Positions 1-64,000 of a DNA stretch of 64,000 nucleotides are shown here, piece after piece. Source of the DNA: Leptolyngbya sp. NIES-3755 (GTDB lineage Bacteria > Cyanobacteriota > Cyanobacteriia > Leptolyngbyales > Leptolyngbyaceae); the NCBI GenBank assembly GCA_001548435.1, contig AP017308.1, positions 4,163,030 to 4,227,029 of the forward strand. Reading direction: 5' to 3'. The translations under genes and the position numbers were made by a program. How positions within the stretch are numbered: position 1 is the first letter of the stretch; each line of letters begins with the position of its first letter. Under the pieces are notes generated by a model. The model was not told the DNA's origin and did not search any database. It worked only from the letters and a program-made list of their open reading frames with translations.

Positions 1-1220
1 GAAGCTCGACAATCTAATGCACCCCGGAACACACCCGGAAACGCCAACACATTATTAATTTGATTCGGATAGTCGCTTCGTCCGGTTGCCATCACTGCAA
101 CATTATCTCGAACTAATTCAGGCTGAATCTCAGGAATGGGATTTGCCATTGCAAACACGATCGGATCAGTTGCCATCGATTTCACCATTTCAGGTGTGAC
201 CACTCCAGGCGCACTCACCCCCAAGAACACATCTGCGCCGTTCATCGCATCCGCAAGCTTTCCAGATTGTTCCACTGCAAAAGCGCGTTTTTGATCGTTC
301 AAATCAGTTCGATCGACAGACAAAATTCCTTTCGAGTCGCACATGATGATGTCAGTCGCACCACTTTTTTGTAATAGAGTTGCGATCGCGACTCCAGCAG
401 CGCCCGCACCATTAATCACAATCCGAATCTCTGACATTGGTTTCTTCACGAGCTTGAGCGCATTCGTTAGAGCGGCAAGAGTGACGATCGCAGTTCCATG
501 CTGATCATCGTGGAACACTGGAATATTCAACTCTCTCTGGAGTCTTGCCTCGATTTCAAAACAGCGAGGAGCCGCAATATCTTCTAAGTTCACCCCTCCA
601 AATACAGGTGCAATTCGCTTCACCGTTTCGACAATTTCATCTGTATCTTGAGTCGCTAAACAAATCGGGAACGCATCAAGCCCGCCAAATTCTTTAAACA
701 GCATCGCCTTCCCTTCCATCACAGGCATGGATGCTTCAGCCCCTAAGTTTCCTAATCCTAAAACCGCGCTCCCATCCGTTACGATCGCCACCATGTTCTG
801 CTTCACGGTCAATTCATAGACTCGTTTTGGATCTTCAGCGATCGCAGTACAAATCCTTCCCACGCCAGGAGTATATGCCATCGCGAGATCTGCCTGTCCT
901 CTGAGGGGAATCTTACTAACAACGCTAATTTTGCCACCGCGATGCAGCGTGAATGTTCGATCGTACACATCCAGTACTTTGATATGAGGTAAATCTTTCA
1001 CCGCTTGCACGATCGTTTCTGCATGTTCGGTACTGGCAGCATCAACCGTGATATCTCGCATCGAAATATCGCGGGTTTGCTCGATGAGATCAATTTGTCC
1101 CATACTGCCCCCAAGCGTCGAAATCGCTTTGATGACACTTGCGAACATTCCGGGACGATTGGGAACCTGAAACCGGATCGTCAAGCTAAAACTGGAATTG
1201 GGAGTTAGAAGGTCTGACAT
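1..1220 (-). CDS. NAD(P)-dependent malic enzyme with N-terminal ACT domain (partial, C-terminus off the left edge)
   Basis: Cytoplasmic oxidative decarboxylation of malate to pyruvate. I translated the minus strand from ATG at 1220; the frame stays open to base 1, giving about 406 residues without a stop. Residues about 10-85 resemble an ACT ligand-binding domain (RFQVPNRPGMFASVIKAIS). The malic enzyme core follows: AMAYTPGVGRIC, the metal/substrate region VFHDDQHGTAIVT, and the Rossmann motif VINGAGAAGVAIA. An ACT domain fused in front of malic enzyme is a known cyanobacterial and bacterial arrangement and suggests allosteric control by a small ligand. NAD versus NADP preference cannot be read from the sequence. 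The 86-base gap to the next, divergent gene probably holds both promoters. Confidence 0.93.
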   Translation of the reverse strand, partial: MSDLLTPNSSFSLTIRFQVPNRPGMFASVIKAISTLGGSMGQIDLIEQTRDISMRDITVDAASTEHAETIVQAVKDLPHIKVLDVYDRTFTLHRGGKISVVSKIPLRGQADLAMAYTPGVGRICTAIAEDPKRVYELTVKQNMVAIVTDGSAVLGLGNLGAEASMPVMEGKAMLFKEFGGLDAFPICLATQDTDEIVETVKRIAPVFGGVNLEDIAAPRCFEIEARLQRELNIPVFHDDQHGTAIVTLAALTNALKLVKKPMSEIRIVINGAGAAGVAIATLLQKSGATDIIMCDSKGILSVDRTDLNDQKRAFAVEQSGKLADAMNGADVFLGVSAPGVVTPEMVKSMATDPIVFAMANPIPEIQPELVRDNVAVMATGRSDYPNQINNVLAFPGVFRGALDCRA

Positions 1221-1306
1221 GAGAAGAGTGATTTGCGACTCGGCAAATCTTACCGCAATACCGGGGCATGAATTGTAAGTAGCGAACGACTAAGGATGAT
1301 CTTCAG

Positions 1307-1747
1307 ATGCCAACGTTATATACAGAAATTGAAATTCGAGCCGCTCGATCGCAGGTCTGGCAAATCCTGATTGCGAAGGAGCGCTGGAAATATTGGAATA
1401 CTTTCTTATACGATTGTGATTCGTCTCTGCCGTTTGTGGAAGGTCGCGACGTGGCACTTTCTTTGCTGCGAAATCCAGGCGAGGAAGAAGTTCAATTTCG
1501 CCCGATCGTGACTTTAGTGCAGCCAAATTATTGTCTCAAATGGCTGTCTACCATTCCTGGTTTGCAGAATGAACATGTGTTAGAGCTTCAAGATATTGGA
1601 GTGAATCAAACCCGATTCTCGTATCGACAGAATTTTTCTGGAACGCTGGCTCGATTTCTGCTTCCATTCATCCGACGAGATGAGCGCAGAGGCATTCAAC
1701 GGATGGCTTGGGAATTAAAGCAATATGCGGAAAAAATTAATCGCTGA
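1307..1747 (+). CDS. SRPBCC (START/polyketide cyclase-like) domain protein
   Basis: 146 residues forming a single SRPBCC-type fold: an N-terminal strand with TEIEIRAARSQVWQIL, the helix-grip middle (EERWKYWNTF-like segment, VTLVQPNYCLKWLSTIPG) and a long C-terminal helix (RRGIQRMAWELKQYAEKI). The family binds hydrophobic ligands in a deep pocket; the substrate is unknown. No signal peptide or membrane segment. The 3' end overlaps the convergent TPR gene by 11 bases, so the two mRNAs must be antisense at their ends. Family assignment is good; function is open. Confidence 0.8.
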   Translation: MPTLYTEIEIRAARSQVWQILIAKERWKYWNTFLYDCDSSLPFVEGRDVALSLLRNPGEEEVQFRPIVTLVQPNYCLKWLSTIPGLQNEHVLELQDIGVNQTRFSYRQNFSGTLARFLLPFIRRDERRGIQRMAWELKQYAEKINR

Positions 1748-2618
1748 GAAGTTGATCGCGCCGAGTGACCGCATCAGAGAGGTTTGGATTCAAGTTGATC
1801 GCTTTTTCAAACGATGCGATCGCGTTTTCCCGTTGTCCAATCCGACTGAGTGCCACACCACGACTGTACCAGATACGATCGCTATTTGGGTTAATACTCA
1901 AAGCCCGGTCATAACTCTCGATCGCTTGTTTATGCAGTCCCAATCGATAGAACGCATTCGCCTGGTTGTACCAAACTTCGTATAAGTTAGGACGAATTTC
2001 TAGAACTTGCTGGTAGCTTCTCAAAGCTTCTTCGTAGCGTTCTAACCGACAAAACAAATTACCGAGATTGTAGTGAGCGGCAGAAAAATGAGGACGAGTC
2101 GAAAGGGCTTGATTGTAACTGTCGATCGCGTCTTCAAATCGCTTTAGTTGAGTTAGAACAATTCCTCGGTTGTACCAAGCTTTTGTGTAAGTCGGTTTGA
2201 GCTTGAGCGTTTCCTCATAGCTGTAAAGCGCTTCGTAGCTCGATCCAAGTTTCAATAGTGCATTCGCTCGGTTGTACCAGCCTTTGTAGTTCGCGGGACA
2301 GAGTTGAATCGCTTGATCGTAACTTGCGATCGCTTCTGCATGTCGTTGAAGTCGAGACAGTGCCATCCCTTGCAAGTTCCAAGCAGGTTCGTAATCGGCT
2401 TTCAGCAAAATCGATTCTTTAAAGCTCTCGATCGCGCTTTCATACCGCTTGAGTCCATAAAAAGCTTTTCCCCGTTCAAACCAGGCGACAAACGAACTCG
2501 GTTGACGTTGCAGGAGTTTATCGAGTGCCGCGATCGCATCCTCGTAAATTCCCGCTCGACTGAGTTGCCGAGCTTGTCTGAGATAAAATTCGACTTGAGA
2601 ATCGACAGTATCGCGCAT
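1737..2618 (-). CDS. Tetratricopeptide repeat (TPR) protein
   Basis: About 293 residues built almost entirely of roughly eight 34-residue TPR units, with the usual W/Y-N-G-A-Y-A-P spacing (for example AWYNRGIVLTQLKRFEDAI and VWYNQANAFYRLGLHKQAI). Such proteins are scaffolds for protein-protein contacts; the partner is unknown. I chose ATG at 2618 because the longer frame (to 2669) would need a TTG and adds non-TPR sequence. No signal peptide is visible, so it is probably cytoplasmic. It converges on and overlaps the SRPBCC gene. Confidence 0.85.
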   Translation of the reverse strand: MRDTVDSQVEFYLRQARQLSRAGIYEDAIAALDKLLQRQPSSFVAWFERGKAFYGLKRYESAIESFKESILLKADYEPAWNLQGMALSRLQRHAEAIASYDQAIQLCPANYKGWYNRANALLKLGSSYEALYSYEETLKLKPTYTKAWYNRGIVLTQLKRFEDAIDSYNQALSTRPHFSAAHYNLGNLFCRLERYEEALRSYQQVLEIRPNLYEVWYNQANAFYRLGLHKQAIESYDRALSINPNSDRIWYSRGVALSRIGQRENAIASFEKAINLNPNLSDAVTRRDQLLSD

Positions 2619-2765
2619 AGCTGAACAAGGTGAATGCAATCCCTGTCTAGTATCGACAGCTAAAAACAAAAGCAGACGAGTTTAACCCCATCTGCTCTAT
2701 TTTCAAGGATTTGCTTTTTGATGGGCTGTAACGAATAGAATTCGGTGGTCAGCCTATTAATTGCC

Positions 2766-4103
2766 TTAAACCTTAAGTGGTTCTTCCTGTCGCGATCGCG
2801 CTGGCGATTCGGCTGGAACTAACGTCGTATCGGTGATAATCCGCGCTCCACGGGCACGAGTGACATAACTCCAGACCCACTGAATCATCACGACCAGCTT
2901 ATTCTCAAACTCAATCAAGAAGTAGACGTGCGCCACAATCCAGATGAACCAAGCAATAAAGCCAGACAGATGAATACCACCAAGATTCGCCACGGCTGCA
3001 TTTTGTCCAATCACCGCAAGGCTACCGAACTCTTTGTAGAGGAATCGATCGAGCGATCGACTTTGTAATCTTGCCTTGATCAATCGCGCCACATACTTGC
3101 CTTCCTGCATCGCTACAGGTGCAACTCCCGGATAAGGTTTGCCTTCGGGATCAGCACAGTGAGCCAAATCGCCAATCACAAAAATGTTCGGATGATTCGG
3201 AACGCTGAGATCAGATTCGACCATGACACGACCGACACGATCGAGGGATGCTCCAGTGCGATCGCTAATCACACGACCCACTCCAGAAGCTTTCACTCCG
3301 GCTGCCCACAGAATCGTTTTTGCCGAAATGGTCTCAGTTTGATCGTCGGATTCGAGCGTCATTTTCTCGCCTTCGATTTGTGTCACTTTGGTTTTTGTCC
3401 GCACCGTGACACCCAATTTCGTTAACTGCTCAGCGGCTTTCACAGATAGATCAGCGGGATAAGGAGGCAAGACCCGATCCAAACCTTCGACTAATAAGAT
3501 CTGAGTTTCTGTCGTATCGATGCTGCGGAAATCTTGCTTCAGAGTATGGTTTGCGAGATCTGCGATCGCACCCGCCATTTCCACACCGGTCGGACCCGCA
3601 CCCACCACGACAAAGGTTAACAACGCTTTGCGCTTTTCGGGATCAGTCTCTTTCTCGGCTGCCTCGAATGCTAGGAAAATTCGACGACGAATCTCGATCG
3701 CATCTTCAACCGTCTTCAAACCAGGGGCATCATCTTTCCACTGATCGTTTCCGAAGTAGTGATGGCTCGCTCCGGTTGCCACGATCAACGTATCGTAGGG
3801 AATCGCTCCCCGACTGGTGATCACTTGCTGGTTTTCGGGATCGATGTCTCTCGCTTCGTCCATTAAGACGCAGGCATTTTTTTGGCGGCTGAGAATCGAT
3901 CGTAAAGGGGCAGAAATATCGGCAGATGAAAGGGTTCCAGTTGCGACTTGGTAGAGCAGCGGTTGGAATAAATGAAAATTACGCTTGTCAATCAAGGTCA
4001 CATCAACATCGGCGTTTTTGAGACTCTGAGCGGCATACAAGCCACCGAATCCACCACCGATAATAACCACACGATGCTTGGGCGGTTGCGTCACAGGTTC
4101 CAT
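2766..4103 (-). CDS. Type II NAD(P)H dehydrogenase (NDH-2), FAD-dependent
   Basis: Single-subunit flavoenzyme passing electrons from NAD(P)H to quinone without proton pumping. The 445-residue protein has the FAD Rossmann motif GGGFGG at residues 16-21, the NAD(P) motif GAGPTG at 168-173, and a second FAD contact VFVIGDLAHC near residue 310. The C-terminal 60 residues hold a hydrophobic helix (IAWFIWIVAHVYFLI) followed by charged sequence, typical of membrane association in this family. Length matches the family. Cyanobacteria usually carry several paralogues (NdbA/B/C); which one this is cannot be told, so no symbol is given. The long 382-base leader to the divergent YiaA/B gene suggests its own promoter. 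Confidence 0.93.
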   Translation of the reverse strand: MEPVTQPPKHRVVIIGGGFGGLYAAQSLKNADVDVTLIDKRNFHLFQPLLYQVATGTLSSADISAPLRSILSRQKNACVLMDEARDIDPENQQVITSRGAIPYDTLIVATGASHHYFGNDQWKDDAPGLKTVEDAIEIRRRIFLAFEAAEKETDPEKRKALLTFVVVGAGPTGVEMAGAIADLANHTLKQDFRSIDTTETQILLVEGLDRVLPPYPADLSVKAAEQLTKLGVTVRTKTKVTQIEGEKMTLESDDQTETISAKTILWAAGVKASGVGRVISDRTGASLDRVGRVMVESDLSVPNHPNIFVIGDLAHCADPEGKPYPGVAPVAMQEGKYVARLIKARLQSRSLDRFLYKEFGSLAVIGQNAAVANLGGIHLSGFIAWFIWIVAHVYFLIEFENKLVVMIQWVWSYVTRARGARIITDTTLVPAESPARSRQEEPLKV

Positions 4104-4485
4104 AGGTTGTCAACAATGCTTATGTGGGCGGGTGAAAGCTAGAAAAGCGCACTCTGAACAGAGGAATTCAGTCCGAAGAGCCTAAAAATGATTGGGTGAT
4201 TCAGTTCAACACATCAATTTCGGTTCCTCGCTCCTGGTTCAAAAATGCCCGGTCTCTACTCAAGTGTAATTAGCCCGTTCGTAATTTTGTGACAAATTGT
4301 AACTGAAATTGAAAGATTTTACTATCGCGTCACAAAACGATGATATTCGAGTCGTTTCTTTCATCTTCTACGGGGTTCGAGACGGAAAAACAGGACAAAT
4401 CTGAGACTGTCTACTTTTTATGCTTCGTACCCGAAGTAAAAGCTATCTTTCGAGGTATCGACTCTATTGCTTTCAGGAGAGCCTC
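4104..4485. other. Intergenic stretch between divergent genes
   Basis: 382 bases separating the NDH-2 gene (leftward) from the YiaA/B gene (rightward). It should hold both promoters. A/T-rich sequence with TGTGACAAATTGTAAC near 4288-4303 looks like half of a dyad, but I see no convincing complete operator, no structured RNA and no coding frame with a ribosome binding site. Confidence 0.5.
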
Positions 4486-4773
4486 ATGCAGAAGTACGAC
4501 AGCACCACTCAAGCTCACAGTAACGCATGGATTTTTCAGGCTTGGGCATCGTTCGCGATTTCGGTTACGGCAACGACGATCGGGATTTGTTATCTGCCTG
4601 TTGACGGTTGGGTGAAGGGGTACGTTGGAATGGGGACGCTCTTTACGGTGGCATCGACGTTTAGTGTGGCAAAGACAACACGCGATATGCACGAATCGAA
4701 GCGACTGGTCTCACGAGTGGATGAAGCGAAATTAGAGCGGATCTTAACGGAACACGACCCGTTCAAGAAGTAG
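4486..4773 (+). CDS. YiaA/YiaB-family two-helix inner membrane protein
   Basis: 95 residues with two hydrophobic helices (AWASFAISVTATTIGICYL and VGMGTLFTVASTFSVAKTT), followed by a charged tail (RDMHESKRLVSRVDEAKLERIL). This matches the YiaA/YiaB two-helix family of bacterial inner membrane proteins, whose function is not established. ATG at 4486 is chosen because AGGAG lies 6 bases upstream (4475-4479); the upstream in-frame extension to 4420 lacks such a site. Monocistronic: a heptamer-repeat hairpin begins 7 bases after the stop. Confidence 0.85.
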   Translation: MQKYDSTTQAHSNAWIFQAWASFAISVTATTIGICYLPVDGWVKGYVGMGTLFTVASTFSVAKTTRDMHESKRLVSRVDEAKLERILTEHDPFKK

Positions 4774-4780
4774 TTAGGTA

Positions 4781-4857
4781 TGAGGTGCGAGGTGTGAGGT
4801 ATGAGGTGTGAGGTGCATTTCGCACCCCGTACCCCGTACCCCACACCCCGCACCCCG
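4781..4857. repeat. Two facing arrays of heptamer repeats forming a long imperfect hairpin
   Basis: Five consecutive 7-base units of form YGAGGTR (4781-4815), a 7-base spacer CATTTCG (4816-4822), then five units of form YACCCCR (4823-4857). The second arm is the inverse complement of the first except for one A-C mismatch at the same place in every unit. Short tandem heptamers are a known feature of filamentous cyanobacterial genomes (STRR class); the facing layout could fold as RNA. It sits between the YiaA/B stop and the FHA-PBP1 start and could act as a terminator, a processing site or a leader element. Confidence 0.8.
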
Positions 4858-4890
4858 CTAAAATATCTACAGTCCCCGATCGCTTCCTCC

Positions 4891-7161
4891 ATGACTCAAC
4901 CGCCTCTGCCCCCACGTCGATCGCAAACCGTTCTCGGCAATTTCACCCAAGCTGTTAAAACGACACTCACGCGAATCAATTTCTCAAAGCTGAGATTGAA
5001 ACCGAATGCGCGAGTGCCAGAATTATTCGTGCAAGATGCCGATGCCCCAAAGGCACAGGTATTCCCGCTGTTGGGCGATCGCTATTCGATCGGGCGCAGT
5101 TCTAAGTCGTGCGATATCGTGGTGCGGAATCCGGTGGTGAGTCAAGTTCATGCTGTGATCAAACGCGATCGCAAACGGAAATTTTTGGGATTGCCGACTC
5201 GATCGAGGTTCATGATTCGCGATGAAGGGTCAACAAATGGACTTTATCGCGGCAAACGGAAGCTGAAATCGAAAATTCTCTACAACGGCGATGTCATTTC
5301 TTTAGGTCCGCCTGAACTTGCCGCATCGGTTCGCGTTCAATATAAAGATCCGCTGCCTTGGTATCTCAAAGCGGTTCGATACGGATTGTTCGGAATCAGT
5401 GGGGTGACGGCTCTAACGGTTGCAGTCGTTGGAATCGAATGGCAACGATTTTCAGTGTATCCATTGCCGGAATCGGTTCAGGGTCCGGTTGTGATTAATT
5501 CGCGAGATGGGCAACCGCTCCGAACACCGAGAACCGATCGACATGTTGAAATCCAAAACATGAGAGATTTTTCCCAATTCTTACCGGATGCGGTAATGGC
5601 TTCTGAGGATTCAAGGTTCTTCTGGCATTTGGGCGTTGATCCAATTGGAACCGCTCGCGCTTTGTTTACGAATGTTCGTGGCGGAGAAATCCGAGAAGGC
5701 GGAAGTACCCTGACTCAACAATTGGCAAGAAGTGTTTTGCCTGATTATGTCGGGCGACAAGATTCGGCGGGGCGGAAAATTCGAGAAGCGATCGTCGCGC
5801 TCAAACTCGAAACCGTCTACAGCAAAGATTTCTTATTGAAGATGTACATGAATCGGGTTTACCTTGGTAGCGGGATTTATGGATTTGAAGACGCATCACA
5901 GTTCTACTTCGGGAAATCCGCGAAAGATTTGAGCTTATCGGAAGCGGCGACTTTGGTTGGAATTTTGCCTGCACCGAATAGTTTTAATCCAGTCACGAAC
6001 TATAAAGCGGCAGTTGACTACCGCGATCGAGTCCTCGAACGAATGGCGCAACAGGGCATGGTGTCGCAAGAAGAAGCCGATCGTGCGCGTCGATCGCGGA
6101 TTGAAATTAGTCCGAGAGCGCGGCAAGAATTACAAAGTGCGATCGCGCCTTATTTCTACAGTGCCGTGTTTGATGAACTTGAATCGCTGCTCGGTGGCAG
6201 TCTTGCGAGCGAAGGCAATTTTATTGTTGAAACGGGACTCGATCGACGACTGCAATCAAGAGCCGAAGCTGCTTTGAGAAATAGCGTCGAAACCACTGGC
6301 GCAAGTGCAGGATACTCTCAAGGTGCTGTCGTCACACTGAATGCAAAAACGGGTGAAGTGCTTGCGATGGTGGGCGGAACGGACTACCGAGAAAGTCAGT
6401 TTAATCGGGCAACTCAAGCACTCAGACAGCCCGGATCGACCTTTAAAATCTTCGCGTACACGGCAGCCCTCGAACAAGGTATCTCTCCAGGAACCAGCTA
6501 CTCTTGTGCACCTTTAAATTGGGGTGGACAGGTTTATGACGGTTGTGGAGGCGGTTCGGCAGATTTTTACTCAGGGCTTGCACAGTCGCTCAACGTGATC
6601 GCGCTAAGGGTTGCTCAAGATGTGGGACTCGATAAAGTCGTGCAAATGGCGCAGCGAATGGGCGTGAAATCGAACCTAAAGGCGGTTCCAGGACTGGTTT
6701 TAGGACAAAGTGAAACGACCCCTTTGGAAATGACCAGTGCATTTGGTGTGCTGGCGAATGATGGGGTTCGGAATCGTCCGCATACAATTAAGCGAATTCT
6801 GGACAGTGGAGACTGTAAGAATCGCGAGGACATCAATACTTGTCGAGTGATTTATCAAGCCGATCAGGATGGCGAAAACAATCAGCGAGTCATTCAACCG
6901 GAAGTGGCGCAGACGATGACGACATTGCTCCAGGGAGTGGTGCGATCGGGAACGGGACGTGCCGCCGCGATCGGACTCGGTGAAGCTGGAAAAACGGGAA
7001 CGACGAATGATAACAAAGACCTATGGTTTATTGGCTATGTCCCAAGTCAGACGATCGTGACTGGCGTATGGCTAGGGAACGATAATAACGCTCCAACTGA
7101 CGGAAATAGTGGGCTTGCTGCGAAACTTTGGGGCGACTATATGCGTCAAGTGGTTCGATGA
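4891..7161 (+). CDS. Class A penicillin-binding protein with N-terminal FHA domain
   Basis: Bifunctional peptidoglycan glycosyltransferase/DD-transpeptidase, 756 residues from ATG 4891. Residues about 58-140 form an FHA phosphothreonine-binding domain (GRSSKSCDIVV, then S/H and DEGSTNGLY motifs), followed by one membrane helix at about 161-182. The GT51 domain carries EDSRFFWHLGVD (E239) and EGGSTLTQQLAR. The transpeptidase has STFK (516-519), SLN (566-568) and KTGT (701-704), so both activities look intact. The cytoplasmic FHA domain suggests control by Ser/Thr phosphorylation. A longer frame from 4801 would translate the upstream heptamer repeat and is unlikely. There is no Shine-Dalgarno; the bases before the ATG (CTTCCTCC) even resemble an anti-SD. 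Confidence 0.93.
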   Translation: MTQPPLPPRRSQTVLGNFTQAVKTTLTRINFSKLRLKPNARVPELFVQDADAPKAQVFPLLGDRYSIGRSSKSCDIVVRNPVVSQVHAVIKRDRKRKFLGLPTRSRFMIRDEGSTNGLYRGKRKLKSKILYNGDVISLGPPELAASVRVQYKDPLPWYLKAVRYGLFGISGVTALTVAVVGIEWQRFSVYPLPESVQGPVVINSRDGQPLRTPRTDRHVEIQNMRDFSQFLPDAVMASEDSRFFWHLGVDPIGTARALFTNVRGGEIREGGSTLTQQLARSVLPDYVGRQDSAGRKIREAIVALKLETVYSKDFLLKMYMNRVYLGSGIYGFEDASQFYFGKSAKDLSLSEAATLVGILPAPNSFNPVTNYKAAVDYRDRVLERMAQQGMVSQEEADRARRSRIEISPRARQELQSAIAPYFYSAVFDELESLLGGSLASEGNFIVETGLDRRLQSRAEAALRNSVETTGASAGYSQGAVVTLNAKTGEVLAMVGGTDYRESQFNRATQALRQPGSTFKIFAYTAALEQGISPGTSYSCAPLNWGGQVYDGCGGGSADFYSGLAQSLNVIALRVAQDVGLDKVVQMAQRMGVKSNLKAVPGLVLGQSETTPLEMTSAFGVLANDGVRNRPHTIKRILDSGDCKNREDINTCRVIYQADQDGENNQRVIQPEVAQTMTTLLQGVVRSGTGRAAAIGLGEAGKTGTTNDNKDLWFIGYVPSQTIVTGVWLGNDNNAPTDGNSGLAAKLWGDYMRQVVR

Positions 7162-7460
7162 AGTTGATAAATCTTCTCTGTAGTATTACGGAGTATTTTT
7201 CTGAACTTCTTCCGCTTATCGAGTCTGCTCAATTTGCGCTCCCGAAGAATTACGGATTGTTTATTCTTGCTCAGATAAGAATTTGTTAGATTAAAAAGTG
7301 TCTTACGATCGAACGAGACGCTACCTGACTTTGGGTGCTTCTGCGTGGTTATACGGCAGATTTTGACCTCTACCAAAAGACGGATTGTGGAAAATCTTTG
7401 CAAAACCTTTAATATTTGCATGGATTGTAAATCTACCTTTACCGATTTGGCAGACTCAGA
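7162..7460. other. Intergenic stretch, A/T-rich, no feature recognised
   Basis: 299 bases between FHA-PBP1 and the BON-like gene. A minus-strand frame crosses it but has biased, low-information composition and no recognisable domain. I see no structured RNA or strong terminator; the 3' part presumably holds the promoter of the next gene. Confidence 0.4.
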
Positions 7461-7820
7461 ATGACAATGACAAGGGTGCAATTACGAGAACCGTCTTCTA
7501 CCGCGCCGAAATCTGCGAAGTGTGATTCCTTTTTTGATGCTCACACCATGACATACTCCCTTTTGAATACGATTCCGCCTGAGCGGGTCGGTCTTAATGG
7601 CGAATATGACCATAGCGGTTTGGCGAAGCGAGTTCTTCAGGCTTTCCAAGCTCATTTCCCGGCTCAAGATTTAGCAGGATTGCGAGTGAATCAACGCGGG
7701 AAGGTCGTGATCTTGTTGGGAAGCTTACGATCGACAGAATTATTAAACCAATTAACATCGATCGCGATCAACGTGGATGGCGCGATCGATGTCGAAACCA
7801 ACGGCATTCGATTCAGATAA
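7461..7820 (+). CDS. Small protein with a BON-like domain
   Basis: 119 residues from ATG 7461, or 90 from ATG 7548, which begins right before the conserved-looking part; neither has a clear ribosome binding site, so the start is uncertain. Residues 45-119 fit a BON pattern: a helix (SGLAKRVLQAFQAHF), LRVNQRGKVVILLGSL, a second helix and a terminal VDGAIDVETNGIRF. BON domains bind phospholipids or small ligands and often sit in envelope proteins, but no signal peptide is visible here. It overlaps the end of the convergent ureidoglycolate lyase gene by 8 bases. The family call is from pattern only. Confidence 0.6.
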   Translation: MTMTRVQLREPSSTAPKSAKCDSFFDAHTMTYSLLNTIPPERVGLNGEYDHSGLAKRVLQAFQAHFPAQDLAGLRVNQRGKVVILLGSLRSTELLNQLTSIAINVDGAIDVETNGIRFR

Positions 7821-8301
7821 TCTCAAATTCAACGCCATAAGTCGCTCTGAGATCACAAGTGTCGTGATCGACAATATTAGTGTCACTCAGTTCGAGATTG
7901 TAGAAATCAACCACCTCGCCATCGAAGTAGGGTCCGGCGTGCCAGGTTCCAATGTCGAGTTTGATGAAACAATTGCCGGGAATTCGGAATGCAGTGAGAT
8001 CAGCGATCGCTGGATTTTCCGCTGTTCCTGGAGGCGCGACGACGATCAGCCATTCTTTGCCTTCCAGCGAACCGAGACACTGAGTACAGTGCTGATGGCG
8101 AGTGATCTTGTGAAACTTTCGTCCTCGATGCTTCAGGCGCATGATGTAGAAGCGGGGAATGCCATTCTGTAGATGAAGTTGGGCATCTTCTTGATCAAAG
8201 TTTTTCCCATCATTTGAAGCTTGGATCAATTGTCCGAACGGACGAAAGTTCTCAGTCGTGATCAGACTGGCTTGAATCTGTTGAATCGTTGAGGACGGCA
8301 T
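7813..8301 (-). CDS. allA: Ureidoglycolate lyase (AllA family)
   Basis: Releases urea from ureidoglycolate to give glyoxylate, the last step of allantoate use. The 162-residue cupin-like protein shows the AllA signature regions: ITTENFRPFGQLI at the N-terminus, RHQHCTQCLGSLEGKEWLIVVAPP in the middle (the position of the family's conserved H and substrate pocket) and FIKLDIGTWHAGPYF near the end. Length is typical. No allantoinase or allantoate hydrolase lies beside it, so the rest of the purine route must be elsewhere or the enzyme serves another ureido compound. It converges with the BON-like gene. Confidence 0.85.
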   Translation of the reverse strand: MPSSTIQQIQASLITTENFRPFGQLIQASNDGKNFDQEDAQLHLQNGIPRFYIMRLKHRGRKFHKITRHQHCTQCLGSLEGKEWLIVVAPPGTAENPAIADLTAFRIPGNCFIKLDIGTWHAGPYFDGEVVDFYNLELSDTNIVDHDTCDLRATYGVEFEII

Positions 8302-8405
8302 TAAAATCTCTCCCGTGGTTTATAGCGAACCTTTCTTGAGATTGACGATCGATTGCTAAATTCTTTCTAGGATGCCATGAGTAACTCGTAATGAGGATAT
8401 AACTC

Positions 8406-8834
8406 ATGAATACATTAAAACGAATTCGCCAGGCTGTATTGTTGGTTCTATTGATGGCAATGGTGCTGATTGCTCCGATGCAGGCGGCGTTTGCAGCAGA
8501 TCCGTCTTACTCGCCGGGTGCACCTGATAGCCCGTTGAAGAAGGAAAAGACGTTGTACGAAGGTCGTCGCACGGTTAGCACTGGACAACAACCAGAAGCG
8601 AAAGATTTACCGGGCAAGATTCAGCAAGATCTGAAGAATATTGACAGCGATCGACCCAAGACGACGGGCGAATGGAATCGTGAAGCACAGGAAACCGCAG
8701 GCGAACCGGGTAAGCGCTTAGGTCGAATTGCAAAGGAAACGGGTGAAGCAGTGAAGGACTTTGGAGGAATGTATCCTGATACCGCAGAGCGTAGCGGTGA
8801 TGCGTTGCAAGAAAGTCTCGATCGTTCTAACTAA
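8406..8834 (+). CDS. Exported, highly charged protein of unknown function
   Basis: 142 residues: a clear signal peptide (basic start MNTLKRIRQ, hydrophobic LLVLLMAMVLIAPM, cleavage after AFA), then a hydrophilic mature chain rich in K, E, D, P and G. It has amphipathic repeats such as GKRLGRIAKETGEAVKDFGG, with no cysteines, pointing to a soluble periplasmic or lumenal helical protein. I do not recognise a named domain; similar secreted proteins occur in filamentous cyanobacteria. GAGG lies about 10 bases before the ATG. The stop overlaps the end of the convergent tsaB by 8 bases. Confidence 0.75.
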   Translation: MNTLKRIRQAVLLVLLMAMVLIAPMQAAFAADPSYSPGAPDSPLKKEKTLYEGRRTVSTGQQPEAKDLPGKIQQDLKNIDSDRPKTTGEWNREAQETAGEPGKRLGRIAKETGEAVKDFGGMYPDTAERSGDALQESLDRSN

Positions 8835-9414
8835 GATCGACTGGGTGTTGACCATAGTAGGGGAGTGCTTCTGACCAGTGGGGGCGCTCCCCTTTTTGCC
8901 AGTGTTGAACTGCGATCGCTAAAATTCCCTCAACATGTTCCCCCTGATTCGATTCCGCTTCAATTCGCTGAGCAAGGGTGTGCTGTTCTAAAACTTTCAT
9001 CCATTGTTCTGCTGACATAACCGAGTCCGATTGCAATACAACGCCATTCTCATAAATCGCCGTGTAAAGTTCACCTCGTTGAGCAGGCATTTGAACCGCG
9101 ATCGTTCCAGAGTGATTGTGTGCGATCGCGGCTAAACTCGAAATTCCGAACAATGGAATCTCTAACTGTTGCGCTAAAGTTCGAGCGGCAACGACTCCGA
9201 TTCGAGTTCCAGTAAAGCCACCAGGACCGATCGCAACTGCAATAAAAGCCAAATCTTTCCAGGATTGCGGTTTGAGAAATTCCAATAGATGCGTGTGTAA
9301 TGAACTAGATAGATCGCGACCGAGATTGAGAACGGTCGATCGCTGATCCTCTTCAAAATCAGAAATCGCCAATCCTAAATCCGGACTGCTTGTGTGAATC
9401 GCTAAACCGTACAT
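8827..9414 (-). CDS. tsaB: tRNA threonylcarbamoyladenosine biosynthesis protein TsaB
   Basis: Partner and stabiliser of TsaD in making t6A37 in ANN-decoding tRNAs. The protein of 195 residues has the ASKHA-fold start GLAIHTSSPDLGLAI and the conserved VAIGPGGFTGTRIGVVAARTLA segment used for dimerisation with TsaD. I chose ATG at 9414 (MYGLAIHT) over the upstream frame to 9492, which would lengthen the overlap with the GntR gene and adds unrelated sequence. It begins inside the last 13 bases of that regulator gene, suggesting shared transcription. Confidence 0.9.
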   Translation of the reverse strand: MYGLAIHTSSPDLGLAISDFEEDQRSTVLNLGRDLSSSLHTHLLEFLKPQSWKDLAFIAVAIGPGGFTGTRIGVVAARTLAQQLEIPLFGISSLAAIAHNHSGTIAVQMPAQRGELYTAIYENGVVLQSDSVMSAEQWMKVLEQHTLAQRIEAESNQGEHVEGILAIAVQHWQKGERPHWSEALPYYGQHPVDLS

Positions 9415-10118
9415 TGTGATGCTCTCTTGATCTGCACTGAATAACATAAACGATCGCCGCGTGAGATTGATTTGCCGTGTACGATCGCACAATTTCCTTC
9501 CGTGTAAGCCGTATGCTGGTAAACAATCAACGGATGTCCAAGCGGTACTTCTAATAGTTCACCCGTTTCATCATCTGCTTGTGTACATTCAATCACCGCA
9601 TCAAGCTTTTCTGTAAAAATCCCATGATTCTCTAGAGCCGTTAAGCTGAGTTGCTTTTTAAGGTCTTTCTCATAAGCTTTTCCTAACTCTGGAGCAATGT
9701 AAGTGACATCAACACAGCCTGGGACACCATTGAATAACAATACCTTCTTTTGAAAATAAGCAATTTTTACCGATAGAATCTCCTCGACTTCTGGCGGAAC
9801 TGTAACCAATTCAAACACCAGAGATTGAATGGTTACAGTAACATCCTGTTCCGCCATATCTGCTTCGAGCAACAACGGACTAGAGAGTCTGTGAGTGACT
9901 TTCTGATGGTCTGCAACGAACGCTCCTTTTCCTTGTTGAACAATCACCAAACCTTGCTGCATCAAATTCGCGATCGCTCGTCTAGCCGTAATCCGACTCA
10001 CCTCAAACTCAGACATCAACTGATGTTCGCTCGGTAGTTGATCCCCTGGTTGATATTGTCCGCTAATCATGCGATCGCGCAATTCTTTTGAGATCTTACT
10101 GTGCAGAGGAATGGGCAT
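9402..10118 (-). CDS. GntR-family transcriptional regulator with UTRA ligand domain (HutC subfamily)
   Basis: 238 residues. The N-terminal winged helix (residues about 5-70) has the GntR signature: YQPGDQLPSEHQLMSEFEVSRITARRAIANL then GLV-GKGAFV. Residues about 90-235 form a UTRA effector-binding domain (PLLLEADMAEQDVTV, EVPLGHPLIVYQHTAYTEG). HutC-type members usually repress a neighbouring catabolic operon and are released by a pathway metabolite. It is divergent from the desaturase-hydrolase-GlnT operon, and a perfect palindrome lies in the 86-base gap, so local control of that operon (and itself) is a fair inference. The ligand is unknown. It overlaps tsaB downstream. Confidence 0.92.
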   Translation of the reverse strand: MPIPLHSKISKELRDRMISGQYQPGDQLPSEHQLMSEFEVSRITARRAIANLMQQGLVIVQQGKGAFVADHQKVTHRLSSPLLLEADMAEQDVTVTIQSLVFELVTVPPEVEEILSVKIAYFQKKVLLFNGVPGCVDVTYIAPELGKAYEKDLKKQLSLTALENHGIFTEKLDAVIECTQADDETGELLEVPLGHPLIVYQHTAYTEGNCAIVHGKSISRGDRLCYSVQIKRASQCTV

Positions 10119-10165
10119 AATTCGTAGCTTGAGATACAGAGATTTAGTGATATATTGCTATCTTG

Positions 10166-10179
10166 CTTGTTATAACAAG
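10166..10179. promoter_or_regulatory. Perfect 14-bp palindrome, probable GntR/UTRA operator
   Basis: CTTGTTATAACAAG reads the same on both strands. It lies 47 bases upstream of the GntR start and 25 bases upstream of the desaturase start. HutC-subfamily regulators bind short A/T-centred palindromes of this size (GT-N-TA-N-AC type), so this is the obvious operator for the adjacent regulator. Its place close to the desaturase start suits repression of that operon. Not tested; inferred from position and symmetry. Confidence 0.6.
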
Positions 10180-10204
10180 TCCAGCTTCTTAGGAAATAAA
10201 GACG

Positions 10205-11143
10205 ATGATTTCATCTGTTTCTGAGTCTAACTCGATTGAACCGGAGTCAAAGCGTTGCTCGCCCTTGAGTAATGAAGCTTTGAAAAACTTGAATACTCGA
10301 TCGACCTCTAAAGGATTGTTCCAACTTTCAGCACACTTCGCAATTCTCGGCATCAGTGGCTATCTTTGGGGCACGAATCTAGGGCATAACTGGTTCATTG
10401 CAATTCCCGCACTCGTTATCTATGGATTCGGCTTTGCTGCAATGTTCGCTCCGATGCACGAATCGTCTCACCGCACTGCATTCGAGAATAATTTACTGAA
10501 TGATTCGGTTTGCTGGCTTGCAGGTGTGCTGTCTTTCTACAATGGTGCATTCTATCGTCGGTATCACAAATGGCATCATCGCTATGCCCAAGACTTTAAC
10601 AATGATCCAGAGCTAAGTGATCCGCTTCCTCAAACTTTGCCTCAATATCTGATCATGCTGAGTGGTGCTTCTTGGTGGTGGGGCAAGCTGAAAACTCACT
10701 GTAAAGTTGCCACTGGACAGCTAGAAGACTATCCGTACATTTCAGAAGAATTGCGGCATGGTGTAATGTTTGCAGTTCGATCGCAGTTAGCCGTTTATGG
10801 AGTTGCGATCGCTATCTCGATTGTTGCAGGTCATCCTTGGTTCGTTACCTACTGGCTTTTCCCTTTAATGGTTGGACAGCCGATGCTCCGAATGATTCTG
10901 CTTTCAGAACACACCGGGTGTACGCATGATAACAATCCGTTGACGAATACTCGATCGACAAAAACGCTCTTTCCGCTTCAGTTCTTGATGTGGAATATGC
11001 CGTATCATGCCGAACACCATCTTTATCCTTCGATTCCATTCCATCAATTACCTGCTGCACACGAACAGTTAAGAGAACATTTCACCTACAAAGATCAAGG
11101 CTATGTCGAAGTAAACTACAGCTTTGCTAAAAACCTTGTATGA
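10205..11143 (+). CDS. Membrane di-iron fatty acid desaturase/hydroxylase family protein
   Basis: 312 residues with the three histidine boxes of integral-membrane di-iron oxygenases: HESSH (85-89), HKWHH (121-125) and HAEHH (268-272). Hydrophobic helices lie at about 43-80, 100-115 and 190-230. The family includes lipid desaturases, hydroxylases and alkane or aromatic monooxygenases; the spacing fits but the substrate cannot be read. It does not look like the DesA/DesC acyl-lipid desaturases by length or context. AGGA lies 10 bases before the ATG. First gene of an operon with the hydrolase (ATGA overlap) and the GS-like ligase, divergent from a GntR regulator. Confidence 0.88.
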   Translation: MISSVSESNSIEPESKRCSPLSNEALKNLNTRSTSKGLFQLSAHFAILGISGYLWGTNLGHNWFIAIPALVIYGFGFAAMFAPMHESSHRTAFENNLLNDSVCWLAGVLSFYNGAFYRRYHKWHHRYAQDFNNDPELSDPLPQTLPQYLIMLSGASWWWGKLKTHCKVATGQLEDYPYISEELRHGVMFAVRSQLAVYGVAIAISIVAGHPWFVTYWLFPLMVGQPMLRMILLSEHTGCTHDNNPLTNTRSTKTLFPLQFLMWNMPYHAEHHLYPSIPFHQLPAAHEQLREHFTYKDQGYVEVNYSFAKNLV

Positions 11144-12141
11144 GTTGTTTCACTCTGAAAGACTTTCCGCTGTACTGTGGTGCAACATTGCCCGAAGCCC
11201 AGATCGTTTATCAAACCTATGGGACATTAAACAGCGATCGAACTAATGCAATTCTCTACCCAACCTCTTATGGAGCGCAGCATCCAGACATCGATTGGCT
11301 AATCCGCCCGGACGGAATCTTAGATCCAACCGAATGGTTTATTGTGATTCCGAACATGTTCGGGAATGGTCTATCCACTTCACCGAGCAACAGTGAGATT
11401 GAAGTAGAAAGCATTCGGTTTAGTCACTACGACAATGTTCGTGCACAGAAACAGCTACTTGAGGAAGTCTTTCAGATTGAACAATTAGCACTGGTCTATG
11501 GTTGGTCAATGGGCGCACAACAGGCATATCACTGGGGTGCGCTCTTTCCCGATCGTGTTCTCAGAATTGCTGCCCTCTGCGGAACGGCTCGAACCACCGA
11601 TCACAATCGCATCTTTCTCCAAAGCTTACGGACAGCATTAACGGCTGATCCAGCTTGGACAGGAACGCGATTTGAACGATTACCCGATCGAGGTTTTCGC
11701 GCCTTTGCTCATATCTATGCAAGTTGGGCAGCGTCTCAAGCTTTCTATCGAGAAGGTATCTATTACCAACTTGGCTATCGTTCGCTAGAGGATTACATTG
11801 CTCGATTCTGGGAAATGAACTATCGCAAACGTGATCCGCACAATTTGATAGCAATGATAGATACCTGGCTGCATTGCGATGTCAGTGACAATCCGATCTA
11901 TCAAGGCGACTATATTGCTGCCATGAATGCGATCGAAGCCAAAACTTTTGTAATCCCTGCAACAACTGATTTGTACTTTACACCGGAAGATTGTGCAGCA
12001 GAAGCCGCTTTGATCCCGAATGCAGAATGTCATTTAATTGAATCAATTTGGGGACATCGTGCTGGCAATCCGTATCAATATCCGCCTGATGCTTCGTTGA
12101 TTCGATCTCTGATCCAAACTCTACTCCAAGAACCACTATGA
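11140..12141 (+). CDS. Alpha/beta hydrolase of the homoserine O-acetyltransferase (MetX)-like family
   Basis: 333 residues. The nucleophile elbow is GWSMGAQQAYHW (Ser near residue 126), inside the MetX-like context LVYGWSMGAQ; the acid and histidine are likely in VIPATTDLYFTPEDC and SIWGHRAGNP. It starts YCGATLPEAQIVYQTYGTLN, the usual MetX opening. True MetX works in methionine synthesis, but this gene sits in a desaturase/GS-like operon with 4-base overlaps on both sides (ATGA at 11140 and 12138). A hydrolase or acyltransferase role in that pathway is therefore more likely. No signal peptide. Confidence 0.87.
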   Translation: MSCFTLKDFPLYCGATLPEAQIVYQTYGTLNSDRTNAILYPTSYGAQHPDIDWLIRPDGILDPTEWFIVIPNMFGNGLSTSPSNSEIEVESIRFSHYDNVRAQKQLLEEVFQIEQLALVYGWSMGAQQAYHWGALFPDRVLRIAALCGTARTTDHNRIFLQSLRTALTADPAWTGTRFERLPDRGFRAFAHIYASWAASQAFYREGIYYQLGYRSLEDYIARFWEMNYRKRDPHNLIAMIDTWLHCDVSDNPIYQGDYIAAMNAIEAKTFVIPATTDLYFTPEDCAAEAALIPNAECHLIESIWGHRAGNPYQYPPDASLIRSLIQTLLQEPL

Positions 12142-13442
12142 CGCTTTCTCAAACCGCTCAAGCCCAAGGAATTCGCTACTTTCTAATTTCGTTTACTGAC
12201 CTATTTGGAGTCGCTCGATCGAAGTTAGTTCCAGCCGAAAGCATCGATCAAATGGCAACGAGTGGAGCAGGATTCGCTGGATTTGCAGCTTGGTTAGATA
12301 TGACTCCCGCTGATCCAGATATCTTAGCGATTCCCGATGTCGATAGTTTAATTCAACTCCCTTGGCAATCTGATGTCGCCTGGTTAGCAGCGGATTTGCA
12401 CACAATCAATGGTGAACCTCTAGAACAAGCACCTAGAGTAGTTCTTAAAAAGGTGTTACAACAAGCTCAAGACTTAGGCTATCGAGCGCGAACCGGAGTC
12501 GAATGTGAATACTTTTTGCTGAGTGCGGACGGTGAGCAGATATCGGATTTGCGCGATCGACAATCCAAACCCTGTTACGATCAACAGTCCCTCATGCGTC
12601 GCTACGATGTCATTCGGGAGATTTGTGATGCAATGTTAAAACTCGGATGGGGAGCCTATCAGAACGATCACGAAGACGGAAACGGACAGTTCGAGATGAA
12701 TTGGATGTATGCCGATGCGTTAGTGACTGCCGATCGACAGGCTTTCTTTAAGTACATGGTGAAGTCGATCGCAGAAAAGCATGGACTTAGAGCCACTTTC
12801 ATGCCAAAACCTTTTGCCCATTTGACCGGAAACGGCTGCCACACGCATCTTTCACTCTGGGACAATGCGGGACAAGAAAACCTATTCTATGATCCTCAAG
12901 GCGAACTAGGACTATCCCAACTCGGCTATCAATTTATTGCAGGTGTCTTACATTCGGCAGAAGCGCTTTGTGCGATTACCAATCCAACGATAAATTCTTA
13001 CAAACGCATCAATGCACCTGTCACTTTATCCGGTGCAACTTGGTCTCCAAACACAGCAAGCTATAGTGGCAACAATCGAACGCATACGATCCGAATTCCC
13101 GATACTGGACGCTTTGAGTTTCGGCTAGCCGATGGAGCCGCAAACCCTTATCTATTACCTGCTGCATTGATCGCAACTGGATTAGATGGCATTGTTCAGA
13201 AGCGCGATCCGGGAGTTCGACGCGATAACAATATGTATACTGATCCGTTGCCTACTGGAGAGGTGAAACTCTTGCCGAAGAACTTATTGGATGCGTTGCG
13301 TAGTTTGGAAGCAAATGAAGTGATTTATCGATCGCTAGGTGAATCTTTCACAAAAGCCTATCTCAATCTCAAACACCAAGAATGGAATCAATTTACAAGC
13401 TGTGTGACACCCTGGGAACTGGAAAATACACTGGATTGCTAA
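12138..13442 (+). CDS. glnT: Type III glutamine synthetase-like ligase (GlnT family)
   Basis: 434 residues of the glutamine synthetase fold. The N-terminal beta-grasp part holds FTDLFGVARSKLVP. The catalytic part includes GVECEYFLL (metal ligand Glu), EDGNGQFEMNW, GNGCHTHLSLWD and the ATP region NRTHTIRIPDTGRFEFRLADGAANPYL. This matches the glnT/type III subgroup rather than GlnA or GlnN. Members may make glutamine, but relatives such as PuuA, IpuC and GMA synthetase gamma-glutamylate amines. Being last in an operon with an oxygenase-type protein and a hydrolase, under a GntR regulator, argues for an amine substrate here; that is inference. Confidence 0.88.
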   Translation: MTLSQTAQAQGIRYFLISFTDLFGVARSKLVPAESIDQMATSGAGFAGFAAWLDMTPADPDILAIPDVDSLIQLPWQSDVAWLAADLHTINGEPLEQAPRVVLKKVLQQAQDLGYRARTGVECEYFLLSADGEQISDLRDRQSKPCYDQQSLMRRYDVIREICDAMLKLGWGAYQNDHEDGNGQFEMNWMYADALVTADRQAFFKYMVKSIAEKHGLRATFMPKPFAHLTGNGCHTHLSLWDNAGQENLFYDPQGELGLSQLGYQFIAGVLHSAEALCAITNPTINSYKRINAPVTLSGATWSPNTASYSGNNRTHTIRIPDTGRFEFRLADGAANPYLLPAALIATGLDGIVQKRDPGVRRDNNMYTDPLPTGEVKLLPKNLLDALRSLEANEVIYRSLGESFTKAYLNLKHQEWNQFTSCVTPWELENTLDC

Positions 13443-13587
13443 TATACCTGTAGGTGTCTCAGGAACTATACGCACACAAACTGTTTACCACTATTGACAT
13501 ACCAGATCAACGGCTTTGTTGTTTAAACTAAGAATAGTTAAACGAATCAGAGATTTGCTTAATTTGTTGAGACCTGGAGGTTATTCC

Positions 13588-13989
13588 ATGAATCAAACTC
13601 TAAAACGTGCCCTTGCTCCCGGACTGATGGCGACCAGTTTAGTGGGTGCGACTTTACTTCCAATGAAGCCCGCTTCAGCCGACCAAAATGTCTGGCGAGA
13701 CATCGGAATTGGAGCAGCTACGGGTGTTGTCTCCAGTGTGGTTACAGGTCACAAAGTTGTACCCAACATCATTAATGGTGCAGCCGCAGGGGCAGCCGTG
13801 AACCAATCCCGCGACTTACTCACTCGAAAAGGTCAACGTCCTGATCTGCTCAAAGATGCCGCAGTCGGAGCAGGGACAAGCGCAGCAGTCGGAAGAGTAA
13901 CTAATCGCCGTCATGCTGTCCGAAATACCGCGAATGGTGCTGCGGTCGGTGCGGTGATTAACGTACTCACACCGAATCCTCGTCGATAG
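13588..13989 (+). CDS. Secreted small Gly/Ala-rich protein of unknown function
   Basis: 133 residues from ATG 13588, preceded by GGAGG at 13576-13580. Signal peptide at 1-31 (MATSLVGATLLPMKPASA). The mature chain contains three similar Gly/Ala-rich helices (IGIGAATGVVSSVVTG, INGAAAGAAVNQ, ANGAAVGAVINVL) that resemble glycine-zipper segments and alternate with basic linkers (RRHAVRN). Such segments insert into or pack on membranes; no function is known. The upstream in-frame extension to 13516 has no ribosome binding site. Confidence 0.75.
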   Translation: MNQTLKRALAPGLMATSLVGATLLPMKPASADQNVWRDIGIGAATGVVSSVVTGHKVVPNIINGAAAGAAVNQSRDLLTRKGQRPDLLKDAAVGAGTSAAVGRVTNRRHAVRNTANGAAVGAVINVLTPNPRR

Positions 13990-14014
13990 TTAAAGTCCAT
14001 TAGATTCTGAGGGG

Positions 14015-15010
14015 TCAGGGTTTTCCTGGTCCCTTATTTAATGCTTTCAAATCCTCAATCAAATTCGTGAAGAATCGAACCGCATCGACCTCAGTTGAGA
14101 TCCAAGCATTTGCAGCTTGTTTTGCACGATTACGATCGTCAATCCCTGTCAATCCCTGCGTCCATCCTTCCTGTGTTTCAATCTGCACTTTTGCCCGTCT
14201 CCACAACATCGTTTCTGGGTAAAACAAATATCCCAAAGTTGCCGCATCATGCACGAGAAAGCCTGAAGCACCGTCTGTTTCCCGATACTTCAAAGCAGTG
14301 CTAATCATAAACTCACAAAGCTTAGTCAAAAACTTCGATAGTTCGCTGGTTGGGTTGGATTGCGCGATCGCATTTCCCATTTCTCTGGTAAACACCAATC
14401 GCCGCGTCACATCCAGAGAAGTAATCACCAAATCATTCCGACTGTTCAAAACAATCTCTGCCGCTTCTGGATCAAACCACAGATTAAATTCTGCATGAGG
14501 CGTAACATTCCCTGGACAATGAAAAGCACCGCCCATAATGATAATTTCCTTAGCTTTTCCGAGAATGCCAGGATGTTTCTTCTCTGCCGCTGCAAGGTTT
14601 GTCAGAGGCGCGATCGCAATGACAGTAATTTCTCCCGGCATCGCATTTAATCGATCGATCAAAATCTCATCCGAATATCGAGCCGTTTCATACCGATGCA
14701 CTGGAGCGGGAAGCTGCGAGGAGAGATTGCCCATGCCATCGGAACCATGAATATGTGAGGCATCATCGGGAGAATGTGCGATCGTAACTCCCCGACCTAC
14801 TTCTACCTCTTCCAATCCCCCCAAGCTAAGTACTCGACTCGCACTAGAAAATGTTTTCTCGATCGAAACATTCCCGCCCGCTGTCGTTACTGCAATCAGT
14901 TCTGCTAATTCCTGTTTCACCAAGCTCTGAAGCCAAAGCAGCGCAAAGATATCATCGCCACCCGGATCGGTATCGAGAATGATTTTAGGAATCGTAGAGG
15001 AGTTAGACAT
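14015..15010 (-). CDS. Nucleoside hydrolase (inosine-uridine preferring family)
   Basis: Hydrolyses the N-glycosidic bond of nucleosides to ribose and base. 331 residues from ATG 15010 (MSNSSTIPKIILDTDPGGDD). The Asp cluster that binds Ca2+ is intact: DTDPGGDDIFALLW near the start, and a downstream HDAATLGYLF carrying the later Asp. The loop IAIAPLTNLAAAEKKHP and GGAFHCPGNVTPHAEFN are typical family segments. The longer frame to 15067 adds non-homologous sequence and is rejected. Together with ureidoglycolate lyase it points to nucleobase salvage or catabolism, but the two are not linked. Confidence 0.9.
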   Translation of the reverse strand: MSNSSTIPKIILDTDPGGDDIFALLWLQSLVKQELAELIAVTTAGGNVSIEKTFSSASRVLSLGGLEEVEVGRGVTIAHSPDDASHIHGSDGMGNLSSQLPAPVHRYETARYSDEILIDRLNAMPGEITVIAIAPLTNLAAAEKKHPGILGKAKEIIIMGGAFHCPGNVTPHAEFNLWFDPEAAEIVLNSRNDLVITSLDVTRRLVFTREMGNAIAQSNPTSELSKFLTKLCEFMISTALKYRETDGASGFLVHDAATLGYLFYPETMLWRRAKVQIETQEGWTQGLTGIDDRNRAKQAANAWISTEVDAVRFFTNLIEDLKALNKGPGKP

Positions 15011-15111
15011 AAAAACTCGATCACTGCATTGATTGGATTTACTCAAGCTGCGGTACAACGGTATCAAGTGCTAATCATCGTGTATGACCCAGCGAATGAG
15101 GTAATCGTACA

Positions 15112-15447
15112 ATGGATAAACTAACTCAATACCGTGAAGCTGTTCAGAAACTGTTGAGCCAGTACGCCAGCGATGACCACTCAGACGATCAAGTTGAGGT
15201 GCAACTGATCTTTGATGTCGATCGTGATCATTATCAGTGGATGAATGTCGGCTGGCAGGGGTTCGATCGCGTTTATCGTTGCATTATTCATATTGATATC
15301 AAGGATGGCAAAATCTGGATTCAACAGAATCTAACCGATCAAAATCCTGCTGAGGAATTAATTAAGATGGGTGTGGCTAGAGAAGATATCGTCTTGGGAT
15401 TACAGCCTCCTTACAAACGACCCTATACTGATTATGGTGTCGCTTGA
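15112..15447 (+). CDS. XisI family protein (fdxN element excision controlling factor), orphan
   Basis: 111 residues matching the XisI family: MDKLTQYREAVQKLL, RDHYQWMNVGWQGFDRVYRCIIHIDI, GKIWIQQNLTD and the end YKRPYTDYGVA. In Anabaena XisI and XisH are needed for excision of the fdxN element, but XisHI pairs are widespread without such an element and resemble mobile accessory genes. Here no xisH lies upstream (the upstream gene is a divergent nucleoside hydrolase), so the partner is missing. Complete at both ends. Confidence 0.9.
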   Translation: MDKLTQYREAVQKLLSQYASDDHSDDQVEVQLIFDVDRDHYQWMNVGWQGFDRVYRCIIHIDIKDGKIWIQQNLTDQNPAEELIKMGVAREDIVLGLQPPYKRPYTDYGVA

Positions 15448-15486
15448 AGCCTGAGCAGAGTGATCAACTCGTTACAGAGGAGCATT

Positions 15487-15657
15487 ATGAAAGAATCTGC
15501 GATTTATCAAGCGATTCAGCGAGAAGTGGCGGAAAAGATGGCACTCAATCTTTTGCGAGAAGGTACATCCGTTGAAATTGTTGCTTACGCAACTGGATTA
15601 TCGATCGGAGAAGTCCAACAACTCCAACAACAACTCAACGAGCCTGCACAAAGCTAG
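15487..15657 (+). CDS. 56-residue protein resembling the C-terminal tail of Rpn/PD-(D/E)XK proteins
   Basis: Starts at ATG 15487, with AGAGGAG 3-9 bases upstream. The sequence AEKMALNLLREGTSVEIVAYATGLSIGEVQQLQQQ is the helical tail commonly found at the end of Rpn-family (recombination-promoting nuclease/putative transposase) proteins in cyanobacteria. The catalytic part is absent, so it is either a small independent protein or a relic. It follows the XisI gene by 39 bases. Confidence 0.65.
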   Translation: MKESAIYQAIQREVAEKMALNLLREGTSVEIVAYATGLSIGEVQQLQQQLNEPAQS

Positions 15658-15764
15658 GCTTGATCAAACTCGATTAATACGATCGCTCCTGCGCTTATCT
15701 GACCATTACCATAATGTCTCTACTAATATCAAAATTAGAAACCTACAAAGACTGAGGTGTGCTT

Positions 15765-16385
15765 ATGGTTCAGATTGATCGATCAAATGCTGCGATCGTT
15801 GGATTAGATTTGTACACAGTCGCAGAGCGGCATCAACTTGGATTAGTAGACGCAATTAAAGAGCAAATTCAATCTTGGAAAACCAATCTTTACTTTGGCT
15901 CAGCTAGTGTGCATCAAAGCCTAGATGGAGTTCGCGTCTTCACCTACAGTCAGTGGCAACCTAAGTTCGATCATCGCAGCTTGCAACGTCCAGCAGTGTT
16001 TGGTGAGTTTTTTCCGCCAGATTCGTTGCAGTTAGAAGTATCTGCAAGTCAATCAATCGCCCCAGAAGTTGAAATTGTTGCAGGCGATCGCATTACGCAT
16101 CTTGCCGAATTTCGGATGATGTCGGTGAATCAACCCGAAATGGTGAAACGGACAACAATGGAACTCGATCGAGCGATGAGCAATTCACCAGGACTCATTT
16201 CAGCAAGTTTCCACCGTAGTCTAGACGGAACCCGAATGTTCAATTACGGGCAATGGGAGAGCAAAGAGGCATTTGAGGCAATTTTGAAGCAACCAGGCTT
16301 TAATCCAGACAAGCCATACTGGGAAGGCTTGGCGCGAAATGAATTTCATCTGTATAAGGTCGTCTACGTCGAGACAACAGATTAG
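15765..16385 (+). CDS. Protein with two antibiotic biosynthesis monooxygenase (ABM)-like ferredoxin-fold domains
   Basis: 206 residues in two homologous halves. The first has SASVHQSLDGVRVFTYSQWQ, the second SASFHRSLDGTRMFNYGQWE; each is the dimeric alpha/beta ABM repeat (helix, then HQSLDG and YxQW strand). The internal duplication replaces the usual homodimer by a single chain. Function unknown: the fold serves heme-degrading and quinol monooxygenases but also non-catalytic proteins. ATG 15765 is preferred over GTG 15759 because TGAGG is well spaced. Single gene. Confidence 0.8.
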   Translation: MVQIDRSNAAIVGLDLYTVAERHQLGLVDAIKEQIQSWKTNLYFGSASVHQSLDGVRVFTYSQWQPKFDHRSLQRPAVFGEFFPPDSLQLEVSASQSIAPEVEIVAGDRITHLAEFRMMSVNQPEMVKRTTMELDRAMSNSPGLISASFHRSLDGTRMFNYGQWESKEAFEAILKQPGFNPDKPYWEGLARNEFHLYKVVYVETTD

Positions 16386-16506
16386 TGATTCTATAGAGCG
16401 ATTGGAAAAGCGCGAATGTTAAGAATCTTGAGAAACCTCAACTCCCTGTCACCCTTCACAGGTACAGTCACAAATGGAATCATCTAACGAATAGGAAACT
16501 TTTCTT

Positions 16507-16635
16507 ATGACAGGTTCATACGCAGCTTCATATCTGCCCTGGATTCTCATTCCCATTGTCACCTGGTTACTTCCCACGGTCGTCATGGGCTTGCTGTTCT
16601 TATACATCGAACGCGAAGATCCAACAGGCATCTAA
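16507..16635 (+). CDS. psaI: Photosystem I reaction centre subunit VIII (PsaI)
   Basis: 42 residues, found by reading the frame by eye. The core [20 protein letters not shown] then [15 protein letters not shown] is the typical PsaI sequence: one membrane helix near the trimerisation face of photosystem I that helps hold PsaL. It faces the psbJ end of the psbEFLJ operon, a neighbourhood I recall from other cyanobacteria. A strong hairpin 32 bases after the stop ends both transcripts. Confidence 0.95.
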
Positions 16636-16666
16636 GCCTCAAATTCCAAACGCATTAGCAAAACCA

Positions 16667-16697
16667 AAAGCCGCCCAATCTTGCATCAGGCGGCTTT
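16667..16697. terminator. Bidirectional hairpin terminator between psaI and psbJ
   Basis: Stem AAAGCCGCC (16667-16675) with GGCGGCTTT (16689-16697), 9 perfect base pairs, A-rich on the left and T-rich on the right, so it can serve both convergent transcripts. Confidence 0.85.
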
Positions 16698-16717
16698 CCT
16701 TGTTTGTAAAGTTCGGC

Positions 16718-16837
16718 TTACAGCGACGAACCCACACTCGTATAAGAACCGTAAAAGAACAGTCCCAATACACCGATCGCGCCCAAGCCAGCGACCGTTG
16801 CCACCAACCACAAAGGAATTCTTCCACCAGTCTGCAT
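16718..16837 (-). CDS. psbJ: Photosystem II reaction centre protein J (PsbJ)
   Basis: 39 residues, read by eye: [19 protein letters not shown] then [20 protein letters not shown]. One membrane helix near cytochrome b559, needed for forward electron flow and plastoquinone exchange in photosystem II. Last gene of psbE-psbF-psbL-psbJ, 40 bases after psbL, with GAGG just before its ATG (GGAGGTTAAACCG). It ends before the shared terminator with psaI. Confidence 0.96.
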
Positions 16838-16877
16838 CGGTTTAACCTCCTAAATACGCAAGCTGAACAATTGAACC

Positions 16878-17006
16878 TTAGTTAAAGAAGTAGCTAGAGA
16901 ACAAAATCCCCAGCGTAAAAATCAGCAAAAGACCCAGATATAGCGAAGTCCGGTTGAGTTCAACGGGTTGTTTGTTTGGGTTTGGAGAACCTTTAATCCC
17001 AGCCAT
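16878..17006 (-). CDS. psbL: Photosystem II reaction centre protein L (PsbL)
   Basis: 42 residues, read by eye: [19 protein letters not shown] then [20 protein letters not shown], ending FFN. Single membrane helix at the photosystem II monomer interface, required for QA function. The conserved [17 protein letters not shown] is exact for the family. Eleven bases after psbF and 40 before psbJ, so part of the four-gene operon. Confidence 0.97.
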
Positions 17007-17017
17007 GAGTCAAGCTC

Positions 17018-17152
17018 CTATCGTTGAATAAATTGCATTGATGCGATCGCGCCAATGAAAAAGATCGCCGGAACCGCCAAAGTATGCACAGCCAACCAGC
17101 GGACAGTAAAAATCGGATATGAAATCGGTTCGTTCGGAGTGTTGCTAGTCAT
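17018..17152 (-). CDS. psbF: Cytochrome b559 subunit beta (PsbF)
   Basis: 44 residues, read by eye: [19 protein letters not shown] then [20 protein letters not shown], ending QFIQR. The heme-ligating histidine is in [10 protein letters not shown]. It pairs with PsbE to bind the b559 heme in photosystem II. Twenty bases after psbE; TAG stop 11 bases before psbL. Confidence 0.97.
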
Positions 17153-17172
17153 TGTTTTTTAACCTCGTTAAA

Positions 17173-17433
17173 CTACTTGCCAATCTCGGAAGTAAACTTG
17201 TCCACCTGTTGTTTTGCTTCAGAACGATTGCTTACGATCGGCAACTGCTCTTGACGTGCAGTCGGATAGTATTCATTCGGGCGAGGCGTTCCGAATACGT
17301 CGTAAGCCAAACCAGTGCTGACAAACAACCATCCTGCAATGAACAACGCAGGAATCGTGATGCTGTGAATGATCCAGTAGCGGATGCTTGTAACAATGTC
17401 CCCAAACGGACGTTCACCTGTAGTACCTGCCAT
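17173..17433 (-). CDS. psbE: Cytochrome b559 subunit alpha (PsbE)
   Basis: 86 residues with the conserved [20 protein letters not shown] segment, His in IIHSITIP being the heme ligand, one membrane helix ([19 protein letters not shown]) and the lumenal tail [19 protein letters not shown]. Slightly longer than the usual 80-83 residues at the C-terminus. First psb gene of the operon, 111 bases after ycf48, whose product is needed to assemble this very part of photosystem II. Confidence 0.97.
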
Positions 17434-17544
17434 GTTTCGCTCTCTCTCCAGAAGTCAACAAACAAAAACCTTATCTGTATCATACGGGACGGGAGATACG
17501 CCTCACAAGTGAATCCTTGAAAATTGATCTCCCATCTCCCAAAA

Positions 17545-18537
17545 CTAAGCGGATTCGTACTTCAATAAAGTCCCGCGCTGACCCATGATGAACCCAGTCT
17601 TCGAGTCAAGAAAAACAATCTTGTAAAGGTTCGCTGGAATGTTCTCAACATCGCGATCTTTTTGCCAAGTCTTGCCTCCATCAAAACTTGCCAATAGATT
17701 GCCGCTACCGCCCACAATCCAAAGTTCTTCAGGAGTGCGGTATGCCAAATCTAACAGTCCCCAACTGGTCGAAAACTCAGGATTTTGAGGGTCTAACCAA
17801 TCTTCAGGACTGTTTGAAGCGGTGAACTGAATTTGTCCCCCTCTCGCCAACATCCAAAGATGTCCATCCGGTGCAAATCCCATGTTTTGCAGCTTGCGTG
17901 AACTGTTGCGGTTAAAGGGTTGCCAAACGTTTTGACCCGGTTCCCAAGTTGAGAAGAAGTTTCCGGTAGAAGAAACGGCAATGTACTTGCCATCAGAAGT
18001 CCGATCGATACTCCGCATGACCCCAAACGCCTCAGACACCAGCGCTTTCCAGTTTTTACCGCCATCGGTCGTTTTATAAATCGCGCCCACGTCGGTGGTC
18101 ATCTCAGCTTGATCATCCCCGATCGCAACAATCTTCTCCGGTGATCCAGGGAGCTTAGTGCTCAGAGGCAACCGCGCCCAAGACTTTCCACCATCGTCCG
18201 TGTGCAAGAGAATTGAAGGCTGACCTGCGATCCAACCATCATTCCCTGAGAAATTCACGGAAGTGAGACGATACTTCTGTTCACCCAGATCCAAAACTTT
18301 CTGCTGCCAAGACTTACCGCCATTGGTGGTTTCGAGTAGGGCAGAATTCGTTCCAACCATCCAGCCGTGTTTCTGATCCACAAAGCTGATGTCGAGCATA
18401 TTTTCCTCAACAGGTAGCTCCACCACCTGCCACGGATTATTTGCAACAGCGGGCAAAAACCCCTTACAGCCAGTCGCCAGGAAGACAACCGCTAACAAAA
18501 TCACAAACTGTTTCCAGGCTCTCAAAATCCGATACAT
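17545..18537 (-). CDS. ycf48: Photosystem II assembly factor Ycf48 (HCF136 homologue)
   Basis: 330 residues: a lipoprotein-type signal (FVILLAVVFLATGCKG, lipobox Cys near residue 24), then a seven-bladed beta-propeller of BNR/HCF136 repeats, visible as repeated blocks such as HTDDGGKSWARL, KTTDGGKNWKAL and SFDGGKTWQKD. Ycf48 binds pre-D1 and helps form the photosystem II reaction centre and hand over chlorophyll. It lies between rubredoxin (41 bases upstream) and psbE, the conserved cyanobacterial order, so co-transcription of assembly factors with cytochrome b559 is expected. Confidence 0.96.
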   Translation of the reverse strand: MYRILRAWKQFVILLAVVFLATGCKGFLPAVANNPWQVVELPVEENMLDISFVDQKHGWMVGTNSALLETTNGGKSWQQKVLDLGEQKYRLTSVNFSGNDGWIAGQPSILLHTDDGGKSWARLPLSTKLPGSPEKIVAIGDDQAEMTTDVGAIYKTTDGGKNWKALVSEAFGVMRSIDRTSDGKYIAVSSTGNFFSTWEPGQNVWQPFNRNSSRKLQNMGFAPDGHLWMLARGGQIQFTASNSPEDWLDPQNPEFSTSWGLLDLAYRTPEELWIVGGSGNLLASFDGGKTWQKDRDVENIPANLYKIVFLDSKTGFIMGQRGTLLKYESA

Positions 18538-18578
18538 CGCACTTGATCTCAGTAAATAAAGGGTTCAATTCCGTTGCA

Positions 18579-18956
18579 CTACTGCAAACCGTAAAGACTT
18601 AAGAAGAAAATAAATCCTAAAATCAGTCCGCCAAAAATCAGAAGGTTCTTTTGCCCTGGGGTCATGGTGTTTACCCCGAACCCATAACTCAGATTTTGCT
18701 TAAATCCAGAGGGGGCATTCAGCGGTCCGACATTCTGAAATCGCTTTTTCGGAGCGCTACACACTGGGCATTTCCAGGTCAGCGGCAAATCCTCAAACGC
18801 AACTCCAGCGGCAATACCATTGCGATCGTCGCCTTTAGTTGGCTCGTAGGTATACCCACAAGCCGCACATTCATGACGATCGAGATCTTTCGGATCAAGC
18901 GGCTTAATCTCAGTCTCCACCGCATTTTCTTGGGAATCAGCAGCTTCGGTACTCAT
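18579..18956 (-). CDS. rubA: Membrane-anchored rubredoxin (RubA)
   Basis: 125 residues. The rubredoxin domain (about 28-82) has both iron-binding pairs, HECAACGYTYEP and WKCPVCSAPKKRF. The C-terminal NLLIFGGLILGFIFFLSLYG is a membrane helix that anchors it to thylakoids. The N-terminal 25 residues are acidic and low-complexity. In cyanobacteria and plants RubA is needed for photosystem II assembly (and reported to affect photosystem I), fitting its place at the head of rubA-ycf48-psbEFLJ. The promoter must lie in the 291-base gap to ndhC. Confidence 0.95.
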   Translation of the reverse strand: MSTEAADSQENAVETEIKPLDPKDLDRHECAACGYTYEPTKGDDRNGIAAGVAFEDLPLTWKCPVCSAPKKRFQNVGPLNAPSGFKQNLSYGFGVNTMTPGQKNLLIFGGLILGFIFFLSLYGLQ

Positions 18957-19175
18957 GGCAAAATGTCAGGGAGTAACCCAAACCTTAAAGTGTTCGTTAA
19001 TTATTATGACATTATGAGATCCTTCTCAAACGTCGAATAATTTCATCGATCGACATATACTTTCTTCAGAACTGCCCCAAATCTCGATAGATTCTGCTCA
19101 ATGGCTTCGATTCAGAACCAATTGTAAGTAATCCTTGATTTGGTGGGTATTTCAGCGCACCATGATAAATTGCAA

Positions 19176-19196
19176 CACTCTATAATAGTGAGAGTG
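19176..19196. promoter_or_regulatory. Consensus -10 box inside a small inverted repeat, probable ndhC promoter
   Basis: TATAAT at 19181-19186 matches the sigma-70 -10 consensus, 61 bases before ndhC. It is embedded in an inverted repeat CACTCT (19176-19181) / AGAGTG (19191-19196), which could be a regulator half-site pair. No good -35 is seen at 17 bases upstream, suggesting activator dependence. The rest of the 18957-19247 gap shows nothing else I can name. Confidence 0.4.
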
Positions 19197-19247
19197 TAAA
19201 GCAACGTAACCAGTCCATTTTTGTAGAACGAGAGGCGGCGAATACCT

Positions 19248-19610
19248 GTGTATGTCCTAAGCGGCTATGAATATCTTTTAGGCTTCCTGCTGATTTGCAG
19301 TTTGGTTCCGGTTCTGGCACTCCTGGCTTCTAAGCTAGTTCGCCCTAGCCGTCGAGGACCTGAACGCCGTACCACGTATGAATCGGGGATGGAACCGATC
19401 GGGGGTGCATGGATTCAATTCAACATCCGTTACTATATGTTCGCGCTCGTGTTCGTGATCTTCGACGTAGAAACGGTGTTTCTGTACCCTTGGGCTGTCG
19501 CTTTCAACCGTCTCGGATTGTTGGCGTTTATTGAAGCCCTGATCTTTATTGCAATTTTAGTTGTCGGTCTGGTCTACGCTTGGCGCAAAGGAGCATTGGA
19601 ATGGTCATGA
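19248..19610 (+). CDS. ndhC: NAD(P)H-quinone oxidoreductase subunit 3 (NdhC)
   Basis: 120 residues with three membrane helices and the conserved [16 protein letters not shown] loop and [13 protein letters not shown] in helix 2. It is part of the membrane arm of the NDH-1 complex in cyclic electron flow and respiration. The start is GTG at 19248 (GTG TAT GTC CTA, equal to [13 protein letters not shown]); no ATG fits the conserved N-terminus, and AGAGGCGG lies 9 bases upstream. It overlaps ndhK. Confidence 0.96.
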
Positions 19611-20329
19611 ATCCTGAAGCGACTGCTGTTAATGGCAGTGCGATTATCAATCCCATCGAGCGTCCAGGTGTGACGCAAGAATTATCCGAAAACGTCATTT
19701 TGACGACGGTTGACGATTTGTACAACTGGGCACGGCTTTCGAGCTTGTGGCCTCTTCTCTTTGGAACGGCTTGCTGCTTTATCGAATTTGCGGCTTTGAT
19801 CGGCTCCCGGTTCGACTTCGATCGCTTTGGACTCGTTCCTCGATCGTCTCCTCGTCAGGCTGATCTAATCATCACCGCAGGCACGATCACGATGAAAATG
19901 GCTCCGGCTTTGGTGCGTCTCTACGAGCAAATGCCCGAACCCAAATACGTGATCGCGATGGGTGCTTGCACGATCACAGGCGGAATGTTCAGCGTGGATT
20001 CTCCGACTGCGGTTCGTGGTGTGGACAAACTGATTCCGGTCGATATCTATTTGCCGGGTTGCCCTCCTCGCCCTGAAGCGATCGTGGATGCGATCATCAA
20101 GCTCCGCAAGAAGATCTCAAACGAATCGATTCAAGAACGCGGTCAACTGTTGCCAACCCACCGCTACTACAGCACGACCCACAATATGCAGCCTGCACCA
20201 TTGGTTCACGATGGTAAATATCTGCAAGCCGACACCCGAATCGCTCCGCCACGCGAATTGGCAGAAGCATTGGGTCTCGAAGTGCCAGCGGTTTTGGAAG
20301 CGGAAAAGGAGAATGTCGATCGTGGCTGA
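19601..20329 (+). CDS. ndhK: NAD(P)H-quinone oxidoreductase subunit K (NdhK)
   Basis: 242 residues, the connecting subunit carrying the N2 [4Fe-4S] cluster. The cysteines are visible in [14 protein letters not shown] (adjacent pair), [13 protein letters not shown] and [13 protein letters not shown]. Start ATG 19601 is preferred (GGAG at 19590-19593, 7 bases upstream) over ATG 19607, which would make an ATGA overlap with the ndhC stop. The middle gene of ndhC-ndhK-ndhJ; its end overlaps ndhJ. Confidence 0.96.
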
Positions 20330-20837
20330 AGAAAAACAAGCGACTGAAACAACGATCGTAGAAGCGGGTAAAACCTCGAAGTGGCTGACTGAGAACGGTT
20401 TTGACCACGAATTCATGGGACCGGATGCCAGCGGAGTCGAGGTCATCAAAGTCGAACCTGAGTTGCTCATTCCCTTTTCGACTGCGCTCTATGCGAACGG
20501 CTTTAACTGCCTTCAGTGTCAGGGCGGCTACGATTTGGGTCCTGGTGATCAGTTAGTGAGTTTCTATCACCTGATCAAAGTGTCGGATAACGCCGATCGA
20601 CCGGATGAAGTTCGGTTGAAGGTGTATTTGCCGCGTGAAGATCCGAGAGTGCCCTCTGTGTTCTGGATCTGGAAAGGTGCAGACTGGCAAGAGCGAGAAA
20701 CGTTTGATATGTATGGGATCGTCTACGAAGGACACCCGAACTTAAAACGCTTGCTGATGCCGGAAGACTGGGTAGGCTATCCACTCCGCAAGGATTACAT
20801 CTCCCACGACTTCTACGAACTGCAAGACGCTTACTAA
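20322..20837 (+). CDS. ndhJ: NAD(P)H-quinone oxidoreductase subunit J (NdhJ)
   Basis: 171 residues of the 30-kDa subunit family: [36 protein letters not shown], and the signature [24 protein letters not shown] near the end. I chose GTG 20322 (VAEEKQ) because AAGGAG at 20306-20311 is 10 bases away and the MAEE-type start is usual for NdhJ. ATG 20313 (three codons earlier) sits almost on the SD. It overlaps the ndhK stop by 8 bases. A strong terminator follows. Confidence 0.95.
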
Positions 20838-20844
20838 ATTGAAA

Positions 20845-20880
20845 AATGCTTCTCTGGTTTCCGGGGAAGCATTTTTTATT
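20845..20880 (+). terminator. Rho-independent terminator of ndhCKJ
   Basis: Stem AATGCTTC (20845-20852) with GAAGCATT (20866-20873), followed by TTTTTATT. It ends the ndhC-ndhK-ndhJ transcript before the hydrolase gene at 20909. Confidence 0.9.
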
Positions 20881-20908
20881 GGGGCGATCAGGATGCTGGT
20901 GAAACGAT

Positions 20909-21790
20909 ATGAATAGAAGAGACTTTCTCTCTTTGCTTGGCACAATGCCCATACGAACTGATTTAGATTTCAAGGAAATCGAGGAGGTAGATTGTGGGAC
21001 ATTTGTTCGTAGAAAGGTTAGCTATTCAGCGGAAGCAGAAGAAACCATTTCAGCATTTCTGTGCATTCCAAAAGTGGCTCGATTTCCGCTTCCTGCAATC
21101 TATTGCTTTCATCAACACGCAAATAACTGGTTGCTTGGTAAAAGCGAAGTGGTTGGATTAACTGATTCTCCCGATCAAGCCTATGCGAAAGAACTGGCAG
21201 AGCAGGGATATGTCACTCTCGCACCTGATGCAATTTGTTTTGAGGAAAGAGCAGATGCAGCAGATCCAGTTCTCTTTCACGCCCATCAACTTCATAATCG
21301 GCTGATGAGAGGGCAAACCTTGCTTGGAAAAGTTTTATTTGATATCAGTGCTGGTATTGATTTGCTTCAAAGCCTTCGAGAAGTAGACTCAACCCGAATT
21401 GGTTTCATTGGGCACTCGTATGGCGGTAGGACAGCGCTATTTGCACCAGTATTCGATAAACGAATCAAAGTATCAGTTAGCAACTGTGGCTCCACAACAT
21501 TTAAGACGATGTTGGCGCAGAGTATCAAAATTCAGTTTGATTATGTGATTCCCAATTTTCTTGCTCACGGTGATATCGAAGATGTTGTACGTTTGGTAGA
21601 ACCATGCAATCTTCTGATTCTTGGCGGTGATAATGATAGATTTAGTCAAAACATTGAGAATATTTTTGAGTATGCGAAATCAGCATTTGTAAATGGGACA
21701 CTGGAACGGCAAATTTATTCTTGTAGGCATGAATTTTCTGAAAAGATGCGTCTAAGAGCATATCAATTCTTAGAACGTCACCTGAATTAA
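20909..21790 (+). CDS. Dienelactone hydrolase/acetyl-xylan-esterase-like alpha/beta hydrolase
   Basis: 293 residues. The nucleophile elbow IGFIGHSYGGRTALF gives Ser near residue 172; the acid is likely in LILGGDNDRFSQN, and the histidine in YSCRHEFSEKMR. The N-terminal half holds a beta sheet with IYCFHQHANNWLLGKSE. The substrate is probably an ester; the family is broad. The N-terminus MNRRDFLSLLG looks like a Tat motif but is not followed by a hydrophobic core, so I treat the protein as cytoplasmic. Codon use is more A/T-rich than in ndhCKJ upstream, hinting at accessory status. Confidence 0.82.
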   Translation: MNRRDFLSLLGTMPIRTDLDFKEIEEVDCGTFVRRKVSYSAEAEETISAFLCIPKVARFPLPAIYCFHQHANNWLLGKSEVVGLTDSPDQAYAKELAEQGYVTLAPDAICFEERADAADPVLFHAHQLHNRLMRGQTLLGKVLFDISAGIDLLQSLREVDSTRIGFIGHSYGGRTALFAPVFDKRIKVSVSNCGSTTFKTMLAQSIKIQFDYVIPNFLAHGDIEDVVRLVEPCNLLILGGDNDRFSQNIENIFEYAKSAFVNGTLERQIYSCRHEFSEKMRLRAYQFLERHLN

Positions 21791-21943
21791 GCTAAGAATT
21801 AAATTTTTACGATAGCTGAGCGACTTGAACGAGCGATCGCTAAATTCATCAGCCAAATTAACAATCAATGCGATGGCTGAGCATCAAGCAGGGAGAGCTT
21901 AGGAATGCTGCGCTGATTGGAGAATGGTTCTTTGGGTTTGGGG

Positions 21944-22156
21944 CTATTTTGTCGATCGAGAAAGTCGCTGATAGTGAAGATGTATCACCTGATTTGCACT
22001 CAAAGTCTCTACTGCATAGGTCTTTCCTTGAAGATCAACAAACTCGACTTCAAAGTTCTCAAAATCATAAACCTCAACAATTGTCCCAACTTGTCCTTTG
22101 CAAAGCTGTTGTTCCGGTAGATCTTCAGTAAGTGCAACAATATCTAAAAGTTTCAT
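21944..22156 (-). CDS. DUF4926 domain protein
   Basis: 70 residues: MKLLDIVALTEDLPEQQLCK, then GQVGTIVEVYDFENFEVEFVD. This is the small SH3-like DUF4926 fold common in cyanobacteria and often beside toxin-antitoxin or other small accessory genes. Function unknown. ATG at 22156. The C-terminal ten residues beyond the usual end are basic. It is divergent from the 91-residue gene at 22224; a gene relic lies in the gap. Confidence 0.85.
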   Translation of the reverse strand: MKLLDIVALTEDLPEQQLCKGQVGTIVEVYDFENFEVEFVDLQGKTYAVETLSANQVIHLHYQRLSRSTK

Positions 22157-22165
22157 ATTTTTGAT

Positions 22166-22207
22166 TATGATCGCGGATAGCCCGTCTCTTTCAAGAATTT
22201 TCGCAAA
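22166..22207 (-). pseudogene. Relic of the 3' end of a second copy of the secreted protein gene at 22504-23316
   Basis: On the minus strand this stretch reads NLRKFLKETGYPRS and a stop. The last residues of the neighbouring secreted protein are LRKFLKETGYEQ. Over the ten shared codons (22178-22207 versus 22514-22543) every nucleotide difference is synonymous (CTA/TTG, CGG/CGA, GAA/GAG, TAC/TAT). It therefore looks like the tail of a once functional paralogue in the same orientation, the rest having been replaced by the gene at 22224. Confidence 0.7.
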
Positions 22208-22223
22208 TTAAGGAGTTTGGCTT

Positions 22224-22499
22224 ATGTCAGTGCGCCAACGACGCTACAGCAAAGAGGAAATGGCTCGACGTGGGCAAGAACTCTACGAATCTGGAATCCG
22301 GCAGCAAGTTGAGGAAGGAAATAAAGGAAAAATTGTTGCGATCGATATCGAAACCGGAGAGTTTGAACTTGCCGACGACACTATGCAAGCAACCCAACAA
22401 CTCTACGATCGCCTACCGAATGCTCAACCTTGGGGCATTCGGATCGGTCATCGCGCAGTTCATCGGTTTGGTATGCGAGGAGTAGGAAAATTTATTTGA
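22224..22499 (+). CDS. Small conserved cyanobacterial accessory protein (unknown function)
   Basis: 91 residues: MSVRQRRYSKEEMARRGQEL, GNKGKIVAIDIETGEFELAD, RIGHRAVHRFGMRG. I recognise this pattern as a widespread cyanobacterial small protein often beside a clan AA aspartic protease or other TA-like partners, but no function is known. AAGGAG (22209-22214) lies 9 bases before the ATG. It is inserted between a paralogue relic and the parent secreted gene, suggesting arrival by recombination. The neighbouring DUF4926 gene is divergent. Confidence 0.8.
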   Translation: MSVRQRRYSKEEMARRGQELYESGIRQQVEEGNKGKIVAIDIETGEFELADDTMQATQQLYDRLPNAQPWGIRIGHRAVHRFGMRGVGKFI

Positions 22500-22503
22500 T
22501 GCA

Positions 22504-23316
22504 CTATTGTTCGTAGCCCGTTTCTTTCAAGAATTTCCGTAGACTGCCGAAGAACTCTTCTCGATCGCTCTCCTGATAAACCTCTCGCAACCGATTCCAG
22601 CCGTCTTCTTGCTGACCGAGCAGATATTTATCCGCCAGATACGCCGCCAGAACGCCTTTCACTTCAGCGCCTTCTTCGGTTCGGATCTTCTGATAAAGCT
22701 GCCAAAGTCGATACGCATCGCTGTAGATCTCTTTGGGATACTGGCGAGTGATATCGCTCATTTCACCTGCTTGAAATCGCCAAATCTGAATCGGAAACGC
22801 CGAAGCCGCGTAACTGGTAAAAGCGTATGCAAATCGATCGTCTGCGCTGTAAAACTCTAGCTTGCCATCTCGATCGAGATCCCGCAGTTGATAGCCCAAA
22901 TTACCCCATTTCATGTGCGTCTCACTGTATCGCTGTCGATCGGCATCGTATTGATAAATCAGCGAATATCGACAGCAATGCGCTCCACCCGTGAACATAT
23001 CTGCAATCACTTCAGGATCTTTGTCACTGTTCAAATCGCGAACAACAAAACCACGATCGTCCTGAAACTCGATCAAAGGTCGATCGTATTCATTCATTGT
23101 AGGGGCTTGATCAAAGACCAATTTCCCGTCTCTTAGAATTTGTAATCGCACATTCTTTGTTTGGGGAATGCCATCGATCGGAACCTTTTCATACGATAGT
23201 TCAGCTTTGACATTCCCTTGCTGTTCTGTTCTTTTGATTTGTTCGGCTTGAACAGGTAAAGCCGCAAGTCCTAATACTCCCAAACCCACTAGAACGATTG
23301 CTCGAATGCTCATCAT
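22504..23316 (-). CDS. Secreted protein with FG-GAP/VCBS-like calcium repeats
   Basis: 270 residues. Signal peptide at 1-24 (AIVLVGLGVLGLAALPVQA). The mature protein has two EF-like/FG-GAP motifs, DLNSDKDPEVIADMF and DLDRDGKLEFYSADDRF, spaced about 50 residues apart, an unusual FTGGAHCCRYSLIY with adjacent cysteines, and a C-terminal helical region. The motifs suggest Ca2+ binding and a beta-propeller fragment; the function is unknown. It lies head to tail behind DUF1361 and its 3' end is duplicated at 22166-22207. Confidence 0.8.
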   Translation of the reverse strand: MMSIRAIVLVGLGVLGLAALPVQAEQIKRTEQQGNVKAELSYEKVPIDGIPQTKNVRLQILRDGKLVFDQAPTMNEYDRPLIEFQDDRGFVVRDLNSDKDPEVIADMFTGGAHCCRYSLIYQYDADRQRYSETHMKWGNLGYQLRDLDRDGKLEFYSADDRFAYAFTSYAASAFPIQIWRFQAGEMSDITRQYPKEIYSDAYRLWQLYQKIRTEEGAEVKGVLAAYLADKYLLGQQEDGWNRLREVYQESDREEFFGSLRKFLKETGYEQ

Positions 23317-23349
23317 CGTAGTAAATCCATCACTGGATCTAACTACAGA

Positions 23350-24054
23350 TTAGGAATTTGGAATTACGAAATCCTGTCTGCTTTTCGGGCGAAATTTCCA
23401 GTAGTTGGAAAGCGCGAAATGAACAGGTTTTAAGAGCGCATAAAGGACGGTGAGAATGAGGAACGTGATCGCGATCGTTAAAAGCGAGTCTTTAGTAAAT
23501 AACCCCTCAAACGTGCTGTCGATGACATCATTCCAATGCGTTAAAAGATTCCAACTGTTAAAACGTAGAAAACGACCGAGATAAATCCCGATCGCGCTCA
23601 ATCCATGCAATGTTAATTCAGTGGCAAGAACGTATCGTTTCAATCCTTGCTGCTTCAAGTAATGTCCTACATTCATCAGTGACATGACATACGCTTCAAA
23701 TCCAGCAGCAAGAAATAGGAAAAACAGTGGAACATACACGAGCGCGACTGTCCAAGCCGATGCCCCGTCTCGAACCCAGCGCACGAAATGAATGATATCC
23801 GTGAGAATGTAGGGCGCATTGGGCAGGAACGCGACGAAGGTTGCCACACCCATCCACCAGAGTGGAGAACGATGACGATGTTCGATCGCGTTTAAAGTGA
23901 CAGTCGAATTTCCGAATTGCAGACGGCGGAACAGGAACACGCTCAGGATTAGAGGAACGATCGCTAAAAATAAATTCCAGCCCATCCAATCGGCATTGTG
24001 ATACAGAGTGCGAAGTGCCTCAGCAATTAGTGACTTAAGCGAAATATCCACCAT
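23350..24054 (-). CDS. DUF1361 family multi-pass membrane protein
   Basis: 234 residues with six or more hydrophobic helices; the first is WNLFLAIVPLILSVFLF. The conserved PLWWMGVATFVAFLPNAPYI followed by LTDIIHF is the DUF1361 signature. Function unknown. The gene is probably co-transcribed with the secreted protein gene 33 bases downstream. Confidence 0.88.
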   Translation of the reverse strand: MVDISLKSLIAEALRTLYHNADWMGWNLFLAIVPLILSVFLFRRLQFGNSTVTLNAIEHRHRSPLWWMGVATFVAFLPNAPYILTDIIHFVRWVRDGASAWTVALVYVPLFFLFLAAGFEAYVMSLMNVGHYLKQQGLKRYVLATELTLHGLSAIGIYLGRFLRFNSWNLLTHWNDVIDSTFEGLFTKDSLLTIAITFLILTVLYALLKPVHFALSNYWKFRPKSRQDFVIPNS

Positions 24055-24118
24055 CTTTGATTCCTCATGCTTTTTGCAAATCTAATCGCTTCGTTTGTCT
24101 TCTGTATGACATTGCCGC

Positions 24119-24151
24119 AAAAAAATAACCCCAGAAAGAGATTCTCTGGGG
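24119..24151 (-). terminator. Rho-independent terminator of petG
   Basis: Reading the minus strand, CCCCAGA (24151-24145) pairs with TCTGGGG (24135-24129), followed by TTATTTTTTT. It lies 20 bases after the petG stop. Confidence 0.88.
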
Positions 24152-24171
24152 CAACTTGTCGGTTGAGAAAC

Positions 24172-24285
24172 TTAGAGGTTCAGTTGGTTTCCGCGACGGT
24201 ATTGAGTGTAAGCGGCAACAAACAGACCTGCTAAAGTAACGGGCACAAGACCCAAGACAATGCCTAGCAAAATGGGTTCGACCAT
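24172..24285 (-). CDS. petG: Cytochrome b6f complex subunit 5 (PetG)
   Basis: 37 residues, read by eye: [20 protein letters not shown] then [17 protein letters not shown]. Single membrane helix, essential for assembly of the cytochrome b6f complex. The sequence is the canonical PetG. GAGG (CGAGGAGATT) lies just upstream of the ATG. It is divergent from the CytM-like gene; petG-cytM adjacency is common in cyanobacteria. Confidence 0.97.
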
Positions 24286-24519
24286 GATTGAATCTCCTCG
24301 GTTTGTAAGATTTTGAAACTTAAATCATGAAGGTATCGTTATCTAATATCTTAGCCGTTCTTGTCGCTTCCCAACCCAGCAAGACGGTCAAGACGTTGAA
24401 ATACAAGAACTTCTTAGGCAAAATTGCAGAATTTACTTCGGCAGGAGTTCCCGAAATTTGTTAAAGTCTGTTTAGTATATGAATGAACAAATTTTACAGC
24501 CCTTTCATAGAATCCTCTT

Positions 24520-24894
24520 TTGAACCAGCAGCTTGTTAAATCTGAAGGGTCGCTCCAAAAATTACTCACGATCGCGCTAGTCGTCTGTTTTGCGATCGTG
24601 CTGTCAATTCTTGGCGCTAATCAATTCCATCGCGCTGATCCCTATGTGCAAGAAGTTTTGTCGCTTCAAGGGGATTCGGTGCAAGGTCATGCAATTTTTC
24701 AGATTAACTGTGCAGGTTGTCATGGAATCATGGCAGACGGCAAGGTAGGACCTAGTTTGAGAAATGTTTCGAGTCGAAAATCTCGCGTTCGACTGATCGA
24801 GCAGGTGATCAGCGGACAAACGCCTCCGATGCCAAAATTTCAGCCCAGTCCGCAAGAGATGGCAGATTTGCTGGAATATTTAGAGAGTCTGTAA
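24520..24894 (+). CDS. cytM: Membrane-anchored c-type cytochrome, CytM-like
   Basis: 124 residues: an uncleaved N-terminal membrane helix (LLTIALVVCFAIVLSILGANQF) and one heme domain with CAGCH and, towards the end, TPPMPKF providing the axial Met. The size and layout match CytM, a cyanobacterial cytochrome reported to restrain respiratory or photosynthetic electron flow. The only start that keeps the N-terminus is TTG at 24520; the upstream ATG at 24479 is out of frame and hits a stop at 24521-24523. Neighbouring petG supports the call. Symbol moderately sure. Confidence 0.85.
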   Translation: MNQQLVKSEGSLQKLLTIALVVCFAIVLSILGANQFHRADPYVQEVLSLQGDSVQGHAIFQINCAGCHGIMADGKVGPSLRNVSSRKSRVRLIEQVISGQTPPMPKFQPSPQEMADLLEYLESL

Positions 24895-25776
24895 TTAGCC
24901 TCTGGATCGACGCGCCTCCGTATCGATTCGACTGCGGACAGAAAGGTCTGCGATGCCAGTCACACGCAATCCGTAACGAGCTTGGAATTGTCGAACGGCG
25001 GCTTGCGTTGCAGCATCGTAGTATTGTGCGATCGCGAAATTACTCCTCAAAATCACTCTCAGACTGTTTCTCAGATTTCGCATCACACTGGAAAATTTTT
25101 CTTCGGTTGCTCGATCGATGGCTCCCGTTTCAGACAGTCCATAATTCCGCTGAAGATCCCGAATCGCTCGAACTGTAGGCGGATCAGTTAACGGCGCTTG
25201 CGAATTGATGTCATAGCCAAATCCAGCCAAGATTGCTTTGATTTCAGGTTCGGTGTAAATGAATAACTGCGATCGAGGTGGATTCGCTGGATTCGTCGGC
25301 TGTCGCGGTACGGCATCGCTGATAATCTCATTCAATCGCTGACGAGTTTCGAGCGTCGCAATTCCGGTCGCAGGTAAACGGTTTTGTTGTTGAAATAATT
25401 TCACCGCTGCTTCAGTTTGTCTCCCGTAAAACTGAGTAGCTGGAAGTTGCGGAGATGGAGTTACCACGCGATTAAGCGCAGTTTGAAGCGTTCTGACAAT
25501 ATCTGCCGCTCGATCCTGAGTTGGATTATTCAACGTGCCATCGACAGGTAAGCGAAACTGAATTTGAAAATCTCGGATTGCTTGTTGAACACGGGGATCA
25601 TCAATTCGCGCATCGAGCGGAACCGCATAACCCAAACCATTAAGAACAGAAATAAACTGTGCGGGTGTATAGTCTTGCGATCGCGCTGCATTTACGGACT
25701 GACACAGCACAAGACTTGCCACACTTCCCCAAACCACACCAGACACTAACCTTGCATTCCACATAACCTTTGCCAT
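24895..25776 (-). CDS. Exported protein with four peptidoglycan-binding (PG_binding_1) units
   Basis: 293 residues from ATG 25776. Signal peptide (LVSGVVWGSVASLVLCQSVNA), then four repeats of the PG_binding_1 type, seen as VQQAIRDFQIQFRLPVDGTL, TEAAVKLFQQQNRLPATGIA, TVRAIRDLQRNYGLSETGAI and TQAAVRQFQARYGLRVTGIA. Two repeats are joined by a proline/asparagine linker. No catalytic domain is present, so it may be a wall-binding adaptor. An earlier start (25821) would add a hydrophilic prefix before the signal peptide. Its stop abuts the cytM stop. Confidence 0.87.
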   Translation of the reverse strand: MAKVMWNARLVSGVVWGSVASLVLCQSVNAARSQDYTPAQFISVLNGLGYAVPLDARIDDPRVQQAIRDFQIQFRLPVDGTLNNPTQDRAADIVRTLQTALNRVVTPSPQLPATQFYGRQTEAAVKLFQQQNRLPATGIATLETRQRLNEIISDAVPRQPTNPANPPRSQLFIYTEPEIKAILAGFGYDINSQAPLTDPPTVRAIRDLQRNYGLSETGAIDRATEEKFSSVMRNLRNSLRVILRSNFAIAQYYDAATQAAVRQFQARYGLRVTGIADLSVRSRIDTEARRSRG

Positions 25777-25867
25777 TTCATCTGAGAAAATTATCGCTTG
25801 TTCTGCACTGTCACGTTGCATTTGCTAAAAGGGATTAATTGAGAAACATCTTTTCGATCGCTGCTAT

Positions 25868-26593
25868 ATGTCATATTCGTTCCGAATTGCTGATCTACCC
25901 GAAAGTGAACGCCCCCGCGAACGCCTCATCGCTCAAGGTGCAAGAACGCTCTCAACCGCTGAACTGTTAGCAATTCTCCTCAGTACTGGGTCAGGAAAAC
26001 TTTCAGCCGTGGGATTGGGACAGTACATTTTGCAGGAATTGAGTCGGAACGATCGCGATCCGTTAAGTGCATTGCGAGAAGTCAACATTGCAGAATTGAC
26101 CAAAGTTCCAGGAGTAGGAACGGCGAAAGCGACGACGATTATGGCAGCGATCGAGCTTGGAAAAAGAGTTTATCAATCTCGTCCACCAGAAAAGACGATC
26201 ATTGATGACCCAAATGTTGCCGCTGCTGCGCTCAGTCACGAATTGATGTGGCAAACACAAGAGCGATTCGCGGTTTTGATTCTGGATGTGAAAAATCGAT
26301 TGATTGCGACGCAGGTGATTACGATCGGGACTGCGACTGAAACGTTGGCACATCCACGTGAGATTTTTCGGGAAATTATTCGGCAAGGGGGAACGAGAGC
26401 GATCGTGGCTCACAATCATCCTTCTGGAAATACTGAACCGAGCGCAGAGGACATTTCACTCACCCATCAACTCTTGGAAGGTGCTCGATTTCTCGGAATT
26501 CCCATTTTGGATCACTTGATTCTTGGGAATGGGACACACACCAGTTTGAGACAAACCACCTCCATTTGGAGTGAAGTACCACAAGGCGTATAG
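25868..26593 (+). CDS. radC: RadC-family JAB/MPN protein
   Basis: 241 residues: N-terminal helix-hairpin-helix region ([24 protein letters not shown]) and the C-terminal JAB domain with the zinc metalloprotease-like motif ([16 protein letters not shown]). Named for DNA repair but its role in repair is doubtful; the JAMM residues suggest a hydrolase. Length is usual. It runs into the GNAT gene with a 2-base gap. Confidence 0.92.
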
Positions 26594-26595
26594 TT

Positions 26596-27072
26596 ATGGT
26601 TGAGATTTCAAATGCTCAGTTGAATCAATCTCGCCTGTGTGAACCGATTTTGAGGCTTTTGCCTGAATGGTTTGGGATTGAAGACGCGATCGTTCACTAT
26701 ATGCAAGAAATTGACAACCTACCAACGCTTCTCGCTTGGAAGCAACAACAGATTGTTGGATTCTTATCGATTAAACATCACACTCAATTTGCTGCTGAAA
26801 TCTATGTGATGGCGGTTCATCCTCAGTACCATCGACAAGGAATTGGAAATCGACTGGTTGAAGCGGCTGAAAAGAACTTGCAACGATTAGGAGTTGAGTA
26901 TCTTCAAGTGAAAACGCTAGGGACATCCCGACCCAATGCTCATTACGATCGAACTAGAGCGTTTTATGAATCGGTCGGATTCAAGCCGCTTGAGGAATTT
27001 CTAGAACTTTGGGAAGGAAATCCCTGTCTACAGTTGGTGAAGTTTCTACCATCAAACAGCCCACCAGTTTAG
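26596..27072 (+). CDS. GNAT-family N-acetyltransferase
   Basis: 158 residues with the acetyl-CoA motif A VMAVHPQYHRQGIGNRLVEAAEK (R/Q-x-x-G-x-G/A) and motif B FYESVGFKPLEEF. Substrate unknown. Probably translated from the same mRNA as radC, 2 bases downstream. A mismatch-bearing hairpin overlaps its stop and could also end psaK. Confidence 0.85.
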   Translation: MVEISNAQLNQSRLCEPILRLLPEWFGIEDAIVHYMQEIDNLPTLLAWKQQQIVGFLSIKHHTQFAAEIYVMAVHPQYHRQGIGNRLVEAAEKNLQRLGVEYLQVKTLGTSRPNAHYDRTRAFYESVGFKPLEEFLELWEGNPCLQLVKFLPSNSPPV

Positions 27073-27082
27073 TCTGATGGGC
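27059..27082. terminator. Hairpin at the convergent ends of the GNAT and psaK genes
   Basis: GCCCACCAG (27059-27067) with CTGATGGGC (27074-27082), 8 pairs with one C-A mismatch. The T-tract is short on both sides, so efficiency is uncertain. Confidence 0.45.
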
Positions 27083-27092
27083 ATGATTTAAT

Positions 27093-27359
27093 CTACAAAA
27101 CTCCAGCGTTACTCAGTCCCAGAATCACACCTGCGCCGAGAACGTGACCGAAGCTCATGGTTCCAAGCAGTTCAGGAACTCCAAAACCTTCAAACAAGGC
27201 GGGAGATTCGAGCGGTAATTTGGGTCCGACTCCACGGTTCTTGATAGCAAAACGACCGATCGCAACTGAGAACAAGCAACACAGCGTCATGGTCAATCCA
27301 ACGGCGGGCGACCATTCGATCGTGCGGGGCATTGTGGCAAGTAGTGTTGAGTAAAGCAA
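27093..27359 (-). CDS. psaK: Photosystem I reaction centre subunit PsaK
   Basis: 88 residues starting at TTG 27359 (read as MLYSTLLATMPRTIEWSP), with AGGAG 7 bases upstream. The core TIEWSPAVGLTMTLCCLFSV, then PALFEGFGVPELLGTMSFGH and ILGLSNAG, is diagnostic for PsaK: two membrane helices at the edge of photosystem I, involved in antenna docking and state transitions. An ATG exists nine codons later but would remove the conserved STLLA start. Single gene, convergent with GNAT. Confidence 0.92.
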   Translation of the reverse strand: MLYSTLLATMPRTIEWSPAVGLTMTLCCLFSVAIGRFAIKNRGVGPKLPLESPALFEGFGVPELLGTMSFGHVLGAGVILGLSNAGVL

Positions 27360-27450
27360 AGTTTTTCTCCTGGATCTTGCTAAATTGAAACAATTCACAG
27401 ATCCATAGATACCCGTTTGCTGAATCCTCTGATCAACATTGTTGAAAGAG

Positions 27451-28833
27451 TTAACGATCGACAACCGAAGCCGCAACAATTCCCTTCGCTTCCAATTCCG
27501 CTGCCACCCGCAACACAAGCGCCTCTTGATACGGAGCCGCAATAATTTGAACCCCGATCGGTAGCCCATCTCGCTTAACCGGAACTGAAATAATCGGCAA
27601 TCCAATAAACGAAAGCGGTTGTGTGAATAGTCCCAGATTCGGACGCACTAACATTTCTTGCCCGTCCAAGGTCATGGTCTGCTGTCCGATTCGAGGCGCA
27701 ACACAAGGCGTAGAAGGAGCCAGGATAATATCGACCTCTTGAAACACTTCTCGCACTCGATCGCGAAACCATTGTCGAAATCGTTGCGCCTGTAAGTACC
27801 AATGTCCCGGAACGAATGCGCCTGCTAATAGTCGATCGCGTACCGCAAAATCAAAATCCTGTGGTCGAGTGCGTAACTCCTCAAAGTGCAAGTTTGCTCC
27901 CTCAGTTGCAGTAATCACAAATGCCGCTGCTCGTGCTATTCCTGCTGCGGGTAAAGTGACACGCTGAGTTGCTTCTAACGCTTCTGCAACCTGTTCGAGT
28001 GCAGCGAAAACTTCAGGTTCAGCGCTTTTCGCGAAATATTCATCAGCGATCGCAATTCTCAATCCTTTACTACCTTTAGAAAGTTCAGGCAAACAGAATT
28101 CGGGCGATCGCTTAGTACATACTGGATCGCTCGGATCATATCCCTGCATTAGATCAAACAAGAGTGCAATATCACGAATCGATCGAGCAAAGGGACCGAC
28201 ATGATCCAAACTGCCAGCAAACGGGTAAGCTCCTGCTCTCGATAATCTTCCATAAGTTGGCTTTAGTCCAAAGATTCCACAAAATGAGGCAGGTACTCGG
28301 ATTGAGCCATTCGTATCAGAACCCAAGCTGAAAGGAACTAAACCTGATGCGATCGCTGCTGCCGATCCTCCTGATGATCCGCCACAAATGCGATCGAGAT
28401 CGTGCGGATTGCGAGTGGCTCCATAATGTGCATTCTCGGTGGTGAATCCATACGCGAATTCGTCCATATTCAGCGCTCCAACCAGAATCGCGCCTGCTTC
28501 TTTCAATCGTTTGATCAATGTTGCATCTTGGGTGGCTGGAGGCTTCTCTGCGTTGATTTTGGAGCCTGCTAGAGTTGGAATTCCAGCGACATCGAAGAGA
28601 TCTTTTACTGCAAATGGAACGCCTGCGAGTGCGCCCGGATCTTCACCTGCGGCAATTTTTTGATCAATACGATCGGCATCTTCTAACGCTGATTCTGATA
28701 AAACCGTTGTGAAACAGTTGTAAGTCTGATTCTGTTCCGCGATTTTGGCGAGAGTGGCGGCTGTCGTTGAACGAGCGGAAACCTCTTGGTTACGAACTGC
28801 GATCGAGATTTGAGTAGCATCAGGAATGGTCAT
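27451..28833 (-). CDS. AtzE-family amidohydrolase (amidase signature enzyme)
   Basis: 460 residues. Amidase signature triad: Lys77 in AVKDLF, Ser in [10 protein letters not shown] (cis-Ser 153 or 154) and nucleophile Ser177 in [11 protein letters not shown]. It resembles the catalytic subunit of 1-carboxybiuret hydrolase (AtzE) and HpxY of purine catabolism, more than GatA. The small partner AtzG-like protein overlaps directly upstream (ATGA), as in those systems, and an allophanate-hydrolase C-terminal-like protein precedes it. The substrate is thus probably a ureido or amide nitrogen compound; which one is unknown. Confidence 0.9.
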
Positions 28834-28997
28834 GGCTCAAACACCGGAGCAGCTTCAATCTCATCAGGCAAGGGAAACTCTAAAACGAATTGTGCGACTG
28901 CTTGAATTCGTTCCAGGTTTGCAACGACACCTTCACGGTACTCATCTGGAATCGGCAAACCGATCACTTCGGACATGACTTCTATAAACTCATCCAT
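28830..28997 (-). CDS. AtzG-like/HpxX-like DUF4089 small subunit
   Basis: 55 residues, read by eye: MDEFIEVMSEVIGLPIPDEY, REGVVANLERIQAVAQFVLE, then [15 protein letters not shown]. This is the DUF4089 (AtzG/HpxX) family: a GatC-like helical partner that wraps around the AtzE-type amidohydrolase. It shares one base with the stop of the gene upstream and overlaps the amidohydrolase start by 4 bases, a strong sign of coupled translation and a stoichiometric complex. Confidence 0.88.
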   Translation of the reverse strand: MDEFIEVMSEVIGLPIPDEYREGVVANLERIQAVAQFVLEFPLPDEIEAAPVFEP

Positions 28998-29380
28998 TAT
29001 TTGCTCCCAACATAAGCTTTCCAGCCACCAAACTGCGTAATTTCAGTTTGTCCTTCACACAGGAACGGCTCACCCAATACGCCCAAAACTTCCTCGCCGT
29101 CTGCGAGTCGAACCTTTCCGATACATAATCCCGGTGGTTCTTGCATGAGTAAAGTCGCTAATCCGCTCGCTGGAACTGCCCAGACTTCAACCGCGATCGC
29201 GACTCCGCCTTCTTTTACTTTCAACATTGCAGGATGTCGATCGCCAATCGACCAGATTCGATACGCAGGTTCGGTCTGAGCTTCCCGGAGAAACTGAGCC
29301 TCGATCTCCAATAAATTCGGATTCAATTCTAAGCCGCGCATTAATGTCCCATTAACCGCTAACTTCACCGCACCTTCCAT
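28997..29380 (-). CDS. Stand-alone allophanate hydrolase C-terminal-like protein (gamma-glutamylcyclotransferase fold)
   Basis: 127 residues: MRGLELNPNLLEIEAQFLRE, the VEVWAVPASGLATLLMQEPPG core and GKVRLADGEEVLGVLGEPFL. This matches the C-terminal domain of allophanate hydrolase (AtzF/DUR1-type), which decarboxylates N-carboxycarbamate, but here without the amidase half. Beside an AtzE/AtzG pair, the three genes together recreate an amidase plus decarboxylase module in separate chains. First gene of the operon, 9 bases downstream of aroQ. Confidence 0.82.
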   Translation of the reverse strand: MEGAVKLAVNGTLMRGLELNPNLLEIEAQFLREAQTEPAYRIWSIGDRHPAMLKVKEGGVAIAVEVWAVPASGLATLLMQEPPGLCIGKVRLADGEEVLGVLGEPFLCEGQTEITQFGGWKAYVGSK

Positions 29381-29389
29381 AGAGCCACA

Positions 29390-29830
29390 CTAAGCTTGTC
29401 TCAAATAGTGTACAAGCGCATGAAGTCCCAAACGGTAGCTCTCGGCTCCAAATCCACAAATTTGTCCGATCGCAACGGGTGCAATATAGGAATGATGTCG
29501 AAATTCTTCGCGCTTGTGAATGTTGCTGAGGTGTACCTCAACTGTAGGGAGATTCACAGCCGCAATCGCATCTCGAATCGCAACGCTCGTGTGTGTGTAC
29601 GCACCTGGGTTAATCAAAATGCCTTGGTGTTCGCCCATTGCAGCCTGAATTGCATCGACCAGAACACCCTCATGGTTCGATTGCAGCGCGGCAAGTTCAA
29701 CCTCTAGCGATCGAGCTTCTTGCACTAAACGCTGATTAATTTGCTCCAGCGTCACTACCCCATAAACCCCTGGCTCTCGTTTACCCAGAAGATTCAGGTT
29801 TGGTCCGTGGAGAACCAAAATACTGCTCAA
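29390..29830 (-). CDS. aroQ: Type II 3-dehydroquinate dehydratase (AroQ)
   Basis: Third step of the shikimate pathway. 146 residues with the type II signature [20 protein letters not shown] (N-terminal catalytic Tyr loop), [16 protein letters not shown] (substrate loop), and [18 protein letters not shown] with the catalytic His. Length is typical. It shares direction with the AtzE cluster and may be transcribed with it from the small gene at 29992. Confidence 0.95.
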
Positions 29831-29854
29831 TCGATTTGCTCCGCAGCGTGTAGG

Positions 29855-29992
29855 TTAGCGGTGACGATCGCGCACCGGAACAGGGATGGGAATGAGTTCA
29901 CCCTCTGGTTCTTCTTCAGGACCTAACAGGGTCTCAATCACGCGGCGTGCCCATTCTTTGAGCTTTTCCAATACCTTTTCAATGTAATCCAT
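29855..29992 (-). CDS. 45-residue acidic/proline-rich protein of unknown function
   Basis: Read by eye: MDYIEKVLEKLKEWARRVIE, TLLGPEEEPEGELIPIPVPV, RDRHR. An amphipathic N-terminal helix is followed by a Glu-rich linker and a Pro/Val tail. AAGGAG (AAAGGAGCCG) lies upstream of the ATG. It sits 24 bases before aroQ in the same direction. The helix and tail suggest a small membrane-surface or partner-binding protein, but no function is known to me. Confidence 0.65.
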   Translation of the reverse strand: MDYIEKVLEKLKEWARRVIETLLGPEEEPEGELIPIPVPVRDRHR

Positions 29993-30028
29993 CGGTCAGA
30001 CGGCTCCTTTGATAGGGTCTAAACTGTA

Positions 30029-30060
30029 CTAGAATTTCCATCTTAACGATCTAATTCTAG
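30029..30060. promoter_or_regulatory. Inverted repeat upstream of the small gene and aroQ
   Basis: CTAGAATT (30029-30036) and AATTCTAG (30053-30060) are perfect inverse complements separated by 16 bases, 37 bases before the 45-residue gene. It could be an operator for this leftward transcription unit or part of a weak hairpin; no T-tract follows. Confidence 0.3.
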
Positions 30061-30153
30061 CAGGGAGCTTTTTGAAAACCAATGATCCCCAAGGATGGGA
30101 TATCGGCATTCATTCATCATACCGAAAGATAGATTAAAATCAAGCCACAAAAC

Positions 30154-31401
30154 TTATACATTGCTTAACAATTTGCGGCGAATTTGGTCGAGCGCACTAT
30201 TGGCGCTAACTTGGCGAATCCAATCTCGTCCTCGATCGCCAAATCGATATCGCTGACTGGTTGCCCCTTCCGCATTCGCTAATCCAATATAGACCAGTCC
30301 AACAGGTTTTTCGTCTGAACCGCCTCCGGGACCTGCCACCCCTGTGATACTGATGCCCCAAGTGGTATTGAGTCGCGATCTCACTCCCGCTGCCATTTGT
30401 TCAGCCACGATCGCGCTGACGGCTCCTTGAGATGCGACCGCGCTCGAATCAACGCCTAAAAGATTCTCTTTCACAGAGTTGTCATAAGAAATAACTCCGC
30501 CCCAGAAATAAGCTGAACTTCCCGCCACGGCAGTCAGCATTTGACCCAAACCGCCTCCGGTACAGGATTCCGCCACGCTCAGAGTCGATTTTTGAGCCAT
30601 TAAAATTTCTCCGACAACGGAAGCCAAAGAATCCTCATCGGCTCCATAACAATCGATTCCAGCGATCGATCTCAATTGCTGTTCAACGGGTGCGATTAAT
30701 TTCTGAGCCGCTTGCTCTGTAGGCGATTTAGCAGAAATTCTCAGTTTCACCTGTCCATAATTTGCATAAGGCGCAACGGTTGGATTTTGCAAGTCGAAGA
30801 AGTTTCCAACTTTCTCTGCCAGAGCCGATTCTGAAATTCCCCAAAACCGCAAAGTGCGACTCACAATAATCTCTTTGCCCCATCCTTGCTGTCTGAGATA
30901 CGGCACAGCCACCTCGTGCCACATATATTTCATCTCAGTCGGAACACCAGGAAACGTAAGAATCGTCAAATTTGGGCGAGGCTGCCAGATCATACCGGGA
31001 GCGCTTCCCAGTGCATTGTAGAGAGTGTCTGCACCTTGAGGAAATAGCGCTTGTTTGCGATTGTTATCGGTCATTTGGCGACCACGTTGAGCGAATTTTG
31101 CAGCGATATCCTCAACGATTTCGGGTTTTTCAATTAAAGGAGTCGAGAAAAAATCTGCGATCGTTTCAGTCGTCAAATCGTCTGGAGTCGGACCCAAACC
31201 GCCTGTGAACACGAGCAAATTTGATCGATCGCTGGCAATCCCAATCGCTTGCTTCAGTCGCTCCGGATTATCCCCAACGACCGTTTGAAAATAATGAGGA
31301 ATGCCCAATTTGGCGAACTGTTGCGCGAGAAACTGAGCATTCGAGTTGAGGATATCTCCCAGCAGCAACTCAGTTCCGACGCTAATAATTTCCGCATTCA
31401 T
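30154..31401 (-). CDS. cinA: CinA-like protein, nicotinamide mononucleotide deamidase
   Basis: 415 residues from ATG 31401 (MNAEIISVGTELLLGDI); the longer frame to 31515 lies inside the upstream gene. The N-terminal MoaB/MPTbd-like domain has FTGGLGPTPDDLTTE. The C-terminal CinA domain has SVAESCTGGGLGQMLTAVAGSS and GITGVAGPGGGSDEKPVG, the NMN amidohydrolase site. It recycles NMN to NaMN in NAD salvage; the competence name is historical. An ATGA overlap with the WecA/MraY-type gene suggests one transcript. Confidence 0.95.
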   Translation of the reverse strand: MNAEIISVGTELLLGDILNSNAQFLAQQFAKLGIPHYFQTVVGDNPERLKQAIGIASDRSNLLVFTGGLGPTPDDLTTETIADFFSTPLIEKPEIVEDIAAKFAQRGRQMTDNNRKQALFPQGADTLYNALGSAPGMIWQPRPNLTILTFPGVPTEMKYMWHEVAVPYLRQQGWGKEIIVSRTLRFWGISESALAEKVGNFFDLQNPTVAPYANYGQVKLRISAKSPTEQAAQKLIAPVEQQLRSIAGIDCYGADEDSLASVVGEILMAQKSTLSVAESCTGGGLGQMLTAVAGSSAYFWGGVISYDNSVKENLLGVDSSAVASQGAVSAIVAEQMAAGVRSRLNTTWGISITGVAGPGGGSDEKPVGLVYIGLANAEGATSQRYRFGDRGRDWIRQVSANSALDQIRRKLLSNV

Positions 31402-32435
31402 CTTGCTGTCCGCCAAACTTGCCAACTGGTCACACTCAAGATGATTGTAGCTGCGATCGCATATCCAACACCGCTCGGCATTCCGGACACTGCCATCGCC
31501 AAACTTCCCGCCCACAAGGTTAGCGAGTAGATGAATAAGACTGCCAGTCTTTGAGATAGTCCAGCCTTGAGCAATCGATGGTGCAAGTGGCGTTTATCTG
31601 CAACGAATGGAGACTTTCCGCGACGTAAGCGATCGACAATTACCGCCGACATATCCAAAATCGGAACCGCCAAAATGACGTAAGGCAATAGAACTGCAAC
31701 GGTTGTGACACTCTTTACTAAGCCAATGATGCCAACACCCGCCAGCGTAAACCCAATAAAATACGCGCCCCCATCACCCATAAAAATCTGAGCTGGATTG
31801 AAGTTGTAGCGCAAAAATCCGAAAGTCGCGCCCGCCAGTGCTGCTGCGAATAGTGCGGCTTGCGGCTGTCCCATGAATAGACAAGTCCAAAACATGACAA
31901 ACGCTGCTATTCCTGAAACGCCTGCTGCTAATCCATCGAGTCCATCAATCCAGTTAATCGCGTTCGCCATTCCGACGAGCCAGATCACCGTAATCGGTAA
32001 ACTTGCCCACTCAGGCAGCGAAACTAGACCCGCGATCGGGTTTGTCAAGAAATCAATCTGAACCCCAGACTGCCATGCCAACCCAGCGACAACAAACTGC
32101 AACACCAATCGAGTTTTCGGTGAAAGACTGAACAAATCGTCTGCAAGTCCGATCAAGAAGAAAGCAATTCCACCGATCGCGACTCCCCACACTTCCGATT
32201 CTTTTCCAGGCTTGAACACCCCAAATCCACCGATCAACCAAACAATTAATAGAGCGACTACCACACCAATAAACATTGCCACGCCGCCCAGTCGAACCAT
32301 CGGGCGCTTATGAACTTTGCGGTGATTCGGCTGATCGACTAATCCCACTCGTCTACCGAGGCGATTCACGATCGGGGTTGCCACAAGAACAACCAGGAAT
32401 GAAATCAGAAACGTGGCAAGAGCAAAAAACGGCAT
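31398..32435 (-). CDS. Undecaprenyl-phosphate sugar-1-phosphate transferase (WecA/TagO/MraY family)
   Basis: 345 residues, about ten or eleven membrane helices. The catalytic Asp cluster is FFLIGLADDLFSLSPKTRL, NAINWIDGLDGLAAGVSG and RYNFNPAQIFMGDGGAYFIG, and KRHLHHRLLKAGLS is the WecA-type cytoplasmic H-rich loop (absent from MraY). It probably starts an O-antigen- or exopolysaccharide-like lipid-linked glycan by moving a HexNAc-1-P to undecaprenyl phosphate. It lies downstream of glyA with a terminator between. Confidence 0.9.
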   Translation of the reverse strand: MPFFALATFLISFLVVLVATPIVNRLGRRVGLVDQPNHRKVHKRPMVRLGGVAMFIGVVVALLIVWLIGGFGVFKPGKESEVWGVAIGGIAFFLIGLADDLFSLSPKTRLVLQFVVAGLAWQSGVQIDFLTNPIAGLVSLPEWASLPITVIWLVGMANAINWIDGLDGLAAGVSGIAAFVMFWTCLFMGQPQAALFAAALAGATFGFLRYNFNPAQIFMGDGGAYFIGFTLAGVGIIGLVKSVTTVAVLLPYVILAVPILDMSAVIVDRLRRGKSPFVADKRHLHHRLLKAGLSQRLAVLFIYSLTLWAGSLAMAVSGMPSGVGYAIAATIILSVTSWQVWRTAR

Positions 32436-32584
32436 CAGAACTTGCAGGTAAGAAGGACAAAAGCTTCAGGCAGAGTGTACTACAGATTCAACAATCCTCA
32501 GCAAAGAATTATGAACGAATTTCTTTGTTTTATTCACAAATTTTTCAGGGCAATTGTCATCTGCCTAAAGTCAGCAAAAAGAAA

Positions 32585-32604
32585 GGCACCCGTTTCAGGA
32601 TGCC
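32585..32604 (-). terminator. Rho-independent terminator of glyA
   Basis: On the minus strand GGCATCC pairs with GGGTGCC (one G-U), loop TGAAAC, followed by TTTCTTTTTG. It lies 45 bases after the glyA stop. Confidence 0.8.
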
Positions 32605-32648
32605 CTCGTTACGTTTATTCAGTTGTCTCCGGTTGAATCGGGAGATAT

Positions 32649-33926
32649 TTATACCAATGCAGGAACTTGGGCACTGAGATGTGGGTAGAGCGGGAAGCGA
32701 TCGCATAATGCCGCAACTCGACGACGACAATCCTGAGCAACGCTTTCATCTTCAGGATTGAGTAAGCGATCGGCAATAATATTCGCGATTTCGGTAAATT
32801 CCACCGTTCCCATGCCACGAGTGGTCATTGCAGGCGATCCAAGTCTCAAACCGCTGGTGACAAACGGAGAAGCAGGATCAAACGGAACCGTGTTTTTGTT
32901 CGCAGTAATGTTCACACCGCTGACAAGTTGATCGGCTACTTTTCCGGTCATATTGATCGATCGTAAATCAACCAGCATCAAGTGATTGTCTGTACCATCC
33001 GAAACCAGTTTGAAGCCGCGATTTTGAAGCTGAGTTGCCATTGCTTTCGCGTTCTCGATCACCTGACCTGAATAGGTTTTAAACTCAGGCTTCAGCGCTT
33101 CCCCGAATGCAGCAGCTTTTCCAGCAATCACATGCTCTAGAGGTCCACCTTGGCTACCAGGGAAAACTGATTTATCCAACTGCTTACCGAGTTCTGCATC
33201 ACGAGTCAGAATCAATCCGCCTCTCGGACCCCGCAGCGTTTTATGAGTCGTCGTGGTCACAACATCACAGTAAGGAATCGGATTCGGATGATGTCCTGAT
33301 GCGACCAATCCCGCAATGTGAGCGATATCTGCTAAGAGATACGCACCGATCTCATCCGCGATCGCTCTAAATTTCTCGAATTCAATCACACGCGGATAAG
33401 CCGAGTAACCACAGATCAACAGCTTCGGACGGTGTTGCAGTGCCAGATCGCGAATTTGATCAAAATCCAGACGCTCAGTGGTTTGACTCACGCCATAGTG
33501 CTGCACCTTGAACCATTTACCCGAAACGTTCACAGGCGATCCGTGGGTCAAGTGTCCACCATGAGACAAGTCCATGCCCATGATCGTGTCACCCGGTTGG
33601 AGCAAGGTGAGAAAGACTGCGAAATTCGCTTGTGCACCGGAGTGAGGCTGTACGTTTGCGTGTGCGGCTCCGAAGAGTTCTTTGGCTCGATCGATTGCCA
33701 ATTGCTCGACACGATCGACAAATTCACAACCGCCGTAATAGCGTTTTGAAGGCAGACCTTCAGCGTATTTATTCGTCAGAACAGATCCTTGAGCTTCCAT
33801 TACCGCAGCAGAGGTAAAGTTCTCGCTGGCAATCAGTTCTAGGTGATCTCGCTGGCGTTGCAGTTCTTGTTGCATCATGAGAGCGAGAGCGGGATCGGAC
33901 TTAGCGAGAAAATCAGAATGCGTCAC
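32649..33926 (-). CDS. glyA: Serine hydroxymethyltransferase (GlyA)
   Basis: 425 residues; PLP enzyme converting serine and tetrahydrofolate to glycine and methylene-THF, also part of photorespiration. Motifs: [20 protein letters not shown], the PLP-lysine region [19 protein letters not shown], and [15 protein letters not shown]. The start is GTG at 33926 ([12 protein letters not shown]) with AGGA 8 bases upstream; the frame to 33995 has no family match. Single gene, own terminator. Confidence 0.96.
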
Positions 33927-34125
33927 AGTGCTTTTTCCTTTAGTTCGTCGATCGGAGTTTCGTAATCGGATTGGCGCGATTGAGCAGAAACGCAATCAAG
34001 GGTACAGCACTTTGAGACGACTCAATCACAAATTACGAATGGGGTATCCGGGATTTTCGATCATAACGCTGTTCGATCGAGTCCGTGAGTTCGATCGTCA
34101 AATTTTTGCTGGAACTTTGGAAATA

Positions 34126-34365
34126 CTAAACAGAGTGTTCGAGCCAGTCCGCCAAATCGCTGATCGAAGTGAAATTGAGAAGTGCGATCGCCAATGCTTC
34201 GAGTTGTTCAGGACTGAGTGTGGAAATTTGAGCGATCGTTTCATCCGACAGCGCTCCAATTTTCTGATTTAGGAGTAAGAGGATGAGCGATCGACGTTCT
34301 TCCTGTCTTCCTTGTTCTCTTCCCTCTTCTTTTGCTTCTTGATAAAAAATCGAATCGCGACGCAT
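34126..34365 (-). CDS. Short DUF4351-like protein, C-terminal remnant of an Rpn-family protein
   Basis: 79 residues: a charged helix (FYQEAKEEGREQGRQEERRS) then LILLLLNQKIGALSDETIAQ and LSPEQLEALAIALLNFTSIS, the DUF4351-type tail seen at the end of Rpn-family nuclease/transposase proteins. The PD-(D/E)XK half is absent, so this is either a degraded copy or an independent small gene. It is isolated between glyA and glmU. Confidence 0.7.
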   Translation of the reverse strand: MRRDSIFYQEAKEEGREQGRQEERRSLILLLLNQKIGALSDETIAQISTLSPEQLEALAIALLNFTSISDLADWLEHSV

Positions 34366-34503
34366 AAAAAGAATGAGAAATCAAATCAATTGTACTATTT
34401 AACTCAACTAAAACTTAAAACTCTCCGGTGGAAATCGGTTAGAGGGTGAAGGAATAAACCGACTCAAGGTATACTCCCTCTCGTATTGAGACATGAAAAA
34501 GCT

Positions 34504-35868
34504 ATGGTAGCGGTGGCAATTCTGGCGGCAGGTCGTGGAACGCGGATGAAATCGGATTTACCCAAGGTGCTGCATCCGTTGGGCAGTCGATCGCTGATCG
34601 ATCGAGTTTTGGGCAGCACTAGGACGATCAAGCCGTCACGACGATTGGTGATTGTAGGCTACCAAGCCGATTTGGTGCGGGAATCTTTAGCGAACTATCC
34701 CGCAGAAATTGAGTTTGTCGAACAGACTGAACAGTTGGGAACAGGACACGCGATTCAGCAGTTGATTCCATCGCTTGAGAATTTTGACGATGATTTGATT
34801 GTGCTGAATGGCGATTTGCCGCTATTGCGTCCTGAAACGTTGACTTTATTGTTGGAAACTCATCGATCGAAAGGAAATGCTGCAACGTTACTCGCGGCTC
34901 ATGTTCCCGATCCGACTGGATATGGGCGCGTATTCTGTGATGAAAATCAGATTTTGACAGAAATTGTTGAGGATCGCGATTGCACTCCGGAGCAGCGTTG
35001 CAATACTCGAATGAATGCAGGCGCGTATTGTTTTCGATGGAGGGATCTCGTTCAAGTTCTACCTAAACTCACCTCGAATAACGATCAGAAAGAGTATTAC
35101 ATCACAGATGCGATTAACTTCTTTGATGCTGTGACCGTAGTAGATGTACCGGACTATCAGGAAGTTTTGGGAATTAACGATCGCGCTCAACTCGCGGAAG
35201 CGTATTCGATTTTGCAAAACCGGATTCGCGATCGCTGGATGAAAGAAGGCGTAACCATGATTGATCCGGCGAGTGTGACGATCGATGATACGGTCGAACT
35301 CGAAGCGAACGTCACGATCGAGCCTCAAACTCATTTACGCGGCAATACTGTGATCAAAGCGGGAAGCCGAATTGGTCCGGGTAGCTTAATCGAGGATAGT
35401 CAAATTGGAGAAAACGTCACGGTTCTGTTCTCGGTTGTTACTGGCAGTGTGATTCACGATCATGCTCAAATCGGTCCCTACTCGCATCTGAGATCTCCTG
35501 TCGAAATTGGTGCAGGTTGCCGAGTTGGAAACTTTGTGGAGTTGAAAAATACGACGTTGGGAGAGCGAACGAATGCGGCTCATCTCTCGTATTTGGGTAA
35601 TGCCACGATCGGGAATCGCGTCAATATTGGAGCCGGAACAATTACCGTGAACTACGACGGTGTAAAGAAATATCCGACGAAGATTGGCGATCGTACAAAA
35701 ATCGGTTCAAACAATTGTCTGGTTGCTCCCATTACGATCGGCGAGGATGTCACCACTGCGGCAGGGTCAACGATTACTGAAGATTTACCAAATGATTGTT
35801 TAGCGATCGCTCGTGCCCGTCAAGTGGTCAAACTCGGATGGCGCAGAAAAGACAAATCAGAATCTTAG
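34504..35868 (+). CDS. glmU: Bifunctional GlmU (GlcNAc-1-P uridyltransferase / GlcN-1-P acetyltransferase)
   Basis: 454 residues from ATG 34504. The N-terminal uridyltransferase has [32 protein letters not shown], and [12 protein letters not shown]. The C-terminal left-handed beta-helix has hexapeptide repeats and the CoA/acetyl region [20 protein letters not shown]. It makes UDP-GlcNAc for peptidoglycan and lipopolysaccharide. Six codons of upstream frame are discarded because the conserved start is [10 protein letters not shown]. Confidence 0.96.
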
Positions 35869-35957
35869 TTCATAAGACTTGACGATCGAGATTCAGAAAA
35901 TGCAGCAATTTCCCTGAAAATAGTATTCATGGATACAGATTTTTGGAAGAGATCGGA

Positions 35958-36290
35958 ATGCGTTTACTACATCTGCCCTCATTGGCGTTAAGTGTTGCTC
36001 TTTTGGGAAGTTCTTCTGCGATCGCGGCTCAACCTGATCAAACGGTGCAGCACTTAACCTGTACCAGAGATCAGAGCGGGCTGATGTGTACGATCGACGA
36101 AACTCAAGAATCGGTCAGCGTTAAACCGCCCACCTCGGATCAACTTGAGCGGCTGTCGAATGATTTGATCGCGGTAATGTTCATTGGATTACCGATCGCA
36201 TTAGTGCTCGTCATTCTGTTGCATCACAAACGAGATATCGATCGAGCAAAACGGTTAGAACGATTAGAAAAAATTTGGCAGCAGAGTTAA
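35958..36290 (+). CDS. Small secreted/membrane protein, signal peptide plus one TM helix
   Basis: 110 residues from ATG 35958. Cleavable signal (LALSVALLGSSSAIAAQ), a 45-residue exported part with a Cys pair (LTCTRDQSGLMCTIDE, likely a disulphide), then a TM helix (LIAVMFIGLPIALVLVILL) and a basic tail (HHKRDIDRAKRLERLEKIW). The topology predicts a small lumenal or periplasmic head anchored in the membrane. No family recognised. Confidence 0.75.
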   Translation: MRLLHLPSLALSVALLGSSSAIAAQPDQTVQHLTCTRDQSGLMCTIDETQESVSVKPPTSDQLERLSNDLIAVMFIGLPIALVLVILLHHKRDIDRAKRLERLEKIWQQS

Positions 36291-36303
36291 CCCATAAAAC
36301 AAA

Positions 36304-36336
36304 AGCGCTACGGAAGTTTTTTGCCTCCATAGCGCT
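36304..36336 (-). terminator. Hairpin terminator of the response regulator gene
   Basis: AGCGCTA (36304-36310) pairs with TAGCGCT (36330-36336), with partly paired bases inside. On the minus strand it is followed by TTTTGTTTTA, so it ends the leftward response regulator transcript. Confidence 0.8.
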
Positions 36337-36355
36337 CGATCACTACAAGCCGTTT

Positions 36356-36898
36356 CTATTTCAGTTTTTGCTTCACAAACGTCAACAACTGCGCCATTTG
36401 CTTCTTCAGACCGTCAATCTCAGCCTGCATTTTCGCAATCTTCTGATTCAGCGCTTCGATCTCAGCCGCATCCGCTGAACCACTCACAGCAAGAGTTGAA
36501 GGCTTGATCGTGGCTGGACGACGTTTCGCCTTACTCATTGCCGTCTTAATCGCCTCAATCAAGCCTTTTTGATCGAACGGCTTCTGAACAAATTCAAAAT
36601 ATTCAAACGGCTCTTGTAGCTTTTCTGCCACTTCTTCTTTGCGCCCGGACATCAGTACCAATGGAATCGTTTGCAGTTCGGCACTGCTTTGGATTTGCTG
36701 ATACACTTCCCAGCCGCTCATTCGAGGCAGCAAGAAATCCAGCATAATCAGCGTCGGACGTTCCTGCCGAATCAAGTTGATTCCTTGCAGACCATCCTTC
36801 GCTTCTAAAACTTCAAAATTACCTTTCGGTAGCATATCTCGCACCATGTTCCGAATCACGGCGCTATCATCGATAACTATGACTTTGTGACTTGCCAC
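36356..36898 (-). CDS. CheY-like response regulator with C-terminal coiled coil
   Basis: 180 residues. Receiver domain 5-123: VIVIDDSAVIRNM (acidic pair), phospho-Asp in LIMLDFLLPRMSGWEVY, Ser/Thr in VLMSGRKEE and Lys in FVQKPFDQKGLIEAI. Residues about 145-180 form a coiled coil (ALNQKIAKMQAEIDGLKKQM) with heptad spacing, so the output is probably dimerisation or partner binding rather than DNA binding. No histidine kinase lies nearby. It resembles PilG/TaxP-type motility regulators of cyanobacteria, but that cannot be proven here. Confidence 0.9.
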   Translation of the reverse strand: MASHKVIVIDDSAVIRNMVRDMLPKGNFEVLEAKDGLQGINLIRQERPTLIMLDFLLPRMSGWEVYQQIQSSAELQTIPLVLMSGRKEEVAEKLQEPFEYFEFVQKPFDQKGLIEAIKTAMSKAKRRPATIKPSTLAVSGSADAAEIEALNQKIAKMQAEIDGLKKQMAQLLTFVKQKLK

Positions 36899-37189
36899 AA
36901 CTGAACTCCTCTAGGGTGATCTGGAAAATCGCAATTGAATCGGGTAGGACTCGCCGGAAAACGATGCGACAGAAATACTGCACTCCTGACCGAATCATTC
37001 AACAGGACAACGGATTGTCTCGCCGATCTGTGATAGATGTTACTCGATCGAGTAAAACACGGACGACAATAGCGCTCCACTCCAGTGAGTTTCTCGGCTT
37101 TATAATAGGTTTAGCTCAAGAAACTTCATACTTTCTGCTTCCGGCTTGCGACAATCTTCATCGAACTGACCCTTAGCATTCCCTGATTT

Positions 37190-38116
37190 ATGTCTTCCCA
37201 AACGAATCGATCTGCAATTTCTGACCGTCGTGCTCTAATTCAATCGATGCCCGACTGGTTACGCCGCTCGATCGGGAATGCCAGTGAGATTTCGACCGTT
37301 CAACAAATTATCAAACAGCGGCAGATTCACACGATTTGCGAGGAAGGACGCTGCCCGAATCGTGGAGAATGTTACGCCCAAAAGACTGCGACCTTTTTGC
37401 TGATGGGTCCGACCTGTACTCGATCGTGCGCTTTCTGCCAGGTGGATAAAGGTCATGCTCCAATGCCACTCGATGCCGATGAGCCGCAGAAAGTCGCAGA
37501 ATCGGTACAGCTTCTCGGATTGAAATATGTGGTTCTGACTTCGGTGGCGCGGGATGATTTGGCAGATCAAGGAGCAGGATGGTTCGTGGAAACGATGCGG
37601 AAAATTCGGGCACTGAATCCTGAGACTCAAATCGAGCTACTGACTCCGGACTTTTGGGGCGGACGGCAAGATGGAGCTTCACCTGAAGAATTGCAACATC
37701 AACGGATTGCGACGATCGTATCTGAGAAACCCGCTTGCTATAACCATAATATCGAGACAGTGCAACGGTTACAGGCTCCAGTCCGACGAGGCGCGAAATA
37801 CGATCGAACCCTCCGAGTCCTCCAAATCGTAAAAGAACTTGATCCGACCCTTTCAACCAAATCCGGTCTGATGTTGGGACATGGCGAAACCGAGGAAGAA
37901 GTGATCGAAACGCTGAAAGACTTGAGAGCAGTCGAGTGCGATCGCGTGACGATCGGTCAATACATGCGCCCTTCCCTCGAACACCTACCGGTTCAGAAAT
38001 ATTGGCATCCTGATGAATTCGAGCGACTGGGAACGATCGCCAAAGCGCTTGGATTTTCTCATGTACGATCGGCTCCTTTGGTTCGTAGTTCCTATCACGC
38101 AGGTGAGGAAACCTAG
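37190..38116 (+). CDS. lipA: Lipoyl synthase (LipA)
   Basis: 308 residues, radical SAM enzyme inserting two sulfurs into octanoyl chains. The auxiliary cluster is [12 protein letters not shown]; the radical SAM cluster is CTRSCAFC. The C-terminal [14 protein letters not shown] holds the conserved RSSY serine that ligates the auxiliary cluster. Length fits. The ORF begins [15 protein letters not shown] weak GGGCA/TGCCC hairpin follows at 38142-38159. Confidence 0.95.
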
Positions 38117-38681
38117 ACATTAAGCGCCGATCCCTATCGTTGGGCAGATGTGATTGCCCTCTAGGAAAATTAATTTAGTCAGTAACTAGAACTTCACAAA
38201 CGCGGAATACGTAGGGTGCAGGAAAGAGCCGCGAAACAAAGATCTAGAAGATCAGAGAGCGAAATCGCTTTGAAGTAGGGATCGCAGCCAGCAGTCGTAG
38301 ACCTCTCACAATTTTTGCAACATCTAAGTCTTGCAAGAATTTGTGTCGTTTGTAGAATGAGGAAGCTGTGAAGGTGTGTTGCCGTTGGCTTACGCTCTGC
38401 GTACCCACACTTCTTACAGTGACAACACGCATGGGTCAAATGACTCATCGGTTCAGCGTGTTGGTTCTAATTGGCTACTCAGCGTTGACTTGGATAGTTC
38501 GAGCGACATAATTCCCGCCAGCCATTTGATCCCTCGCAGGATTGATGCTGATTTTGCATAGAAAATTTACGCTGAGCGGAAAGTAAAGTCGCGCTCCTCA
38601 TAGCTCCCCTTGGCAAAGCAAGCTTATAGTAGTGAGCGCGCCAGGGCGTTATTCATAGTCCTTTCGCAGAGTCAGCTTTAG
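38117..38681. other. 565-base non-coding region before the PEP-CTERM gene
   Basis: No convincing gene. It contains a weak GGGCA/TGCCC hairpin just after lipA (38142-38159), a Cys-rich minus-strand frame (38194-38448) without recognisable homology, a piece GCTTACGCTCTGCGTAC (38388-38404) resembling dispersed cyanobacterial repeats, and a possible structured leader at 38591-38639. The region may be the worn remains of a mobile element, but I cannot name one. Confidence 0.5.
38591..38639 (+). promoter_or_regulatory. Possible folded leader of the PEP-CTERM gene
   Basis: GCGCTC (38591-38596) and GAGCGC (38634-38639) are inverse complements, with ATA and AGCT/AGCTT pieces inside also able to pair, giving an imperfect 49-base stem-loop. 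It ends 42 bases before the PEP-CTERM start. No known riboswitch class matches; no T-tract follows, so it is not a plain terminator. Confidence 0.25.
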
Positions 38682-39710
38682 ATGGTGCCAGAAGAAAGTC
38701 CTACTTCAAGGAAGTGTGTGGGGAGACAGCCTCAGTTCCGCTGTACTCCTGTGGAGAACCTGAATCAATCACGGCGTAGGCATCGGATTTCAACGATCGC
38801 ATTCACGCTCTCACTTGGATGGTTAACAAGCAGTTTGGCGATTCCAGCGCGGGCTGCGGATTTGTCGATCGGCAATGAAGGCATCCGAGTTAACCGAGAC
38901 GCGACGCTCGAATCCGAGTTCGTTGAATCTCATGGTGCATATCAATCGACCTTTGGTGTGATCAATTTGACCACAAAGGAGAAAACCCCGCTCCTGATCG
39001 AAACCAAGCCGTCCGATAGTCCAGATAGCATTTTCCGTCCCTCTACCAAAATCGATGATGTTGGGACACCGCAGGATTTTCCCGGAACGCCTGGAAACGC
39101 AGTGCCGCAACCGACTGGAAGAATGACCTTCCGTCCCAACAACGACTATGTGTTCTATTTAGAATCCTCGTTTAATGGTAGACCTACAGGTATTTTGTAT
39201 TCGACCGATCGCTTAAATCCAAATGCGGAGCAGCACGTCCGGTTTACAGGCAATATCAATGCCTTGTGCCAAACCGGAGGAATGCAGCTTGGATGGGATG
39301 ATACGGGATCGAGAATCGTGCGCGATCGTCCAGCCCAAGACCGCGACTTTGATGACTTTGTAGTGCGGCTGCGCGATACGGCTTGCCCAGTTGGACAGGG
39401 TGAACCGCCTCCTGTCGTCTCTCCGATTTCGCCTGGGACACCTGTTGGTCAGGTTCCAGCAGCGGGCGCAGGGACAACGGGCGGTGGATTCTTGCTGCCT
39501 TTAGGAATTGTCGCGGGTCTGGCGGGATTAGGAGTCGCGCTGAGCGGTGATGGCGATAGCGGCGGTGGCGGCGGTGGCGGCGGTGGCGGTGTGCCTCCAA
39601 CCGAAGTCATCCCTGAGCCGATGACCATTTTAGGATCGAGTGCTGCGGTTGGATTTGCTGCCTTGATGCAGCGCCGCAGAGCGAAGAAGAAGGGCAAGAA
39701 GAAAGATTAA
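38682..39710 (+). CDS. PEP-CTERM protein with DUF4114-like domain
   Basis: 342 residues. A long N-terminus (about 58 residues) with the hydrophobic stretch STIAFTLSLGWLTSSLAI and cleavage near ARA precedes an export-side domain with RPNNDYVFYLES and RDFDDFVVRLRD, resembling DUF4114. Then come a Pro-rich linker, a helix LGIVAGLAGLGVALS, a run of ten glycines and the sorting signal VIPEPMTILGSSAAVGFAAL with a basic end. PEP-CTERM proteins are processed by exosortase and linked to exopolysaccharide. Because the ORF start is unusual, a downstream start (the signal begins near residue 30) is possible. Confidence 0.82.
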   Translation: MVPEESPTSRKCVGRQPQFRCTPVENLNQSRRRHRISTIAFTLSLGWLTSSLAIPARAADLSIGNEGIRVNRDATLESEFVESHGAYQSTFGVINLTTKEKTPLLIETKPSDSPDSIFRPSTKIDDVGTPQDFPGTPGNAVPQPTGRMTFRPNNDYVFYLESSFNGRPTGILYSTDRLNPNAEQHVRFTGNINALCQTGGMQLGWDDTGSRIVRDRPAQDRDFDDFVVRLRDTACPVGQGEPPPVVSPISPGTPVGQVPAAGAGTTGGGFLLPLGIVAGLAGLGVALSGDGDSGGGGGGGGGGVPPTEVIPEPMTILGSSAAVGFAALMQRRRAKKKGKKKD

Positions 39711-39731
39711 GTCATTTTGCTCAATTGCAGA

Positions 39732-39763
39732 TGCCTCTTCTAATTTAGGAGAGGTATTTTTTT
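39732..39763 (+). terminator. Rho-independent terminator of the PEP-CTERM gene
   Basis: TGCCTCT (39732-39738) pairs with AGAGGTA (39750-39756, one G-U pair), followed by seven Ts. Confidence 0.85.
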
Positions 39764-39859
39764 GGAACTTCGATCGCGGAATATCATGTCCAAGATAGAA
39801 GCAGACTACAACTAAGGTCTGAAAAGCTCTAATTATTCGCGATCGTAGGTTGAATCAGA

Positions 39860-40984
39860 ATGTTTTGGGTTGAACTGGTGTTGGTGATCCTAGTCTTGGG
39901 ATCAATTGCGTTTTATCTCGCTTGTACTTGGTTTACGGTTCGGTTTTTTTCAGAGCCTCAACCCAGTCCTGCGTTACACCAAGAGCCTGTCTCGATCTTG
40001 GTTCCAATCTGTGGGCTAGACGAGGGTGCGCTTGAAAACTGGACTTCTCTATGCACTCAGACCTATTCCACGTATGAAGTTCTCTTTGGGGTGGTTGACT
40101 CAGACGATCCAGCGATTCCAGTCCTGCATCAATTACAGGCGCAGTTTTCCGACTTGGTGCAGGTGTTTGTTGGACTTCCGCCTCGTGGAATTAATTACAA
40201 AGATAGTACGCTGAGCTATTTGCTAGAGAAAACAAAGTACGAAACTTTAATCTTTGTAGATAGCGATATTCGAGTTGAGCCGGATTATATTCAAACCGTT
40301 ACCGCACCGCTCGATCGAGTTGATGTTGTAACTTGTGCCTATATTGGGCATGATCCGCAATTTCTTCCATCTGCGATCGCCTCTTTAGGACGCTGCTGTG
40401 ATTTCATTCCGAGTGCTTTGATTGCACGAGCCATCGATCAAGGATTACAGTTTGCGATTGGAGTGACGATCGCGGTTCGCAGGACAACTTTGATGAATTT
40501 TGGTGGGCTGCAACTCAATCGAATTGGCTCTGATCATAATCTAGGGAAACGAGCGGCAAAAGCAGGCTACAAAGTGGAACTCTCGCAACTTGTCCTCGAA
40601 TCTGATACGGGAAAAGAAAGTCTCAGTGATTTGTTTCAGCGTGAGTTGCGCTGGTCGAGAACGATTCGATTCAACAAAGGTAATATTTATTACACCATGA
40701 TTTTCTGCTACGGAACCGTATTCTGTCTCCCGTTGTTAATCGTCTCTAATTTTTCAACTTGGGCGATCGCACTTTCATCCGTAACTTGTGTGATTCGTTA
40801 TACTCAAGCGTTAATCGCAATATTCAGTATGAAGAGTCCTGATCTATTGCGTTGGGTATGGGCATTACCATTTCGAGATGCCTTGAGCTTAATAATTTGG
40901 GCGATCGGTGGATTTGGGCGAAATGCCTATTGGAGAGGTCGCAAACTGCGGATCGAAGGCGATGGAATGATTCAGCAAATTTGA
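39860..40984 (+). CDS. GT21-type glycosyltransferase (ceramide glucosyltransferase/HpnI-like)
   Basis: 374 residues: an N-terminal TM helix, a GT-A domain with PVSILVPICGLDEGALENWT, LIFVDSDIRVEPDYI (DxD-like DSD) and the acceptor motif ELRWSRTIR (RxxRW type), then two C-terminal TM helices. The family glycosylates lipid acceptors such as ceramide, diacylglycerol or hopanoids; in cyanobacteria the acceptor is often unproven. ATG at 39860. Alone on its strand between a terminator and the Pro-rich gene. Confidence 0.87.
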   Translation: MFWVELVLVILVLGSIAFYLACTWFTVRFFSEPQPSPALHQEPVSILVPICGLDEGALENWTSLCTQTYSTYEVLFGVVDSDDPAIPVLHQLQAQFSDLVQVFVGLPPRGINYKDSTLSYLLEKTKYETLIFVDSDIRVEPDYIQTVTAPLDRVDVVTCAYIGHDPQFLPSAIASLGRCCDFIPSALIARAIDQGLQFAIGVTIAVRRTTLMNFGGLQLNRIGSDHNLGKRAAKAGYKVELSQLVLESDTGKESLSDLFQRELRWSRTIRFNKGNIYYTMIFCYGTVFCLPLLIVSNFSTWAIALSSVTCVIRYTQALIAIFSMKSPDLLRWVWALPFRDALSLIIWAIGGFGRNAYWRGRKLRIEGDGMIQQI

Positions 40985-41090
40985 GGGTTTGAACGGCTTT
41001 TGAAGCTTTCATCAAGAAACGGGGAAATCGAACAATTCCGCGATCGCTCTGTGCTAAAAATTAATCCATGTCCCAGGTAGGAAAAGTGCA

Positions 41091-41831
41091 ATGTTTGGCT
41101 TAACCAAATCGCGTGCGATCGTTTTAGGAGTGTCTGGAGTTGTTCTAGCTGGCGCACTCAGTCCGCTGGCGAGTCGAGTGATCGCGCAAGTTCCTCCACC
41201 CCCGATCGAGCCAATTCCTGCGGCTCCACAGCCTCCTGTTACGCCAGATGTCCCCACTACTCCGCTGTTTCCTATCACGCCAGGAGTTCCACTCAGACCC
41301 TCGGTGCTCACTCCCACCGCCCCCACGCCATCTCCCATTCGCCGTCCGACTCGACGCATTCCGATCGAGCCGGTTCCGATGCCAGGAGATCGACCTCAAG
41401 CCTTGCCGCCATTACCTGCCACTCCAGATTTGCGAACCATGCCCGGACCTTCAGGCGGTCTCAGCGGCGTTGCAGGTAGAATTACGCTCACTCCCATCTG
41501 TTCGATCTCGGCTCCCGCTGCGGCTTGTACACCCCGTCCTTACACTGGAATGGTTAAGATCTCGACTGCTGCCCGCGATCGTGTGATTCGTCTTTTCGTC
41601 GGTGAAGGGGGCGAGTTCCGACTTGCTTTAGCACCCGGAATGTACGTCGTTGAACCGGACGGCACAAATTTCCCGATCGGGACTCGTCAGACTTTCAGCG
41701 TGGTTAGTAGTGTGATGCGTCAGATGGAATTTAACTTCCAAGGCACTGTGACGACTCCAACTCCAGCAGCAGCGGCTCCGGGTGTTCCAGGGGTAGCGGC
41801 TCCGGGTGCTCCAGGTGCAGCCGCGCCCTAA
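41091..41831 (+). CDS. Secreted proline-rich protein with a carboxypeptidase-regulatory-like fold
   Basis: 246 residues. Signal peptide (IVLGVSGVVLAGALSPLASRVIAQ). Residues about 30-115 are dense in Pro (VPPPPIEPIPAAPQPPVTPD). A folded part follows (RITLTPICSISAPAAACTPR and VRLFVGEGGEFRLALAPGMY), of the CarboxypepD_reg/Cna-B type seen in surface proteins. The tail is a run of Ala-Pro-Gly repeats (AAAPGVPGVAAPGAPG). Its job is unknown; a cell-surface or wall-spanning structural role fits. Ends 4 bases into the convergent PPOX gene. Confidence 0.75.
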   Translation: MFGLTKSRAIVLGVSGVVLAGALSPLASRVIAQVPPPPIEPIPAAPQPPVTPDVPTTPLFPITPGVPLRPSVLTPTAPTPSPIRRPTRRIPIEPVPMPGDRPQALPPLPATPDLRTMPGPSGGLSGVAGRITLTPICSISAPAAACTPRPYTGMVKISTAARDRVIRLFVGEGGEFRLALAPGMYVVEPDGTNFPIGTRQTFSVVSSVMRQMEFNFQGTVTTPTPAAAAPGVPGVAAPGAPGAAAP

Positions 41832-42421
41832 GGATTGACTTCTTCTACAATCCATCCCGTCTCCTTGAGATGGTACTGATATCGATTCTGAGGATCGCCT
41901 CGCAACTCTAAATGATCCACCTCTGTTGGCTCAAGCAGCAGAAGGCAAAACTGCTCAAGCGGTTCGGTTTGGCTTGGTGCAGGAGGGGAAAAGGTTTCGA
42001 CTTCTGCACGAGGTTGTCCTGGATGCGCCCAAGCGAATTGGATTCTGGCACTGTCTGAGAGTGCTTGCCAAATCTGTTGACGCGATTTTTGGAGCGTTTC
42101 ATCTCGATTGGTACGATCGATTAAACTCAATTTTCCAGCGATTCGGAACTGTTCGCGGGTGTTGGGAAAATACCAGCAAACCTCTGCCCAGGGACAGTAC
42201 TCGATTTGTTTTGGCTTCTCACTGCGATCGTCGGTGACAAATTGAAGCTGATTGGTGTCTTCAAGGAAGCCTCGAAAGACGATCGTGCGATTGGCAGGTT
42301 TTCCAGTCGGTCGAACGGTCGCGAGTTGAACATATCGAGCGTAAGGCAGCGATCGATTCCGGTGAAGAGCACGAGCGAGAATCGATCGCCAAGGAGCAAG
42401 GGACATAAGCAAATCCATCAA
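41828..42421 (-). CDS. FMN-dependent PPOX-type flavoprotein (Npun_F5749 family)
   Basis: 197 residues: the split beta-barrel of pyridoxamine-phosphate-oxidase-like proteins, with SLPYARYVQLATVRPTGKPA and NRTIVFRGF (FMN phosphate contacts), SEKPKQIEYCPWAEVCWYFP (PPOX signature with family-specific W/Y), and the C-terminal RYQYHLKETGWIVEEVNP. It matches the Npun_F5749 family, short of bona fide PdxH. The physiological substrate is unknown. Convergent with the Pro-rich gene (4-base overlap), divergent from the lipase. Confidence 0.85.
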   Translation of the reverse strand: MMDLLMSLAPWRSILARALHRNRSLPYARYVQLATVRPTGKPANRTIVFRGFLEDTNQLQFVTDDRSEKPKQIEYCPWAEVCWYFPNTREQFRIAGKLSLIDRTNRDETLQKSRQQIWQALSDSARIQFAWAHPGQPRAEVETFSPPAPSQTEPLEQFCLLLLEPTEVDHLELRGDPQNRYQYHLKETGWIVEEVNP

Positions 42422-42464
42422 ATGCTTTAAGATCCTAGCTGAAGCGTTTGTTTTCTTCGAGCTT

Positions 42465-43166
42465 ATGGCATTGCCAACTGTAATTTTGCCGGGGTATCTT
42501 GCGGGTGCGATCGATTATCGCGAAATGCAGCAAACCCTGATTGATCTTGGGATTCCAGCGGTGACAGTACCTTTGGTTAAGCGGGACTGGTTGCCGACCT
42601 TGGGAGGGCGATCAATGTTGCCGATTCTGGAAATGCTCGATCGAACGGTTCAAGAAGTGCGTCAGACTTACAACGTTGAGAAGATCAATCTGGTTGGACA
42701 TTCAGCAGGTGGATGGATTGCGCGAATTTATTTAGGTGAAAAAGCTTACGACGTGCATGGAATGGTGAACGATCGAATTTATGTTTGGCAGGCGCATCAA
42801 TTCGTTTCTACGTTATGCACTCTTGGAACTCCACAAACGAGCTACGAGCGTTGGACACTGAAGAATTTGAACTTTGTGAATTTCACTTATCCTGGCGCGT
42901 TCTATCCACAGGTCAAATACGTCTGCGTAGCGGGAAGGTCAACCTTCGGAGCGCGTCGATTCGGTCAATGGTTAGCGTATAGTAGCTATCAACTCACAGG
43001 CGGACGCGGGGATGTTTGGGGCGATGGCATTACACCGATCGAAGCGGCTCACTTGGAAGGCGCGGAGAATTTAGTCTATGAAGGGGTGGGGCATTCTCCT
43101 CGATCGCCGAGTCGATGGTATGGCTCTTCTGAAATCGTTCAGCAGTGGGCGACTCATCTTGCATGA
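42465..43166 (+). CDS. Alpha/beta hydrolase, lipase-like esterase
   Basis: 233 residues with nucleophile elbow VGHSAGGWIARIYL and a catalytic His probably in VYEGVGHSPRSPSRWYG. Insert around residues 130-150 (TLKNLNFVNFTYPGAFYP) forms a cap typical of triacylglycerol lipases. No signal peptide. A terminator hairpin follows at 43172-43189. Substrate unknown, but a lipid ester is likely. Confidence 0.85.
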   Translation: MALPTVILPGYLAGAIDYREMQQTLIDLGIPAVTVPLVKRDWLPTLGGRSMLPILEMLDRTVQEVRQTYNVEKINLVGHSAGGWIARIYLGEKAYDVHGMVNDRIYVWQAHQFVSTLCTLGTPQTSYERWTLKNLNFVNFTYPGAFYPQVKYVCVAGRSTFGARRFGQWLAYSSYQLTGGRGDVWGDGITPIEAAHLEGAENLVYEGVGHSPRSPSRWYGSSEIVQQWATHLA

Positions 43167-43171
43167 AAAAA

Positions 43172-43189
43172 GGGATGCGTTAACATCCC
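43172..43189 (-). terminator. Hairpin terminator of the Ser/Thr-rich secreted gene
   Basis: GGGATG (43172-43177) pairs with CATCCC (43184-43189); on the minus strand TTTTTT follows. It ends the leftward gene at 43210. Confidence 0.82.
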
Positions 43190-43209
43190 CCCTTCTAAAT
43201 CATGTCACT

Positions 43210-43959
43210 TTACCACAGGGCACGAACGCCGCCAGAGGTTCCACCTGATGTCCCACTATCATCGGTATTCGATGGGGTGGTTGTCGAAGGAACGGTAGAA
43301 TCTGGTGTCGTGGACGGAGTGGTATTTTGCTCCGGAGTTGTTGAGGGAACTGACGTATCCGGAGTGGTATTCGACGGAACTGAGGTGTCCGGAGTCGTGC
43401 TCGGAGTCGTGCTCGGTGTCGTCTGAGTCGGCGAAGTTGGAATCGTGCTTGGTGTTGTCTGAGTCGTTCCAGAAGGCTCAGTTGGCACAACGACATCACC
43501 AGAAGGATTGGGGGTAGTTGTGGGGGAACTGGGGCTAGTGGTTTCAGGCGTAACTTGACTTGGACTTTGAATCGTGCTTGGAGTTGTGGTTGAAGGCGTA
43601 GTCGTCGATGGAGTTTGAGAGGTGACTGAATCGCTGGGAGTGGTAGAACTCGGAGTGGTCAGCGAAGAATCGGATGAAACCGAGGATGCCCGATTGTAAG
43701 GCGCTTCGTTGAAAATGCTTGGATTGGGGTTAACTCCTGCCAGTGAGGGAGTCGAATTTCGGGGCGTGTTGCTTACCGAAGGACTCATTGGCATCGACGT
43801 GTCTGGAGTCGCCTGCGCGAGAGTGCGGTTATAAGGCGCTTCACTAAAAATGCTTGGGTTCGGATTCAGCGGAGATTGTGCCATTGCAGGCAACGAGAGC
43901 AATGATCCAAAGCTAGTGACTACGATCGTACCTGCGAATCTTCTAATCTTTCCGTTCAT
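43210..43959 (-). CDS. Secreted Ser/Thr/Pro low-complexity protein with duplicated NPSIF motif
   Basis: 249 residues. Signal peptide (AGTIVVTSFGSLLSLPAMAQ). Directly after it the motif NPNPSIFSEAPYNR occurs, and again at about residue 76 as NPNPSIFNEAPYNR. The rest is repetitive Ser, Thr and Pro (TTPSTTPDTSVPS type), likely extended and probably O-glycosylated or wall-spanning. No enzyme domain. The duplicated motif may be a binding or anchoring site. Its base composition is repeat-driven; length may vary between strains. Confidence 0.8.
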   Translation of the reverse strand: MNGKIRRFAGTIVVTSFGSLLSLPAMAQSPLNPNPSIFSEAPYNRTLAQATPDTSMPMSPSVSNTPRNSTPSLAGVNPNPSIFNEAPYNRASSVSSDSSLTTPSSTTPSDSVTSQTPSTTTPSTTTPSTIQSPSQVTPETTSPSSPTTTPNPSGDVVVPTEPSGTTQTTPSTIPTSPTQTTPSTTPSTTPDTSVPSNTTPDTSVPSTTPEQNTTPSTTPDSTVPSTTTPSNTDDSGTSGGTSGGVRALW

Positions 43960-44136
43960 CGGTCTCTCCCTTGTTGAATATTGACAAGTCCGGTTTTCTG
44001 ATTGAAACCCACCGAATAGGCGGAAGCGAGAATCCGATTTGGACTCACGACCACAGGTTGCAGTTTAGAGATGATCGTTCGCGGAAAGGTTCCCCCTGTG
44101 GTTCGATTTGTTTGTAGGCGAAATTTCCTAGGACGG

Positions 44137-44649
44137 TTAGTTTTTCACAATTACTTCTGTCCCTAGACTGACTTTGCTGAACAGTTCTTCAACATCGCGG
44201 TTATACATGCGAATACAGCCGTGAGATGCTGCTGTGCCAACGGATTCAGGGTTTGGAGTGCCGTGAAATCCGATCCAGTTTTTGCCATCTGTCCAGAATC
44301 CGATCCAGCGTCGTCCGAGTGGATTCTCAGGGTCACCGCCGGGAATTTTAGAGCCGTTGAGCGGGTGAATCCATTCGGGGTCGCGAATTTTTTGTTTGAC
44401 GGTGAAGTTGCCCGTTGGTGTTTCCCATCCGGGTTTCCCAACTGCGATCGGATAACTTTTAACTTTACGATCGCCTTGATACAGGGTGACTCGTCGTTGC
44501 CCCAGTCGAATCTCCAATCTCAAAGGCTGTTTTGTTGGCTCTACTGCTCGAACAGGTTGATCGATCGGGTTTGAAAAACTGGGTTGGGGGCTGAAAAGGG
44601 TTGCACAGGTTAGTAAGACTCCTACACACCAGACTGTTCTTCGCTGCAT
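44137..44649 (-). CDS. L,D-transpeptidase (YkuD family)
   Basis: 170 residues. N-terminal signal (VWCVGVLLTCATLFSPQPSFS). YkuD domain with GQRRVTLYQGDRKVKSYPIA, and the catalytic signature WIGFHGTPNPESVGTAASHG followed by CIRMYNRDVEELF: His, Ser-His-Gly-Cys intact. It makes 3-3 cross-links or attaches proteins to peptidoglycan in the periplasm. No extra domains, so recruitment is by itself. Convergent neighbours are absent; the next minus gene is 98 bases upstream. Confidence 0.93.
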   Translation of the reverse strand: MQRRTVWCVGVLLTCATLFSPQPSFSNPIDQPVRAVEPTKQPLRLEIRLGQRRVTLYQGDRKVKSYPIAVGKPGWETPTGNFTVKQKIRDPEWIHPLNGSKIPGGDPENPLGRRWIGFWTDGKNWIGFHGTPNPESVGTAASHGCIRMYNRDVEELFSKVSLGTEVIVKN

Positions 44650-44747
44650 CGGTTGCTAGGACAAAACTACATTCAAGACGAAACCAAATTGCGATCGACC
44701 GCTTCATCCGTCAAAAGTGAGAGGTTCGATCGAGCTTTATATTCTGT

Positions 44748-45437
44748 CTATCGTTGTAAAACTGCCACACGACATAGCTCTAAACCGCGATCGCTGAATC
44801 CAGAATGTGCCTCAACAATTTGATACCCGTAACTTTCTAGCTCTTGATCAATCCAACCTTGAGATAAGTCATCGCGACGACTGCGATACTGAGAAATGAT
44901 TAATCGACCCTCTTGAGCAACCATTTCTGCTAATAATCTTTCAACAAACGCTTGACGATAGTTGCGTGGAACATAATCCAGTTCAGTTCGCACATAATCA
45001 AAGCGTCGAGGCGGAATCCAATCCCAAGCGTTTCCCACATATAGATTGCTTGAAGTTTGAAGACGCTGCTGAGCTAATGCAATCAACGCTGCTGAGTAGT
45101 CCAAACCGTAAGGAACCAGCTCAATTCCCTTTAACCGCGCCCAAGCAATCAGACACTCTAACAGGTAGCCATTTGCACAGCCGATATCGAGATATGTTCC
45201 TGATCGTGCGACTGGTGCAATGTTCGCGATCCGAAGCCGTGTCCAATCCTCAAATGTTCCACTTTTACCAGATTGTTGCCAAGGAGTAGCAGCGCTTCGG
45301 TATGCAGACTCTAATGTTTGTCTAACCTCCGCAAACCAATCCTGTAAATCAACTGATGGCACATTATCGAATGCAAATCCACAGTGACACTGCTTTATCG
45401 ATTCGTGGACTTCTTGAAAGCATTTAGGACAACGCAT
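44748..45437 (-). CDS. SAM-dependent methyltransferase with N-terminal zinc ribbon
   Basis: 229 residues. The first 22 hold a treble-clef/zinc-ribbon with two Cys pairs (MRCPKCFQEVHESIKQCHCG). The class I methyltransferase follows: motif I GTYLDIGCANGYLLE and motif IV region DYVRTELDYVPRN. Length is that of methyltransferases acting on small molecules or proteins; the substrate is unknown. It resembles no rRNA methyltransferase I can name. Isolated gene. Confidence 0.8.
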   Translation of the reverse strand: MRCPKCFQEVHESIKQCHCGFAFDNVPSVDLQDWFAEVRQTLESAYRSAATPWQQSGKSGTFEDWTRLRIANIAPVARSGTYLDIGCANGYLLECLIAWARLKGIELVPYGLDYSAALIALAQQRLQTSSNLYVGNAWDWIPPRRFDYVRTELDYVPRNYRQAFVERLLAEMVAQEGRLIISQYRSRRDDLSQGWIDQELESYGYQIVEAHSGFSDRGLELCRVAVLQR

Positions 45438-45496
45438 TACCCACTAAAGCTCAAAGTCTTAGTTACTTAACCTGTTGGATCAACGGACTGCACTTA

Positions 45497-45763
45497 TCAA
45501 ACTCTATGAGCATCCGCGTAAATTCGTAATGCCGCAGCCATCTTTTTCTCGCAATCTTCGCCTTGACTCTGGAACCATGCCAATGTTTCAGAATCGATCT
45601 CAATTAGAACATTGAGTGAATTAGCTGGTTTCCACCATCGCGATTTTTTGAAAAGCTCTTCTGTAATCGGAGGAATGTCAGAGGTATTAATTTCCTCCTC
45701 TGTGAGTGAGTCAATTTTCTCCCAATTCGTTCTTGAGATATTGTTCGTAGAGTTTTCGCTCAT
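45497..45763 (-). CDS. brnA: BrnA-family antitoxin
   Basis: 88 residues from ATG 45763. C-terminal ribbon-helix-helix-like part ANSLNVLIEIDSETLAWFQS and AAALRIYADAHR is the BrnA signature. BrnA binds and neutralises BrnT and represses the operon. It overlaps the 3' end of the toxin gene by 53 bases, more than the few bases usual in such modules. Toxin is upstream of antitoxin, as in the typical brnT-brnA order. Confidence 0.85.
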   Translation of the reverse strand: MSENSTNNISRTNWEKIDSLTEEEINTSDIPPITEELFKKSRWWKPANSLNVLIEIDSETLAWFQSQGEDCEKKMAAALRIYADAHRV

Positions 45764-46004
45764 AAGGCAAGGCTTTGCGAAGGGAAATAATTCTGACCGT
45801 TTCCTCATCGGGTTCGGTGAAGACTATCACTATGATACGTCCATCCAACATTCCTAGACCAATCCATCGCTCTTCTGGATAGTCTTGGCGATCGTCTAAC
45901 GTAATCCGAAGCGGGAGGTTGAAGATTCGAGGAGCGTCCGCAAAGTCTAGCTGATGCTTCGCAAGGTTTGATTCATTCTTCTCACGATCCCACTCGAACT
46001 TCAT
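45711..46004 (-). CDS. brnT: BrnT-family toxin (RelE-like RNase)
   Basis: 97 residues from ATG 46004 (MKFEWDREKNESNLAKHQLD); a TTG-started longer frame to 46022 is less likely. The core KFEWDREKNESNLAKHQLDF and RIISLRKALPYERKLYEQY match BrnT, a RelE-fold ribonuclease that halts translation. With BrnA it forms a type II toxin-antitoxin module, probably autoregulated from the 135-base upstream gap. Confidence 0.88.
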   Translation of the reverse strand: MKFEWDREKNESNLAKHQLDFADAPRIFNLPLRITLDDRQDYPEERWIGLGMLDGRIIVIVFTEPDEETVRIISLRKALPYERKLYEQYLKNELGEN

Positions 46005-46139
46005 AACATTCAAATTAATCAATATGCTCGTAAGTATCTCATCTCAAGCTGCGTGTATCTAGACGAATTCCTCTGTGATCGCACCCGTTTTCTCATTTCA
46101 GATTGCGATATCATCGGGATCAGTGCATAGGAGAAAGTT

Positions 46140-46433
46140 ATGTCTGAATCCGTCAGTGAAGCCTTTTCGCCTGCGGTGAGCGATCGCATTTGTAATCACA
46201 TGAATAAAGATCATAGTGATTCAGTGCTGGTCTACGTGCAGTATTTTGGCAAAGTGAAGGATGCAACTGCCGCTGAAATGAAGTCGATCGATGAAAAAGG
46301 CATGGATCTGTTAGCACAGGTGAACGCAGAAACGGTTCCGGTGCGTGTGAACTTCGATCGCACGTTGAAAGATGCCAAAGAGGCTCATATTATTCTCGTG
46401 GAAATGCTGAAGCGCGTTCGACCGAGTGACTAA
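46140..46433 (+). CDS. DUF2470 (HugZ C-terminal-like) protein
   Basis: 97 residues: the DUF2470 domain with VSDRICNHMNKDHSDSVLVY and VPVRVNFDRTLKDAKEAHII. The domain is the C-terminal part of HugZ heme oxygenases and of thylakoid-linked plant proteins, and occurs alone in cyanobacteria. It may bind heme or a tetrapyrrole. A terminator follows at 46492, just before the glycosyltransferase. Confidence 0.9.
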   Translation: MSESVSEAFSPAVSDRICNHMNKDHSDSVLVYVQYFGKVKDATAAEMKSIDEKGMDLLAQVNAETVPVRVNFDRTLKDAKEAHIILVEMLKRVRPSD

Positions 46434-46491
46434 TTGTGCGATCGAGCTTGTCATTTGGGCATTTAAAAAGAGGGTAATCTGATGCTCTTCT

Positions 46492-46517
46492 GGGCGGACT
46501 ACGGTTCGCCCTTTTTC
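46492..46517 (+). terminator. Terminator after the DUF2470 gene
   Basis: GGGCG (46492-46496) pairs with CGCCC (46507-46511), with AC/GT inside also pairing, then TTTTT. Just 9 bases before the GT4 start, so it may also attenuate that gene. Confidence 0.75.
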
Positions 46518-46525
46518 CTGACTTT

Positions 46526-47632
46526 ATGCCCCAAACTCATCACGTTTTTATTTTTATCCAGGTCTTCTCGTGTGAAGGCGGGATTCAGTCTTACGTTAAA
46601 GATATTCTGCAATCTTATTCGCAGTTTGATTCGATCGCGGATGTGTTTTTGCTGCGAGATGATGCAACGGTTGAGAATCCATTTGCGTCTGAGCGATTCC
46701 GATTCCATTACTGCAAGGCGAAGTCGCCAATGATAGGACGGATTCGGTTAGCGATCGAGCTTTTCACTCATCTTCTCAAACATCGTCCAGATCGAGTCTT
46801 CTGTGGTCATATTCTGCTGGCTCCATTCGTTGAAATGCTCTGTAAGCCGTTGGGCATTCCTTACACGGTGCTGACCTATGGGAAAGAAGTTTGGGAACCG
46901 TTACCGAGTCGGAAGCAGAAAGCGTTTCAGAATGCCGATCGGATTTGGGCAATTAGTCGATATTCCCGCGATCGAGCTTGTATTGCGAATGGAATTGCAC
47001 CGGATAAAGTAGATTTTCTCTTTTGTGCCGTCAATGGAACAGTCTTTCAACCCCAAGCGAAAGATCCAGAACTATTGCAAAAATATGAGCTTGAGAATTG
47101 TAGGGTTTTAATGACGGTGGCGCGATTGTGGTCGGGCGATCCTTATAAGGGCGTTGATGTCACCATTCGAGCTTTGCCGCAAATCCTGAAAGTCTTTCCA
47201 GATGTGAAGTATTTGGTGATTGGTCGGGGAGATGATCAGCCACGACTCGCGAGACTTGCAGAAGAATTGGGAGTGAGCGATCGAGTCGTCTTCGCGGGAT
47301 TTGTCGCAACGGCAGCACTTCCGAAACATTACTGTCTGGCGGATGCGTATGTGATGCCGTCTCAAGAAGGATTTGGGATTGTGTATCTCGAAGCGATGGC
47401 GTGTGGAGTTCCAGTGCTGTCGGGAGATGCGGATGGATCGTCTGATCCGCTACAAGATGGGCGATTTGGATGGCAAGTGCCGCATCGTGACCCGGATGAA
47501 GTCGCGATCGCATGTCTCGAAATGCTCAAGGGTGAAGACCAGCGCTGTGATGGAGTTTGGTTACGTCAAAAAAGTCTTGCAATTTTTGATAAACCTGCTT
47601 TTGTAAAGCGATTGAAAGAGCTTGTGGGGTAG
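46526..47632 (+). CDS. Glycosyltransferase family 4 (GT-B fold)
   Basis: 368 residues: N-terminal half with FSCEGGIQSYVKDIL and a Rossmann fold, C-terminal half with MTVARLWSGDPYKGVDVTIRA and the GT4 donor signature MPSQEGFGIVYLEAMACGVP plus nearby Glu, which binds nucleotide sugar. It probably extends a polysaccharide; acceptor and donor are unknown. Single gene following DUF2470, convergent with a Ser/Thr kinase. Confidence 0.9.
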   Translation: MPQTHHVFIFIQVFSCEGGIQSYVKDILQSYSQFDSIADVFLLRDDATVENPFASERFRFHYCKAKSPMIGRIRLAIELFTHLLKHRPDRVFCGHILLAPFVEMLCKPLGIPYTVLTYGKEVWEPLPSRKQKAFQNADRIWAISRYSRDRACIANGIAPDKVDFLFCAVNGTVFQPQAKDPELLQKYELENCRVLMTVARLWSGDPYKGVDVTIRALPQILKVFPDVKYLVIGRGDDQPRLARLAEELGVSDRVVFAGFVATAALPKHYCLADAYVMPSQEGFGIVYLEAMACGVPVLSGDADGSSDPLQDGRFGWQVPHRDPDEVAIACLEMLKGEDQRCDGVWLRQKSLAIFDKPAFVKRLKELVG

Positions 47633-47635
47633 AAA

Positions 47636-47667
47636 TTAGGGACTACACGATTAAAGATAGTCCCTAA
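47636..47667. terminator. Hairpin at convergent ends of the GT4 and kinase genes
   Basis: TTAGGGACTA (47636-47645) with TAGTCCCTAA (47658-47667), 10 perfect pairs. It overlaps the last codons of the kinase and lies 3 bases after the GT4 stop, so serves both. Confidence 0.8.
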
Positions 47668-49211
47668 GTCAAAGCTTTGATTGATGGAGTGCGAATCAAA
47701 TCCTCGATCACTTTGGGCTTGATCTTCTCGAACTCAGCTTTGAGCAGATCTTTGCTGGTGGCAGCTTTGCCCATTGATGCCCAAGTTTGACTCGCTAACA
47801 TCCATTCGAGAAGCTGCGATCGTTGCATGGATGAAAGCTGAAGTGGCATCACGTAGGCGCAATGATGCGGATCTTCGATCGCAAAGAATAAGATGTAATA
47901 GCTTTTTTTATCAATCAATAACCGCGTCAGTTTTTGACCCTGATCCGTTTTCAAATCCAGAAAACATTTCAGCCAGCGTGGATTGCCGTCTTTGTGCTGC
48001 AACTGATTGTAAAGGGCTGTCACCCACATCAGCACTGGATGGGGCGATTGGATGCACAAGAATGTTTTGAAAAACTGGTTGTACAGCTTTCCAATCTGAA
48101 TGTTCTCGATTTCTTGTTGCGGCAACATGACCCAAATCGTGGCTGAAGTTTCCCGCTTGGTTTCGAGAATGTGAGGGAAAACGATTTGGGCGATCGGTTT
48201 GTCTCTGGGCCAAGTTGTTAATTGACATGCCTCATCGGGAGAAAGATCGTCTTCCTTTCGAGGCGGCGTTACAACAGGTCTTCTCAGTAGCGCTTCCCCA
48301 ATCCGATGACTGATCTGGCGAGTGGCGTTGTAGCGTTGTTCCAAAGGTTCTAACGCCTTGAGAATGTCATCGATCGTTTGAGGGCGATCCTGTGGCATTT
48401 TTTCCAAACAACTCATGACCAAAGTTTCTAAAACCTTGGGCACTTTTGCGTTTGGGTTGAGTTCTGCAATCCTGTGAGGCGGTTGGAAATGATGGGTTTT
48501 ATACCAGCTACCAAAAGAATGGGTATCGGCTTGTAAGGGCATTTTTCCAGTCAGCATCTCGAAAAACATGATGCCTAAACTGTAAATGTCCGATCGAGAA
48601 TCGAGTTCTCGTCCTTCCATTTGCTCCGGAGACGAATAAGCGAGCGTTCCCATGTAAGAACTGGTTTGGCTTCCATCCGATTGCAGCAGTTTGGAGATGC
48701 CGAAATCGAGAATCTTGACTAACTCTCCGTAGCCTGAATCTTGCGTGACCAGAATATTGCTCGGTTTGATATCGCGGTGAATGATCGGATAGAGATTGCT
48801 ATCGATCGTAATTCCGTGATGGGCGCATTGAATCCCTCCACAAATCTGCCGCGCTAAGTTGAGAAATCGAGGCAGCGGAAGATTCTGAGCGCTAATCACC
48901 TCGCTCAAACTATTGCCCTCTAAGTATTCCATCACGTAGTAGGGCACTTCTTGGTCATCCACGCCGTAATCCATGACGCGGACAATGTGCATACTTTTGG
49001 TGCTGAGGAGAGCGCAAGTTCGGGCTTCACTGCGAAAGCGATCGCGCATTTTGCGAGTCAGCAAGGTCTGGGACAGAAACTTCACCGCTACGACCACACC
49101 ACCTAAGAGGATGTCTTCTGCTTTATAGACTTGCCCCATCGCGCCGCGCCCGATCAATTGTGAGATCTGGTAGCGGTTTGAGAGCAGTTGTCCAATTCTA
49201 GGGTCAGTCAT
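47664..49211 (-). CDS. Ser/Thr protein kinase (Hanks type) with C-terminal sensory-like region
   Basis: 515 residues. Kinase domain 14-300: GRGAMGQVY (21-29), Lys44 in VAVKFL, catalytic HRDIKPSN (145-152), DFG (169-171), activation loop to SPEQMEG. The remaining 215 residues (CQLTTWPRDKPIAQIVFPHI, WVMLPQQEIENIQIGKLYNQ) form a domain I do not recognise, without TM helices, so it is likely a cytoplasmic sensor. It could phosphorylate partners such as the FHA-bearing PBP1 seen 40 kb away, but that is speculation. Confidence 0.93.
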   Translation of the reverse strand: MTDPRIGQLLSNRYQISQLIGRGAMGQVYKAEDILLGGVVVAVKFLSQTLLTRKMRDRFRSEARTCALLSTKSMHIVRVMDYGVDDQEVPYYVMEYLEGNSLSEVISAQNLPLPRFLNLARQICGGIQCAHHGITIDSNLYPIIHRDIKPSNILVTQDSGYGELVKILDFGISKLLQSDGSQTSSYMGTLAYSSPEQMEGRELDSRSDIYSLGIMFFEMLTGKMPLQADTHSFGSWYKTHHFQPPHRIAELNPNAKVPKVLETLVMSCLEKMPQDRPQTIDDILKALEPLEQRYNATRQISHRIGEALLRRPVVTPPRKEDDLSPDEACQLTTWPRDKPIAQIVFPHILETKRETSATIWVMLPQQEIENIQIGKLYNQFFKTFLCIQSPHPVLMWVTALYNQLQHKDGNPRWLKCFLDLKTDQGQKLTRLLIDKKSYYILFFAIEDPHHCAYVMPLQLSSMQRSQLLEWMLASQTWASMGKAATSKDLLKAEFEKIKPKVIEDLIRTPSIKALT

Positions 49212-49302
49212 GCGCCGAGGAAGGAGGAACAGATGGGTTCAGTATGGACACGTGCGGCTTTGAAGTAACTTTATAAAGATAGGTTTCGATCCCCGTAAAA
49301 CC

Positions 49303-49665
49303 TCAGAGTGGCTCGTATAAGATGATACGATTGCCATCCGGATCGTAAGCATAGGCTTCTCGTCCGTGGGACACCGATCGAACTTCTCCAACATGCGCTT
49401 CGGGTTCAAGATGAGCGATCGCTTTATCTAAATCTTCAACCTGCACACACAAGCTCACCGCTGGAAATAGCGTAATTGGTGCTTTTTCTGGTGATTCTTC
49501 CACCGTCGGGCGATAAATTCCTAATCGGATTCCAGCGGTTTCAAACTCTGCATATTGCGCGGGCGTGAAGATCTTTGGCTCTTGTTGAAAGAGATGGCGA
49601 TAAAAATTTGTCGATCGATCAAACTCAACGGCTGCGATCGTCGTCCACGCTTTCTGGATCTTCAT
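49303..49665 (-). CDS. Glyoxalase/bleomycin-resistance (VOC) family protein
   Basis: 120 residues from ATG 49665. VOC fold with VEFDRSTNFYRHLFQQEPK, GIRLGIYRP and the end REAYAYDPDGNRIILYEPL. Possible metal ligands (E and H/D) are spread over both halves. Substrate unknown. The ORF to 49692 would add a short N-terminus without conserved pattern. Divergent from the aldolase. Confidence 0.85.
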   Translation of the reverse strand: MKIQKAWTTIAAVEFDRSTNFYRHLFQQEPKIFTPAQYAEFETAGIRLGIYRPTVEESPEKAPITLFPAVSLCVQVEDLDKAIAHLEPEAHVGEVRSVSHGREAYAYDPDGNRIILYEPL

Positions 49666-49741
49666 AAAAATACTCTTACAGACATAAGCCATTTTTAACC
49701 AAAACGTTAGATTGAATGAGAACAGTATTGAGGAAACTGCG

Positions 49742-50824
49742 ATGACCGCTACACTCTCTGCGCCTCAGTCAGTCACGTCTTGGTTAGGCGATGAAGGCGA
49801 AGATTTGCTGAATCACAAGGCGAAAGTTTCTAAGGATTTACTGCATTTGCCGGGACCTGATTTTCTCGATCGTATCTTTGTGCAAAGCGATCGTTCTCCC
49901 CAAGTGCTGCGGAGTTTGCGCCAACTTTATTCGTTCGGACGATTGGCAAATACTGGATATATTTCGATCTTGCCTGTGGATCAGGGGATCGAACATTCGG
50001 CGGGCGCTTCGTTTGCTCCGAATCCGATCTATTTTGATAGCGAAAATATCGTCAAATTAGCGATCGAAGCGGGCTGTAATGCGGTGGCAACTACGCTCGG
50101 TGTGTTGGGCAGTGTTTCGCGCAAATACGCTCACAAAATTCCGTTCATCGTCAAGCTCAATCACAACGAACTGCTTACTGTTCCGAATCAGTACGATCAG
50201 GTAATGTTTGCATCAGTCAAACAGGCTTGGAATCTTGGAGCGGTTGCGGTTGGAGCCACGATTTATTTTGGATCTGAGAATTCAACTCGCCAGATTCAAG
50301 AAGTCAGTCAAGCCTTTGCTCTCGCGCATGAATATGGAATGGCAACGATTCTTTGGTGCTACTTGCGGAACAATGCCTTCAAGCAAGACAAAGACTATCA
50401 TTTGGCAGCCGACTTGACCGGACAGGCGAATCATTTGGGGGTTACGATCGAGGCTGACATCATCAAGCAAAAATTGCCTGAAATCAACAACGGATATGCC
50501 GCAGTCGCGAAGGCTACTGGAGAAAGTTATGGAAAAACTGATCCGAAAGTGTACAGCGAACTCACGACCGATCACCCGATCGATCTAACGCGCTATCAAG
50601 TTCTGAACTGCTATGCAGGACGCGCAGGATTGATTAACTCTGGTGGTGCGTCCGGTAAGAATGATTTTGCAGAAGCGATTCGGACAGCAGTGATTAATAA
50701 ACGAGCAGGGGGAACCGGACTGATTTCGGGACGGAAGACTTTCCAACGCCCCTTTGATGAAGGAGTCAAACTGTTTAATGCGATCCAAGACGTTTATCTA
50801 TCACCGGAGATTACGATCGCATAA
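49742..50824 (+). CDS. Class I fructose-bisphosphate aldolase (FbaB/DhnA family)
   Basis: 360 residues from ATG 49742. TIM-barrel aldolase of the archaeal/FbaB type: [20 protein letters not shown] (a phosphate-site motif), [29 protein letters not shown], and the phosphate-binding end [15 protein letters not shown] then [12 protein letters not shown]. The Schiff-base Lys is probably in the barrel strand near YCFVKLNH or downstream. Cyanobacteria use class I and class II aldolases in glycolysis and the Calvin cycle. Single gene. Confidence 0.9.
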
Positions 50825-50935
50825 AAGATACCTGAAATCTTAGGGTTTTATTTCCGGGGATCACGATAGAATCTAAATCCTGATCAGGACACCGTTCGTG
50901 ATTCCCGATTTAACCTTCGCATTCTGAACATTGAC

Positions 50936-52108
50936 ATGAAACTGGCAGCACGAGTAAGTCAGGTTACGCCTTCTCTCACCCTTGCGATCGACGCAAAAGC
51001 AAAAGCAATGAAACGAGAAGGCATCGATATCTGTAGCTTTAGTGCAGGTGAACCTGATTTTGATACGCCAGAACATATTAAGCAAGCGGCAACGGACGCA
51101 CTCAAGCAAGGAAAAACCCGTTACGGTCCTGCTGCGGGAGAGCCGTTATTGCGAGAAGCGATCGCCCGAAAACTTCAGCGCGAAAATGGTCTGACGTATC
51201 AGCCCGAAAACATCATCGTGACGAATGGCGGTAAACATTCGCTCTACAACTTGATGATGACGCTGATCGATCCGGGCGATGAAGTGATCATTGCTGCGCC
51301 GTATTGGGTGAGCTATCCCGAAATGGTGAAACTTGCAGGTGGAACTCCAATCATTGTGAAGACCACCGCAGAGACACAGTTCAAAATTACGCCTGATCAA
51401 CTGAGACAAGCAATCACAGATAAAACAAAGCTCTTTATTCTGAATTCGCCCTCGAATCCGACGGGAATGGTTTACACGCCAGATGAAATTCGGGCGATCG
51501 CAGAAGTGATCGTGGAAAAACAAATCTATGTCGTTTCAGATGAAATCTACGAGCGTCTACTGTATGACGGTGCAGAGCATTTGAGTATTGCAGCAGCGAG
51601 TTCAGAAGTATTCGATCGTACAATTATCAGTCATGGATTTGCTAAAGCTTATTCGATGACTGGATGGCGCGTGGGATATTTGGCAGGTAATGCGGATTTG
51701 ATCAAAGCTGCAAGTAAGATTCAGGGACACAGCACCTCGAATGTTTGCACGTTTGCACAGTATGGCGCGATCGCGGCTTATAAAGATCCTCGATCGAATG
51801 AATCGGTCGAACTGATGCGGCAAGCCTTCGCAGAACGACGACAAGCCATTTTTGATTTAGTCAGTGCGATTCCAGGATTAAGCTGTAAAAAGCCCGATGG
51901 CGCGTTTTATCTGATGATTGATATCAGCAAGCTTGGAAAGGGTTCTCTGGAGTTCTGTGATGGCTTATTGACCGAACAGAAGGTTGCAGCAATTCCGGGA
52001 ATTGCCTTTGATGCGGACGATCATATTCGGTTGTCTTATGCGACCGACATGGCAACGATCGAGAAAGGCATCGATCGATTAGCTGCCTTCGTGAAATCAA
52101 AACTCTGA
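50936..52108 (+). CDS. PLP-dependent aspartate/prephenate-type aminotransferase
   Basis: 390 residues, fold type I class Ib. The PLP lysine is in [19 protein letters not shown] (SxxKxxxMTGWRxGY). Conserved [19 protein letters not shown] and [12 protein letters not shown] follow. Likely an aspartate or glutamate-aspartate-prephenate aminotransferase, making Asp/Glu or arogenate for Phe/Tyr. Paralogues occur, so no symbol. Confidence 0.9.
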
Positions 52109-52179
52109 ATGCTAAAACTCGATTGATAGTTCTTGCATCTCTTTGCCCATACTGAATCTGTCCTGTTTGGTCAACTCAG

Positions 52180-52431
52180 ATGCCTAGAACGCCCAGCGAA
52201 TTTTCAGTCCATATCATGATGGAAGGGGGACACCGCGAAGAGGTGCGATTCCCAACGATTCAAGAGTTTCAAAAATGGTACAGTGGCGAACTGATGCCAA
52301 AAGCCGCTTCGGAAGATTTCATCAGTGTCCCAATTAAAAATGTGCAAGGCGAATACATGGTCGTTCGTCCAGCACGAGTCGTTAGCCTGCGAGTTGAACC
52401 AGTGTTTGCAGGTAGCGTCGATCGCTATTAA
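52180..52431 (+). CDS. Small conserved cyanobacterial protein, unknown function
   Basis: 83 residues: FSVHIMMEGGHREEVRFPTI, then EFQKWYSGELMPKAASEDFI and FISVPIKNVQGEYMVVRPARV. Beta-rich, soluble, no Cys. I do not recognise a named domain, but the coding look is clear (start MPRTPSEF and stop before a strong terminator). It lies 71 bases after the aminotransferase in the same direction. Confidence 0.75.
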   Translation: MPRTPSEFSVHIMMEGGHREEVRFPTIQEFQKWYSGELMPKAASEDFISVPIKNVQGEYMVVRPARVVSLRVEPVFAGSVDRY

Positions 52432-52457
52432 AAAGTTTGATTTAGAGTTCTCCATTG

Positions 52458-52491
52458 CGTAGGGTCTTTTCAAGGCTCTGCGCTTTTTTTC
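52458..52491 (+). terminator. Rho-independent terminator of the 83-residue gene
   Basis: GCGTAGGGTC (52458-52467) pairs with GGCTCTGCGC (52475-52484) through ten pairs (three G-U), followed by seven Ts. Confidence 0.88.
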
Positions 52492-52526
52492 AGCTACGAT
52501 CGATAAGACCGATCAACGCAAAATCT

Positions 52527-52715
52527 ATGACGGACGAGACGATTAAATTAGACCAGTTTTTGAAGCTTCAAGGATTGACCCAGACGGGCGGACAGGCAAA
52601 AATGCTGATTCAATCCGGGGAAGTGCGCGTCAATGGAACGGTAGAAACACGCCGAGGACGCAAATTAGTCAAGGGCGATCGAGTGACGACTTTGGGAGAA
52701 ACGATCGAAGTCTAA
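52527..52715 (+). CDS. S4-domain RNA-binding protein (YbcJ-like)
   Basis: 62 residues from ATG 52527. One S4 RNA-binding domain: IKLDQFLKLQGLTQTGGQAK, the GEVRVNGTVETRRGRKLVKG turn. YbcJ-type proteins bind RNA in ribosome maturation or quality control; target unknown. The frame to 52455 would overlap the terminator and is rejected. Confidence 0.9.
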   Translation: MTDETIKLDQFLKLQGLTQTGGQAKMLIQSGEVRVNGTVETRRGRKLVKGDRVTTLGETIEV

Positions 52716-52800
52716 CCAAAATGAGATGAACGATTGCGCTTTGTAAAGGAATACTGAAAGCTCTATACTACCGAAAGTATTCGCAAGGAGAGACGATGTG

Positions 52801-53709
52801 ATGTCGGAGGCGGCAGTAAAGCCCCTGACGATTCCTAGAGAGTTGGTGGGAGCGCCCGGAGATTTTAATCCAACATTGCTCATATTTCTGATTGCAATTG
52901 CGATCGCACTGCTCACTACGTTCGGTTACTGGTGTTGGGGATGGGTAGATTGGGTGTGTTTTTGTCTCAATACAGTGGCACTTCATCTGGTTGGAACGGT
53001 GATTCATGATGCCTGTCATGGAGTCGCCCACCGGGATAAGGTGATGAATGCTGTTCTCGGACATGGAAGCGCGTTTTTGTTGTGCTTTTCCTATCCGGTG
53101 TTTACGCGGGTACACATTCAGCATCATGGCAATGTCAATGATCCAGAGAACGATCCAGATCATGTGGTTTCTACATATGGACCGCTGTGGATTATTAATG
53201 CTCGATTCATGTATCACGAATTCTTCTTTTTCCAGAGAAAGTTGTGGCGGAAGAATGAACTGTTTGAATGGTTCTTAGCGCGGTTGTCGCTGGCTGTGGT
53301 GATTGTGGTGGCGGTCAAATTCCATTTCTTGGGCTACGTGTTCAACTTTTGGTTTGTCCCGTTAGCGATCGTCGGTTTAGTCTTAGGATTATTTTTCGAT
53401 TACTTGCCGCATCGTCCATTTAAGGAACGCGATCGCTGGAAGAATGCCAGAGTCTACCCCAGTCGAATTTTGAATTGGCTGATTATGGGACAGAACTATC
53501 ACTTAGTTCATCATCTTTGGCCCGCTGTGCCTTGGTACAAATACGAGGCAGCCTACTACGCGGCGAAACCGATTTTGGATGAGAAAGGATCACCACAATC
53601 GATCGGGCTTCTAAAAGAAGACTTTCTTGGATTCGTTTACGACATCTTTTTGGGGATTCGGATTCATCCCAAACCAAAACCAGAAGACATTTCTGAAAGC
53701 CTCAAATAA
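52801..53709 (+). CDS. crtR: Beta-carotene hydroxylase (CrtR)
   Basis: 302 residues. Membrane di-iron hydroxylase of the fatty acid desaturase superfamily: His boxes HDACH (69-73), HIQHH (105-109) and HLVHH (near residue 238), with three to four TM helices. It adds OH at C3/C3' of beta-carotene to give zeaxanthin or on monocyclic carotenoids. The sequence (ALHLVGTVIHDACHGVAHRD) is clearly CrtR and not the eukaryotic-type CrtZ. GTG 52798 is one codon upstream; AAGGAG (52785-52790) fits either start. Confidence 0.93.
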   Translation: MSEAAVKPLTIPRELVGAPGDFNPTLLIFLIAIAIALLTTFGYWCWGWVDWVCFCLNTVALHLVGTVIHDACHGVAHRDKVMNAVLGHGSAFLLCFSYPVFTRVHIQHHGNVNDPENDPDHVVSTYGPLWIINARFMYHEFFFFQRKLWRKNELFEWFLARLSLAVVIVVAVKFHFLGYVFNFWFVPLAIVGLVLGLFFDYLPHRPFKERDRWKNARVYPSRILNWLIMGQNYHLVHHLWPAVPWYKYEAAYYAAKPILDEKGSPQSIGLLKEDFLGFVYDIFLGIRIHPKPKPEDISESLK

Positions 53710-53838
53710 TTCAAATGCCCTAAGTTTCAACCAGAGATTTGGGGCTTTGAAATATCTGCCTAGATGGAGAGGATGCAGACTCGATCGCTAAGCCACAATC
53801 ACAGTTAGAAAAATTCTTATTAATTCGAGGCAAAAGAA

Positions 53839-54204
53839 ATGGGATATGCACTAACAATTCTGACCACAGCTTTGAGCTTGCTCGTGGTTGATATCGTGTT
53901 ACCCGGTGTGAATATTGAAAGTTTTGCGGTTGCTATTATTGCGGGTATTGTCATCGGTGCGGTGAATACGTTCGTGAAGCCAGTTTTGTCGCTGTTGACG
54001 TTGCCGATTAATTTGCTGACATTGGGATTATTCTCGATCGTGATTAACGGAATTTGTTTCACGTTGGCGGCTGCATTGGTTCCCGGATTTCAAGCGCATG
54101 GGTTGGTTTCGTTCCTGGTTGCACCGTTCATTCTGTCGTTGGCAAGCACTTTCTTGAACAAGTACTTCGCTGAACGCGGTGCTGATTTGAAGACGAATGC
54201 GTAA
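53839..54204 (+). CDS. Phage-holin-superfamily-IV membrane protein (DUF360/mycobacterial 4TMS-like)
   Basis: 121 residues, four TM helices (LTILTTALSLLVVDIVLPGV, VAIIAGIVIGAVNTFV, LTLGLFSIVINGICFTLAAA, LVSFLVAPFILSLAST). The NTFVKPVLSLLTLPINLLTL turn is the family motif. Despite the name there is no prophage nearby and the family is a common housekeeping membrane protein of unknown role. A hairpin follows at 54212-54231. Confidence 0.85.
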   Translation: MGYALTILTTALSLLVVDIVLPGVNIESFAVAIIAGIVIGAVNTFVKPVLSLLTLPINLLTLGLFSIVINGICFTLAAALVPGFQAHGLVSFLVAPFILSLASTFLNKYFAERGADLKTNA

Positions 54205-54211
54205 TGAAAAA

Positions 54212-54231
54212 GGGCGGTGACATTGCCGCCC
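54212..54231 (-). terminator. Hairpin terminator between the holin-like gene and the sec operon
   Basis: GGGCGG (54212-54217) pairs with CCGCCC (54226-54231). On the minus strand TTTTTC follows, so it ends the leftward secD-secF-54267 unit; it may also serve the holin-like gene. Confidence 0.8.
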
Positions 54232-54266
54232 CTCTAATCAATTTTGTGAACCTGCAATCAAGAGGT

Positions 54267-54683
54267 CTACTTTTCGCTCGGTTCAATCCATTTCCAGAGA
54301 GGATGGCTGCGTCCTTGCTGACGAATTTTTAGGACAGTTTTCTCAAGCCGCTGACGCTCATCTGAAGGCAGACCAAAAAGAATATTCCGACTCTGCCAAA
54401 TCAGTACGCTCAGCGTCATTCCGATACAAAATCCAAGTCCGATCGTTGCCGAAGGATTTCTAGCCAGTCCGTGTCGCAGGGCTGCCCAGGTGAAATATTG
54501 CTGCATCAGTGAAATGGGATAACGCAAGCCCCACAGACTGAGAACTCCGATCGTTAACCAGAGTCCAATCACAACCAGCCATCGTCCCATTACCGTCATT
54601 CGATGCAGGCGTTGAACGGCGGCTTGAAATTTGGGATCAAGTTCAGACGGATCGATAAAATCCGGAGGAGTCATACGCTTCAA
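54267..54683 (-). CDS. Two-TM membrane protein of unknown function downstream of secF
   Basis: 138 residues with two TM helices (WLVVIGLWLTIGVLSLWGL and IGLGFCIGMTLSVLIW) and a charged C-terminal domain (DERQRLEKTVLKIRQQGRSH). No family recognised. Only 2 bases separate it from secF and its own start is ATG 54683, so it is the third gene of the secD-secF operon. Confidence 0.75.
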   Translation of the reverse strand: MKRMTPPDFIDPSELDPKFQAAVQRLHRMTVMGRWLVVIGLWLTIGVLSLWGLRYPISLMQQYFTWAALRHGLARNPSATIGLGFCIGMTLSVLIWQSRNILFGLPSDERQRLEKTVLKIRQQGRSHPLWKWIEPSEK

Positions 54684-54685
54684 AC

Positions 54686-55648
54686 CTAATCGCTACTGGC
54701 TTCTGCGGTTTTTACAGGTGCGAATGCCCGTCCCCGCTTTTCTCGCCACAGTGCTAACAGTGTACTCGCGATAAAGATACTTGAATAAGCACCCATCGTA
54801 AATCCGATAATCAGCGCTAGGGCGAAGTTTTTCAGCGTTTCTCCGCCGAAGAAGAAGAGCGCAAATAGGGTTAAGAGTACGGTCAATGTGGTGTTTAGCG
54901 ATCGCGTTAAGGTCTGATTTACCGCATCGTCTACAATTTCGTTAATGTGACGACCGGGATTGAGTTGAATCGTCTCGCGGACGCGATCGTAAATCACAAC
55001 GGTGTCATTCACCGAGAAACCGACGATCGTTAACAAGGCAACGACGAATAAACTATCGACTTCGGTTCTTAACGGCGTGAGTCCGAGAATCGCGAAGAAA
55101 CCAACCGTAATCAAGACATCGTGAAAGAGCGCGATGATGGCGAAAATCGCGTAATCCAGCTCAAATCGAAACGTCATATATAGCGTAATGCCCGCGAACG
55201 ATACAATGAGCGCGACCAATGCAGACTGGAAGAGTTGTCTACCGATCGTCGGTCCGACTGTATCAATCTGCGTCTTCTTGGCATCAAACCGACCGACCTT
55301 AGATTCGAGTTCGGCTTGCAGTTTGGTCCGCTGATCGACACTGAGAGTACTGGTACGAATCAAAGCGGCTCGTTGTTCTTGACCCACAAGTTGAACACTC
55401 GCATCGCCGAGATTTTGTGATTCCAACACTCCCCGAATTGCATCAAGGCTAATGGGCTTGTCACAGTTTCCAGGAACACCACAATCGAGTTCGACCTGAA
55501 GGCGAGTTCCTCCTTTGAAGTCGAGACCCGGACGCAGTGGCGTACCAATCTGGGTTTGCAGAATCACCATCGCAATGATGCCTGCAAGAATACAAATCGC
55601 AGAAATTGTCCACCACAATCCTCTCTGGCGAATGACATTCAGTTTCAT
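54686..55648 (-). CDS. secF: Protein translocase subunit SecF
   Basis: 320 residues, six TM helices with a periplasmic domain after TM1 ([20 protein letters not shown]). SecF signature [13 protein letters not shown] and [15 protein letters not shown] followed by [20 protein letters not shown]. Works with SecD to pull secreted proteins through SecYEG using the proton gradient. Start overlaps the secD stop by 4 bases (ATGA). Confidence 0.95.
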
Positions 55649-57069
55649 GAGGTGGTCTCCGGAGTCGATTGTTTAGCTTTGGGAAGATTTGGACAGAACC
55701 ATTCGGGTTTGCGGAGTCCCGGAAAGGTGATGGCGTACATCATGAGAGTGCGGCTGCATGTGACAGCGGTGAACATACTGATCGCGACCCCTAATAAGAG
55801 CGTGACTCCGAACCCTTTAACGAGTCCTGACCCGAACCAGATGAGCGCGATACATGCGATCGCAGTTGTGACGTTACTATCGAGGATGCTAGAGAAGGCG
55901 CGGAAAAAACCGGATTCTACCGATCGGTAAAGCGTTTTGCCTGAGAGTAATTCTTCACGAGTCCGCTCAAAAATCAGAATGTTCGCGTCCACTGCCATTC
56001 CAATACTGAGAATAAATCCAGCGATTCCAGGTAACGTTAACGTCACGCCTAAGAGTTTGAATCCGGCATAAGTCAACAGTGCGTAAATCACGAGCGAGAT
56101 TGCACTAATCACACCCGGCAGACGGTAATAGACCATCATGAAACCCAGAACCAGGAGCAATCCACCCATGCCAGCGTAGATACTGCTTTGGATACTGTCA
56201 CGTCCCAGAGTTGCGCCCACCGTTCGATTTTCGACGACTTCAACCGGAAGCGGTAGTGCACCTCCTCGAAGTTGAACTGCGAGATCAGTCGCTTCTTGTG
56301 CAGTAAATCGTCCTGTGATTGTTGCTCCGCCACCTGTAATTCCGGTTTGAGCAAATTCGGCTCCAACGGTGGGAAAGCTGATTAGACCGTTATCCAGGAA
56401 GATACCCAGCGATCGACCTGTCCCTGCCAAACTCTTGGTTAAATCCGCAAACTTCTTACCGCCTTCTTCGTCAAATTGCAGTCCGACGCTAAACGAATTT
56501 GAGCCAGGGGCGGATTCAGGAAACGCATTCTTTAAGTTCTTACCGACTAGCGCGGGTGGATCGAAGAGAGCCGCGATCGCATCATTACTGCGTTTGAGTG
56601 CCGCTTGATTTTCTCCGATCGCTTTTGCATCTCCAGTTTTCCGTAATTCTGCCTGTTTTTTCAGCAGATCTTGGCGGACAGACTGTTCGATCAATAATTG
56701 CTGCTCGGTTCCCGCTTTTTGTGCCCGGAAATCGAGTTGAGCCGTTCCTCCTAGAACTCGTTCAGCTTGCTCTGGGTCATTCACACCCGGCAATTGCACG
56801 AGAATTTGGTCTTCTCCAGCCGTTTGCACGAGCGGTTCTGACACGCCCAAACCGTTAATCCGACCTTCGATTACGCGCTGTACGTCTTCGAGTTGTTGTG
56901 ACGTAATCGTTTTAATTTCTGCGGTGGGCTTGACCTGGATCGTAATCTGCGATCCGCCGCGCAAGTCTAAGCCCAAAAGTGCTGGAAAGTGGCGCTGATC
57001 AAAGATGATATAGATCGAGCCAAGCACTAGCACCAAAATTAAGATTAATAATCCTCGCTGCCGTCCCAT
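55645..57069 (-). CDS. secD: Protein translocase subunit SecD
   Basis: 474 residues. TM1 ([20 protein letters not shown]), the periplasmic [20 protein letters not shown] and [20 protein letters not shown], long head domain (IEGRINGLG to TGGGATITG), then five TM helices with [20 protein letters not shown]. With SecF it completes protein export. First gene of the operon; 80 bases to the next upstream gene, Uma2. Confidence 0.95.
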
Positions 57070-57149
57070 AGCCGTTCCTGTTATGACAAAGGCTATGATA
57101 ACGCTTTCTTTGTAAGACGTTGCACAGGATACGCTTTGACTTCACGGAT

Positions 57150-57740
57150 CTATACGGCGGCTTGAAAGATTTGCTCCGGTGTCAGTTGCAGATTCGATAC
57201 TGTTGGAGAAACAATTCTCTCACTGCCGTTAAATCTGCCAACGATTTGATAGGTTCCATTAACCCATTCCAGAACGGTAACGGCTTGAGCGATCGGATCA
57301 ACGATCCAGTATTCAGAAATGCCAATATCCGCGTATTGGTCTCGTTTTCGCTCATAATCCCGTTCTTCACTTGAAGGCGAGACAATCTCAACAGCGAGTT
57401 GCGGTGGTGGCATATCGAGTTTAATCGTGAGACGCTTGCGAGTCAGGGGAAGGTGTTCTTCTCGCAATACAGTGAGATCGGGATAGCGGTTCTGAGCATC
57501 ACCGAATTGCAGCACTCGAACTTGAACCTCGCACTGATAAGGTTTCAACAATCGTAGCGGAATCCCCGCATTCATAAATTGCACCAGAAGAAATGTCGCG
57601 ATCGCAGTATTGGGTTCGGATTCTGGTGGCAATTCGATCAATTCTCCATCGACTAACTCATACCGAACCGTGTCAGAGCAATCACTCGACCACTCAAAAT
57701 ACGCTTCAAACGTTGAGAATTGCTGTTTGGCTTGAGTCAT
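57150..57740 (-). CDS. Uma2-family (DUF820) PD-(D/E)XK endonuclease-like protein
   Basis: 196 residues: FEAYFEWSSDCSDTVRYELV-DGELIELPPES (start), PPQLAVEIVSPSSEERDYER (E-x-V/S-P), YADIGISEYWIVDPIAQAVT (Asp-Pro), EWVNGTYQIVGRFNGSERIV. Uma2 is a large expanded cyanobacterial family, restriction-endonuclease fold, function uncertain, often seen as mobile-element cargo. Catalytic D and E/K are apparently kept (VEIVSPSS). Single gene. Confidence 0.9.
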   Translation of the reverse strand: MTQAKQQFSTFEAYFEWSSDCSDTVRYELVDGELIELPPESEPNTAIATFLLVQFMNAGIPLRLLKPYQCEVQVRVLQFGDAQNRYPDLTVLREEHLPLTRKRLTIKLDMPPPQLAVEIVSPSSEERDYERKRDQYADIGISEYWIVDPIAQAVTVLEWVNGTYQIVGRFNGSERIVSPTVSNLQLTPEQIFQAAV

Positions 57741-57788
57741 CGATTGTCCTCAAGTTTGGTTCATCGATCGTACCGCATGACTTGAAGT

Positions 57789-58412
57789 TTACTGACTCAA
57801 CCAAGCGATCGCTTGTCGAATCCAAGCTTCTGCATCTCCCGATTTAGACAGCGCGGTATTTTGTCCAACGGCTTGAAGCGCTTGAGTAATTTCTTGATCG
57901 GTATAGCCCAAGGCTAACAACGTCATTTCCACATCTTCGAGAATGTTCGCAGCGGGACCTGCGCCTGGAGTGACCACAATGCCCGACTGCTGCCGCCATT
58001 CGGATAGCTTCGTTTTGAGTTCCAGCGCAATTCGTTCCGCCGTCTTTGCACCGACCCCCGGAGTTCGAGACAATAAACGAGTATTGCCAGAGACGATCGC
58101 TTGCACCAAATCTTGCAAACCGAGCGTATCTAACAATGCCACACCGAGTTGAGGTCCGATGCCACTGACGCTGATTAACTGCCGAAATAAATCACGTTCT
58201 GCGGCTGAACCAAATCCGAATAAAGTCACTTGGTCTTCTCGCACATTTAAATGCGTAAAAATCTGGGCTTCTTCCCCTTCGGATGGAAGCGATTGCAGGA
58301 GGCGCGGCACGACCTGTAAATCATAGCCAATCTGATTCACCTCTAGCGTTAGGGTGACGCGATTGTTGTTCTTTTGAATCGATGCGATCGTGCCTTTGAG
58401 ATAACCAATCAT
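57789..58412 (-). CDS. ruvA: Holliday junction branch migration protein RuvA
   Basis: 207 residues. OB-fold N-terminus (MIGYLKGTIASIQKNNNRVT), tandem helix-hairpin-helix motifs (LFRQLISVSGIGPQLGVALL; RTPGVGAKTAERIALELKTK), and C-terminal domain III contacting RuvB (NILEDVEMTLLALGYTDQEI). Forms a tetramer that binds four-way junctions. ruvB is not adjacent. Confidence 0.95.
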   Translation of the reverse strand: MIGYLKGTIASIQKNNNRVTLTLEVNQIGYDLQVVPRLLQSLPSEGEEAQIFTHLNVREDQVTLFGFGSAAERDLFRQLISVSGIGPQLGVALLDTLGLQDLVQAIVSGNTRLLSRTPGVGAKTAERIALELKTKLSEWRQQSGIVVTPGAGPAANILEDVEMTLLALGYTDQEITQALQAVGQNTALSKSGDAEAWIRQAIAWLSQ

Positions 58413-58421
58413 GACTCTATT

Positions 58422-59165
58422 CTAGCGAAAGCCGAAGTATTGTAGCCCTTCTAGAATCCCTGCTGCACAGTGAGCCTTTGATAAATAGTGATTTGGAGTC
58501 GGATGATCGCGATGCCAAGATAACAATTCGGGCTGTGCATTCCCGACCATGATTCCAAGTTCTGAACCTGCTGCAAATAGAGCAATATCGTTTCCAGAAT
58601 CGCCACATACGATCGTCTTTTCCGGTGCAAATCCTAATGTTTGTCGCACGAAAGTCAAGGCTGATCCTTTGTTGGCATGACGCGGCAAAATGTCTAGATC
58701 GCGTCCACTGCTGTAAATCAGTTGAATATCGAGATCTTGTTGTTTGAGCGATGTTTCTAACTGTGGAAGCACCCAGAGCGCCGCATCTTCAGTTAGAAAG
58801 AAACTGACTTTGAAAGCGCTTTGTTCAGAATCCGCTTGAGGAACGAGATCAGAAAAATGAGCCGTCACGGACATGACGCGATCGCGGTTCCATCCTGCGG
58901 TTAATTTCTGTTGCCATTCCGCGTCGGGTGTTCCATCCAAGCTTGAATAAATCGCGGTTCCGACTGAGGCAATCAGTAAATCAGGCTCAAATAACGGAGC
59001 TTCAGTTGCAAGTTCTTGGTATCGAATCAGCGATCGACCTGTGGAATAGACAATTTTGCTGCCTGTTTCTCTTGCTTTTAATAACCATTCATTTAATTGC
59101 TCGTGAGCAAAATCATCCCCGACCAGCGTATGGTCTAAATCTGTGACAAAAAGAATTTGCGTCAC
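58422..59165 (-). CDS. Sucrose-phosphate phosphatase-like HAD protein
   Basis: 247 residues from GTG 59165 (VTQILFVTDLDHTLVGD); AGAGGTGA lies just upstream, while the TTG-started frame to 59180 has none. HAD motifs: DLDHTLVGDD (nucleophile Asp and next Asp), STGRSLIRYQEL, GRDLDILPRHANKGSALTFV, and metal-binding VCGDSGNDIALF. Converts sucrose-6-phosphate to sucrose in osmoprotection. Close to the debranching-enzyme gene, consistent with carbon storage. Related HAD sugar phosphatases cannot be excluded. Confidence 0.87.
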   Translation of the reverse strand: MTQILFVTDLDHTLVGDDFAHEQLNEWLLKARETGSKIVYSTGRSLIRYQELATEAPLFEPDLLIASVGTAIYSSLDGTPDAEWQQKLTAGWNRDRVMSVTAHFSDLVPQADSEQSAFKVSFFLTEDAALWVLPQLETSLKQQDLDIQLIYSSGRDLDILPRHANKGSALTFVRQTLGFAPEKTIVCGDSGNDIALFAAGSELGIMVGNAQPELLSWHRDHPTPNHYLSKAHCAAGILEGLQYFGFR

Positions 59166-59331
59166 TCTATCACCTCTCAAGTGTCCTATCTGAGTTTAGA
59201 TCTCGATCGAGAAAATTACTTGATCCCCAAGATTGACCTGAATCTCAATGTGAAATCCGAATTTCTTATAGCAAAATTCGATCTGTTTCGATTCGGTCTT
59301 TTAGAATCATTGAACTGGCTGGATTTTTTTT

Positions 59332-61299
59332 ATGGTGATTGATTTTGGGCGAGAAATTTGTGGCATCTTGCCGACCTCGGAAACACGAGAATGGCTGGTC
59401 ACAAATGGCATTGGTGGATTTGCTTCTGGAACGATCGCGGGTCTCCTCACTCGTCGCTATCACGGATTATTAGTTGCAGCTTTGAAACCGCCACTCGATC
59501 GCACTTTATTAACAACAAAACTCGATGAATCGATTCGTTATGGTGAAGATGTCTATCCACTGAGTACCAATCGCTGGGCAGATGGGATCGTCGGACCGCA
59601 TGGATATCGCCAGATTGAGCGCTTTTTTCTAGATGGAACGGTTCCAGTTTGGCGCTATGCTTGCAGCGATGCTCTTTTAGAAAAACGAATCTGGATGCAG
59701 CAAGGTGAGAATACAACTTATGTACATTATCAATTACAACGAGCAACACAACCGTTAACGCTAACCTTCAAAGCATTTATTAACTATCGCGATTATCACG
59801 GTAGTACTTCGGGCAATGGATGGCAAATGGAAACGGATGCGCTCGATCATGGCTTACAAGTTTCTGCCTATCCTGAAGCGACACCCTTTTATTTATTCTG
59901 TCGGGGCGCAACTCTGACTCCATCGCACGATTGGTACTATGGATTTGATTTAGCGATCGAGCGAGAAAGAGGACTCAGCGATCGAGAAGATCATCTCCAC
60001 ATTGCAACCTTCCAAGCCACTTTATATCCAGGTCAATCGCTCACTTTTGTCACGAGCACTGAATCGAATCCGAATTTAGATGGAGAAACAGCACTACGAT
60101 CGCAGCGAAATCACGAGCAGCGATTATTCGATTGTTGGCGACTCGACCGCGTCAAACAAGTTGAAACGGCTCCTACCTGGATTCGTCAGTTAGTTCTCGC
60201 CGCAGACCAATTCATCGTCAGTCGTCCACCAAACGGTAAAACAATTATTGCGGGTTATCCCTGGTTCAGCGATTGGGGACGCGATACGATGATTAGCTTA
60301 TCAGGATTAACCCTTGCAACTGGACGGGTAGAAATTGCTCGATCGATTCTCTACACATTCGCTCAATATCTCGATCAGGGGATGCTTCCGAATCGTTTTC
60401 CTGATGCCGAAGCGATTCCTGAATATAATACCGTTGATGCTACCTTATGGTATTTCATTGCGATTCTCGATTATTACAATGCAACTGATGACCATGATGT
60501 TCTCGATGATTTATTTCCAATGTTGTCAGAAATCATTGATTGCCATTGTCGCGGAACTCGCTACAACATTCATTTAGATTCCGCAGATGGATTGCTTTAT
60601 GCAGGCGAACCAGGAACCCAATTAACCTGGATGGATGCCAAAGTTGGCGATTGGGTTGTGACTCCTCGAATTGGAAAACCGATCGAAGTCAATGCACTCT
60701 GGTACAACGCCCTCCGAATTATTGCAAAAGTCGCTCGTCGCATCGGCAAACCTTACCGCGAATATGATGCGATGGCAGAACGTGTTCTTGCCCGATTTGA
60801 ACGCTTCTGGAATCCAGACACGGGCTATTGTTTCGATGTGCTTGATACGCCAGAGGGAAATGATGCCTCATTGCGTCCGAATCAGATTTTCGCAGTGTCG
60901 CTGCCAGAAAGTCCACTCACTCAGAATCAGCAAAAAGGTGTGGTAGATGCCTGTTCTCGATCGCTGCTCACTTCTTACGGATTACGATCGCTTGATCCAC
61001 GGGATGCGAACTATCGAGGACGCTACGAAGGCAATCCCCTTCAACGCGATGGCGCTTATCACCAAGGTACGGTCTGGGGTTGGCTGATTGGGGCTTATGC
61101 GATCGCACATCATCGCGTCTATGGTGATCCAGCAAAAGCCAGAGAATTTCTTGAACCGATGGCGAATCACCTCCGCGATCAAGGTTTAGGCAGTCTCGGT
61201 GAAATCTTCGATGGAGATGCCCCAATGATGCCGCATGGATGTACTGCACAGGCTTGGACAGTCGCGGAAGTCTTGAGAGCTTGGATGTCAATCGGTTAA
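59332..61299 (+). CDS. Amylo-alpha-1,6-glucosidase/glycogen debranching-type enzyme (GDE C-terminal, GH133)
   Basis: 655 residues. The N-terminal GDE_N domain starts EWLVTNGIGGFASGTIAGLL. The (alpha/alpha)6 barrel has IIAGYPWFSDWGRDTMISLS (catalytic acid), GLLYAGEPGTQLTWMDAKVG, the KPIEVNALWYNALRI segment and GSLGEIFDGDAPMMPHGC near the end. Archaeal and bacterial homologues remove alpha-1,6 branches of glycogen. It lacks the transferase half of eukaryotic enzymes. Divergent from SPP (166-base gap). Confidence 0.9.
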   Translation: MVIDFGREICGILPTSETREWLVTNGIGGFASGTIAGLLTRRYHGLLVAALKPPLDRTLLTTKLDESIRYGEDVYPLSTNRWADGIVGPHGYRQIERFFLDGTVPVWRYACSDALLEKRIWMQQGENTTYVHYQLQRATQPLTLTFKAFINYRDYHGSTSGNGWQMETDALDHGLQVSAYPEATPFYLFCRGATLTPSHDWYYGFDLAIERERGLSDREDHLHIATFQATLYPGQSLTFVTSTESNPNLDGETALRSQRNHEQRLFDCWRLDRVKQVETAPTWIRQLVLAADQFIVSRPPNGKTIIAGYPWFSDWGRDTMISLSGLTLATGRVEIARSILYTFAQYLDQGMLPNRFPDAEAIPEYNTVDATLWYFIAILDYYNATDDHDVLDDLFPMLSEIIDCHCRGTRYNIHLDSADGLLYAGEPGTQLTWMDAKVGDWVVTPRIGKPIEVNALWYNALRIIAKVARRIGKPYREYDAMAERVLARFERFWNPDTGYCFDVLDTPEGNDASLRPNQIFAVSLPESPLTQNQQKGVVDACSRSLLTSYGLRSLDPRDANYRGRYEGNPLQRDGAYHQGTVWGWLIGAYAIAHHRVYGDPAKAREFLEPMANHLRDQGLGSLGEIFDGDAPMMPHGCTAQAWTVAEVLRAWMSIG

Positions 61300-62246
61300 T
61301 TCAGTGCAGAGAGTCGATCGATGAGAAATTGCTGGAATTCTTTAATCGAGTGAGTTGTTGCTGCTTGTTCCAGTAATTCCCCCATTAAGTCCTCATCCCA
61401 TAAGGCATTCAACGCTTCAGCTACTTCTGCTGGAACTGTTCCAAATCGAGCTGTCAGAATTCTCACAATGTATTCTCGCGCAAACTCAACTCGTTGTAGA
61501 CGGGCAATACTACCTTGATATGTATATCCCATTGATTGTTCTGCCTCAAAACGATTCAATTCTGCTTTGTACTCTAAGTCTAATTTAGGCGGAAGCGACA
61601 TCATACGATCGATCAAATCTGTAATCAGAGTAATATCGTTTCTCTGATACCCAGTCTGATAGAGACGTTTAATCAAGGCTAGTTTCCATCGCAATCGCCC
61701 TGGCAAATCTTGTGTTGTTGCCTGCGTTTTCAAGTGAGCCATCACGAAAGAAGCAAACGGATTTTGGCTTTGCTCTAGTTCGTTCCATCGCTCTAGGTAA
61801 TCCAATAATTTAACGATCGGAAATTGGAGACTGAGCCGACAGCCTCATTTTTCGTAAGCATACTCTTGAGGTTTCCAAGTTCGATTGTTATCACCTAGAA
61901 GTGCAAGACTCACAGCTTGTCGATCGTAGCGATCAAAGATTCGATAATGGTAAGAGAACATTCGTTTGGCAAACTCAGCATCGACTTGGCTCTGAATCTC
62001 TAAATGGATTAGCAGCCAAGTTTCTTTGCCATCAAGCAACCAAACTTTGATCAGCTTGTCAACGTATCGCTTGCTTACTTCGGATTCTTTTGCGAGTTGT
62101 GCAAGTTCTTGATCAAGAAATGTGAATCCTCTTTGCTTGTCGATATCAGTGTGAATTTGGGGAAAGAAGAATTCTAGAAAGTCATAAAGATATTGCTCTA
62201 CGCCTCCCTTCCAAGCTGCATCATAATCCGCTCGAACTTCAGCCAC
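61296..62246 (-). pseudogene. Rpn-family/cytosolic PD-(D/E)XK-like protein broken by one in-frame TGA
   Basis: Two frames, 61845-62246 (133 residues, MAEVRADYDAAWKGGVEQYL, LLIHLEIQSQVDAEFAKRMF) and 61296-61805 (169 residues, NELEQSQNPFASFVMAHLKT), lie in the same reading frame. Between them the minus strand reads YAYEK-stop-GCRLSLQFPIVKL then LDYLERW, the sequence expected for an uninterrupted protein with a Trp (TGG) at the TGA (61845-61847). A single base change thus split a 316-residue gene. The N-terminal half carries the Rpn/transposase_31-like domain. Readthrough or independent translation of the halves cannot be excluded. Confidence 0.85.
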
Positions 62247-62366
62247 ACGTTAGACCTGAATTAATTTAGTGCGATTGTACCATAATGTGCTTGTTTAGCA
62301 CTCATCGGTCTTTGGGAAAGCTCTCAACAACAGAGCGATCGCTATTTAGAAAAGACTGTTGTGAAT

Positions 62367-64000
62367 ATGGCTAAAATCAATCGTGCTTGCGAGTTTGCTG
62401 AGCTTGTTGGTAACAGTGACTATGGTTGGAGACTTCTTCTGGGGAAAATGGTCACACACTACAGATTGGGACAAGGAAGAGTAAATTCGTGGAACTACCA
62501 AGACTTGGAGATAGGCATTTATTATGAAATTTCTAGCGGTAGCCGATATGTTAGATATGAAAAAACAAGGTTCTCTCAAGAATTTATAGAAATAAACCCA
62601 TCAGTTTATTTATCAGAAATAGAAGAAGCTCTACAAACTGAACAAAAGCAAGAAATAAAGCAACTTGCTAGACAAGAAGCACAGAGACAAGAAGCAGCGA
62701 GGCGCGAGCTTGAAAGACAAGAAGCGGTGAAACGACAGGCGTGTAAACTGACACTACTTCAAATCTTGAGAAGACAGCTTGAATCTAACTTTTTGAATAC
62801 TTATCATTTCTATAAAACTGCTTGCTCCCAGTACATCACTGAAGAAGAATATCAGGCTGAGAAAGTGCGGTTTGTTCGATCGTGGTTTAAGCAACACTTC
62901 GATTTTGAGCCTGATGTTGAACAAGCTGACGCGATCGCGTCAGTTGAAAATCATGTACAAGTTATCGCTCGTGCAGGCAGTGGAAAAACTTCAACGTTGG
63001 TCAATCGAGCTTTATTTCTACAGAAACACTGCGGAGTTTCACCAGATGAAATGCTACTTCTAGCGTTCAATCGTGATGCAGTTGGAGAAATTCGCACTCG
63101 TATCACGCAGAAACTTCAAGGTTCTATTCCTCATGTCATGACATTTCACGCATTAGCTTATCGAGTTGTTCAGCCTGAAGGAAATCTTCTTTATGATGAG
63201 GCTAACGGCGTACAGAGTAGAAGTCGCCTGATGCAAGAAGACGTGATCGCAAGCTTTGTACAAAATCCGAAATACCATGAGCAAATTCGCGCTCTAATGA
63301 TGGCGCGATTTCGACAAGATTGGGAACAGCTTGAGTCCAGTGGTTACAACAAGAATCCACAGGAAATGTTGCAGTATCGTCGATCGCTTATTGCAGAGGC
63401 GATTGATGGAACTTTCGTAAAATCATACGGCGAGAAAGTGATTGCAAACTTCCTGTTCGAGCATGGAATTGAGTATCACTATGAGTATACTTTCAAGTGG
63501 GAAGGTAGAAATTATCGCCCTGATTTCACGCTAAAGCAAAACAAAATTATCATTGAATATTTTGGACTTCAAGGCGATCCAGATTACGATGAACTATCAA
63601 ATCAAAAGAGAAAATATTGGCGAGATAGACCTAATTGGAAACTTCTAGAATTTACTCCAGAGATTTTGCGATATGAAGGCGAAGAAGTATTTTGTGAGCG
63701 ATTGAAGCAATCCCTTGAAAGATGTGACATCAGGTGTGAGCGCTTGAGTGAAGAAGAAATTTGGAAAAGAATTAAAGCTTGCCCCATCACCCGTTTTACT
63801 CAGGTTGTTGTAGGATTCGTCCAACGCTGTCGCAAACTTTCTCTAACTCCAGCGCAATTAGCAGAGAAAATTCAAGCCTATTCAAGTATTAGTTTGATTG
63901 AGAAGCAGTTTTTAGAATTAGTGCAAATTTTTTATAAAGCCTATCTAGAAAGACTCCAAGTGACAGGCGATGAGGACTTTGATGGACTAATGCAAAATGC
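62367..64000 (+). CDS. Superfamily 1 UvrD-like helicase with coiled coil and nuclease-like insert (partial, runs off right edge)
   Basis: I translated the plus strand from ATG 62367 (in frame with GTG 62361); the frame stays open to base 64000, at least 544 residues. The N-terminal ~90 residues are unique; a charged coiled coil follows (QLARQEAQRQEAARRELERQ). Walker A is ARAGSGKTST at about 201-210, then LLLAFNRDAVGEIRTRI and VMTFHALAYRVV (motifs Ia/Ib). Residues about 355-420 form an insert with a restriction-endonuclease-like pattern (YRPDFTLKQNKIIIEYFG: PD then E-x-x-G). The DEAD-like motif II lies beyond the edge or near GDEDFDGL. A DNA-repair or defence role is possible. Confidence 0.85.
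   Translation, partial: MAKINRACEFAELVGNSDYGWRLLLGKMVTHYRLGQGRVNSWNYQDLEIGIYYEISSGSRYVRYEKTRFSQEFIEINPSVYLSEIEEALQTEQKQEIKQLARQEAQRQEAARRELERQEAVKRQACKLTLLQILRRQLESNFLNTYHFYKTACSQYITEEEYQAEKVRFVRSWFKQHFDFEPDVEQADAIASVENHVQVIARAGSGKTSTLVNRALFLQKHCGVSPDEMLLLAFNRDAVGEIRTRITQKLQGSIPHVMTFHALAYRVVQPEGNLLYDEANGVQSRSRLMQEDVIASFVQNPKYHEQIRALMMARFRQDWEQLESSGYNKNPQEMLQYRRSLIAEAIDGTFVKSYGEKVIANFLFEHGIEYHYEYTFKWEGRNYRPDFTLKQNKIIIEYFGLQGDPDYDELSNQKRKYWRDRPNWKLLEFTPEILRYEGEEVFCERLKQSLERCDIRCERLSEEEIWKRIKACPITRFTQVVVGFVQRCRKLSLTPAQLAEKIQAYSSISLIEKQFLELVQIFYKAYLERLQVTGDEDFDGLMQN

Follow-up and report, generated by a model that had tools for sequence, protein, structure and literature searches.

A helicase IV-like protein of Leptolyngbya sp. 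NIES-3755 with a predicted Vsr-like nuclease inside its motor: a candidate single-gene defence factor

Introduction

Bacterial immunity includes a growing class of single-chain nuclease-helicases, and a gene at the right-hand edge of a stretch of the Leptolyngbya sp. NIES-3755 genome raises the question of whether it encodes one of them or an ordinary repair enzyme. The stretch that was analyzed (64,000 nucleotides, here called the window) lies at C1:4163030-4227029 in its own genome, and the gene is an open frame on the plus strand at 62361..64000 that is cut by the window edge. An earlier note on this DNA, made from the letters of the window, had read the frame as an SF1 helicase carrying a nuclease-like insert and had linked it to phage defence.

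Results

The complete gene comprises 2,877 bases with its stop codon and reaches 1,237 bases past the window edge (L002:91-2967 in the longer stretch taken from its own genome). Its product has 958 residues if translation starts at the GTG at 62361, or 956 if it starts at the in-frame ATG two codons 3' of it, at 62367. Pfam matched both the UvrD/Rep helicase N-terminal domain (UvrD-helicase, 7.9e-37) and the UvrD C-terminal domain; because the former, a model of 271 positions, is stretched across residues 187-629, the domain contains extra sequence. The N-terminal 137 and C-terminal 125 residues gave nothing above threshold in Pfam. DNA helicase IV was the best NCBIfam match (205.6 bits), as it was the best named family for the nine relatives that were scanned. 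The Walker A region, ARAGSGKT (residues 203-210, 62967..62990, plus strand), is invariant from R204 to T210 in 20 aligned sequences (alignment A1) and nearly so at A203, and the SF1 motifs line up across the same alignment. Judged by its sequence, the protein belongs to the UvrD-type SF1 helicases, and among these DNA helicase IV is the closest.

Ahead of the motor lie a region without a Pfam match (residues about 1-83, 62361..62609, plus strand), kept in several cyanobacterial relatives and absent or different in others, and a charged, E/R/K/Q-rich helix (residues about 84-135, 62610..62765, plus strand) whose length is very variable among relatives. The earlier note had described an unusual coiled coil here. 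The charged helix is present, but under an E/K/R/Q-rich criterion the run measures 56 residues in the window protein and 190 in Trichocoleus and was not found in Phormidium or many other relatives, so that "unusual coiled coil" overstates the feature. A coiled coil as a hallmark of the family was rejected because many relatives have no charged run, and the segment looks like a variable linker.

The insert that the note had recognized by its YRPDF and IIIEYFG motifs lies between TFHA and DEYQD, at the 1B position of the motor, and is about 130 residues long (residues 335-462, 63363..63746, plus strand). Of 24 insert-bearing rows, 23 have a TFH-to-DEYQD spacing of 310-334 aa and the remaining one (L017) has 383, as against 162 in two helicase IV rows (L056 and L059) and 138 in the UvrD-type helicase of the window's own genome (L006, named by motif). 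The candidate active-site residues are E358, P387-D388-F389, E399, Y409, and K416. In alignment A1, E358, P387, F389, E399, and Y409 are invariant, and D388, K416, and R417 are present in at least 90% of the 20 sequences. None of the corresponding E, P, D, F, E, and Y residues varies, and the K/R position hardly does, in 22 aligned inserts from cyanobacteria, Bacillota, Pseudomonadota, Myxococcota, Armatimonadota, Bacteroidota, a haloarchaeon, and viral contigs. Outside that set stands L038 (genome G161), in which the helicase motifs are kept and the nuclease PD has turned into PS (L038:9221-9628); with its motor motifs intact and the PD aspartate gone, this copy suggests that the motor may persist without the cutter. 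The classical lysine position of the (D/E)XK motif is occupied by F, W, Y, or L in the aligned rows, and K416, in the next helix, may replace that lysine.

An AF2 model of the insert alone (63363-63746), the structure prediction that the note had proposed, was built from 14 aligned sequences and reached a pLDDT of 90.6. Foldseek against the PDB gave no match for it at E≤0.001, and its best row, at 3.6e-3, was the catalytic domain of I-Bth0305I. When the Foldseek list was re-examined with VIA-align 2, this domain again came first (Z 11.5, 95 aligned residues, rmsd 2.6), followed by two T. gondii mitoribosome chains (Z 11.3 and 10.7) and, in fourth place, by Vsr (Z 10.2, 109 aligned residues, rmsd 2.6); further down came another Vsr row and a Neisseria endonuclease-like protein (both Z 9.6), Bax1 (Z 8.4), and, from row 8, values of 8.1 or less. 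Upx (9wuf) was considered as a relative and dropped, as it appeared solely as a low structural row (Z 5.6) and the literature gave nothing useful. In Pfam, DUF559 scored 13.9 bits on the insert (E 0.05; gathering threshold 20.6), and the Vsr model matched the insert of L035 alone, at 13.6 bits against a threshold of 27. The Phormidium orthologue L009, modelled over its full length (pLDDT 79.8), had UvrD and PcrA as its best matches, with Rep, AddA, and AdnB chains ranking lower. We read the insert, on the strength of its model, as a Vsr-like PD-(D/E)XK fold; the predicted fold, the conserved active-site residues, and the position of the insert together back the note's proposal of a nuclease and a helicase on a single chain.

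A profile of the nuclease (A5) matched 16 of 385 other genomes of the phylum, in architectures that are partly different. Among these matches are cyanobacterial frames that equal PDC-S68 in size, with 1,219-1,272 aa (L097, L098, and L101), and others of just 273-354 aa (L094-L096 and L100). Since the matching frames differ in size, the domain seems to be common to several architectures.

The nuclease-helicase protein as a whole is rarer. It was found at E≤1e-40 in 2 of 38 other relatives, neither of them one of the seven genus mates included in the 38, and at E≤1e-60 in 8 of the 385 other genomes searched in the phylum, a frequency at which a universal cyanobacterial repair gene was rejected. 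Three of the eight copies are damaged, by an in-frame stop (G100), a split frame (G159), or loss of the nuclease part (G183). A search of genome contigs returned 18 loci. Four are cyanobacterial, the best being Trichocoleus at 60% identity; seven are non-cyanobacterial and bear the insert (Chromatiaceae, Armatimonadota, a deltaproteobacterium, two Paenibacillus, a clostridium, and Saccharibacteria); the other seven, also from Saccharibacteria, have frames of 479-551 aa that showed no insert motif. Relatives also occur among Myxococcota and on plasmids. The gene is accessory and patchily distributed.

Some of these copies travel on mobile DNA, as would be expected of a factor that serves plasmids or prophages in their competition or replication and not the defence of the host. 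On a 20-kb Anabaena plasmid a full-length copy adjoins a tyrosine integrase, 74 plasmid records match the protein (one with 80% or more of the query covered), and insert-bearing copies lie on three contigs classed as viral (L052, L054, and L055). At least five cyanobacterial copies, however, that of the window included, sit on contigs of 3.6 to 7.2 Mb, and just 5 of 50,697 phage records matched at 1e-10, all of them short and unannotated; we regard service to mobile elements as quite improbable.

In its own genome the gene follows a Rpn/transposase-like gene (named by sequence) on the minus strand at 61296..62246, which is interrupted by one in-frame stop, as the note's mention of a broken Rpn gene had indicated. 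This gene falls largely within the same strain-specific stretch as the nuclease-helicase gene and is no part of its system; a second Rpn-like fragment, also named by sequence, lies past the window edge at L002:8560-8934 on the minus strand. When the locus was compared with eight stretches that represent six of its seven genus mates, about 4.1 kb (61514-65662 in window coordinates) had no match. The left neighbour occurs in all eight genomes of the genus and the right-hand Mnh subunit in five of the eight, their own genome being counted in both cases, and in G006 and G002 the two are on one contig, megabases apart. To the right of the gene follow an SGNH hydrolase, Mnh antiporter subunits, zds, and pyrE (all identified from sequence). 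The note had taken the helicase for the entrance to an accessory region; with a flank that is housekeeping-like, the locus is a small strain-specific insertion and not an island. The note had also held that plain housekeeping downstream, together with orthologues universal in cyanobacteria, would mean ordinary DNA repair. The first of these is what lies to the right and the second does not hold (8 of 385), so the note's idea is not refuted in this way.

The G+C content of the gene is 41.8%, whereas the window as a whole has 47.2% and its lowest step of equal size 42.5%; the low value counts in favour of an accessory, horizontally moving gene. Together with the decayed neighbour and the broken copies in G100, G159, and G183, this low value could be the mark of a decayed or vestigial gene without function, yet the copy in the window is an intact 958-codon frame with both helicase and nuclease motifs conserved, and we consider a vestigial gene very improbable.

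Partner genes beside the helicase, which the note had proposed to look for, did not appear: no conserved partner was found across 24 loci, some of them on short contigs, with frames of at least 60 aa considered. A two-gene system with a fixed partner is unsupported. The sole neighbour family beside three copies is a short ORF (L036, L039, and L042), and other shared neighbours join two loci each. Just upstream of two of these copies there is a small gene pair that reads as a PIN-type toxin-antitoxin (L039:8441-9015 and L042:7499-8202), and the short member alone was seen just upstream of the third (L036:7988-8284, minus strand).

Among cyanobacteria, neighbour scans covered, in part, 7 of 14 loci besides the window (L007, L008, L037, L040, L041, L042, and L044). 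The neighbours were mostly housekeeping-like, with kinases, peptidases, hisA, ruvB, a release-factor gene, a Clp ATPase, and SMC. At L041, a cysteine desulfurase matches the SspA and DndA models equally and an SMC protein matches the mad3 and LmuB models; in our judgement both are ordinary genes. From this look, the cyanobacterial copies appear to be solo.

Neighbourhoods of a different kind were seen outside the cyanobacteria, where defence matches occurred at three of the seven insert-bearing genome loci (L010, L014, and L015). None was obtained at L013 (three proteins, PADLOC) or L017 (one protein, Pfam), the scan having covered five of the seven loci (all but L011 and L016). In a Chromatiaceae MAG (L010), Cmr6 and Cas10-like genes lie two frames downstream of the relative, which is possibly a type III CRISPR accessory; the order at L010:273-8852 is the relative, an overlapping frame and another frame, both without a Pfam match, and then the Cmr6- and Cas10-like genes. 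In Paenibacillus L014 a PDC-S68 gene adjoins the relative, and the P. timonensis locus has PDC-M26A plus a PDDEXK_7/DUF2357 protein.

Matching plasmid records from more distant sources, 13 of which were inspected out of 73, had defence-type genes in 7 cases by annotation reading, two of them also by PADLOC; presence of the insert was checked in 7 of the 13. A Tenderia plasmid copy has SspC beside it, plus a cysteine desulfurase related to that of L041. MkoA and SIR2 (Mokosh) were found at the Mesorhizobium locus, a DUF262 pair at that of Paenisporosarcina, a restriction endonuclease and an FtsK protein at that of Hymenobacter, and PLD plus AAA genes at that of Aminobacter. On Acinetobacter and Shinella plasmids, multiubiquitin/ThiF genes are near the relative, with an AbiEii-type toxin as well in Shinella; a sigma factor or response regulator and a second, longer UvrD helicase are also nearby (L046:276-7026 and L110:10181-18007), and this multiubiquitin-ThiF-UvrD neighbourhood is a possible larger system. 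No clear defence genes were seen by annotation reading in the Halomonas, Halalkaliarchaeum, Polaromonas, Ensifer, Piscinibacter, and Halorhabdus records, the HNH and MazF-type genes of Halalkaliarchaeum being left out of the defence count. These are raw counts and plasmids are generally defence-rich, so that the defence genes near distant relatives are suggestive only.

Alternatively, the protein might perform ordinary but accessory DNA repair, as a helicase IV variant that trims flaps, gaps, or recombination intermediates of its own or plasmid DNA; defence islands would then gather the gene solely because mobile DNA carries it. The closest named family, helicase IV, is near-universal in E. 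coli (matched in 5374 of 5426 genomes), Vsr is a repair nuclease, and ruvB, hisA, release-factor, and Clp genes are among the scanned cyanobacterial neighbours. The gene is, however, missing from most of the 385 genomes of the phylum that were searched, three of its eight other copies there are broken, its relatives extend to distant phyla, and the distant ones lie near several unrelated defence systems. We regard accessory repair as unlikely, though it is an alternative to be taken seriously.

The history of the family was examined with a tree of 36 helicases for which the motor columns were used and the insert was left out. The window protein groups with other insert-bearing rows (99/94), separate from the helD group. 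In that group, of ten rows (99/98), the insert-bearing L054 is the sister (100/98) of three rows, those of E. coli helicase IV and two of its close relatives, and the seven rows other than these three all bear the insert. Two Saccharibacteria proteins that lack the insert fall together with L017 (100/98), which has it. An arrangement that keeps the 29 insert-bearing rows as one group, apart from helicase IV and the UvrD-type rows, was rejected (p-AU 0.0044, and 0.005 when the longest row was removed), the group tested having been named after the first tree was viewed. The two UvrD-type outgroup rows are long, do not fall together, and do not form one side of any branch; the tree also contains few sequences without the insert, because the query carried it. 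Within these limits of the tree, the nesting of helicase IV among nuclease-bearing relatives suggests that the lineage leading to E. coli helicase IV lost its nuclease; the simplest reading would be two such losses, this one among them.

Discussion

The nuclease-helicase reading of the earlier note is well supported, its accessory reading was right despite the ordinary surroundings of the gene, and a role in defence is likely as far as sequence can tell. The account that we favour, and hold to be on balance probable, is that of an accessory, horizontally moving single-chain nuclease-helicase, with a helicase IV-type SF1 motor and a Vsr-like nuclease in its 1B position, that would attack phage, plasmid, or damaged DNA. 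Its role would probably be anti-phage or foreign-DNA defence, a reading adopted because of the defence genes near several distant relatives. Catalysis, polarity, substrate, and the defence role itself are what we infer.

The protein would load on single-stranded or broken DNA and translocate along the single strand, driven by ATP, presumably 3' to 5' as in the SF1 family. In UvrD-like enzymes 1B lies over the incoming duplex, so a cutter at this position would be held at the junction of single- and double-stranded DNA; given the place of the insert, cutting may occur at or near that junction, and the strand that is opened would be cut or degraded. Phage, plasmid, or damaged DNA, such as replicating or broken foreign DNA, would be the target, with an outcome comparable to that of the single-gene systems Nhi and Hna.

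To our knowledge, the role of E. coli helicase IV is still unclear. A wider proposal, which we put forward tentatively and would not yet favour, is that a widespread single-gene immune family was built on helicase IV with a Vsr-like nuclease within 1B, and that E. coli helicase IV could be its domesticated, nuclease-less descendant. DNA helicase IV itself (E. coli helD, PRK11054/NF008276) shares the SF1 UvrD-like motor with the window protein and nests with insert-bearing relatives on the tree, whereas E. coli HelD has no nuclease insert and no counterpart for residues 320-405, and the 205.6 bits of the window protein fall under the curated cut-off of the NF008276 equivalog (543 bits). RecB and AddA gave 75.1 and 70.2 bits against cut-offs of 696 and 708, and the nuclease of the window protein is internal, not C-terminal. 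The Vsr, I-Bth0305I, and DUF559 nucleases, which are stand-alone or homing enzymes, have the same predicted fold as the insert, which scores below the Pfam cut-offs.

Of the defence systems, PDC-S68 shares the nuclease domain: in PADLOC, positions 1092-1180 of its 1,221-position model match residues 337-422 at 1.4e-13, and these residues only, with no full-length match. PDC-S68 is a RecD-like helicase of about 1,220 aa with its nuclease near the end, not inside a UvrD-type core. The top PADLOC matches of the window protein were to GajB (114 bits or less, over the core; best 25 of 49 families), and there was no dedicated model for the nuclease-helicase among the 25 of 49 matches listed. Gabija consists of GajA and GajB. 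GajB is likewise a UvrD-like helicase, but the window protein has its nuclease in the same chain and no adjacent partner, its adjoining genes, both named by sequence, being the broken Rpn-like one and one that resembles SGNH hydrolases. Gabija was rejected, since the GajB matches cover the generic core and no GajA partner is adjacent.

We found no description of a helicase IV-type protein with an internal nuclease in the open-licence literature, and the accessible portions of PMC10910872, PMC10853773, PMC12839542, PMC3710099, PMC3702460, PMC13381803, PMC8655204, PMC2292703, and PMC12904381 do not describe this architecture. In Gram-positive HelD, an RNA polymerase recycling factor, the SF1 core carries a lineage-specific 1B structure (PMC8655204); there 1B is a clamp arm that enters RNA polymerase, whereas in the window protein it is a predicted nuclease with conserved active-site residues. 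Nhi, which is called a single-gene nuclease-helicase in PMC12904381, by that description resembles the window protein in having helicase and nuclease on one chain. Hna confers single-gene immunity through an SF2 DinG-like helicase with a C-terminal PD-(D/E)XK nuclease (PMC13381803). Hna and the window protein would both be one-chain combinations of a helicase and a PD-(D/E)XK nuclease, but that of the window is SF1 and has the nuclease inside its motor, which would make it a new architecture for nuclease-helicases, one that places the cutter probably at the point of strand separation.
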